A DNA stretch of 33,541 bases from Micrococcales bacterium (lineage in GTDB: Bacteria > Actinomycetota > Actinomycetes > Actinomycetales > WQXJ01), in assembly GCA_009781225.1 (NCBI GenBank), contig WQYN01000006.1:1-33541 (forward strand), given 5' to 3'. Made by a program: the position numbers and the translations under genes. Below, one piece after another: positions 1 to 33,541 of this stretch. The notes under the pieces are model-generated. The model saw only the letters and a list, made by a program, of their open reading frames with translations, made no database searches and was not told the DNA's origin. The stretch's first letter is position 1; each line of letters opens with the position of its first letter.

Positions 1-98
1 CCCGGTCGCGCTCAGCGGTCCCGGCGCTCGCGTCCGCCGCGCCGTGATTCTGGGCATGGCACCTTGCCCCGATCGTGGCGAGACGGGAGAATCACCTC

Positions 99-2246
99 AT
101 GACACGACGGACGATGACGGCACTTCTGGCCGTTGTCACGGTGCTGGGGGTTTCGGCGGCCGTGGCGACGACGGCACAGTCAGCGAGCGATGGCCACACG
201 GTCAGCCCCTGGCCACACGTCAACACCGCGCCTGACCCTGCTGGTGGGATCTATGTCTCGCCCAGCGGAAACGATGCGACCGCAACGGGGGCAGTCGGCG
301 CTCCCTTCAAGAGCATCAACGCCGCTCTGGCGACGACAAAGGCTGGTGACACGGTAATCCTGCGTGGCGGCACGTATCGGGAGGGAATCAACGTTCGAAT
401 CCGGCTGCCGAACATCACGATCAAGTCCCGGCAGGGGGAGTGGGCGGTGATCGATCTCACGACCTACGACACCGACGCCGACGAGGACTCCGGGGTGTAC
501 TTCGACGTCGGATCGTCGGGCGGCCGGCTGCAGGGGGTCGAGGTCATGGGTGGCTACTACGCCGTCGCCATGGAAACCACGTGGCGCTGGGACCCTGATG
601 ATCTGTACACGGCCGGGGCGTCAAACATTGTCATCGAAGACAACGTCCTCCACGATTCCCGGTACGACGTCGTCAAGATCAAGCCCAACTGCGACAACGT
701 CACCATCAGGAACAACGAGATCTACAACTCGGGGCGGGCCTTTGCCGGAAACCCCTTGAACGGGGAAGACAACGCCGAGGGCATCGACAACGTCAACGGC
801 GACAACATGGCGGTGCAGGGGAACTACATCCACGACATTGTCTCGAACGCGATCTACGCGAAGGGGGGCGCGACGGACGCGCTGATCGAGAAGAACTGGA
901 TTGAGACGGCGTACGGAGGAGGGATTCTCATCGGTTTCGACACGAGTGTTGACTTTTTCGATCTCGCCGTCAACCCGGAGTACTACGAGAACATCGGGGC
1001 CGTGGTGCGCGACAACTTGATCGTGGACACAGGCTGGGAGGGGATCGGCTTCTACGCCGCCAAGGACGCCGAAGTCCACCACAACACGCTGGTCAACGTG
1101 GCATTCGGAGGGTCGTACCACGCCGCCATCTACTTCGGTCTCTCGTACCAGGACTGGGATCCGGAGGCTGGCCGCCCTGCCACCGTCAATCCGAAGTTTC
1201 ACCACAACATCGTGAGCCAGCCGGCCGCCATCGTGCGCCCGATGCTGGAAATTCGCTACTCAAACGACCTGATGGGGATGTCCGCGCTCGACGGGAAGCC
1301 GTTGATGCACGACAACTGCTACCACATCAAGTCCAAGAGTGCGGTGTTCATGGACCACCGCCCGGGTAGCCCGCTGGCCTCCGGCGGAGGTCTGGCCGCC
1401 TGGCAGGCCCACATCAGCGGCGATGTCGACTCCATCGAAGCTGATCCCGATCTTGACGCGGACTACGTTCCCTCGAACCCGCTGTGTGCGGGGGTGAGGT
1501 GGGCAGAGGGCGGGCCCGGTTCCCCGACGCCGAGTGGGCCCGGTTCCCCGACGCCGAGTGGGCCTGGTTCCACGACGCCGAGTGGGTCTGGTTCCACGAC
1601 GCCGAGTGGGTCGGACACGACGAGGCCGGCCGAGCCTGGGACTACAGAACCCTCCAATCCTGGGACCGGGACGTCGACCGATACCGGCGGTGGACCGCCC
1701 GCAGCCAGCCCCGGCCAGCCCACGAACCCTCACCAGACGCCGGCCCTGAAGATCACGCGGGTAAAGGCAGGCCAGAAGGCGATCGCTCTGGTCGCGGGTG
1801 CGAGGGCGAAGGTCCCAACCTTTGGCTACTGGACCGGTGGCAAGCGGGCGCCCGTCAAATGGACGTCGTCGAAGCCTTCGGTCGCCAAGGTTTCCAAGAC
1901 CGGAGTCATCACCGCCAAGAAGCCCGGCAAGGCCACCATCCGCGCCACGGCAGCCGGCGGCAAGAAGGCGTCTATCAAGGTCGCCGTCGTCAAGGCTGCC
2001 GGCTACAAGGTTTCCCAGGTCACAGCCAACGTCCCGCGCACCATGAAGGTGGGCGCCGTCGCCTACGTGACGGGAAAGTACAAGCCGAGCACCGCGACCG
2101 GAGCAGTGGTGAAGTACTCCTCGAAAGAGAAGTCCGTCGCAACGATCGACCAAGCAGGAAGGCTGGTAGCCAAAGCGAGAGGTACCGCGACCATTCGCGT
2201 CAAGGCGAAGGGGAGGGTTGCCGAGTATCGGGTCGCGGTGAAGTAG
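99..2246 (+). CDS. Secreted right-handed beta-helix protein with Ig-like (BIG2) C-terminal domains
   Basis: Probable extracellular or wall-associated polysaccharide-binding or -degrading protein; the substrate is unknown. A Sec signal peptide (residues about 1-30, hydrophobic ALLAVVTVLGVSAAVA) is followed by a DUF1565/pectate-lyase-like start (YVSPSGNDAT, then GDTVILRGGTYREGI). Beta-helix rungs with repeated N-rich turns (IEDNVLHDS, IRNNEIYNS, VQGNYIHDI, VRDNLIVDT, VHHNTLVNV) run to about residue 450. A GSPTPSGP-type linker follows, then two BIG2-like domains (VKWTSSKPSVAKVSKTGVITAKKPG and a second near the C-terminus). The ATG at 99 is preferred over the in-frame GTG at 75 because GGGAGA at 85-90 lies 8 bases upstream. 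No catalytic residues can be assigned, so enzyme versus adhesin stays open. It is followed by a perfect inverted repeat. Confidence 0.85.
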   Translation: MTRRTMTALLAVVTVLGVSAAVATTAQSASDGHTVSPWPHVNTAPDPAGGIYVSPSGNDATATGAVGAPFKSINAALATTKAGDTVILRGGTYREGINVRIRLPNITIKSRQGEWAVIDLTTYDTDADEDSGVYFDVGSSGGRLQGVEVMGGYYAVAMETTWRWDPDDLYTAGASNIVIEDNVLHDSRYDVVKIKPNCDNVTIRNNEIYNSGRAFAGNPLNGEDNAEGIDNVNGDNMAVQGNYIHDIVSNAIYAKGGATDALIEKNWIETAYGGGILIGFDTSVDFFDLAVNPEYYENIGAVVRDNLIVDTGWEGIGFYAAKDAEVHHNTLVNVAFGGSYHAAIYFGLSYQDWDPEAGRPATVNPKFHHNIVSQPAAIVRPMLEIRYSNDLMGMSALDGKPLMHDNCYHIKSKSAVFMDHRPGSPLASGGGLAAWQAHISGDVDSIEADPDLDADYVPSNPLCAGVRWAEGGPGSPTPSGPGSPTPSGPGSTTPSGSGSTTPSGSDTTRPAEPGTTEPSNPGTGTSTDTGGGPPAASPGQPTNPHQTPALKITRVKAGQKAIALVAGARAKVPTFGYWTGGKRAPVKWTSSKPSVAKVSKTGVITAKKPGKATIRATAAGGKKASIKVAVVKAAGYKVSQVTANVPRTMKVGAVAYVTGKYKPSTATGAVVKYSSKEKSVATIDQAGRLVAKARGTATIRVKAKGRVAEYRVAVK
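1225..1237 (+). repeat. CCGCCATCGTGCG motif, exact copy 1
   Basis: Exact copy of the 13-base word inside the beta-helix gene, read there as Ala-Ala-Ile-Val-Arg. See the finding on the dispersed motif. Confidence 0.8.
1513..1608 (+). repeat. Four 24-bp tandem repeats in the linker
   Basis: Four consecutive 24-bp units (starting 1513, 1537, 1561, 1585) encode the Gly/Pro/Ser/Thr linker between the beta-helix and the Ig-like domains. Units 1 and 2 are identical; units 3 and 4 differ by a few substitutions (CC to CT, CC to CA). The unit is a multiple of three, so copy-number change keeps the frame. Confidence 0.9.
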
Positions 2247-2262
2247 CCCCCAACGCCGAGCA

Positions 2263-2319
2263 TGTGAAAACCCGACAACTAGCAGCGATGACAACGTTCT
2301 TAGTTGTCGGGTTTTCACA
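2263..2319. repeat. Perfect 19-bp inverted repeat, possible bidirectional terminator
   Basis: Arms TGTGAAAACCCGACAACTA (2263-2281) and its exact complement (2301-2319) enclose a 19-base spacer. An A-run precedes the GC-rich core and a T-run follows it, as in a bidirectional intrinsic terminator. It lies just after the beta-helix gene. The long loop is atypical for a terminator, so a protein-binding or mobile-element role is also possible. Confidence 0.7.
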
Positions 2320-2608
2320 GGCTCAGCCACTCAACGACTCGCTGCTCGGGACTGTCATCGTTGCCGCGCTGACGACTCGACCTGCAGCCGCCGGCTATCC
2401 CCACGCGGTGACGATCCCTGCCGGAGTGGCCGGACTCCCACGTTCCTCCGTTCTCAAGCCGACGGAGATCGCGACGGTCGATCGTGACCGCCTCGATGGG
2501 CCTCTTGGGTCGCTGCCGCCCGTCGTGGTGGGCGAAGTGGACCGGTGCCTGCGGTTCGCTCTGGGCCTGTAGCGACGAATAGCAGGACGGGCGGCGGTCC
2601 TCGAGCCC

Positions 2609-2614
2609 TAGAAT
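2609..2614 (+). promoter_or_regulatory. Candidate -10 for thrH
   Basis: TAGAAT about 40 bases before the thrH start; no clear -35. The expected transcript would carry the AAGGAG ribosome site at 2641-2646. Confidence 0.35.
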
Positions 2615-2653
2615 GGCTCCGATGCTGGCCCGGCAACCGGAAGGAGACTGACC

Positions 2654-3277
2654 GTGGGCATGGAAGTCATGTGCTTCGACCTCGAAGGGGTTCTTGTCCC
2701 CGAGATCTGGATCAACGTCGCAGAAGAGACCGGCATCGAGGAACTGCGTCTGACCACCCGCGATGTGCCCGTCTACGACGACCTCATGGCCTACCGGTTG
2801 CGGATTCTCGACGAACACGGCCTCAAGATCTCCGATATTCAGCGGGTTATTGCCCGCCTGCGACCTCTGCCGGGAGCGCGTGAGTTCCTGGAGTGGGTGA
2901 AGGCGAACTTCCAGGTCGTGATCCTCTCCGACACCTTCTACGATTTCGCCGAGCCGTTGATGGTCCAGCTCGACCACCCCCTACTCTTCTGCCACAACCT
3001 CGAGATCGAGGCAAACGGCCGCATCGCCAACTGGGTGATCCGCCTGCCCCGCCACAAGATGGAGGCCGTCAAGTCCCTCCAGGGCCTGAACTACACCGTC
3101 TTCGCCGCCGGCGACTCCTACAACGACACCGACATGCTCCTGGCCGCTGACCAGGGATTCTTGTTCACCCCTCCTCAAAACGTCGTCGACGAGTTCCCGC
3201 AGCTCCCAGTCGTCACCACCTACGAGGACCTCAAAGCCGAACTAATCCGCGTCTCCTCAAGGGACCTGACTCCCTAG
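2654..3277 (+). CDS. thrH: ThrH-type HAD phosphatase (phosphoserine phosphatase / homoserine phosphotransferase)
   Basis: Cytosolic HAD-superfamily enzyme of the ThrH type, known in Pseudomonas to dephosphorylate phosphoserine and transfer the phosphate to homoserine, linking serine and threonine synthesis. The 207-residue length and sequence match ThrH closely by recall. The nucleophile motif is FDLEGVLVPEIW (Asp9, with Glu11 where most HAD enzymes have Asp, a ThrH hallmark), motif II is LSDTFYDF (Ser92-Thr94), the conserved lysine region is near 136-140, and motif IV is GDSYNDTDM (153-161). The GTG at 2654 is chosen because AAGGAG ends 7 bases upstream; the in-frame ATG at 2660 would be 13 bases away. 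It stands alone, so a threonine or serine pathway context is not visible here. Confidence 0.88.
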   Translation: MGMEVMCFDLEGVLVPEIWINVAEETGIEELRLTTRDVPVYDDLMAYRLRILDEHGLKISDIQRVIARLRPLPGAREFLEWVKANFQVVILSDTFYDFAEPLMVQLDHPLLFCHNLEIEANGRIANWVIRLPRHKMEAVKSLQGLNYTVFAAGDSYNDTDMLLAADQGFLFTPPQNVVDEFPQLPVVTTYEDLKAELIRVSSRDLTP

Positions 3278-3743
3278 GGCCACGGTTGACCGTCGTGGCG
3301 AAGAAGCGGGTTGTTGTTGGGTAGTCGCCTCTCGCTCTGCCTCCTGCGCTGTCACGAGAAGGGTCGCCCTCTTGCATTAGTGGACACCTCGGGTGAGGGT
3401 GTGATATTTGTCACAGGGGCGGGACACGCGGACTTGGCGAAACGTTGTGAAATTGGTAACGAGTAATCCTGCCTTGTCTGACAGGGCACGTCAGTGTTGT
3501 CCCAGGTGAGGGATGGTTGCGGCGGGGTGGTCGGGTGAAAAGCGACGACGACCTCGCTATCGTGTGGCATGTCTCACGGTGCCGGATAGCGGGTGTTGGT
3601 ATGATCTCGGCTAACGGAATTCGTTGGAGAGTACCGTTGCCGGTCCGCCCGAGAGGGAGGGCCACCTAACCTGACCCCGTACGTCCCCAATAAGTGAATC
3701 CCCCCCCGACCCCCAATGACGCAACAAAGAACGGACCACTTCA
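3278..3743. other. Intergenic region, no gene seen
   Basis: 466 bases of lower GC than the flanks with no convincing coding frame. It contains one candidate extended -10 promoter (3597-3605), which would give a leader of roughly 130 bases for the metalloprotease gene. I saw no clear hairpin terminator or known riboswitch. Confidence 0.5.
3597..3605 (+). promoter_or_regulatory. Candidate extended -10 promoter of the metalloprotease gene
   Basis: TGG followed by TATGAT fits an extended -10 element (TGN-TATNAT). No good -35 is seen at 17 bases, which such promoters tolerate. Direction and position suit the downstream secreted protease. Confidence 0.35.
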
Positions 3744-6700
3744 ATGTCGCATGGTACCTATCACAACCGAGTCGCTTCATTTGCCGCGATCGCGGCCTTT
3801 TCCCTGATCGTTGGTGGTGGCTTGCTGCCGACTAATGCTGCTCACCCCCGGCACGATTCCGCCGCCGCGCAGTTCGCCGCGGCATCGTCAGCCCTGGTCG
3901 CGGTCGAGGGCACGGTCGTGGCGGTCGCTGGCCTGCCGGAGGATGCCCACCACCTCTTCATCGAGACCGCGCCGGGCCTGACCGTCCCTCTCGATCCCGA
4001 CTCCCTGCCCGCGCCAATCGCGCCTGGTCAGAGTGTCGCCATCACCGTCGAGGTTCCCCGCTGGGTCGTCGCCGAGGCGCCAGTCCAGGTCCCCACGGCG
4101 GACGATGGCGGTCTCCCGCGCCTTCTCGACGCAACCGACGCCGCGGGGGAGGTGCTGCTCGCAACCGCTGTCGAACTCGGCGCAGCGCTTGACATCACGG
4201 AGCTGTCGGTGCTGGCGAACCCGGTACTGACCCCGTCAATCGCCGCCGCCCCGCATGTCGTCGACATCGCCTTCCTATCGAAGGACGGGCGCGGGAAGTT
4301 CTACGGCCCCTACGAGATCACCCTGCTGTTGGGCACGCTGTCGGACTGGTGGGCCCGGGAGACCAACGGGGAAATCCCCGCCTTCGAGTACTCCTACGCG
4401 GACGCCCGGGCCGCACAGTCCACGGTGCAGTGCAGCGTCGATCTGGAGCAGATCGCCCTTGTCGGCGCTGGACTGTTTGGCCACACAAGCTATGGCCCTT
4501 ACACAGGTCCCGGTGCGCGTCGGCACCTGGTTGTCCTCTCGCCTGCTGACGAGCGGGGCGCTGGCTGCCCCGATAGCTACACCGGCGCCGCTTTCCTCGG
4601 ATCGTCAGGTCTCGCCTCGGGCGGGGTTTCCCACATAATCACCTCGACCGCGGAATCCTCACGCGGGGCGCTGATCCATGAGATCGGCCACAACCTCTCG
4701 CTGCAACATGCGAGCGCGGGAACCTGTCCTGCCCGAGTGGTCGACGCTCCCCTGGAACCGGCTGGCCAGCCCTGCACGGCCGCCAGCAACTACGCGGACG
4801 ACTTCAATATCGAGGGGGCGGCGGCCTCCTGGGGCACCACCGGTCTCAACGGGTTCCAAAAGACCAAGCTGGGGCTCTTGACCAAGGCATCCCCGCAGCT
4901 CAAGGTGATTGACACCGTGGGCTCCCAGGATGTGACCCTGCGCGATGTCTCCCGTGCCTCCGGCTCGGGGGTCGAGGCACTCCAGGTCGTCGAGACCGTG
5001 GGAGCTACGAAACGGGACTACTGGATCGAGTACAGCTCCGGAGGGGTTCACGTTCGCCGCGGCTACCGCGCTGAGGATCCCACGCTGCCCTACCCCGTCG
5101 GGAACGTAGCGGAGACGTGGGTACTCAGCCCGGAAGGCTCAGGTCCTTCCACAACGCAGCGGTTCACCGTCGGCCAGGGCTTCTCCTCCGACGGTGGCGG
5201 ACTGAAGTTCCGGGTCGACCAAGTGACGTCAGACCAAGCGCGCGTCCATGTTGAACTGGGCGCTGCCCCGACGCCGTCGATCTCGTTGTCCCAGTCCTCC
5301 TGGTCGCCGGCCGGAGGGTCGTCGAACGTTCGCCTCACCGTGACGACCAACCAGTCGTGGTGGTCGGCCACCTCGGATGAGCCCTGGGTCACCGCCTTGC
5401 CCATCCACGGGGGCAATGGGGCAGAGTTGTCGCTGTCCGCCTCAGGGAACACGACGGGCGCGCCTCGGTCCGCGATCATTACGGTCGCCGCGGGCGGGGC
5501 GAGCGCGAGAGTCACGGTCACGCAGGCAGCCCAGGAGCCGAGCGTGTCGTTGGCATACTCCTCGTGGTGGCCTGGCGCGGAGGCATCGAGCAACGGTGTC
5601 AGAGTCTCGACGAACCAGGCGACGTGGTCAGCTTCATCGGATCAGTCGTGGATGACGATGTCGCCAGCAACGGGCGCGAACGGGGACATCATGTGGGTGT
5701 CGGTGACGCCCAACACCTCGACGACGGCTCGCTCGGGCACGGTGACCGTGGTCGTTGACGGCGCACGGGCCACGCTCCCGGTTACGCAGGAAGCCTTCCG
5801 GCCGAGCCTCAAACTCACGCCATCGTCCTGGTCAACGGGGGTGAACGCCGGCAGCACGGGCGTGATCGTCGAGACCAATCTGCCCTCGTGGTCGGCGTCG
5901 TCGAACCAGTCCTGGCTCACGGTCCTCTCGCCATCGGGCACCACCGGACAGACGATGACGGTCTGGGTTGACGCCAACACCTCGACCTTGGCGCGAACGG
6001 GAACGGTGAGTGTGACAGCCAACGGCACCTCGACGCTGCTCACGGTGACCCAGACGGGCGTGACCGAAAGCGTCTCGCTTTCGCCCTCGTGGTGGTCCGC
6101 GGGTGGGCAGGCGGGCAGCCAAACGGTCGTGGTCTCGACAAACCGGCCACTTTGGACGGCGTCGTCGAACCAGTCGTGGCTCACCCTCTCGCCCACCTTG
6201 GGCCTAAACGGGCAGACGATGACGCTCCAAGTCGCGGCGAATCTCTCGCCTTTCTCCCGCTCGGCTGTTGTGACGGTGGTGGCCGGCGGCGCGAAGTCAA
6301 CTCTCGCCGTGGTGCAGGCGCCTGGGTCGGCGAGCGTGTCGCTGTCGCCGCCATCGTGGTCGCCCAGTGGAGAGTCGGACAGCACGCAGGTGTGGATCAC
6401 GACGAACCAAGCCTCCTGGTCAGCGTCGTCGAACCAGTCCTGGCTCACCGCCACGCCTTCCTACGGCGCCAACGGGCAGGTCCTGTCGTTGTCAGTGTCT
6501 GCGAACCCCGTCGCCGCGCCCCGATCAGCCACGGTCACGGTCGTCGCGGGCGGTGCGAGTGCGACGGTGTCGGTGACGCAGGCGGCGGGAACACCGGTGG
6601 AGCCGAGTGTGCAGCTGCCCTTTGCGTCGTGGGAGGCACCGGCGACCCCGGAGAGCCTGGGCGTAGTGGTCTCGACAAACCAAGCCTCCTGGTCGGCGTC

Positions 6701-7727
6701 GTCGAACCAGTCCTGGCTCACCCTCTCGTCAGGAACAGGGCAAAGTGGGCAGACCCTGACCGTTTCGGTGCCGGCCAGCACGGTGAGTTCACCGCGGTCG
6801 GCGACCGTAACGGTCACGGCCGGCGGCGCTTCGGCTACGTTGTCGGTGGTTCAGGCGGGAATGGCGCCGAGCGTGACGCTGCCCTTCACCTCGTGGTGGT
6901 CGGGCACGGATGCGGCAAGCACGGGGGTGGTTGTCTCGACGAACCAGTCCTCGTGGTCGGCGTCGTCGAACCAGTCGTGGCTGACCGTATCTCCCTCGAA
7001 CGGCGCAAACGGGGCGACGATGTGGGTGTACACGTCGGCGAACGCTTCAGGCCTGGCGCGCACTGCGACGGTAACCGTGACGGCGGGCGGGGCGACCGCG
7101 ACCTTATCGGTGACCCAGGCGGCGGGGGCTTCGGTCTCCTTGTCGCAGTCCTTGTGGTCGCCGGGGACGAACGCGGCGAGCACCGGAGCGGTCGTCTCGA
7201 CGAATCAGTCGTCCTGGTCGGCGTCGTCGAACCAGGCCTGGCTCTCCGTCGCGCCTTCCACCGGCCCCAACGGAGGGACGCTGACGGTCGCGGTGTCGGA
7301 GAACACCTCGACCTCGGCGCGCTCGGGAACCGTGACGGTGCGCGCGGGGGGAGCCCTAGCCACGTTGTCGGTGACGCAGGCGGTTCCGTCGTCCTGCACC
7401 TCCTTCGCCTCGGCGTGCTCGTGGAACCTGTCTCCGGTCGTCGTCTCGCCCGCGGGGGCGACGTTCCACTACCTGAAGTTCACCGCGCCCGTGTCTGGCG
7501 TCTATACCTTTGAGTCCTCGGGGCGTGGGGTGAACAGCGATCCCTACGGTGCGTTGTATGCCGCGGACCAAAGCCAAATCACCTACAACGACGATGGCGC
7601 GGGGAACCTCGAGTTCAGGATCACGGCCCCGCTGATCGCAGGTCAGGTCTATTACCTGGCGGCCCGGCACTACTCGAGCATTCGGGAAGGATCGTTCACG
7701 GTCAGCGCCCAGGTCCCGGGCAGCTGA
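3744..7727 (+). CDS. Secreted metzincin-like zinc metalloprotease with eight BACON domains
   Basis: Large (1327 residue) exported protein. Residues 1-33 are a signal peptide (AAIAAFSLIVGGGLLPTNAA). A propeptide-like region leads to a metalloprotease domain whose zinc motif HEIGHNLSLQH (His312, Glu313, His316, His322) has metzincin spacing and resembles peptidase M11, but Ser replaces the usual Gly. The expected Met-turn (YGDPFDxMG in relatives) reads YADDFNIEG, with Glu357 at the Met position. From about 510 to 1215 there are eight BACON-type beta-sandwich repeats of about 88 residues, each with TNQ.SWSASSNQSWLT and ARSGTVTV.AGGA..TLSVTQ. The last 100 residues (FHYLKFTAPVSGVYTFESS) resemble a pre-peptidase C-terminal domain. 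Likely a surface or secreted protease binding glycans or mucins; no membrane anchor or sortase motif is visible. No good ribosome site precedes the ATG. Confidence 0.85.
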   Translation: MSHGTYHNRVASFAAIAAFSLIVGGGLLPTNAAHPRHDSAAAQFAAASSALVAVEGTVVAVAGLPEDAHHLFIETAPGLTVPLDPDSLPAPIAPGQSVAITVEVPRWVVAEAPVQVPTADDGGLPRLLDATDAAGEVLLATAVELGAALDITELSVLANPVLTPSIAAAPHVVDIAFLSKDGRGKFYGPYEITLLLGTLSDWWARETNGEIPAFEYSYADARAAQSTVQCSVDLEQIALVGAGLFGHTSYGPYTGPGARRHLVVLSPADERGAGCPDSYTGAAFLGSSGLASGGVSHIITSTAESSRGALIHEIGHNLSLQHASAGTCPARVVDAPLEPAGQPCTAASNYADDFNIEGAAASWGTTGLNGFQKTKLGLLTKASPQLKVIDTVGSQDVTLRDVSRASGSGVEALQVVETVGATKRDYWIEYSSGGVHVRRGYRAEDPTLPYPVGNVAETWVLSPEGSGPSTTQRFTVGQGFSSDGGGLKFRVDQVTSDQARVHVELGAAPTPSISLSQSSWSPAGGSSNVRLTVTTNQSWWSATSDEPWVTALPIHGGNGAELSLSASGNTTGAPRSAIITVAAGGASARVTVTQAAQEPSVSLAYSSWWPGAEASSNGVRVSTNQATWSASSDQSWMTMSPATGANGDIMWVSVTPNTSTTARSGTVTVVVDGARATLPVTQEAFRPSLKLTPSSWSTGVNAGSTGVIVETNLPSWSASSNQSWLTVLSPSGTTGQTMTVWVDANTSTLARTGTVSVTANGTSTLLTVTQTGVTESVSLSPSWWSAGGQAGSQTVVVSTNRPLWTASSNQSWLTLSPTLGLNGQTMTLQVAANLSPFSRSAVVTVVAGGAKSTLAVVQAPGSASVSLSPPSWSPSGESDSTQVWITTNQASWSASSNQSWLTATPSYGANGQVLSLSVSANPVAAPRSATVTVVAGGASATVSVTQAAGTPVEPSVQLPFASWEAPATPESLGVVVSTNQASWSASSNQSWLTLSSGTGQSGQTLTVSVPASTVSSPRSATVTVTAGGASATLSVVQAGMAPSVTLPFTSWWSGTDAASTGVVVSTNQSSWSASSNQSWLTVSPSNGANGATMWVYTSANASGLARTATVTVTAGGATATLSVTQAAGASVSLSQSLWSPGTNAASTGAVVSTNQSSWSASSNQAWLSVAPSTGPNGGTLTVAVSENTSTSARSGTVTVRAGGALATLSVTQAVPSSCTSFASACSWNLSPVVVSPAGATFHYLKFTAPVSGVYTFESSGRGVNSDPYGALYAADQSQITYNDDGAGNLEFRITAPLIAGQVYYLAARHYSSIREGSFTVSAQVPGS
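5275..7383 (+). repeat. Tandem ~264-bp repeats encoding BACON domains
   Basis: Eight coding repeats. The marker word TCGAACCAGTC or a close variant recurs at 5901, 6165, 6429, 6702, 6966 and 7227, i.e. spacings of 264, 264, 273, 264 and 261 bases. Nucleotide identity is high around the SASSNQSWL segment, so recombination between units is likely. The repeats also generate long spurious frames on the opposite strand. Confidence 0.9.
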
Positions 7728-7760
7728 GGCATCCCGACGCCAGGACCGGCGCACAGCCCC

Positions 7761-8726
7761 TCACAACTCAAGCGCAGTCCCCCCCAGATGGCACGCCGCC
7801 ACGGCTGCCACCATCTCGCCGGCCTGTGACGGCCCCAAACCCCGCCACAGGGCGGCGAGCAGACCTGCGGTCGCCGCGTCCCCCGCACCCAGCGTGGTCA
7901 CGAGGTCCACTACCTCGCGCGCCGGCACGGACAACCGGGCCCCCGCCCACTGATCGGCGAGCGAGGCGAGGAGATCTCCAGCGCGCCGTAACCGGGCGCC
8001 ATCGGCCGCCGCGAAGCAAAGACCTTGGGCTCCATTGGTGACCATTGCCAGCGCAAAACCATCGTTGATCAGCCGCTCTGCTAGGTCAGCCGGTGACGCC
8101 GTCGCGTCCCCAAGCAGGGAGGCGAGGTCATCGCGCGAGGGTGAGATGACGGAGGTCACGGGGCCAAGCCGCGCCAACCAGGCCGGCCAGGCAACTCCCG
8201 TCCCCTCCGTCACTGCCAAGTCCAGGGAGGTCGTGATCCCGGCGTCGAGCGCTCGGGTGAAGAGACGATGAAGGTGAGCGCCGTCATCGTGCGTACAAGC
8301 AGGCATCAGGGGCGGGTATCCCACGTGGAGGAGGCGGGCGTCGGTGAGGTCCACTGTGGCGGGGTCGAAGCGGGTGTTGGCGCCGGCGTGATGCCAGATG
8401 GTGCGATCACGCCCAGGCGGCTCGATGATGATGGAGTAGGAGGTCGCCTCCCCAGGCAACGGGCGAATGTGGTGCGCGGCGGCGGGGATCTCGCGGGCCA
8501 GTTCGAGGGCGGCACGCCCCAGCCAATCGTCGCCCACTCCGCCCTGGAGCGCGACGGGAATCCCGAGCTTCGATGCCACCCTGCCCGTGTTGGCGACGCA
8601 TCCGCCCAGGTGAACGGCGAGTGCGCCGACTTCGCTGAGGTCCCCCGGGAGGATGAGCGGGACGCGCCCCAAGGCGGGGAACAGGTCGACGCAGATGTGG
8701 CCGGCGATGACGGCGTGGCGGGCCAT
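7761..8726 (-). CDS. PfkB-family carbohydrate kinase
   Basis: Ribokinase/PfkB-fold sugar kinase of 321 residues that would phosphorylate a sugar or sugar phosphate with ATP in the cytosol; the substrate cannot be told from sequence. The N-terminal family signature is seen (HLGGCVANTGRVASKLG, 39-55), as is the C-terminal ATP/anion-hole motif TTLGAGDAATAG (278-288) with catalytic Asp283. The ATG at 8726 is chosen because AAAGGAG lies just upstream, and it removes 23 unlikely residues of the longer frame. It is divergent from the class II aldolase at 8801 across only 74 bases. Kinase plus class II aldolase suggests sequential steps (6-phosphate to bisphosphate to trioses, as in tagatose or inositol breakdown), but that is inference. 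Confidence 0.85.
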   Translation of the reverse strand: MARHAVIAGHICVDLFPALGRVPLILPGDLSEVGALAVHLGGCVANTGRVASKLGIPVALQGGVGDDWLGRAALELAREIPAAAHHIRPLPGEATSYSIIIEPPGRDRTIWHHAGANTRFDPATVDLTDARLLHVGYPPLMPACTHDDGAHLHRLFTRALDAGITTSLDLAVTEGTGVAWPAWLARLGPVTSVISPSRDDLASLLGDATASPADLAERLINDGFALAMVTNGAQGLCFAAADGARLRRAGDLLASLADQWAGARLSVPAREVVDLVTTLGAGDAATAGLLAALWRGLGPSQAGEMVAAVAACHLGGTALEL

Positions 8727-8756
8727 GACGCTCCTTTCGCGAGCAGACGCACCTAC

Positions 8757-8762
8757 TACGAT
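8757..8762 (+). promoter_or_regulatory. Candidate -10 for the aldolase gene
   Basis: TACGAT in the 74-base divergent gap. The GGAAGG ribosome site follows at about 8785-8790. No recognisable -35. Confidence 0.35.
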
Positions 8763-8800
8763 GGCACCAGATAGGCCGAAAGCCCCGGAAGGCAACGCTC

Positions 8801-9637
8801 ATGCTCGTCAATCTCACCGACATTTGGGCCGAGGCGACGGGAGCCATCGCCTGCATCAACACCCCGCATGAGGACATTGTGCGCGCGGTGGTCGGGGCGG
8901 CGGAGGATCTCGGCGCTCCCGTCATCATCGCTCACGCCGAGGCGCACGATGACGCCGCTCCCCTCGAGCGGATCGGTCCGGTCATGATCCAGGCGGCTAG
9001 GCAGGCGAGCGTCCCGGTCTGCGTCCACCTTGACCACGCGCTGACCAGGAGTTTTGTCCTGCGCGGCATACGGGAGGGTTTCACCTCGCTCATGTGGGAC
9101 TGCTCGACGCTGCCGTTCGAGGAGAACGCGTCGCGGCTGCGGAGCCTCGTGGATGCGGTTCACCCTCTCGGCATCACCGTCGAAGGCGAGATCGGTGTCA
9201 TGCCCTCTGGTGCTGCGGACACCCACGGCGGCGGGTCTAGTGCCGAGGCTTTCACAACGCCGGAAGACGCGGCGCGGTTCGCTGATGAGACCCAGGTCGA
9301 TGCGCTCGCGGTGTGCTTTGGCTCGGCCCACGGCATCTACGCCACGACCCCCCACCTGGACCTCGACGTGTTGCGGTCCATCCGCGCCGCCGTCCGTCCC
9401 GAGACCGGCCTCGTGATGCACGGCTCCTCTGGCCTCAGCGACGCGGCGCTGCGATCCGCCGCTGACGCCGGCTGCGCCAAGATCAACTACTACACCTACC
9501 TCGCCACTGAGGCCTCCGACACCGCCGCCCAGATCGTCGCGGATTCCCCCACCCCGGTCTGCTACCACGACCTCGCGCAGGCCGTCTCCGCCCGCATGCA
9601 GGCCCACGTCCGCCACCTTCTGTCGGTCCTGGCGTGA
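8801..9637 (+). CDS. Class II (zinc) aldolase, fructose/tagatose-bisphosphate aldolase family
   Basis: Cytosolic metal-dependent aldolase of the Fba/GatY/KbaY/IolJ family, 278 residues, close to the GatY length. Visible active-site elements are VCVHLDHA (His76, Asp78, His79), SLMWDCSTLPFEEN (97-109), VEGEIGV (127-133), GSAHGIY with zinc ligand His177, VMHGSSGL with His207, and KINYYTYLA (227-235). The start is supported by GGAAGG upstream. Substrate could be tagatose-1,6-bisphosphate, fructose-1,6-bisphosphate or a deoxyketogluconate phosphate; the divergent PfkB kinase favours a dedicated sugar catabolic pair rather than central glycolysis. No transporter or regulator gene is next to it. Confidence 0.85.
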   Translation: MLVNLTDIWAEATGAIACINTPHEDIVRAVVGAAEDLGAPVIIAHAEAHDDAAPLERIGPVMIQAARQASVPVCVHLDHALTRSFVLRGIREGFTSLMWDCSTLPFEENASRLRSLVDAVHPLGITVEGEIGVMPSGAADTHGGGSSAEAFTTPEDAARFADETQVDALAVCFGSAHGIYATTPHLDLDVLRSIRAAVRPETGLVMHGSSGLSDAALRSAADAGCAKINYYTYLATEASDTAAQIVADSPTPVCYHDLAQAVSARMQAHVRHLLSVLA

Positions 9638-9668
9638 CAAACGCCCAGGAGCCGGCAACATAGAGAAT

Positions 9669-10205
9669 GTGAGCACCACTCCTGCGGATCGCGCCGCGCG
9701 CCTGACGCAGCTGTGGGTTGACCACCAGCCCGCCATCGCTGCCTTCGCGCGCCGCCGAGTCGATGCCGCGACGGCCGATGACGTCGTCTCCGAGGTCTTC
9801 ATCGTCGCCTGGCGTCGGCTAGACGAGGTGCCGCGCGATGAGAGGGCGTGGTTGATTGGCGTCGCCCGCAATGTCGTGATGACGCAGCAGCGCGGCTCCC
9901 AACGCGCGTTATCCCTGGTCAGCCGTGTTGCCGCCCAGCCTAGGGCCCAGTTAGTTGCTGAGGATGACGAGGGGGCAGAGCGCGTTGACCTCGCCCGGGC
10001 GTGGTCCCAGCTCGCCGAGCCCGACCGAGAGCTCCTTGCCTTGACGGCGTGGGACGGCCTGTCCGTCGCCCAGGCCGCCAGCGTGCTCTGCATCCCACGC
10101 ACCACCTGCGCCATGCGTCTCCTGCGCGCCCGCCGACGCTTCGCCACCCTCGCGGACGATGACGGCCCTCGCCCATCTTTTGTCCCTCCCACGAAAGGAC
10201 CGTGA
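9669..10205 (+). CDS. ECF-type RNA polymerase sigma factor
   Basis: Small (178 residue) sigma-70 family factor. Region 2 spans about residues 12-75 (AFARRRVDAATADDVVSEVFIVAWRRLDEVPRDERAWLIGVARNVV) and region 4 with its helix-turn-helix about 115-160 (LAEPDRELLALTAWDGLSVAQAASVLCIPRTTCAMRLLRARRRF). It starts with GTG without a ribosome site; a CAACAT hexamer at 9656-9661 would allow leaderless expression, which is weak. Its stop lies 3 bases before the ATG of a membrane protein, which may act as its anti-sigma partner or an accessory product. Stimulus unknown. Confidence 0.85.
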   Translation: MSTTPADRAARLTQLWVDHQPAIAAFARRRVDAATADDVVSEVFIVAWRRLDEVPRDERAWLIGVARNVVMTQQRGSQRALSLVSRVAAQPRAQLVAEDDEGAERVDLARAWSQLAEPDRELLALTAWDGLSVAQAASVLCIPRTTCAMRLLRARRRFATLADDDGPRPSFVPPTKGP

Positions 10206-10207
10206 CC

Positions 10208-11797
10208 ATGTCTGTTACCCGACGAATCCGTCTTCTTGACCCCGAGCGAGGACGCCGTGCACCTGGCGCGACCCCCTCCGATCCAGCCCTACTGGCGATC
10301 ATCGGAACGGAGCCCACTGCGCCGGAGGCCGGTGCGCCTGTTTTTGCTCCGCGCCGTCCCCGCCGATCCGGCACGATGCGGCTGGCCGGGGCGCTCGCGA
10401 CACTCGCGATGGCGGGGGGCGCCATCGGCCTCATGCTGGCTGGGGGAGACGACGGGGGGCCGAGGCTGTTGTCGGGGGGAGGACCCCCGGTACCACAACC
10501 TGTCGACACCATCCAGCCCCCACCCAATCCGACTCCTGGGCCGCCCACCGACATGGCCCTGGAGCCCACGTGGATCACCCCGACACCAGTCCCCACCCCT
10601 CGGCTGATTGACGAGGAAGGCGCTGTCGTGGCCCTGGAGGCGGCGAGGGCGGAATACGTGACGCCTGAGCGATGCGCCCGGCAGATGAGCCAGAACATCC
10701 TCGCGGACGGAAAGGCTCCTCTTCCCGATCCCGTCGTGACCGTCCTGACAACGGCGGGTGAGAAGTTCTCTATCTCCGTCGCGACGTCCGGCAAGCAGTA
10801 CCGCTACTGCTTTGGGGAGAGCGAGCTCTCGGGGCGCCTCCTCACTGGAATGGCGGAAGAAGGCCTGGTGGACGGCTCCCTCGGTGAGGGTGAGGTCTCC
10901 GTTGAGGTGGCCCGCGACGGGGCAGCCGCTGAGTTCATGAGTGGCTACCCGGTCGCCACGGCAGTGGTGGGGCGAGTGGGTCCCGGAGTTGAGAGGATCT
11001 ACGCGGCCACGTTGGAGGGGCCGACCCACGAGGCGACGATCGACGGCGGGTGGTGGGGGCTATGGATTCCGGCTGAGCAGGCGCTGGAGTCGATCAACTG
11101 GGAGGTTGAGGGTGGTGAGAGTAGGACCACTGCGGTCAGTGTGCCGCTGAGGCCCGTGTATGCCTGGGAGGGGAAGATCGCCCGGCCTCCGGAGAATTGG
11201 GAAGGCAAGTGGGTCTGCTATCAGTCAGAAGGCCCAGACTGCATTATCCCGACGCTCGAGCCGGCGCCGCGCGACCCCGCGAGGAACCAGGGTGCGGAGT
11301 GGATCGAGAGCTTCGACCTTGAACTCGCCCTCGCCGATGCCGACGAGCGCTGGGACTGGGCGCTGGGAACGGCGGAGGGGAACTACCAATACGACATCAA
11401 CGACGGCGAAAGCGCCTACGGCGGGCTCGGGGTCTTCGATCCCAACACCACCGGGCCCACCATCGAAGAAGCCCGATTCGCGGTAGCGACCGAGGACACA
11501 TCAGTTGGCCGGTTCCTCCAAGGCGCCAACCGAAGCGCCATCGTAGGGCGCACCGGGAACGGCGATCTGCTGGCTGTCACCACCACCCTGCGCGACGGCA
11601 CCGTGGTCACAGCGACCGTTGACGGCGGGTGGTGGATGATTCTGCCCCTCGCCGAGTCTCACCACCCGGTCCTCACCTTCACCTGGCGAGACGGCTCCAC
11701 CACGAGCGAGACTATCGACCTCGTCGACTCCTGGGACCAGGACAACCCGACCCGCTACGCCCCCCAGGAGTACTCCGCCCGCGAGATCAGCCCCTAG
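10208..11797 (+). CDS. Single-span membrane protein, possible anti-sigma partner, with a duplicated extracellular domain
   Basis: Unrecognised 529-residue protein translated with the upstream ECF sigma gene. The N-terminus (RRIRLLDPERGRRAPGATPSDPALLAII) resembles the cytoplasmic tail of CU044_5270-type proteins that accompany ECF sigma factors in actinomycetes. One membrane helix is seen at about 58-79 (RLAGALATLAMAGGAIGLMLAG), then a proline-rich stretch and an outer region. The outer region holds two related halves, each ending in ATI/VDGGWW followed by a WxxP or LP strand (about 277 and 470). The ATG at 10208 is preferred to the GTG at 10202 because GAAAGGA sits about 8 bases before it. 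No zinc anti-sigma HxxxCxxC motif was noticed, so the regulatory role is inferred from position only. Confidence 0.7.
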   Translation: MSVTRRIRLLDPERGRRAPGATPSDPALLAIIGTEPTAPEAGAPVFAPRRPRRSGTMRLAGALATLAMAGGAIGLMLAGGDDGGPRLLSGGGPPVPQPVDTIQPPPNPTPGPPTDMALEPTWITPTPVPTPRLIDEEGAVVALEAARAEYVTPERCARQMSQNILADGKAPLPDPVVTVLTTAGEKFSISVATSGKQYRYCFGESELSGRLLTGMAEEGLVDGSLGEGEVSVEVARDGAAAEFMSGYPVATAVVGRVGPGVERIYAATLEGPTHEATIDGGWWGLWIPAEQALESINWEVEGGESRTTAVSVPLRPVYAWEGKIARPPENWEGKWVCYQSEGPDCIIPTLEPAPRDPARNQGAEWIESFDLELALADADERWDWALGTAEGNYQYDINDGESAYGGLGVFDPNTTGPTIEEARFAVATEDTSVGRFLQGANRSAIVGRTGNGDLLAVTTTLRDGTVVTATVDGGWWMILPLAESHHPVLTFTWRDGSTTSETIDLVDSWDQDNPTRYAPQEYSAREISP

Positions 11798-11810
11798 GGC
11801 TCCTCTTCCC

Positions 11811-11885
11811 GTCGACTCATGGGACGAGCGCGACCCAACCCGCTACGCCCCGCCAGGAGCACCCCGCTCGCGAGGCAAGCCCTTG
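11811..11885 (+). pseudogene. 3' remnant of a lost paralogue of the preceding gene
   Basis: This stretch repeats, with about a dozen differences, the last 75 bases of the preceding gene (11723-11797). It reads VDSWDERDPTRYAPP against VDSWDQDNPTRYAPQ in the intact gene. A one-base insertion (CCCCGCC versus CCCCCC) then breaks the frame and the stop. It looks like the tail of a tandem duplicate whose body was deleted. Confidence 0.7.
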
Positions 11886-11899
11886 GACGGACCCAGCTC

Positions 11900-11912
11900 C
11901 CGCCATCGTGCG
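11900..11912 (+). repeat. CCGCCATCGTGCG motif, exact copy 2
   Basis: Intergenic copy that ends 12 bases upstream of the -10 of the first vapBC operon, so it covers the -35 region. Confidence 0.8.
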
Positions 11913-11924
11913 ATGTGGTGGTGG

Positions 11925-11930
11925 TACACT
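11925..11930 (+). promoter_or_regulatory. -10 element, leaderless promoter of the antitoxin gene
   Basis: TACACT followed by 6 bases and then the GTG start at 11937. There is no ribosome site, so translation probably starts at the 5' end of the mRNA. Confidence 0.5.
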
Positions 11931-11936
11931 GCGCAG

Positions 11937-12200
11937 GTGAGCACGACGTTACATAGGATTCAGGTGACCCAGACGGCGGAGGTTGGGCGAGCCCTGGCGA
12001 TCGGCCGGAGTCTGTGGCCAGGCCTTCCGGCGAGCCAGGTGGCGGCCCGTCTCATTGACGAAGGCGCTCGCTCCCTAGGCCGCGCCGAGACCGCCCGCCG
12101 TGCCGAGCGCAAAGAGGCTTTGCGGCGGACGGCTGGTCTTTTCTCTGGGGCCTACCCGGAGGGCTACCTCGCCGAGCTGCGCGAAGACTGGCCGACATGA
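11937..12200 (+). CDS. VapB-type antitoxin
   Basis: 87-residue probable antitoxin. It is placed directly before a PIN-domain toxin with a 4-base ATGA overlap, the usual VapBC arrangement. The N-terminal half (VGRALAIGRSLWPGLPASQVAARLIDEGARSL) could form a ribbon-helix-helix-like DNA-binding unit. The C-terminal tail (RRTAGLFSGAYPEGYLAELREDWPT) would be the toxin-neutralising segment. GTG at 11937 is chosen over an upstream in-frame ATG at 11883 because the -10 element lies between them. Family assignment rests mainly on context. Confidence 0.7.
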   Translation: MSTTLHRIQVTQTAEVGRALAIGRSLWPGLPASQVAARLIDEGARSLGRAETARRAERKEALRRTAGLFSGAYPEGYLAELREDWPT

Positions 12201-12583
12201 TCGTCCTGGACGCCAGCGTTCTGATCTCCCACCTCGAGGCTGGCCACACACACGCCGAACGAACCCGAGTTGTCCTTGACACCGCAGAAGATCTGATCAT
12301 CCATCCCATCACTCTCGCCGAATGCCTGGTCGGACCGGCGCGACAGGGTAACGGGGAGGCCTTTCGAGGGGCAATCTCGCAGATTGGCGTGGTGACCTGG
12401 CGGCCGGACGACGAGCAGCCCTACCGGTTGGCCCAGCTGCGTGCTTCGACCGGATTGCGCCTGCCCGATTGTTGCGTCATTGACACCGCGATCCAGCTCA
12501 GGGCAAGCCTGGCGAGCTTTGGCGCGCGACTGGCGAAAACCGCGGGAGACCTGGGGTTAGTCGTCCATGGGCTGACTGCTTAG
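12197..12583 (+). CDS. VapC-type PIN-domain ribonuclease toxin
   Basis: 128-residue PIN-domain protein, the toxin of a type II module; VapC toxins cut tRNA or rRNA. The acidic metal-binding set is visible: Asp5 (MIVLDASVLI), Glu42 (TLAECLVG), Asp91 (LRLPDCCVI) and Asp96. Length is typical of the family. It overlaps the antitoxin by 4 bases and ends 7 bases from the convergent rhodanese gene. Confidence 0.85.
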   Translation: MIVLDASVLISHLEAGHTHAERTRVVLDTAEDLIIHPITLAECLVGPARQGNGEAFRGAISQIGVVTWRPDDEQPYRLAQLRASTGLRLPDCCVIDTAIQLRASLASFGARLAKTAGDLGLVVHGLTA

Positions 12584-12590
12584 GACTTCA

Positions 12591-12992
12591 CTAGGTCACG
12601 ATTGGGACGTCCAGGAGCTTGGCGGCCTCATCAATCCCGCCGGCGAGGGTGACGTTTGTGAATCCCGAGGACTCCATCTGGGCGACAGCCATCGCGGCGC
12701 GGGCACCTGCGCGGCAGTAGACGAAGTAATGAGTGTCTCGCGGGAGAGCTTCGATCTGGGGCTCGAAGTCAGAGGCCCGGATATCGATGTTGATGGCACC
12801 CTCAAGGTGCCCTTCGGCGAACTCGTCGGGCGCGCGCACATCGAGAATCGTGGCGTCGGAGGTATCGACGCCGTCGGCGGGCGCTGGCTTCGGCGACCCA
12901 CATCCCGACAGGGCAAAGCTCCCCGCCAGAAGCGCTGGTACGAGCGTCAGCAGGATTCCCACGCTGCGCGACATCGTTCGGTGTTTGTCCAT
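12591..12992 (-). CDS. Rhodanese-domain lipoprotein
   Basis: 133-residue exported single-domain rhodanese. The signal peptide ends in a lipobox (FALSGC, Cys31), so it should be anchored to the outer face of the membrane. The rhodanese fold is visible from ILDVRAPDEFAEGHLEGAINI to the active-site loop YCRAGARAA (Cys93 nucleophile) and AGGIDE near the end. The six-residue loop is of the sulfurtransferase type. The partner and sulfur donor are unknown. Confidence 0.88.
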   Translation of the reverse strand: MDKHRTMSRSVGILLTLVPALLAGSFALSGCGSPKPAPADGVDTSDATILDVRAPDEFAEGHLEGAINIDIRASDFEPQIEALPRDTHYFVYCRAGARAAMAVAQMESSGFTNVTLAGGIDEAAKLLDVPIVT

Positions 12993-12999
12993 GAGCGAG

Positions 13000-13005
13000 A
13001 GGCTA
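13000..13005 (-). promoter_or_regulatory. -10 element, leaderless promoter of the rhodanese gene
   Basis: TAGCCT on the minus strand, 7 bases before the ATG at 12992, with no ribosome site between. Confidence 0.45.
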
Positions 13006-13141
13006 CCGTCGGAATGTCACCAAGACCGCAGGCGTCCAGAAACGTCCCACAAACGCTGTCGGTGCCAGTGGATTTGGCGGTTTCGGGCGCTCACGGCAGG
13101 ATGTGTGGGGACGGGGCACGACCATCAGAGGGGACTGATCA

Positions 13142-14242
13142 ATGACCAATTCGCGAATCATCTCTGCATCTCGGACCGGGCCAGCGCATTGTGGTGTCCT
13201 TGCCGCGGCCGTTGCTGGCGCCCTGGTGATGGGCGTCGTGGTGGCACCACCGGCCGGTGCCGTGTCCGCCGCCTCGGTGACTGCCTCGGCGAGCCAGCCG
13301 TCTGCGAAGGCACGCGCACCCAAGATCGTCAAGAAGAGGGTCTCGGGCACGACCACGGGTCAGGGCAAGGTGAAGTACAGCTTCGTCAAGCCCATCCTCA
13401 AGGGATCAACGGCCAAGAACCGAAAGGCCTTCAACACCCGGGTTGACAAGACGCTCGCCAAGCTCTTGTCCGGTTGGGTCAAGGCGGAGCGGCGCAACCC
13501 GACCCGGTGCTCGGACGCGAAGTACCTGCCCCAGGTGGCGAGCCTGCGGACCACGCGCGCCGACGCTGCCATCTACCAGGGGCGCTACGCCTCCGTGGGA
13601 CTGTCGCTCGATGGCGGTGTGTCCTGCGATCCGGCGGCCTACACGACAATCCGGTCCTTCACCATTGACCTCACGACAGGCAAGGCTGTCTCCCTGGACA
13701 AGGTGGTCGCCAACCCCTTCAAGGTGCTCGACTGGGCGGTCGTCGCCCGGCTCACTGAGGACGAGCGAGACAATGCGTGGAGGCCGCGCGGGTCAGGCAC
13801 CGGAGCGCTGTACAAATGGGCAGGCTGGTCGGTGTCGAATGACGGCTTGCGCCTCTACTGGGATGGCCCGGACGACCACTGGGAGGGAAAGAACGTCTTC
13901 GTCCCATGGTCCGCGATCCCTCGGCCAAGCGAGGCCACCGGCAAGGTCCAAACGGCAAAGTGGATCCTGCGGTCGGTGGGCGGGACCTGCCCCCTGGGCA
14001 ACGACAAGCCGAGCGCTGACGGCGTCTGCGCCACCGTCACCCTCAGGGCGAAGGGCAACGCTGTCGAGTTCTCCGGTGGCATCCTCCAGCCCTCCGATTG
14101 GGTAGGAGTCCGGCGAGCCTCCAACGCCGTCGTAACCCCAACCTTCCGAGGAACCGGCCACCCCTGGCAGACCCTGCACTTCTCCGACCCCGCAGTCCTC
14201 TCCCTCCCAGACACCTTCGGCCCCGAATGGGAAAAGCAGTAG
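13142..14242 (+). CDS. Secreted protein with DUF3298/DUF4163-like region
   Basis: 366-residue exported protein of unknown function. A signal peptide (GVLAAAVAGALVMGVVVAPPAGA) is followed by a basic linker and then a region with the pattern of DUF4163/DUF3298 proteins (PdaC or RsiV-like). That pattern comprises PILKGSTAKNRKAFNTRVDKTL, YASVGLSLDG, RSFTIDLTTGKAVSLDKVVANPF, VSNDGLRLYWD and NVFVPWSAIPRP (about 80-270). The C-terminal 80 residues, with two cysteines (GGTCPLG, DGVCATV), are not recognised. RsiV-type proteins bind lysozyme, but that role is not shown here. A GAGGGG about 9 bases before the ATG may serve as ribosome site. Confidence 0.7.
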   Translation: MTNSRIISASRTGPAHCGVLAAAVAGALVMGVVVAPPAGAVSAASVTASASQPSAKARAPKIVKKRVSGTTTGQGKVKYSFVKPILKGSTAKNRKAFNTRVDKTLAKLLSGWVKAERRNPTRCSDAKYLPQVASLRTTRADAAIYQGRYASVGLSLDGGVSCDPAAYTTIRSFTIDLTTGKAVSLDKVVANPFKVLDWAVVARLTEDERDNAWRPRGSGTGALYKWAGWSVSNDGLRLYWDGPDDHWEGKNVFVPWSAIPRPSEATGKVQTAKWILRSVGGTCPLGNDKPSADGVCATVTLRAKGNAVEFSGGILQPSDWVGVRRASNAVVTPTFRGTGHPWQTLHFSDPAVLSLPDTFGPEWEKQ

Positions 14243-14311
14243 CAGGAAGCGTCCCCGCCAGCAGCGCGACAGCGGTGGCAGTGTCCCGCCGTCCCACCCC
14301 CACCCGGACCA

Positions 14312-14362
14312 GGGAGTGGTTTCGTTGGTTTTGCAGGGGTCAAATTCAACGAATCCACTCCC
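14312..14362. repeat. 16-bp inverted repeat with 19-base spacer
   Basis: Arms GGGAGTGGTTTCGTTG (14312-14327) and CAACGAATCCACTCCC (14347-14362) match at 15 of 16 positions; TTTG and CAAA inside the spacer could extend the stem. It lies between the secreted protein gene and the second vapBC operon. There is no T-run after it, so an operator or RNA-structure role is as likely as termination. Confidence 0.65.
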
Positions 14363-14409
14363 CAGTTCGCGTCGGCGTGCCGTGCTGAGGGATCTCACTC
14401 GTTATGGGG

Positions 14410-14415
14410 TAGAGT
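14410..14415 (+). promoter_or_regulatory. Candidate -10 for the second vapBC operon
   Basis: TAGAGT about 40 bases before the ATG at 14456, giving a short leader with AAGGAG at 14445-14450. Confidence 0.4.
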
Positions 14416-14455
14416 GGGTGGGAAGTAGGAAGTGGGAACGCAACAAGGAGCTGGC

Positions 14456-14704
14456 ATGACAACGATGCTGAGACCGAAGAACCAGGTGACACTTCCCACC
14501 TCGTTGACGCAGGAGCTTGGGTGGAAGGTGGGTGACCGACTCGACGTCGTCCGCGAGAACGACCGCCTCGTGGTGATCGCGCAGCCCCTTGCCTGCGTCC
14601 CGGCGACTCGCACGTGGGCCGAGTTTGTGGACTCTGGCCCGCGCTTGGCGCTGGCTGAGGGCACGACCGTGGCGGAACTCCTCGCCGCTGATCGCGAGGA
14701 GTGA
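14456..14704 (+). CDS. AbrB/MazE-type (SpoVT-AbrB fold) antitoxin
   Basis: 82-residue antitoxin with the swapped-hairpin AbrB signature near its N-terminus (MLRPKNQVTLPTSLTQELGWKVGDRLDVVRENDRLVV, about 4-41). That domain binds operator DNA as a dimer. The acidic C-terminal tail should bind the toxin. The ATG at 14456 has AAGGAG 5 bases upstream; the in-frame GTG at 14432 lacks one. The toxin gene starts 3 bases after its stop. Confidence 0.85.
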   Translation: MTTMLRPKNQVTLPTSLTQELGWKVGDRLDVVRENDRLVVIAQPLACVPATRTWAEFVDSGPRLALAEGTTVAELLAADREE

Positions 14705-14707
14705 GCG

Positions 14708-15142
14708 ATGATAGCGCCCGGGATCATCTACCTCGACACCTCCGCCGTCGCGAGCGTCCTGTTTCGGGAGCCCGCTGGAGAGGCTATGGGGGCCGTTCTG
14801 CGGGAGTGTGAGTTGGAGGGTGCGGAGGTTGCCAGCTCGCAGATTCTCCGAGTCGAACTCCACAGGGCCGCTCTGAGGAACGCGCTGCAAGCCGGCAAGG
14901 ATGACTACAATCGCGACTCCGTGGAGCGCGCGCTCGCATCGATCACCCTGTATGAGATCAATCATCGCGTGCTCGATACCGCGATCTCCCTGCGGCCCTA
15001 CCTTGGGAGTCTCGACTCGATCCACGTGGCGACGGCCATGATGCTGGGCCCGGCGGTTGTTCGTTTCGCATCTCTGGACCTCGCGCAGTGCGAGGTGGCA
15101 AGCGTCAACGGCCTGGAGACTATCCCAACGCCAGGCTGGTGA
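14708..15142 (+). CDS. VapC-type PIN-domain ribonuclease toxin
   Basis: 144-residue PIN-domain toxin paired with the AbrB-type antitoxin. Conserved acids are Asp10 (IIYLDTSAVASVL), Glu50 (ILRVELHRAA), Asp103 (GSLDSIHVATA) and Asp124 (FASLDLAQCEV). It belongs to a different VapC lineage from the toxin at 12197. Its stop codon directly abuts the 3' end of the convergent truncated NACHT gene. Confidence 0.88.
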   Translation: MIAPGIIYLDTSAVASVLFREPAGEAMGAVLRECELEGAEVASSQILRVELHRAALRNALQAGKDDYNRDSVERALASITLYEINHRVLDTAISLRPYLGSLDSIHVATAMMLGPAVVRFASLDLAQCEVASVNGLETIPTPGW

Positions 15143-16075
15143 TCATACCGTTTGCGGGCTTGGCGGTGCCTCTAGAAACGTGACCGGGGCTAGTTCGATG
15201 TGGCGGCCAGCGATCACCTGGCCTTCGTCGCCACTGATAAGGCGCTTGTAGTCTGCGGTCCGAGAGGTGACGACAAACTGTGCTTCCTTGTCCTCGTTGA
15301 GCGCACGAATGACCGCCGTCGAATCCTCGGCCGGCATCTCGCCGAGTCCGTCGAGGATGGGAAGGATTCGCCGCTCTTCGACGAGGCGAGCAACCACCTC
15401 GGGCTTGCTCCTGGCGTTCTTGCCGACCTGGTTGGCAAGCCAGGACCGGAAGTGCTCGGTCACTGCGGTGTCGCCACCCTGTTCCAGGTCGACGTCAGGA
15501 TGGTAGCTGGTCAGCGGGACCCAGACAGGGACCTGCTGGGGCCGCTCTCCCGGACTGGTCGGATCTGCGAGGAGGTCGAGCAACAAGTACGAAGCCGTAA
15601 CAGTCTTACCTGAACCGGGTTCGCCCACGATCACAAGACGCTGGTCTTTCAGACTTCGGAAGTAGTCGCCGATGGTGGCGAGCGTGCCCTCGACCTTCTG
15701 GCCGCCCTGATGCCCGCGCAGCAGAATCCCCTCCGCGTCCGGGGGAAGAACACCTCGTCCCGGAGGGCCGAACCCCACATCCGCTACCTGGGCAAGGTGG
15801 CCGCGCCTGCGCGTGAACCGCGTCGAAGACTCAAGGAAACGTGCTCTATCACGTCTACCCATCCGGCGTAGCGTGGTCAACGCTGCCTCAGGAGACTGAG
15901 ACACCTGACTGGTACGCAGCCTCCCGAGAGCGATCACGGCGCCGAGCAGCGTCAGAGGAACAGTGATCAGGGCAGTCGGATCAGAGTCTGGCCATATCCT
16001 TCTGCCAAAGAACAGCCCTCCAGCGGAGCACGCCACGACAGCCACCGCTGACAGTACCCATTCACGCTTTCTCAC
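15143..16075 (-). CDS. Truncated membrane-anchored NACHT-domain NTPase
   Basis: 310-residue protein with two N-terminal membrane helices (about 7-24 and 34-51), a linker, and a NACHT-type P-loop domain. Walker A is VGEPGSGKT (150-158) and the Walker B region is RILPILDGLGEM (236-247); Gly replaces the second Asp of the usual LDGLDE. Sensor-like FVVTSR is at 267-272. The frame stops shortly after HIELAPVTFLE with an unrelated tail (APPSPQTV), just where family members continue for hundreds of residues. NACHT proteins belong to the STAND class and some act in phage defence, but this one lacks any sensor domain. It starts with GTG from a leaderless-type promoter. Its 3' end abuts the vapBC toxin stop. 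Confidence 0.75.
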   Translation of the reverse strand: MRKREWVLSAVAVVACSAGGLFFGRRIWPDSDPTALITVPLTLLGAVIALGRLRTSQVSQSPEAALTTLRRMGRRDRARFLESSTRFTRRRGHLAQVADVGFGPPGRGVLPPDAEGILLRGHQGGQKVEGTLATIGDYFRSLKDQRLVIVGEPGSGKTVTASYLLLDLLADPTSPGERPQQVPVWVPLTSYHPDVDLEQGGDTAVTEHFRSWLANQVGKNARSKPEVVARLVEERRILPILDGLGEMPAEDSTAVIRALNEDKEAQFVVTSRTADYKRLISGDEGQVIAGRHIELAPVTFLEAPPSPQTV

Positions 16076-16081
16076 GAGGCG

Positions 16082-16087
16082 ATGTTA
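16082..16087 (-). promoter_or_regulatory. -10 element, leaderless promoter of the NACHT gene
   Basis: TAACAT on the minus strand, 6 bases before the GTG start at 16075. Confidence 0.45.
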
Positions 16088-16170
16088 GCGGTCGTCATGA
16101 TGGGACGGCCCATCGACGACGCCGACCAGGTCGATCCCGCGATCATCCCGCGTTCCCGCCTGCCGTCGGG

Positions 16171-16470
16171 CTACCAGCGTTGGGACGCTACTCCGGGGAT
16201 TCGGAAGCGCAGTCGGGCTATCCATACTCCGAGGTGCACAGCCAGTGACGCCCATCCCAGCAGGCGCAGTGCCCCGGTGTCGGCGGCGCGTCTGAGTCGC
16301 CCCCGTCGGGTCGCCGCGTATGTCCCCAGGGCCACCCAGGGGAGCCAAAACAGAGGGTGCCAGTGCAGAGCCCGACGGGCATCACCACGCGCCAACGCCA
16401 GATGTGCCCGCATCATGCCGCAGCCGGGGCAGGGCACGCCCGTTATTGCCTTGAACAGGCAGAGGGTCAC
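16171..16470 (-). CDS. DUF2752 small membrane protein
   Basis: 99-residue membrane protein of unknown function. The DUF2752 signature is clear: CLFKAITGVPCPGCGMMRAHLALARGD (about residues 4-30), followed by WHPLFWLPWVALGTYAA and a second helix. The GTG at 16470 is chosen because it overlaps the stop of the upstream gene in a GTGA arrangement and places the motif at the N-terminus, as in the family. The longer frame would overlap the upstream gene by 200 bases. Confidence 0.8.
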   Translation of the reverse strand: MTLCLFKAITGVPCPGCGMMRAHLALARGDARRALHWHPLFWLPWVALGTYAATRRGRLRRAADTGALRLLGWASLAVHLGVWIARLRFRIPGVASQRW

Positions 16471-16844
16471 TGCGGCGGTCGCAGGGAGTTCAGGTGCATC
16501 GAGAGGTTGTTGTACAGGGGTGCCCCTGTTACGCCGGCGATCCTCACGGCGGTTCCGCCCTCGACCTCCCACACCTGGATTGTGCAGGTCTCGGTCTGCC
16601 GGCAGAGCAGGGCCAGGAGCCCGAGCAGGAAACACAGCGCGCCAATGACGGCGACGACAATGGCCCACTGGGGAACGAATCGGCGGGTGATGTTGATCGT
16701 GGACTGTCCGTCACCTGCCACTTCGAAGCCGTCGAAGTAACCGCCGGCCTGCCCGGTGACGGCGGCCATGAGGCGTTGGTAGGTTTCGGCGCGCGATGCG
16801 GGGACAGTGGTGTCCTGGGAGACAGCGACTCCGGGGTCTGCCAC
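16467..16844 (-). CDS. Single-span membrane protein, unknown, operon partner of DUF2752
   Basis: 125-residue protein not recognised as a known family. It has a soluble N-terminal half (SRAETYQRLMAAVTGQAGGYFDGFEVAGDG), one strong helix at about 60-82 (WAIVVAVIGALCFLLGLLALLC), and a C-terminal beta-rich half (CTIQVWEVEGGTAVRIAGVTGAPLYNNL). The start is a GTG with AAAGGA 6 bases upstream, cutting off a long spurious extension. Translational coupling to the DUF2752 gene suggests both act together at the membrane. Confidence 0.75.
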   Translation of the reverse strand: MADPGVAVSQDTTVPASRAETYQRLMAAVTGQAGGYFDGFEVAGDGQSTINITRRFVPQWAIVVAVIGALCFLLGLLALLCRQTETCTIQVWEVEGGTAVRIAGVTGAPLYNNLSMHLNSLRPPQ

Positions 16845-16876
16845 AGTGGTTCCTTTCTGGGAGGGTTTTCGTCCCC

Positions 16877-16882
16877 AGCCTA
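16877..16882 (-). promoter_or_regulatory. Candidate -10 for the DUF2752 operon
   Basis: TAGGCT on the minus strand about 30 bases before the GTG at 16844, leaving room for the AAAGGA ribosome site. It overlaps the stop codon of the ATPase remnant. Confidence 0.4.
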
Positions 16883-17070
16883 GCGCCCGGCGGCGCCCCC
16901 GTCGCCGACCTCCCACAGGGCTGAGATGGGCATGGCCTTGAGCTTGTCTCCGAAGCTGAGGGTCTCGGGGCCCGTGTAAAGGACGACGCCGGCGAGGAAG
17001 TCGTCGCCGAGACGGCGGGCCAGGTGGCTGAGGCCGCGGAAGTCGTCGCCGCGCACGGTCGAGGAGGGCG
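16880..17070 (-). pseudogene. C-terminal remnant of a DUF4143-type AAA ATPase
   Basis: The minus-strand translation TVRGDDFRGLSHLARRLGDDFLAGVVLYTGPETLSFGDKLKAMPISALWEV has the typical C-terminus of AAA ATPases with a DUF4143 domain (about 400 residues when intact). Only about 55 residues remain. The frame stays open upstream through the 23-bp repeats and into unrelated sequence, with no start codon or Walker motifs, so the gene body has been lost. Confidence 0.7.
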
Positions 17071-17126
17071 ACGGTGCTGGTGAAAGCGATGTCAAGCACG
17101 GGGCGCGGGCCTCGAAGACTGGACGA

Positions 17127-17226
17127 TGGCCGCAAGGTTGCCTGGACTTTGGCCGCAAGGGTGCCTGGACGTTGGCCGCATGGTTGCCTGGACTTTGGCC
17201 GCAAGGGTGCCTGGACTTTGGCCGCG
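17127..17226. repeat. Four 23-bp tandem repeats plus partial unit
   Basis: Units of about TGGCCGCAAGGTTGCCTGG plus four bases start at 17127, 17150, 17173 and 17196, with a partial fifth at 17219. Copies alternate between GGTTGCC and GGGTGCC. The 23-base period is not a multiple of three, so it is unlikely to encode repeats of a working protein. Each unit contains the small dyad GCAAGG-TTGC. There are no unique spacers, so it is not a CRISPR array. Confidence 0.9.
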
Positions 17227-17452
17227 TGTCGGCGCGCCACGACCATTCTCTTGTTGCGGGCTCCCGGAAGTGCGACTCCTTGGCCGCTACGATTTTTTCT
17301 GCGAGGAATGCGCGAACGTCGGAGTCTCCTGAGTGGTCCCACCCCAGGTCGGCGTCTCGGTGGCTGCCAGGTCCGCCGGAGGTCCATGCCCTTCCGGCCC
17401 AACGCCGCCGAGGCGCCCCGACCTGTCGCCCCAGAACCGCTAATCCAGCCCT
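17227..17452 (-). other. Open but start-less reading frame, probable gene debris
   Basis: On the minus strand one frame is open from about 17450 into the tandem repeats and the ATPase remnant. Part of it looks protein-like (SGDSDVRAFLAEKIVAAKE, near 17265-17330) but it has no start codon and I cannot assign a family. I read this and the flanking repeat as decayed sequence. Confidence 0.4.
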
Positions 17453-18556
17453 CTAGGGAATGATCGACAAGAAGATGAAGGTCGCTAGCAACACCAGGTG
17501 AAGGGCGCCGTGGAGCGTTTTGGCTCGCCCGGGAACCACGGTCAGCACGGAGACGATGGCGGAGGTCATCAGGAGCGTGATGTGCGTCGGCTCTAGCCCA
17601 AGCCTCAGGGGGCCGGGAAGCCAAATCGAGGCGATGGTCAGGGTCGGGATGGTGAGGCCGATGGAGGCCATGGCAGATCCGTAGCCGAGGTTCAGGGCGA
17701 TCTGGGTGCGGTTCTGGGCAGCAGCTCTCACGGCGGCAATGGACTCTGGCATGAGGACGACCAGGGCGAGGACCACGCCGACAAAGGATGGAGGGAAACC
17801 CAGCCAATTGACGCCCGCTTCTATCGCGGGGGATTCGACCTTGGCGAGCCCCACGACCGCGACCAGCGACACCGGGAGCAGGATCAGGCTCACCACGGTC
17901 GCGTGCCAGGTGGGCTGACAGGCGTGAGGGCCGTCATCGTCCATATTTGCGGTCTGGGGGGTGGGGAGGAAGAAGTCGCGATGGCGCACGGTCTGCGTGA
18001 CAACGAAGGCTGCGTAGAGGACGAGGGAGGCGACGGCAGCGAAGGCCAGCTGCCCGGAGGCGAAGATCGGGCCGGGGTGGGAGGTGGTGAACTGGGGGAG
18101 GATGAGGGTCAGCGAGGCAAGGGCGATGACGGTGCCAAGGGCCGAGCCGGCGCCTTCGGGGTTGAAGACGGCGAGGCGGTACTTGGCGGCGGCTGTCAAG
18201 AGCGAAAGACCCACGATGCCATTCATCGTGATCATGACGGCGGCGAAGACGGTGTCTCGGGCGAGAGTCGAGGTGTCGCCCTTGCCGGAGACCATGAGCG
18301 TGACGATTAGGCCCACCTCGATCACGGTGACGGCCACCGCGAGGATAAGCGAACCGAAGGGTTCGCCGACGCGATGGGCGATCACCTCGGCGTGGTTGAC
18401 GGCAGCCAAGACGGCTCCCACCAGGAAGATTGCCTCGATAAGGAGGATCGGCGGGGCGAGGTTCTTGCCCCAGGAGGGAAGCAGGGCAGCAAAGCCGAGG
18501 GCGGGCGCGAGCGTAGTCCAGCGCAACAGGGTGCGCGGCGGAGCCCCAACCGTCAT
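17453..18556 (-). CDS. chaA: Ca2+/H+ (or Na+/K+/H+) antiporter, CaCA superfamily, ChaA type
   Basis: 367-residue integral membrane protein with about eleven helices, predicted to export Ca2+ or monovalent cations in exchange for protons. Two inverted family repeats are visible: HAEVIAHRVGEPFGSLILAVAVTVIEVGLIV (about 55-85) and VVLALVVLMPESIAAVRAAAQNRTQIALNLGYGSAMASIGLTIP (about 265-310). Both carry the conserved acidic residues (HxxExxxxxxGEP..ViE and MPES) of ChaA/Cax proteins. ATG 18556 is chosen because a -10 element ends 7 bases upstream; the longer frame adds 42 low-complexity residues. It is divergent from the PLP lyase gene. Confidence 0.88.
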   Translation of the reverse strand: MTVGAPPRTLLRWTTLAPALGFAALLPSWGKNLAPPILLIEAIFLVGAVLAAVNHAEVIAHRVGEPFGSLILAVAVTVIEVGLIVTLMVSGKGDTSTLARDTVFAAVMITMNGIVGLSLLTAAAKYRLAVFNPEGAGSALGTVIALASLTLILPQFTTSHPGPIFASGQLAFAAVASLVLYAAFVVTQTVRHRDFFLPTPQTANMDDDGPHACQPTWHATVVSLILLPVSLVAVVGLAKVESPAIEAGVNWLGFPPSFVGVVLALVVLMPESIAAVRAAAQNRTQIALNLGYGSAMASIGLTIPTLTIASIWLPGPLRLGLEPTHITLLMTSAIVSVLTVVPGRAKTLHGALHLVLLATFIFLSIIP

Positions 18557-18563
18557 GGGTGAC

Positions 18564-18569
18564 ACTCTA
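18564..18569 (-). promoter_or_regulatory. -10 element, leaderless promoter of the antiporter
   Basis: TAGAGT on the minus strand, 7 bases before the ATG at 18556, no ribosome site. The dispersed motif at 18581-18593 lies 11 bases further upstream, over the -35 region. Confidence 0.5.
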
Positions 18570-18580
18570 ATCCGGTGGGA

Positions 18581-18593
18581 CGCCATCGTGCGC
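18581..18593 (+). repeat. Dispersed motif, near-exact copy (one mismatch)
   Basis: ACGCCATCGTGCGC within the chaA-lyase intergenic region. Together with the copy at 18631 it extends to GGG(A/C)CGCCATCGTGCGCAG(T/C)GCG, so these two are longer relatives of each other. Confidence 0.75.
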
Positions 18594-18633
18594 AGTGCGG
18601 GGGAAGCGGGAGGGGCGGCGGGGCGCGGAAGGG

Positions 18634-18646
18634 CCGCCATCGTGCG
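18634..18646 (+). repeat. CCGCCATCGTGCG motif, exact copy 3
   Basis: Core of a longer match (GGGCCGCCATCGTGCGC, 18631-18647) in the intergenic region, 53 bases upstream of the lyase -10. Confidence 0.8.
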
Positions 18647-18699
18647 CAGCGCGCCGTGCGCGGGTGTGGACGCCGGGCACACGGGCCAGCCGAACCGAC

Positions 18700-18705
18700 T
18701 ACGAT
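18700..18705 (+). promoter_or_regulatory. Candidate -10 for the PLP lyase gene
   Basis: TACGAT about 41 bases before the ATG at 18747, the same hexamer as upstream of the aldolase. No clear -35. Confidence 0.4.
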
Positions 18706-18746
18706 GTCCCCAACCAGGTCACAGGAGACGTCGAAAGGTTGGCCTC

Positions 18747-20195
18747 ATGGCAAAGGTGGCGTACTACTCAGGCGAGACATTTCCGCTGGAGATGCACAAG
18801 GTTCGGATCATTCAGAAGCTGACGCTCCTGCCGGTCGAGGAGCGGCTGCGGGCGATCGAAGGGGCAGGGTACAACACGTTCCTGCTGGAAAACAGGGATG
18901 TCTTCCTCGACATGCTGACCGACAGTGGCGTGAACGCGATGTCGGATCGGCAGCAGGCGGCCATGCTCGTGGCCGACGATGCCTACGCCGGCTCGGAGAC
19001 CTTCACGCGGCTCCACGACAAGCTGCGCGAGATCTTCGCGATGGAGTACTTCCTGCCCACCCACCAGGGGCGCGCGGCGGAGCACATCCTCAGCCGGGTC
19101 TACGTGCGGCCCGGGTCGGTCGTCCCGATGAACTACCACTTCACGACGATGAAGGCGCACATCACGGCGGTGGGCGGCGAGGTCGTCGAGCTGGTGGGGG
19201 AGGAGGGCGTCGCTGTCACGAGCTCCCACCCGTTCAAGGGCAACGTCAATGTCAACCAGGTTCGGGAGATCATTGACGAGCGCGGGGCAGAGAACATCGC
19301 CTTCTTCCGGATGGAGGCGGGGACCAACCTGATCGGCGGCCAGCCCTTCTCGCTGGAGAACCTGCGCGCCGTCTCTGACCTGTGCCGCAGCGCGGGGGTC
19401 TACCTCGTGCTCGACGCCTCGCTCCTGGCCGACAACCTCCACTTCATCAAGGTTCGCGAGCCCGGCTGCGAGGACTGGTCCGTGGCGAAGATCTGCTTGG
19501 AGATGGCCAAGTGCTCGGACATCATCTACTTCTCGGCCCGCAAACTCGGCTTTGGCCGCGGCGGCGGGATCGTGACGAACAACCCCGACATCTACACTGA
19601 CCTGCGGTCTTTGGTCCCGATGTATGAGGGCTTCCTCACCTACGGCGGCATGAGCGTCCGCGAGATGGAGGCGATCACCGTTGGCCTCGACGAGACCCTC
19701 GACGAGGACATGATCAACCAGGGTCCGCTCTTCATCGAGCACTTTGTCCACGAGATGGAGCGCCGGGGCATTCCCGTCATCACCCCGCCCGGCGGCCTGG
19801 GCGCGCACATCGACGCCAAGGGCTTCCTCGACCACGTTGACCAGCGGCAATACCCCTCTGGCGCGCTGGCTTCCGCCGTGTACCTCGCCTCCGGGGTCCG
19901 CGGCATGGAGCGGGGGACGATGTCGGAGCAGCGGGAACCCGACGGGACGGAGCCCTTGTCGCACATGGAGTTGCTCCGGCTCGCCTTGCCGAGGCGGGTC
20001 TTCACCCTCTCGCAGGTCCAGTACGCGATCGACCGGATCCACTGGCTCTACGACCGCCGCCGAATCGTCGGTGGCCTGGAGTGGGTCGAGGAGCCCGAGA
20101 TCCTGCGCTTCTTCTACGGCCGGCTGCGCCCCGTGGGCGATTGGCAACACGCCCTCGTCGACAAGTTCCGCGAAGACTTCGGCGACAGCCTGTAG
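18747..20195 (+). CDS. Tryptophanase / tyrosine phenol-lyase family PLP beta-eliminating lyase
   Basis: 482-residue cytosolic PLP enzyme of fold type I, close to tryptophanase length (about 470). Family features seen: THQGRAAEHIL (PLP phosphate loop, about 105-115), NYHFTT (129-134), GTNLIGGQPFSLENL (192-206), LVLDASLL with the PLP-pyridine Asp223, and RLALPRRVFT near the end, which carries the substrate-carboxylate Arg in known members. The Schiff-base lysine lies in YFSARK (Lys266), where E. coli TnaA has SGKK; the segment after it (LGFGRGGGIV) also differs, and Leu replaces the usual Arg a few residues after Asp223. Substrate may be Trp, Tyr or another amino acid. Start supported by GAAAGG 8 bases upstream. 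No tryptophan permease lies next to it. Confidence 0.8.
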   Translation: MAKVAYYSGETFPLEMHKVRIIQKLTLLPVEERLRAIEGAGYNTFLLENRDVFLDMLTDSGVNAMSDRQQAAMLVADDAYAGSETFTRLHDKLREIFAMEYFLPTHQGRAAEHILSRVYVRPGSVVPMNYHFTTMKAHITAVGGEVVELVGEEGVAVTSSHPFKGNVNVNQVREIIDERGAENIAFFRMEAGTNLIGGQPFSLENLRAVSDLCRSAGVYLVLDASLLADNLHFIKVREPGCEDWSVAKICLEMAKCSDIIYFSARKLGFGRGGGIVTNNPDIYTDLRSLVPMYEGFLTYGGMSVREMEAITVGLDETLDEDMINQGPLFIEHFVHEMERRGIPVITPPGGLGAHIDAKGFLDHVDQRQYPSGALASAVYLASGVRGMERGTMSEQREPDGTEPLSHMELLRLALPRRVFTLSQVQYAIDRIHWLYDRRRIVGGLEWVEEPEILRFFYGRLRPVGDWQHALVDKFREDFGDSL

Positions 20196-20196
20196 G

Positions 20197-20616
20197 TCAG
20201 CGCCCCGCGCAGCGTGGGCACAGGCCGGTGATCTCGACCGTGTGGTCGGCTTCGGCGAAGCCGTGCTCGCGCGCCGTCGCTGCCGCCCAGGCTTCGACGC
20301 CTGAGCCCGTGACATCGACCGCCAGTCCGCACATGCGGCAGGTCAGGTGGTGGTGGTGCCCGTCGGCCCCGCAGAGTCGGTAGGCCGTCTCGCCCCCCGC
20401 CGCGCGCACGCGGTCCACGACCCCCTCCTCGGCCAGCCGCTGCAGCACGCGGTACACGGTCGCCAAGCCGATTCCGTCCCCCCGAGCCCGCAGCTCACCA
20501 TGGAGCGCCTGTGCAGATCGGAAGCCTCCCGCAGCACTCAATCCGCGCACGATGGCGGCCCTTTGCCGGGTCTGTCGCGTCACCGGGGCGCTCTTCTCAC
20601 TCTTCGCCGTGCTCAC
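20197..20616 (-). CDS. zur: Fur-family zinc uptake regulator Zur
   Basis: 139-residue Fur-family repressor that should bind Zn2+ and shut off the znu genes. Winged-helix DNA-binding half: TRQRAAIVRGLSAAGGFRSAQALHGELRARGDGIGLATVYRVLQRLAEEGVV. Metal site: DGHHHHLTCRMC (about 80-95) and the second Cys pair CPRC at the C-terminus. Zur rather than Fur is favoured because it is the last gene of the znu operon and a Zur-like box precedes the operon. The GTG at 20616 is chosen because GGAG lies 7 bases upstream; it overlaps the znuB end by 20 bases. It is convergent with the lyase gene. Confidence 0.88.
   Translation of the reverse strand: MSTAKSEKSAPVTRQTRQRAAIVRGLSAAGGFRSAQALHGELRARGDGIGLATVYRVLQRLAEEGVVDRVRAAGGETAYRLCGADGHHHHLTCRMCGLAVDVTGSGVEAWAAATAREHGFAEADHTVEITGLCPRCAGR
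20546..20558 (-). repeat. CCGCCATCGTGCG motif, exact copy 4
   Basis: Inside zur, read as Ala-Ala-Ile-Val-Arg; extended match GGGCCGCCATCGTGCGC on the minus strand (20545-20561). Confidence 0.8.
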
Positions 20617-21475
20617 CTGCGTACTCCTGAACTCGCCGTCCACCGCGCAGGCGCCGTACCACGGGTCGCAGTCCCGCGACCAGCGCATACGTTCCCACTG
20701 CGAACACGACGATTGTCGCCCCCGGGGGTAGGTCCACGTAGTACGTCACCCCCAGCCCGACCACGCTCACCGCCACCCCCAGCGTGGATGCGATCCCGAC
20801 CGTCTGGGCAAAAGACCGTGCCATGAGCTGGGCGATCGCCACGGGCACGATCATCAGAGCCGAGACCAGCAACAGCCCCACGACCCTCATCGCCGTCGTC
20901 ACGGTCAGCGCCGCCATCGCCGCGACCACGGTCGACAGGAACCTCACAGGCAACCCCGACGCGCGGGCATGATCCTCATCATCGGAGACCGCGAACAGGA
21001 CCCGCCCCAAGAGCCCCGCCGACACCAGCACCAGCCCCGCTAGCACCGCGGTCACCACGACATCCGACCACGACACCGTGGCAACCGACCCGAAGAGGTA
21101 GGCGACCAGGTTCGCGCTCGTCCCTCCCGCTGCCTTGATGAGCACCGCCCCGGTGGCGATCCCCCCGTAAAACAGCAGCGCAAGCGCGATATCGGAGGAG
21201 GCGCGTGTTCCCCGCCCCCGCACCGCCTCGATCGCGACCGCCCCTCCCAGCGCCGCGACTACCGCCCCAGGTACGGCGAGCGCGTCGCTGGGAACCACAC
21301 CAAAGGCGGTCCCGATGAGCCAGCCGAGCGCCACGCCCGTCAGAGCCACATGTCCGATCCCGTCCCCCAGCAGGGCGAGCCGCCGCTGGACAAGGAACGT
21401 TCCCACGACCGGAGCCGTCCCCCCCACCATCACGGCCGCCAGCACCGCGCGCATCATCAAAGGATCGCTAAACAC
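20597..21475 (-). CDS. znuB: Zinc ABC transporter permease
   Basis: 292-residue permease of the ABC-3 (ZnuB/TroC) family with about eight membrane helices, forming the channel for Zn2+ uptake. The start FSDPLMMRAVLAAVMVGGTAPVVGTFLVQRRLALLGDGIGHVALTGVALG is the family hallmark. The GTG at 21475 is chosen because it gives the conserved N-terminus and has GGGAG 8 bases upstream; it begins just before the znuC stop. The C-terminal residues (RGGRRVQEYAGEHGEE) run into the zur start. Confidence 0.88.
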   Translation of the reverse strand: MFSDPLMMRAVLAAVMVGGTAPVVGTFLVQRRLALLGDGIGHVALTGVALGWLIGTAFGVVPSDALAVPGAVVAALGGAVAIEAVRGRGTRASSDIALALLFYGGIATGAVLIKAAGGTSANLVAYLFGSVATVSWSDVVVTAVLAGLVLVSAGLLGRVLFAVSDDEDHARASGLPVRFLSTVVAAMAALTVTTAMRVVGLLLVSALMIVPVAIAQLMARSFAQTVGIASTLGVAVSVVGLGVTYYVDLPPGATIVVFAVGTYALVAGLRPVVRRLRGGRRVQEYAGEHGEE

Positions 21476-22238
21476 CGCTGACGCTCCCGAGACTGAGGTG
21501 GGGGACGGCATCGTCCGTGGGGTGGGTGTGGTGGGGGACGCCCGGGTGGGTGTGGTGGGGGAGGGTCGGCGGGTCGCCCTCGCTCAGCTCCACTTCTCCA
21601 TGACGGACGATGGCGGCCCTCGTGATCAGCGGAGAAAAGTGCCCGAGCTCGTGGAGGACCACGATCGCTGCCATGCCAGCATCGCGCCTCTGAATGAGGG
21701 TGCGGACGACGAGCTCCTGGGCTTCGGTGTCGAGGCCGGTCGCGGGCTCGTCGAGGAGGCAGAGGGTCGGGTTCCCGACGAGGGCTCGGGCGAGGAGGAC
21801 CCGCTGTTGCTGACCGCCGGACAGAGTCGCGACGGGAGTCCGGGCGTGGTCCGAGAGCCCGACGTCGGCGAGGGCAGCGGCGACGCGGTGACGTGCTCTG
21901 TGCGGGAGCCGCCATCGTCCGCCGGCTAGGAGGCCGGTCGCGACGACTTCGGAGGCCGAGGTGGGGACGCCGGAGGTGGCGGCGTGTCGCTGGGGGACGT
22001 AGCCGACCTGCTCCCACGGGACATGGCGGCCCAGCGGCTGGCCGAGGAGGTGGACGGAGCCGTGGGCGAGGGGGACGATTCCCAGGGCCGCTTGGAGGAG
22101 GGTGGATTTCCCGGAGCCGTTGGCTCCCAGCAGGGCTAGCACCTCCCCGGGGGCAAGCGAGAGGGTCACGTGGTGGAGGACCGGGCCTCGGTCCCGGTGG
22201 ACGTGGATGTCGTCGAGCGCGAGGGCGTACTTGGTCAT
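21468..22238 (-). CDS. znuC: Zinc ABC transporter ATP-binding protein
   Basis: 256-residue ABC ATPase with all motifs intact: Walker A GANGSGKST (38-46), Q-loop in GYVPQRH, signature TLSGGQQQR, Walker B LCLLDEPATGLD, and H-loop VVLHELG. The C-terminus has a His-rich tail (PHHTHPGVPHHTHP) that may bind zinc, typical of metal transporters. It overlaps znuA by 4 bases (ATGA) and the znuB start. Two variants of the dispersed motif (21605-21621 and 21908-21920) lie inside it. Confidence 0.9.
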   Translation of the reverse strand: MTKYALALDDIHVHRDRGPVLHHVTLSLAPGEVLALLGANGSGKSTLLQAALGIVPLAHGSVHLLGQPLGRHVPWEQVGYVPQRHAATSGVPTSASEVVATGLLAGGRWRLPHRARHRVAAALADVGLSDHARTPVATLSGGQQQRVLLARALVGNPTLCLLDEPATGLDTEAQELVVRTLIQRRDAGMAAIVVLHELGHFSPLITRAAIVRHGEVELSEGDPPTLPHHTHPGVPHHTHPTDDAVPHLSLGSVSGV

Positions 22239-23098
22239 GGCGTCCCTTGGCAGGCGTTGGCGGCGCTGAGGGCGGCGGCGTTGGCTCTCATCCGGTCGAG
22301 GTAGTCGCCACCACCAAACTCCATCGGGTCAATGGCGGCAACCTCAAGCCCTCCGGCGAGCTCGGCGACCGCTCGGGCGCTCGCGTCGGAACCGCTGGCC
22401 TCGTAGAACACGGTCGTGACTCCCGCCTCGCGGGCTTGGCTGGCCACCTCGCGGAGGCGTGCGGGGGAGGGCTCGGCCTCGGGGTCAATCCCAGCGATCG
22501 AGATCTGAGTGAGCCCGTAGCGAGAGGCGAAGGAGGAGAAGGCGTCGTGGTCGGTGACGAAGGTCGTGATGTCGCAGCCGGCGAGCGTGTGGGAGATCTC
22601 CTGGTCAAGGGCAACCAGGCGAGTTACGAGCGCTTCTTGGCGCTCGCGATAGGCGCTTTCACGGTCGGGGTCCGCCTCGGCCAGGGCGTCGCCGAGGGCG
22701 GTGACCAGGGGCAACAGGGCTATTGGGTCGAGCCAGAGGTGCGGATTGGTGGGGGTGCCCGGTGTCAGAGCGGCGAGGTCAACGACTCTTGCGGGACGGG
22801 CCTCGGCGACCGCTTGGTCCACGGCGGGCTGGAAACCGCCGACGATCACAACGATGTCGGCGACGCCCAGCCAAGCGACCCCAGCAGGGGAGAGTTCGAG
22901 GTCGTGGGGCTCGGCGCTGGTCGCCGTCAGGTTATCCACGTCGGCATCGGGGGTCGCCACCTGGATCGCGACCCAGTCCATCGCCCAGAAGGTGGTGACC
23001 ACGAGCGGCCAGCCGTCTTGGCGAAGGTCCGAGCACCCAGGGGTCAGGGTGAGGACGATGGCGAGGGCCGCCATCGTGCGCCATGGTGGACTCTTCAT
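22235..23098 (-). CDS. znuA: Zinc-binding lipoprotein of the ABC uptake system
   Basis: 287-residue cluster A-I substrate-binding lipoprotein. Signal peptide with lipobox LTLTPGC (Cys22). Zinc ligands visible from family pattern: His in SAEPHDLELSP, His in TNPHLWLDP, His in VTDHDAFSSFASRYGL, plus an acidic residue in FYEASGSD. The acidic/His-rich loop typical of many ZnuA proteins is not seen. ATG 23098 is chosen because a promoter -10 ends 7 bases upstream, implying leaderless translation; an in-frame GTG at 23113 lies inside that promoter. First gene of znuA-znuC-znuB-zur. Confidence 0.88.
   Translation of the reverse strand: MKSPPWRTMAALAIVLTLTPGCSDLRQDGWPLVVTTFWAMDWVAIQVATPDADVDNLTATSAEPHDLELSPAGVAWLGVADIVVIVGGFQPAVDQAVAEARPARVVDLAALTPGTPTNPHLWLDPIALLPLVTALGDALAEADPDRESAYRERQEALVTRLVALDQEISHTLAGCDITTFVTDHDAFSSFASRYGLTQISIAGIDPEAEPSPARLREVASQAREAGVTTVFYEASGSDASARAVAELAGGLEVAAIDPMEFGGGDYLDRMRANAAALSAANACQGTP
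23068..23080 (+). repeat. CCGCCATCGTGCG motif, exact copy 5
   Basis: Lies in the znuA signal-peptide coding region, read in reverse as Arg-Thr-Met-Ala-Ala; extended match GGGCCGCCATCGTGCGC (23065-23081). Confidence 0.8.
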
Positions 23099-23112
23099 GG
23101 GAATGATTCTCA
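23098..23112 (-). promoter_or_regulatory. Zur box
   Basis: TGAGAATCATTCCCA on the minus strand matches the actinobacterial Zur operator TGAAAATCATTTTCA at 12 of 15 positions (consensus from memory). It contains the -10 of znuA and touches the start codon, so bound Zur would block polymerase directly. Confidence 0.75.
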
Positions 23113-23135
23113 CTTAGGTGGGGCGGTGGAGTCAA
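23106..23135 (-). promoter_or_regulatory. Promoter of the znu operon
   Basis: TTGACT (23135-23130), an 18-base spacer and GAGAAT (23111-23106) on the minus strand. The expected transcription start coincides with the znuA ATG. The -10 lies within the Zur box. Confidence 0.6.
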
Positions 23136-23184
23136 GCGGTAGGCTTGTCCCCGCTCAAACAAGCCCGCTACGAAGGACCACGCC

Positions 23185-24564
23185 ATGGCAAAAGCGACAT
23201 CCCGCCTCGACTCCGTAATCTCCCTGGCCAAGCGCCGGGGGTTTGTCTTCCCCTGCGGGGAGATCTACGGGGGGACGCGATCAGCCTGGGACTACGGGCC
23301 GCTCGGGGTCGAGTTCAAGGACAACATCAGGCGGGCCTGGTGGGCGGCGATGGTCACTGGGCGGGACGACATCGTCGGCCTTGACTCCTCGGTGATCCTG
23401 CCGCGCCAAGTGTGGGAGGCCTCGGGACATGTCGCGGTCTTCAGCGATCCACTCGTCGAATGCACGGCCTGCCACAAGAGGTTCCGCGAGGACACACTCA
23501 TCGAGGAGTTCACTGAGCGCAAGGGACGCGAACCCGAGGGAGGGCTGGCAGGGGTGCCGTGCCCCGAATGCGGGACGCGGGGGCAGTTCACCGATCCGCG
23601 GCAGTTCTCTGGGCTGCTGCGCACCTTCCTGGGGCCCGTCGAGGATGAGGCGGGACTGCACTACCTGCGCCCGGAGACTGCCCAGGGAATCTTCGTCAAC
23701 TTCGCCAACGTTGTGCAGACTACGCGTAAAAAGCCGCCGTTCGGGATCGGGCAGATCGGCAAGTCTTTCCGCAACGAGATCACCCCAGGGAACTTCATTT
23801 TCCGCACTCGGGAGTTCGAGCAGATGGAAATGGAGTTCTTTGTTCCTCCGGGAACGGATGAGGAATGGCATCAGTACTGGATCGACACCCGACTGGACTG
23901 GTACGTCGACTTGGGACTGACCCGCGAGAACCTCCGGTTGTATGAGCACCCTCAGGAGAAGCTCTCCCACTATTCCAAGCGGACGGTGGACATCGAGTAT
24001 CGGTTCGGGTTCGCCGGGTCTCAGTGGGGCGAGCTTGAGGGGATCGCGAACCGTACGGACTACGATCTGACGATTCACTCGAAGGAGTCCGGACAGGATC
24101 TGTCCTACTTCGACCAGGCGACCTCGACTCGGTACGTTCCTTTCGTCATCGAGCCGGCGGCGGGGCTCACGCGCTCCTTCATGGCCTTCCTGGTCGAGGC
24201 CTTCCATGAGGATGAGGCGCCGAACACCAAGGGAGGGTTCGACAAGCGGACCGTCCTGCGGCTCGATCCGCGTCTTGCCCCGGTCAAGGCAGCGGTGCTG
24301 CCACTCTCACGCCATGAGGACCTCTCCCCTGCGGCCCGCGATCTCGCCGCTGAGCTGCGGAAAAAGTGGAACGTCGACTATGACGACGCCGGGCAGATCG
24401 GGAGGCGCTACCGCAGGCAGGATGAGATCGGGACGCCGCTGTGCATCACGATCGACTTCGATACGGCGGAAGACCAAGCGGTCACCGTGCGTGAGAGGGA
24501 TTCCATGGCCCAGGAGCGTGTGGCGATCTCCCAGGTCGCGGGCTATCTTGCGGAGCGTCTCTAG
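23185..24564 (+). CDS. glyS: Glycyl-tRNA synthetase, class II alpha2 type
   Basis: 459-residue class II aminoacyl-tRNA synthetase charging tRNA-Gly. The start ([43 protein letters not shown]) and [16 protein letters not shown] are family hallmarks. Motif 2 reads [25 protein letters not shown]. Two CxxC-type pairs (CTACHKRF and [10 protein letters not shown]) flank a short insert. The C-terminal anticodon-binding domain follows ([51 protein letters not shown]). Length is normal for this type. GAAGGA precedes the ATG by 7 bases. It is divergent from znuA and followed by dusB after 30 bases. Confidence 0.95.
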
Positions 24565-24594
24565 GTCATTGTCTCGGAGCTGCGGATCGGCCCC

Positions 24595-25704
24595 GTGAGG
24601 GTCGGCGCACCCGTGGTGCTGGCTCCAATGGCTGGGGTGACGAATGCTCCGTTCAGAGTTCTGTGCCGCGAGTATGGCCCGGGGCTGTTTATCTCCGAGA
24701 TGACCACCGCGCGGGCGTTGGTCGAAAGGACTCCGGGGGCGCTGAAGGCGATTGCGCATGATCCGGGGGAAACGCCCCGGTCCGTCCAGCTTTATGGAAC
24801 CGAACCGGCGTCAATCGGAGCGGCTTGCGACCTGATCGGACGGCGTGATCTCGCCGATCACATCGACCTCAACTTCGGCTGTCCTGTTCCTAAGGTGACG
24901 CGCAAGGGGGGAGGGGCGGCGCTGCCGTGGAAGACGGTGCTGTTCCGCCAGATCGTGGGTCGGGCTGTCGAGGCGGCGGGAGGATGGGGGATTCCCGTCA
25001 CGGTGAAGATGCGGATGGGGATTGACGCGGAGCACCTGACCTTCTTGGAGGCGGGGAGGGCGGCCGCCGAGGTGGGGGCGGCGGCCCTCACGCTCCACGC
25101 GCGCACGGCGGCGGAACACTACTCGGGAGCCGCACACTGGGAGGCCATAGCTGAGCTGAAACGTGAGGTCACAGCGATTCCGGTCCTAGGAAACGGGGAT
25201 GTGTTCTCAGGGGAAGACGCCGTGGCGATGCTGGAGCAAACCGGCTGCGACGGCGTCGTGGTGGGGCGTGGCTGCCAGGGGCGGCCGTGGCTGTTCGCTG
25301 ACATCGCCGCCGCCTTGGCCGGACGGCCCGAAAGGGTGCGCCCCGGGTTAGGTCAGGTCGCCAAGGTGATCCGCCGACACGCCGAGTTGCTCGTGGCCCA
25401 TGAGGGCTCCGAACCCCATGCGCTGGCCCAAATGCGCGGACACATGGCCTGGTATCTCCGGGGCTATCCCGTGGGAGGGGAGCTGCGCCGCCGCCTGGGC
25501 CTTGTGGGATCGCTGGCAGAGCTCGACCACCTCCTCGAAGGCCTGGACGCGCCCTACCCGGGTGAGGCGGCCGAGGGTCGTCGGGGACGAGCAGGGACCC
25601 CAAAGGCGCCGACCCTGCCTGACGGATGGCTCTCCACCCGCGAGGTGACCCCCGCGATGGCGAGGATGATTGCGGAGGCGGAGGTCGCCATCGTCGGTGG
25701 ATGA
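24595..25704 (+). CDS. dusB: tRNA-dihydrouridine synthase
   Basis: FMN enzyme reducing specific uridines in tRNA. Motifs: VVLAPMAGVTNAPFRVLCREYGPGLFISEMTTARAL, VQLYGTEPASI, DLNFGCPVPKVTRKGGGAALP (with the catalytic Cys), VKMRMGID, LHARTAAEHYSGAAHW, PVLGNGDVFSGEDA and GVVVGRGCQGRPWLF. The C-terminal recognition domain is present, with an extra Gly/Arg-rich insert near 325. The GTG at 24595 is the first standard start, but the conserved residues LRIGP lie upstream in the same frame, where only CTG (24580) and ATT (24568) are available before a stop. The true start may therefore be non-standard. Downstream of glyS in a likely operon. Confidence 0.9.
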   Translation: MRVGAPVVLAPMAGVTNAPFRVLCREYGPGLFISEMTTARALVERTPGALKAIAHDPGETPRSVQLYGTEPASIGAACDLIGRRDLADHIDLNFGCPVPKVTRKGGGAALPWKTVLFRQIVGRAVEAAGGWGIPVTVKMRMGIDAEHLTFLEAGRAAAEVGAAALTLHARTAAEHYSGAAHWEAIAELKREVTAIPVLGNGDVFSGEDAVAMLEQTGCDGVVVGRGCQGRPWLFADIAAALAGRPERVRPGLGQVAKVIRRHAELLVAHEGSEPHALAQMRGHMAWYLRGYPVGGELRRRLGLVGSLAELDHLLEGLDAPYPGEAAEGRRGRAGTPKAPTLPDGWLSTREVTPAMARMIAEAEVAIVGG

Positions 25705-25773
25705 CGCCGCCCTGTCTGCCTTTTGGTCCTACGGTTCCCGCCCCGGCGCCTGGTGACGCGCCTCACGTAGTCT

Positions 25774-25802
25774 GGGGGAGTTCCGCGCCCCTGCGGAACC
25801 CC
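25774..25802. terminator. Possible hairpin terminator after dusB
   Basis: GGGGAGTTCCGC pairs with GCGGAACCCC around a short loop with a two-base bulge. It sits 70 bases after the dusB stop. There is no T-run, so termination is only inferred. Confidence 0.4.
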
Positions 25803-25879
25803 ACGCTCCGGCTCCCCGCCCCTGCGGACAGTTTGGCCCCGACTCCAAAGTGCCCCGTACACACGAGGAGGCAAATTAC

Positions 25880-26842
25880 ATGAGATCACGGCGAGAAACA
25901 CGACAGACAAGGGTCGCCATCGTTTGTTCGATGGCTACGGTAGTGGCGTTCGCAGGGTCGCTTTCCGGCTGCTCTGCTGCGGACCGAGAACTCAAACCGC
26001 TAGAGATCGCCTTCCCTACAGAACAAGAAGACGCCGGGTATGAACATGCACCGAAGATTGACGCGAACGAGGACGGGGTTCTCAACCTCGACGTTGTGCG
26101 CCTGCCCGGCGAGGGTCGGGCGGTGGCGACCGCTCCGGTAAGCGAGGACGGCGTAGGACCGCTGTCCCGAGGCGGGTTCGACGACGACGGCATGGTCGCC
26201 GAGATGACGACCGATGTGCCCTTCTTGGAGATCACGCCAGCCGAGCGCGCGGCTGCCTCCGTTGTCTCCCGGCTTGACGACGGGACTCATCCCGTGCTCG
26301 CGAGCCTCGCTCAGCTCTACGGAGAGCAGGACTTCGGCATCGATGACCAGGAGTTGGCCCGGTGGGTGACCTTCCTGGGCTGGGAAGACAAGGTGTCCTC
26401 CGAGTTTGAGCGGCCCACCCCCGATGAGATCGCAATCGGCCCCGGCGTCGACGTCCTCGACGCCAACGACAAGGTCGTGGCCCGCGCCCACCACTTCAAG
26501 GCAATCCGCACCGGTGTCGGCGGCCTCATCGTGGTGTCCACCCACACACGCGCCACGCTCATCCAGCACTGGGACGTCGGCCCTGAGTCAACGCTGGACG
26601 CCGACGTTGTCTACCAAATCACCGACGGCAGGCTGATCTACGACCGAGACGGCGCCTACCAGACCGATCACGGCGTCACCATCACCCACGAGGAGCTGGC
26701 GGACCTCCGCAAGGCCTCCCTTGAGGATCTGTGGAAAACCTCGCGCGACCTCCTGGCTCGTCGCAACCTCGAGACCAAGACCCAAATCAACGAGATCCTC
26801 GCCGCCCGCGCCATGGCCACGAAGTTCTCGCAGACCCAGTAA
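25880..26842 (+). CDS. Lipoprotein of unknown function
   Basis: 320-residue exported lipoprotein; the signal peptide ends in a lipobox (AGSLSGC). The mature part is acidic and soluble-looking, with no family I recognise. Regions such as VVARAHHFKAIRTGVGGLIVVSTHTRATLIQHWDVGPESTLDADVVYQITDGRLIYDRDG suggest a beta-rich domain (about 205-275). The end is helical (LADLRKASLEDLWKTSRDLLARRNLETKTQINEILAARAMATKFS). GAGGAGG 8 bases before ATG 25880 fixes the start; an upstream in-frame start at 25850 is rejected. It sits between dusB and dgt. Confidence 0.75.
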   Translation: MRSRRETRQTRVAIVCSMATVVAFAGSLSGCSAADRELKPLEIAFPTEQEDAGYEHAPKIDANEDGVLNLDVVRLPGEGRAVATAPVSEDGVGPLSRGGFDDDGMVAEMTTDVPFLEITPAERAAASVVSRLDDGTHPVLASLAQLYGEQDFGIDDQELARWVTFLGWEDKVSSEFERPTPDEIAIGPGVDVLDANDKVVARAHHFKAIRTGVGGLIVVSTHTRATLIQHWDVGPESTLDADVVYQITDGRLIYDRDGAYQTDHGVTITHEELADLRKASLEDLWKTSRDLLARRNLETKTQINEILAARAMATKFSQTQ

Positions 26843-26849
26843 GACGGCC

Positions 26850-26855
26850 TACAGT
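26850..26855 (+). promoter_or_regulatory. -10 element, leaderless promoter of dgt
   Basis: TACAGT followed by 7 bases and ATG 26863; no ribosome site. Confidence 0.5.
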
Positions 26856-26862
26856 GGGCCGT

Positions 26863-28155
26863 ATGCCCCGTTCGCGCGCTCCCGCCCCCCGCGAGCGGGC
26901 CTACAGTGCGGCGGACCGCGAACGGTGGGTGGCTGAGCCTAAGAAGTCGCCGGTCAGAACGGCTTTTGAGAGAGATCGCGCGCGCCTTGTGCACTCCGCG
27001 GCCCTGCGTCGCCTGGGCGCCAAGACCCAAGTCAGGACCCTGTGGCCCGCCCACACCCTCGATGCGGACGATGACGCGACTCGCACACGCTTGACCCATT
27101 CCCTCGAAGTCGCGCAGGTAGGAAGGGAGCTGGGAAAGCTTCTGGGCTGCGATCCCGACGTTGTCGACACCGCCTGCCTCGCCCATGACCTGGGACATCC
27201 CCCCTTTGGCCACAACGGTGAGCGGGCGCTCGACGAGGCGGCGTCCGACATCGGCGGCTTCGAAGGCAATGCTCAAACTCTGCGGGTTCTCACGCGCCTG
27301 GAATCCAAGGTCGCCGATCCGTCGTCGGGCCGGTCGGTGGGTCTCAACCTGACAAGGGCCAGCCTTGACGCCTCGGTGAAGTACCCCTGGCCGCGTCCGA
27401 GTGGACCCGGAGGCAAGTTCGGGGTCTACGCCGAGGATTTAGAGGTCTTCGCCTGGCTTCGACAGGGGGCGGCGCCCGGGCGGCGCTGCCTGGAGGCGCA
27501 GGTCATGGACTTCGCCGACGATGTCGCCTACTCGGTGCATGATGTCGAGGACGGAATCGTCTCCGGATTCATCCCGCTGCGAGGCATGGGGGAATGGAGG
27601 CAGATTGCTAGCCTCGCGGCCCGCCGCTACGCCCCCAAGGTCGAGGTTGCCGAACTGGAGGCTGCGGGAGAGTCCCTGGTCACCTCCGGGTTCTGGCCGG
27701 CTGACTTCGATGGGACGCGCGCGGGGTTCGCGGCCCTGAAGGACCTGACCAGCCAGCTCATCGGGCGTTTTTGCACCGACGCGACGCAGGCGACCCGGCG
27801 TGAGCATGGCGAGGGTCGGCTGACGCGGTATTCCGCCGACCTTGTCGTCCCCCCGCAGACGGTGGCGGAGATCGCGATTCTCAAAGCGTTGGCTGCATAC
27901 TTCCTCATGGAACCCCCCGAACGTCGGCCCATCTATGACGCCCAACGTGAGCTGCTGGCTGAGCTCAACGCGGCTCTCCTGGACGTCGCCCCCAGCGGGT
28001 TGAGCAGGGAGTTTGCTGTGGATTGGACCCGGGCAGGGGACGAGGCAGCGCGCCGCAGGGTCGTCATCGACCATATTGCCTCGCTGACGGACGCCTCAGC
28101 CCACGCTCTCCACGCTCGGCTAACCGGGCGGGCGAAACCCCCCGTACACTCCTGA
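26863..28155 (+). CDS. dgt: Deoxyguanosinetriphosphate triphosphohydrolase (HD domain)
   Basis: 430-residue dNTP triphosphohydrolase of the dGTPase type 2 group, which splits dNTP to deoxynucleoside and triphosphate. The metal-binding HD residues are visible: RTRLTHSLEVAQVGREL (His79), CLAHDLGHPPFGHNGE (His108, Asp109) and the later MDFADDVAYSVHDVEDG. ERWVAEPKKSPVRTAFERDRARLVHSAALRRLGAKTQV is the conserved N-terminal part. ATG 26863 is chosen from the -10 position and because upstream residues overlap the lipoprotein gene. Its stop is 3 bases before the dnaG start, a common dgt-dnaG pairing in Actinomycetota. Confidence 0.92.
   Translation: MPRSRAPAPRERAYSAADRERWVAEPKKSPVRTAFERDRARLVHSAALRRLGAKTQVRTLWPAHTLDADDDATRTRLTHSLEVAQVGRELGKLLGCDPDVVDTACLAHDLGHPPFGHNGERALDEAASDIGGFEGNAQTLRVLTRLESKVADPSSGRSVGLNLTRASLDASVKYPWPRPSGPGGKFGVYAEDLEVFAWLRQGAAPGRRCLEAQVMDFADDVAYSVHDVEDGIVSGFIPLRGMGEWRQIASLAARRYAPKVEVAELEAAGESLVTSGFWPADFDGTRAGFAALKDLTSQLIGRFCTDATQATRREHGEGRLTRYSADLVVPPQTVAEIAILKALAAYFLMEPPERRPIYDAQRELLAELNAALLDVAPSGLSREFAVDWTRAGDEAARRRVVIDHIASLTDASAHALHARLTGRAKPPVHS
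28145..28150 (+). promoter_or_regulatory. -10 element, leaderless promoter of dnaG
   Basis: TACACT inside the last codons of dgt, 8 bases before the GTG at 28159; no ribosome site. dnaG could thus be made separately from dgt. Confidence 0.45.
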
Positions 28156-28158
28156 CCT

Positions 28159-30054
28159 GTGGCGGGAATGCTCAGGCGGGACGTGATCGAGCAGGTTCGC
28201 GATCGCGCGCGCATTGATGAGATAGTCGGAGAGCAGGTCACGCTGCGATCGGGCGGCGTGGGATCCCTCAAGGGACTGTGTCCCTTCCACGACGAGCGCA
28301 CGCCCAGCTTCACGGTTCGACCCCAGGTGGGGCTCTGGTACTGCTTCGGCTGCCAGGAGGGCGGGGACACGATCTCCTTTGTCCAGCGGGCCGACGCTCT
28401 GTCCTTCACCGAAGCGGTCGAATACCTTGCCGGGCGCTATGGCATCGCTGTCGTCTACGAGGCGGGGGACAGGCGCCCGGAGCGGGACTCGGGCCACGAC
28501 CGCCAGCGCATCCTCGAGGCGAACCGGGTGGCGGAGGCGTTCTACGTCGAGAATCTAGGGACGGCCCAGGCTTCCGGCGGGCGCTCCTTTCTCCAGGCCC
28601 GCGGTTTTGACGCGGAGGCTGCCGAGCGTTTCAGGGTCGGGTTCGCCCCCCAGTCATGGGATGCCTTGCTGCGTCACCTGCGCGGACGGGGGTTCACCGG
28701 GGCTGAGATTGCCGGGGCGGGACTCTCGACGCCGGGCCAGCGCGGCCCCATGGACCGGTTTCGCGGGCGCCTGATGTGGCCCATACGCGACCTCACGGGC
28801 GCCACCATCGGCTTTGGCGCGCGCAAGCTCGATGAGGAGGATCAAGGCCCGAAGTACCTCAACACGCCCGAGACCGCTGTCTACCACAAGTCCCAGGTGC
28901 TTTACGGCGCTGATCTCGCCAAACGGGAGATCGGACGCCAACGACAGGTCGTCATCGTCGAGGGTTATACCGATGTCATGGCCGCGCATCTCGCCGGGGT
29001 GGGGACCGCTATCGCCACCTGCGGGACAGCGTTTGGCAGCGACCACATTCGCGTAGTGCGCCGCCTGCTCGGCGACTCGGCAGGGTCGACGCGCGGCGAG
29101 GTCGTCTTCACCTTCGACGGCGACGCGGCCGGTCGCAAGGCGGCGATGCGAGCCTTCGCTGAGGACGGGCGCTTCTACGCCAACACCTTTGTCGCGATCG
29201 CGCCCGACGGGATGGACCCCTGTGAGCTGCGTCAACGCCGCGGGGACGAGGCAGTGCGGGCGCTGGTCGCCTCGCGCACAGAGCTCTTCCGCTTCGCAAT
29301 CCGCTCGGCATTGTCGGAGCTGGACCTCACGACCACGGCCGGGCGCGTCGAGGGCCTGCGGGTCGCGGCGCCCGTCATCTCCACCATCCGCGACTTCTCA
29401 ACCCGAGCCGACTACGCACGCCAGCTCTCAGGCTGGCTCGGCATGGACCAGGCGGTCGTCGAGCGAGAAGTCAAGCGAGCCGCCCGCGCCCCCCGCCCCA
29501 CCGAGCGCACGATGGCGGAACCTCCGCCGCGTGTGACCGTCACCTCAACGCGGGACTTGGCGAGGCGTTCGGGTCAGGCCCGGCTCGAACGAGACGTCCT
29601 GATCGCGGTACTTCAGCAGCCAGGCAAGGTCGAGGACTACTGCCAGGTTGTCGGCGAGGAGGCCTTCACGATCGAGGTGTTCCAGGAGGTTCACCAGGCG
29701 ATTCGCGCGGCCTCAGCTCTCGCGGCGCCACAGCCGGGGCGCGAATGGGTCGCTGCCGTGACCCAGGCGGCGTCGCCGGAGATCGCGGCGGTGGTGACTG
29801 AACTCGCAGTCGAGCCGCTGCCCGTCGTGGAACGCGTTGGCGTGCTTCCCTTCGAGGAGGTGGATCGGGTGGGGGAGTATGTGCGCGGTCTTGTCGTCTC
29901 CCTGCGGCGCTCGGCCCTGGAGCGGCAGCGCCACGACCTGCGGGCCCGTCTGGCGTGGCTGGAAGGTGAGGCGAACCCAGGGGATGTGGCGGCCCTTCAG
30001 GCGTCGTTGGTTCCCATCGAGGCTGAGCTTGCGCGCCTTCGCGAGGCGCCTTAG
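28159..30054 (+). CDS. dnaG: DNA primase
   Basis: 631-residue primase making RNA primers at the replication fork. Zinc-binding domain: LCPFHDERTPSFTV and LWYCFGCQEGGD (Cys41, His44, Cys62, Cys65). Catalytic core: FRGRLMWPIRDLTGATIGFGARKLDEEDQGPKYLNTPETAVYHKSQVLYG. TOPRIM motifs VVIVEGYTDVMAAHLAG (about 265-281) and FTFDGDAAGRKA (about 318-329). The C-terminal helicase-binding part (about 470-631) is variable as usual. The start is a GTG 3 bases after the dgt stop. The dispersed motif lies at the junction between core and C-terminal domain. Confidence 0.95.
   Translation: MAGMLRRDVIEQVRDRARIDEIVGEQVTLRSGGVGSLKGLCPFHDERTPSFTVRPQVGLWYCFGCQEGGDTISFVQRADALSFTEAVEYLAGRYGIAVVYEAGDRRPERDSGHDRQRILEANRVAEAFYVENLGTAQASGGRSFLQARGFDAEAAERFRVGFAPQSWDALLRHLRGRGFTGAEIAGAGLSTPGQRGPMDRFRGRLMWPIRDLTGATIGFGARKLDEEDQGPKYLNTPETAVYHKSQVLYGADLAKREIGRQRQVVIVEGYTDVMAAHLAGVGTAIATCGTAFGSDHIRVVRRLLGDSAGSTRGEVVFTFDGDAAGRKAAMRAFAEDGRFYANTFVAIAPDGMDPCELRQRRGDEAVRALVASRTELFRFAIRSALSELDLTTTAGRVEGLRVAAPVISTIRDFSTRADYARQLSGWLGMDQAVVEREVKRAARAPRPTERTMAEPPPRVTVTSTRDLARRSGQARLERDVLIAVLQQPGKVEDYCQVVGEEAFTIEVFQEVHQAIRAASALAAPQPGREWVAAVTQAASPEIAAVVTELAVEPLPVVERVGVLPFEEVDRVGEYVRGLVVSLRRSALERQRHDLRARLAWLEGEANPGDVAALQASLVPIEAELARLREAP
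29506..29518 (-). repeat. CCGCCATCGTGCG motif, exact copy 6
   Basis: Minus-strand copy inside dnaG, read by the gene as Glu-Arg-Thr-Met-Ala-Glu in the linker before the C-terminal domain. Confidence 0.8.
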
Positions 30055-30116
30055 GGAATGCTCGCCAGCCCCTTAGGCCCTGGACACCCCACCGGGCCGT
30101 GTGAAACCCTGTGACC

Positions 30117-31406
30117 ATGTCACCTGCTGCCGCGCGTGCCTTTCCCGCGCAGAGCCTTCCTGACGGGTTTCGCCTCATTGACGTCCCCCAGGACCGCGCC
30201 GATGAGTTCCGCGACGTCGACGAGTTCGCCTTCGGTGTCGCAGAAGGGGAGCTTGTCTACTACAAGGACTTTGCGACCTCGGTGGACTGGAGTCGCTGCG
30301 TCGGGGTGGAGACCACCGACCACCGCCTCGTGGCGATCCACGCCTCCCTCGCCTTCGACCTTCCGGTTCCCGGGGGTCGCGTTCCTGCCTCGGGCCTGAC
30401 CTTTGTGGCGGTCCATCCGACTTTCCGCCGCCGTGGCCTGCTACGGGCGATGATGGCTCGCCACTTCTCCGACTGTGTTCGGCGCAATGAACCAGTGTCG
30501 ATCCTCACGGCCAGCGAGCCAGTTATCTATCCCCGGTTCGGCTATCAGCGGGGCAACTGGGCGGTTCACCTCACGCTTCCTGCGGGGGCGGCCCTTCGTC
30601 AGATCCCTGACGCTGTGCCGGTCACCGTCGATATCGAGACCGCGAGCCTGGAACGCCACATGGAGCTTGCTTCCGCTATCCAGCGCCGCGCTGGTTTTGG
30701 CCCCGGGGCGCGTCCCGGCTGGACCTGTGACGCGACGCCTGGGATGTCCCGGTGGCGCTTCTCCGTGATCGAGCCGAGCCCTCTGGCCGAACGCCCACGC
30801 ATCGCAATTGCCGGCCGCGACGGGGTGGCCACGGGTTTTGCCCTCTTCCGTCGTGTCAAGGACCGCTTGGGGGATGCCGGCGAGCGCGTCTGCGAGGTGC
30901 TCGAACTCGTCGCCACCGACGCGTCGACCCACCGGGCGCTGTGGTCAACTCTCACGAACTTCGACCTGGTTCAGCGGACCACGACCGCGCGTCTGGCGTT
31001 GGACGATCCCCTCCTTGCCCTGCTCAAGGACCCCGTCACCCCAAAGCCGACGATCACCGACGACCTCTACGTTCGGCTCATCGACGTCCCCGCCGCCCTC
31101 GCCGCCCGCCGCTACGCCGCCCCCCTCGACATGGTCCTCGAGGTCACCGACCCCCTAATCTCCCGCAATACCGGACGATGGCGGATTGTCGGCTCTCCCT
31201 TCTCCACCCGGGTTGAGCACGCGGGCCTCCAGGACGCCGACCTTGCCCTCGACGTCGGCGACCTCTCCTCGCTCTATCTGGGCGGGATGTCGCTCATGTC
31301 CCTCTTCGATGCGGGCCTCATCGACGAACGCAAGCACGGTTCAGTGGAACGCCTCGCCGCCTCCCTGGCCTGGCCACGCCTACCAGGAGAGTCTCGCGGG
31401 TTCTAG
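30117..31406 (+). CDS. Eis-like GNAT N-acetyltransferase
   Basis: 429-residue acetyl-CoA-dependent acetyltransferase of the Eis (enhanced intracellular survival) type, a family that acetylates amines such as aminoglycosides and polyamines. First GNAT domain with the acetyl-CoA loop LTFVAVHPTFRRRGLLRAMM (94-113) and Tyr143 in YPRFGY, matching the Eis general acid. A second GNAT-like half follows, then a sterol-carrier-like C-terminal domain (DPLISRNTGRWRIV to SSLYLGGMSLMSLFDAG). The protein ends in Phe, as Eis does, where the terminal carboxylate acts in catalysis. The start could be GTG 30111 or ATG 30117; neither has a ribosome site. Actual substrate is unknown. Confidence 0.88.
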   Translation: MSPAAARAFPAQSLPDGFRLIDVPQDRADEFRDVDEFAFGVAEGELVYYKDFATSVDWSRCVGVETTDHRLVAIHASLAFDLPVPGGRVPASGLTFVAVHPTFRRRGLLRAMMARHFSDCVRRNEPVSILTASEPVIYPRFGYQRGNWAVHLTLPAGAALRQIPDAVPVTVDIETASLERHMELASAIQRRAGFGPGARPGWTCDATPGMSRWRFSVIEPSPLAERPRIAIAGRDGVATGFALFRRVKDRLGDAGERVCEVLELVATDASTHRALWSTLTNFDLVQRTTTARLALDDPLLALLKDPVTPKPTITDDLYVRLIDVPAALAARRYAAPLDMVLEVTDPLISRNTGRWRIVGSPFSTRVEHAGLQDADLALDVGDLSSLYLGGMSLMSLFDAGLIDERKHGSVERLAASLAWPRLPGESRGF

Positions 31407-31444
31407 TGTTCTTTGGAGGAACTCTTTGCTGAGCCTCCTTGTTC

Positions 31445-31720
31445 CTAGCTGTGGCGCTGCCCTGTCTCCTTCTCCCAGGCAGAGAGTTGGGTCTCCAGGG
31501 CTTTCATCAGCTCAAAGACCTGGGCAGGAGGGATCCGGACCCGACCGACGACGGCGGCATCGAGGACAACTTGACCTTCGGTTTCGGAGTGGGGCGGCTG
31601 AATGAGGGCAGCGAAGTCGAGGACGAAGGCGTCTTTGGTGTGCCAAGCCCGCACAAAGTCGGCAAAGACCCCTCCATGGTGGTCAGGGGGCAGATTGATG
31701 TTGAGGCGCTGTTCAGTCAT
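31445..31720 (-). CDS. DUF3467 protein
   Basis: 91-residue soluble protein of unknown function. It matches the DUF3467 pattern: HTKDAFVLDFAALIQPP, then AAVVGRVRIPPAQVFELMKALETQLSAWEKETG. Full family length. It is preceded by a leaderless-type promoter and is convergent with the acetyltransferase gene; the upstream ABC permease ends 9 bases before its start. Confidence 0.8.
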   Translation of the reverse strand: MTEQRLNINLPPDHHGGVFADFVRAWHTKDAFVLDFAALIQPPHSETEGQVVLDAAVVGRVRIPPAQVFELMKALETQLSAWEKETGQRHS

Positions 31721-31726
31721 GCATCA

Positions 31727-31732
31727 ACTCTA
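31727..31732 (-). promoter_or_regulatory. -10 element, leaderless promoter of the DUF3467 gene
   Basis: TAGAGT on the minus strand, 6 bases before the ATG at 31720. It overlaps the stop codon of the ABC permease gene. Confidence 0.5.
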
Positions 31733-32578
31733 GGGGCGCTGGGGTCGGGCTCGTTCCTTTCGAGGGGGTCGCAGACCGAAGTCGCGGCGGACGGTGACAA
31801 AGATGGAGGCGGCTGCCACTAGGAGAAAGGCGGGGATGTTGAGGGCAATCGGCCACAACCTGAGGTCCACGAACGCTCGGGTCTGATGGGCCCAGCTGAG
31901 CGGCGAGAGCCAGGAGAGCAACGACCCGTGGGGCCGCCACATGTCGCCGAGGGCGCGCATCGTATAGGCGATCATCAGTGCGCCAATGCTCAGCAGTCGG
32001 GCCGAGCGGGCCGAGTGGCAGACTTGAGCAGCAAAGACGCCGAAGGCGCCCCAGAGTAGGGCGTTTGTGCCGATGGCCACGCAAGCGACAAAGGCGTCGG
32101 TGAACGCAAAATGGCGGACGGTGGCAATGGTGGTGGACCCCACGATGGTCGCGGCGGTGACGATGCCGGCCATGAGAATCGGCGCTCCTCCGGGCGCGAG
32201 GATGCCAACCGGAGAGGCATGGAGGAGTTCAAGCCGTCCACTGTCCTCATTGGCACGGGTGTGGCGCACCGTGAGCGTGATCAAGGCCAGGGCCAAGACC
32301 ACGGTGAAGGGGATGGTGAACTCGTTGGTCACCAGCTGGGGGACACCGTAGCTCTGGGTCCCGTACCCGGGACCGAGGAAAGCCCCTCCGATGGGGGTGA
32401 GGGCATAGCGGGCGCGCGTTTCGAGTGTGTCGGGGTTGAGGGTCACGATGGCGATCGTCACTTCGAGGATGGCCGCGAGCGCCAGAACGGGAGCAAGCGT
32501 CACAATGAGGAGGAAGGCGCGGCGCCGCCGGGCAATGTGCCACGTCAGCGCGAGCAGTCCGGTCAAGGGGCCTCTCAT
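31730..32578 (-). CDS. ABC exporter permease, apparently a half-length form
   Basis: 282-residue membrane protein with about six helices, resembling one half of the roughly 530-residue two-repeat permeases of actinobacterial drug/polyketide-type exporters. Features include VRHTRANEDSGRLELLHASPVG, the conserved coupling region after the second helix, MWRPHGSLLSWLSPLSWAHQTRAFVDLRLWP, and VTVRRDFGLRPP at the end, where full-length members continue into the second half. The tail (RKERARPQRP) is basic and then stops. It overlaps the ATPase gene by 4 bases. Either a genuine half-size permease that dimerises or a truncated gene. Confidence 0.75.
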   Translation of the reverse strand: MRGPLTGLLALTWHIARRRRAFLLIVTLAPVLALAAILEVTIAIVTLNPDTLETRARYALTPIGGAFLGPGYGTQSYGVPQLVTNEFTIPFTVVLALALITLTVRHTRANEDSGRLELLHASPVGILAPGGAPILMAGIVTAATIVGSTTIATVRHFAFTDAFVACVAIGTNALLWGAFGVFAAQVCHSARSARLLSIGALMIAYTMRALGDMWRPHGSLLSWLSPLSWAHQTRAFVDLRLWPIALNIPAFLLVAAASIFVTVRRDFGLRPPRKERARPQRP

Positions 32579-33333
32579 GGGTAGGGCCCGTCATCGCAGG
32601 CGTGAATGAGGGCATCAAGGGTGAGGTGCGGGGAGGTGGGGTCGACGGCTTCCTTTTTTGTTGCGGGGGAGTTTAGGTCGGGCAGCGGACCATTGGCCAC
32701 GTCGCGTCCGTCTCGGATGAGCGTCGCTGTGTCGCACAAGGCCTCGAGTTCACCGAAAAGACCGCTGGCCATGAGGACGGTCCTCCCGTCGGAGCGGGCC
32801 CGGATGAGCTCCTCGACGACGGCGCGGGTCGTCACGACATCGGGATGAAGGGGCGGCTGGTCGAGGAGAATGAGTTCGGCTCGGCTGGCAAACGCAACGA
32901 CGAGGATGGTGTTGCGGTGTTCGACCTGGGAGCAGACTTCGGCTCGCCGCGAAGGGTCCAGGGCGAACCGCTCAATGAGCCGGTCGCGCGCAGGCGCAGC
33001 GAGATCGCCCCGGATTCTCCCAAGGAAGTCGATCGTCTCCCCGATCGTCGCCTTTGGCCACAGCGACACTTGGCTGGGGACATAGACAATGCGCCGATGG
33101 AGGTCCAGTTGGTCGCGCCGAGGGTTAGCTCCCAGCACATAGACCGGCCCCGAGTCGCGGTCAGGCCTCAAGAGCCCCAGCAAAATCCGGACAAGCGTAG
33201 TCTTTCCTGCCCCCACCGGCCCGATCAGCCCCGCCACGCAGCCGCGCTCCACTAGCAGGTCAAGACCGTCCAAGGCGCGAACAGCGCCATAGGACTTGAC
33301 CAGGTTGCGCGTGCGCACCACGGTCTCAGCCAT
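32575..33333 (-). CDS. ABC transporter ATP-binding protein with degenerate catalytic motifs
   Basis: 252-residue ABC ATPase-like protein. Walker A (IGPVGAGKTT, 37-46) is nearly normal, and the Q-loop region (YVPSQVSLWPKATIGETIDFLG) is present. The signature that should read like YSKGNRQKV is VCSQVEHRN (about 133-141), Walker B ends LILLDQ (catalytic Glu to Gln159), the D-loop GLDP is LHPD, and the H-loop His is Gly191 (LMASGLF). The frame is intact over the whole family length. This predicts ATP binding without normal hydrolysis. ATG 33333 is chosen for the GAAGGAG upstream. Translationally coupled to the half-length permease. Confidence 0.8.
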   Translation of the reverse strand: MAETVVRTRNLVKSYGAVRALDGLDLLVERGCVAGLIGPVGAGKTTLVRILLGLLRPDRDSGPVYVLGANPRRDQLDLHRRIVYVPSQVSLWPKATIGETIDFLGRIRGDLAAPARDRLIERFALDPSRRAEVCSQVEHRNTILVVAFASRAELILLDQPPLHPDVVTTRAVVEELIRARSDGRTVLMASGLFGELEALCDTATLIRDGRDVANGPLPDLNSPATKKEAVDPTSPHLTLDALIHACDDGPYP

Positions 33334-33363
33334 GGTCTGGAGCTCCTTCGGGGCGATAAAGGG

Positions 33364-33377
33364 ACACACCAGTGTGT
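33364..33377. promoter_or_regulatory. Candidate TetR-type operator
   Basis: ACACACCAGTGTGT is a dyad with 6-bp arms, 30 bases before the ATPase start. Similar palindromes precede exporter operons controlled by TetR regulators. No TetR gene is in view. Confidence 0.4.
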
Positions 33378-33424
33378 TTGGGGTTGTACCGACAACGTTA
33401 GCGCATTCCCGCAACCACAAAGTC

Positions 33425-33535
33425 CGCCCCTCCCCGCCCCGGCTCCCTTCCCTCCCTCCCGTCTCTCTGCCCGCCCGCCCGCCCGCCCGCCCTCCCGTCT
33501 CTCTCCCCGTCTCCCTGCCCGCCGCCCCCCTATCG
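33425..33535 (+). repeat. Pyrimidine-rich low-complexity tract
   Basis: About 110 bases with very few purines on the + strand, including six GCCC units in a row (33469-33492) flanked by CCGTCTCTCT words at about 33459 and 33495. The opposite strand has at least four spaced G-runs and could form a G-quadruplex. It lies upstream of the ABC gene and no coding frame is apparent. Confidence 0.75.
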
Positions 33536-33541
33536 TTCCCC

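Follow-up and report, generated by a model that had tools for sequence, protein, structure and literature searches.

The gene at 3744..7727 of the window (the whole stretch of 33,541 nucleotides that was analysed, taken from a MAG of an actinobacterium) encodes a metzincin-like protein that lacks the hallmark methionine of the Met-turn and carries Glu357 in its place. On balance, the protein is best read as a working metzincin of modular build that is probably secreted and broadly M11/OgpA-like, with a turn residue isosteric with methionine and a BACON array that would serve as a spacer. The distribution of turn residues among its homologues points to three or more separate losses of this methionine within one actinobacterial order.

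Architecture and family membership

The open reading frame (3744..7727, + strand) is intact, starts with ATG and encodes a product of 1327 aa. Its features, with the evidence for each in brackets, are as follows.

3744..7727, + strand: whole open reading frame, with a metzincin-like domain, eight BACON units and a PPC-like C-terminal domain (open reading frame, Pfam search, copies of the PPC-like part in other frames)
3744..3842, + strand: probable Sec signal peptide, residues ~1-33 (hydrophobic stretch and Ala-rich cleavage region, judged by eye)
3879..4238, + strand: N-terminal conserved region, residues ~46-165 (alignment; common to the paralogues and most same-family relatives)
4239..5273, + strand: metzincin-like catalytic domain and following region, residues ~166-510 (alignments, weak Pfam matches, family profile)
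4677..4709, + strand: zinc motif HEIGHNLSLQH, residues 312-322, with His312, Glu313, His316 and His322 (alignment)
4791..4817, + strand: Met-turn segment YADDFNIEG, with Glu357 (GAG at 4812-4814) in the Met column (alignment)
5274..5537, + strand: BACON unit 1 (repeat comparison and Pfam profile, as for all units)
5538..5801, + strand: BACON unit 2
5802..6065, + strand: BACON unit 3
6066..6329, + strand: BACON unit 4
6330..6602, + strand: BACON unit 5
6603..6866, + strand: BACON unit 6
6867..7127, + strand: BACON unit 7
7128..7382, + strand: BACON unit 8 (additionally, structure model and fold match)
7383..7724, + strand: PPC-like C-terminal domain (homologous copies in other frames)

The N-terminal conserved region is possibly a prodomain, which may keep the enzyme latent. 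Inspection of the window protein by eye revealed neither an LPXTG motif nor a C-terminal membrane helix. Its PPC-like domain has no Pfam match; L061, a protein with PPC-like copies, exceeds the PPC cut-off (PF04151, 26.7 vs 25.9 bits). The search against NCBIfam gave no match for the window protein.

Alignment shows the catalytic region to be a homologue of metzincin-like proteins that form a family within the order. The first-pass annotation had described an actinobacterial protein with eight BACON units behind a metzincin-like domain. This description is borne out by the alignments, by the PF13004 match (E=5.2e-88, 289.4 bits vs a cut-off of 25, in eight stretches) and by the presence of WhiB genes; the profile assigns the repeats to BACON and not to another Ig-like family. 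All metzincin zinc ligands and the catalytic Glu are kept (His312, Glu313, His316, and His322), and the Gly of HExxHxxGxxH is Ser. This Ser had been taken as the sign of an unusual site, a view that is not sustained by its presence in 29 of the 130 homologues, including L147, which has a Met turn, and the zinc-dead G015_C339 (motif RAFGFNLSLKN).

Pfam matches to Reprolysin_3, Reprolysin_5, M43, and M66 are weak and below cut-off. Among known structures, the family profile recovers serralysins, ADAMs, and the chains 8DEK and 8DF2 (both presumably AMUC_1438), with similarity limited to the zinc-motif region. With E allowed up to 1, the window protein did not match Pfam M11 (PF05548), which was reached by two of the 17 homologues of one alignment (best E 0.054); M60-like (PF13402) matched neither the window protein nor these 17 homologues at E up to 1. 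The model of the catalytic region, built from a four-row alignment (the window protein, L131, L032, and L031), has a mean pLDDT of 39.5, too low to judge whether the domain adopts the metzincin fold. With M11 (gametolysin)-like and OgpA-like metzincins the protein shares the HExxHxxxxxH zinc motif and, probably, secretion. Most relatives also have the YGDxxDVMG-type Met-turn segment of those enzymes, whereas the window protein has Glu for Met; it further differs from them in its BACON array and in a similarity to solved structures found only around the motif.

The Met-turn position among homologues

The assignment of Glu357 to the Met-turn position, made in the first-pass annotation, is upheld by an alignment column that holds Met in 117 of 130 homologues. 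A standard Met-turn elsewhere was looked for and dismissed, as the only methionines of the window protein are residues 1, 637, 639, 650, 738, 826, 1040, and 1093, with none in 2-636 and hence none in the catalytic region. The census of 130 draws on a source list that is a lower bound, since at most four candidates were scored per genome. G530:C1:1421135-1421707 does not enter the census, because it is the latter half of the gene that L172 represents, nor do L134 and L135 (duplicates of G025 and G024), L132, L133, L141, and L157 (genes already in), or the weak loci L097-L102; L176 has no motif in the stretch examined. The column of L031 holds Leu, which may be an alignment artefact.

The methionine losses in Actinomycetota number 12, and all of them are to Glu (2) or Gln (10), residues that match Met in side-chain length. 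Both Glu cases belong to the same genome, namely the window gene (GAG) and its paralogue C53 (GAA), in which a Met lies one residue earlier (NMEG). One Gln case is a further paralogue of that genome, C50b; the other nine, each in a different genome, are spread over two further families (f9 and f10). All nine have an intact zinc motif, and in the tree they account for the majority of a 15-row clade. A turn without Met has thus persisted across speciation events, and one member of the clade (L188) lies in a one-contig genome (G635). In trees, the window protein sits among Met-bearing relatives. The codons of the 12 homologues are GAG, GAA, CAA, and nine CAG, none of them one base from ATG; the residues that lie within one base are I, K, L, R, T, and V.

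Loss of Met is concentrated in the genome of the window, affecting three of its six paralogues vs 10 of the 124 other homologues (Fisher p=0.013, a value that ignores kinship); over the 97 stronger-match homologues the same enrichment gives p=0.0025. The addition of 33 weaker-match loci brought seven more Gln cases, all in f9 and f10. A link between loss of the motif Gly and loss of Met (3/3 vs 5/35, p=0.007; 4/6 vs 23/91, p=0.049 over the 97) was dropped because just one of these seven further cases lacks the Gly.

Catalytic competence and selection

In the favoured reading, Glu357 would pack below the zinc site as a same-length stand-in for Met, a placement taken from the alignment, and could possibly form a hydrogen bond with a zinc-ligand His. 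Zinc binding and peptidase activity would be retained, although stability or the dependence on pH may have changed. The enzyme would be exported, and its substrate would be an extracellular protein or glycoprotein. The Met-turn methionine is termed absolutely conserved in metzincins in a passage of PMC1266349, which also describes Erwinia protease C in which replacement of Met226 by His, Ser or Asn made the enzyme too unstable to isolate. The instability of these mutants counts against the favoured reading, since a polar or charged turn residue may not be tolerated. Further observations weigh in the same direction: the conserved non-Met clade has Gln and not the charged Glu, which occurs in the window's own genome only (2 of 130), C53 retains a Met next to its Glu, and the family includes a zinc-dead member (G015_C339).

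The likeliest of the alternatives, though itself unlikely, is that the protein is a pseudopeptidase in which Glu357 cripples catalysis, so that it just binds its target while the Met-bearing paralogues cut. The excess of Met losses in this genome would fit such a division of labour, G015_C339 provides a precedent through the loss of its whole zinc site, and the fate of polar substitutes in protease C agrees with it. However, none of the three Met-less paralogues of the genome has lost a zinc ligand or the general base, and the restriction of the Actinomycetota turn substitutes to Glu or Gln (12/12) also argues against loss of function. The ADAM pseudopeptidases resemble the window protein in being related to metzincins and in having changes around the active site, but they do the opposite: zinc-motif residues are lost and the Met is typically kept, according to the relevant part of PMC11266112.

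Neither column conservation nor dN/dS indicates a clear relaxation of constraint, which is a further point against a pseudopeptidase. By sequence, the six-gene paralogous group is under purifying selection. The dN/dS of the window gene vs its paralogue C64 is about 0.27, and Met-bearing pairs give 0.32 (C50a/C4) and 0.15 (G005_C47/C155); values for pairs within the window's genome are rough because dS exceeds 1. The window protein keeps 41 of the family's 59 near-invariant columns, compared with 43, 40, and 44 in the Met-bearing C64, C4, and C50a; the Met-less C50b keeps the fewest of the six paralogues (36/59). These columns were defined on nine sequences, leaving out G008_C414 (truncated), G015_C339 (zinc-dead), and G002_C3. 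Gene decay was rejected on the strength of the retained columns and the dN/dS of the window gene.

BACON units and their genomic setting

The eight units are spaced at 261-273 bp. In the model of unit 8 and the PPC-like domain, the first 80 residues of the unit reach block-mean pLDDT values of 95-98, and the PPC part is weak (43-67; all alignment rows from the window). The best solved match of the unit is 3ZMR, a BACON-bearing GH5 of Bacteroides ovatus (rmsd 1.3 A over 90 columns), with the same fold at 21% identity; in that protein BACON precedes the glycosidase, whereas in the window protein the units come after the metzincin-like domain.

In the favoured reading the array would be a long spacer or stalk that keeps the catalytic domain off its attachment point, and not a set of eight lectins. 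A spacer role for BACON has been suggested in passages of PMC13003899 and PMC11216935, and units in register between paralogues fit a spacer of fixed length. An adhesive mucin or glycan degrader, in which BACON binds glycans and brings the catalytic domain to O-glycoproteins, a mechanism put forward for M60 enzymes of Bacteroides, appears improbable. The metzincins OgpA and AMUC_1438 are indeed O-glycopeptidases (PMC7518263 and PMC9513282), and the family profile weakly matches 8DEK and 8DF2 (E 0.025 and 0.029), but in these matches only ~50 positions of the profile are aligned, all near the zinc motif, and the carbohydrate binding that the name BACON implies has so far not been demonstrated, according to PMC13003899. 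The Bacteroides M60-like mucinases BT4244 and HC11 likewise combine a zinc peptidase with BACON (sections of PMC3267712 and PMC13003899); however, they belong to the gluzincins and carry CBM32, whose mutation is described as nearly abolishing mucin cleavage, together with one or two BACON domains, whereas the window protein is metzincin-like with eight BACON units, and neither CBM32 nor M60 was found in it by Pfam.

The repeats had been described as near-identical and expected to vary in copy number. A young, expanding array that differs among strains is very improbable and largely refuted, even though the regular tandem spacing, a longest exact stretch of 32 bp common to two units, and the clustering of units from 13 BACON proteins by protein somewhat beyond shuffles (41 changes vs a shuffled mean of 48.5) would suit it, as would units 3-5 of C53, which look like later copies made within that protein. 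DNA identity between units is 50.9-72.2% with a mean of 62.7% (62-72% to one reference copy), and protein identity is 33.8-70.1% with a mean of 53.1%. Units pair by position between C4 and C50b (8/8) and between the window protein and C64 (5/6), with permutation p 0.0007 or less for these pairings, and the window protein, C4, and C50b have eight units each. The array is therefore older than those duplications, recent tandem amplification is rejected, and copy-number variation is not predicted. The possibility that codon 357 was misread or misassembled is practically negligible, despite the origin of the window in a MAG of 254 contigs: the frame of 1327 codons is intact, GAG is two positions off ATG, and this column also holds Glu (GAA) in a paralogue from a different contig.

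The genome encodes six paralogues, the window gene included, which are 45-60% identical, and has 68 BACON matches; a 16S search of the MAG gave no match. One of its two WhiB genes lies on contig C4 alongside a peptidase-BACON paralogue, which led to the rejection of contamination. BACON was found in two of 296 genomes of a phylum sample including this genome (1/295 besides it) and in 14 of 18 genomes of one BACON-rich Actinomycetota family. The occurrence of BACON_2 in Actinomycetota is already published (929 proteins), and Bacteroidota account for 87% of BACON proteins, as given in the part of PMC11216935 concerned. A scan of genome contigs retrieved two distant relatives and a scan of viral contigs one, and a plasmid search with the catalytic domain gave no match. 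The BACON matches in phages number 11, of which 10 come from named Bacteroides phages and one from a phage without a name; at identities of 28.5-37.5% they carry no sign of phage transfer in the present case.

Together, these data document a BACON-rich family of Actinomycetota in which BACON is fused to a metzincin-like domain. More tentatively, the Glu- and Gln-turn proteins might form a group of metzincins with at least three Met losses in one order, only length-matched polar replacements, and a full zinc site maintained by selection; the carboxylate or amide would make a second-shell contact to a zinc His, so that Met would be replaceable in nature with a shift in pH or metal dependence. 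The role of the Met-turn methionine has so far been probed mainly by mutants, and the Met/Glu/Gln paralogue series of one genome, together with the Gln clade, would allow it to be tested.

Domain order and genomic setting of the window protein

The open frame at 3744-7727 (+ strand) encodes 1327 residues, with the following features:

N-terminal, + strand: probable signal peptide, read from sequence
Before the catalytic domain, + strand: conserved N-terminal region, read from sequence
Residues 312-322, in the catalytic domain, + strand: zinc motif HEIGHNLSLQH (sequence)
4812, + strand: Glu357, codon GAG, in the column holding Met in most relatives (alignment)
After the catalytic domain, + strand: eight BACON units (Pfam PF13004)
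After the BACON units, + strand: C-terminal domain with homologous repeats in other parts of the genome

In the catalytic part, the Pfam metzincin matches (Reprolysin_3, M43, M66) all fall below threshold; as read from the sequence, the zinc ligands and the base are intact. Repeats homologous to the C-terminal domain pass the PPC cut-off in one protein of the same genome.

The window corresponds to contig C6 of a metagenome-assembled genome of 2.56 Mb (254 contigs, 93% complete). The neighboring genes encode class II tRNA synthetase, Dus, HD (dgt-like), DnaG, ZnuA, and ABC-3 proteins, and the neighborhood looks chromosomal. The window also encodes a secreted-looking beta-helix protein with Big_2 domains (75-2246, +), in which a 24-bp tandem repeat (1512-1610) specifies a Gly/Pro/Ser/Thr-rich linker. 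A 23/46-bp tandem repeat array (17119-17225) lies directly downstream of a Na/Ca-exchanger-like frame (17453-18682, -), and the frame at 15143-16075 (-) matches a NACHT-type NTPase (29 bits, cut-off 26.7).

The genome holds 68 BACON matches, distributed over 16 open frames and 13 contigs; the frame on C72 received no family in the protein scan, so its BACON domain is weak. Six frames carry the catalytic domain, namely the window's and those of the paralogs C4, C50a, C50b, C53, and C64 (named by contig). The five identities to the window's domain, from highest to lowest, are 60, 53, 48, 46, and 45%. The other ten frames showed no enzyme domain up to E 0.01. The loci L054-L065 make up a large BACON/PPC repertoire, several of the enzyme-less frames having PPC-like repeats. 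WhiB occurs twice, one copy lying on contig C4 alongside the BACON-peptidase paralog.

Origin and distribution of the BACON array

The assignment of the repeats to BACON is upheld by the PF13004 match in eight stretches (E=5.2e-88) and by the model of unit 8 (block-mean pLDDT 95-98 across the first 80 residues), whose best match among solved structures is 3ZMR (rmsd 1.3 Å, 90 columns); on this modeling, the repeats are genuine BACON domains. Contrary to the first-pass annotation, they are not near-identical: DNA identity between units is 50.9-72.2% (mean 62.7%) and protein identity averages 53.1%.

In a tree of 64 units, built from few columns and with 32 of 61 inner branches open, several units of paralogs join by position, among them units 1, 2, and 3 of the window and C64 and units 1 to 6 of C4 and C50b; window units 7 and 8 are unresolved, and window unit 4 crosses to C64 unit 6. 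The units of these four proteins do not cluster by protein, whereas those of C53 and some enzyme-less BACON proteins do. Taken over all 13 protein groups, 41 changes are needed; shuffling gives a mean of 48.5. A best-partner analysis covering the window, C64, C4, C50a, and C50b found in-register pairing for C4 to C50b (8/8; reverse 7/8), window to C64 (5/6; 4/6), C4 to C50a (4/4; 3/4), and C50b to C50a (4/4; 3/4), with permutation p ≤0.0026 for each pair. The array therefore predates these gene duplications. Since the window, C4, and C50b have eight units each, unit number is stable in three paralogs; these two results speak against the copy-number variation that had been predicted. In C64 (six units) and C50a (four), the frame is cut by a contig end. 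C53 carries five units and PPC-like copies in the same protein (L057, 5251-10455, -; seven such copies); its units 3-5, in contrast to the other paralogs' arrays, appear to have been copied recently.

At E ≤ 0.001, BACON is present in 14 of the 18 same-family genomes, own included, in 20 of 396 genomes of the order (13 same-family, seven others), and in two of 296 genomes of the phylum sample, own included. The seven have one or two matches each, over the cut-off in three. The catalytic profile matches 10 of 18 same-family genomes, 88 of 396 in the order (E ≤ 1e-9), and 15 of 296 in the phylum sample, many of the latter weakly. The 78 non-family genomes with the catalytic profile share no member with the seven, so the combination is seen only in the window's family, among the matches listed. 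Hameleers et al. assigned 87% of BACON proteins to Bacteroidota and counted 929 BACON_2 proteins in Actinomycetota (PMC11216935); in Bacteroides, a combination with an M60 peptidase was already known (PMC3267712).

The Met-turn position among homologs

Alignment with relatives confirms that Glu357 stands in the Met column. The Met residues of the protein (1, 637, 639, 650, 738, 826, 1040, and 1093) leave none in the catalytic region able to act as a standard Met-turn. The Met is termed absolutely conserved in metzincins; MMP-2 accepts Leu or Ser in its place, protease C accepts Leu, Ala, or Ile at the cost of compromised kinetics, and isolation of the protease C mutants with His, Ser, or Asn failed (PMC1266349). 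Among the titles and abstract openings listed, none reports a natural Glu or Gln at this position.

The census of homologs (38, then 59 more genes, then 33 weaker ones) reached 130 different sequences. Among the first 38, Met is replaced in the window protein and C53 (Glu), C50b (Gln), and L031, a distant Bacteroidota protein whose Leu rests on uncertain alignment. Overall, 117 retain Met; of the 13 that do not, two have Glu (both own genome), one has this Leu, and ten have Gln (C50b and, from two other families of the order, f9 and f10, L188, L195, L199, L214, L216, L218, L220, L222, and L227). The Ser for Gly in the zinc motif, noted earlier as unusual, is ordinary, being present in 29 of the 130. 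Met loss affects three of six own-genome sequences against 10 of 124 others (Fisher p=0.013, kinship ignored).

All 12 replacements in Actinomycetota are Glu or Gln, encoded by GAG, GAA, CAA, and nine CAG, none one change from ATG. The side chains of Glu and Gln equal that of Met in length, a hint of selection on shape.

A 45-row tree groups the nine f9/f10 sequences into a single clade of 15 rows, where six Met rows are nested between them. This allows one loss and a regain, or at least two losses. The nine appear to be a Gln-turn subfamily making up most of that clade. Their turn segments read GPQ, SLQ, or SIQ, and their zinc motif is intact. The 12 Glu/Gln rows need five changes, of which starred branches force four, some perhaps regains; an earlier 97-row tree, lacking the weaker matches, forced five over six rows. 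By parsimony, Met was lost three times or more: in window/C53, in C50b, and in the Gln clade. Whether the window protein and C53 share a single loss varies with the tree: the window protein is placed with the Met-bearing C64 (98/97) or with C53 (93/60), and a third tree leaves the trio open. C53 has a Met one residue before the column (NMEG), and in G005_C227 and G004_C57 both positions are Met, so on that branch the Met may have slid.

Selection and possible function

Estimates of dN/dS (NG86), rough given own-genome dS of 1.08-1.64, are 0.27 for window/C64, 0.32 for window/C53, 0.38 for C64/C53, 0.32 for window/C4, 0.28 for C50b/C50a, 0.25 for C50b/C4, and 0.32 for C50a/C4, pointing to purifying selection. 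Of 59 near-invariant columns, the Met-less window protein, C53, and C50b keep 41, 43, and 36 (the lowest), and the Met-bearing C64, C4, and C50a keep 43, 40, and 44. Judged by these comparisons, there is no clear sign of decay in the Met-less paralogs. The main rival reading is that the window protein may be a pseudopeptidase; ADAM pseudopeptidases, however, typically keep the Met (PMC11266112). Unlike the Met-less paralogs, G015_C339 has lost the whole zinc site and kept the Met-turn, with dN/dS of 0.46 against its sister and 49 of 59 columns kept. This same-family relative (L068, about 64-3723, +) is an open frame with the motif degraded to RAFGFNLSLKN; the same genome encodes L067, a homolog with an intact motif.

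Most likely the window protein is secreted and kept latent, its catalytic domain would bind zinc and act on a protein substrate, and the BACON array would serve as a spacer; carbohydrate binding by BACON is described as so far lacking demonstration (PMC13003899). AMUC_1438 is a metzincin and an O-glycopeptidase (PMC9513282), and OgpA was annotated as M11, a family without a solved structure at the time of that paper (PMC7518263). The window protein is a real, moderately interesting variant; its Met-turn replacement holds up and, as judged from the aligned homologs, broadens into a recurrent exchange of Met for Gln or Glu that includes a Gln clade conserved in other families of the order.
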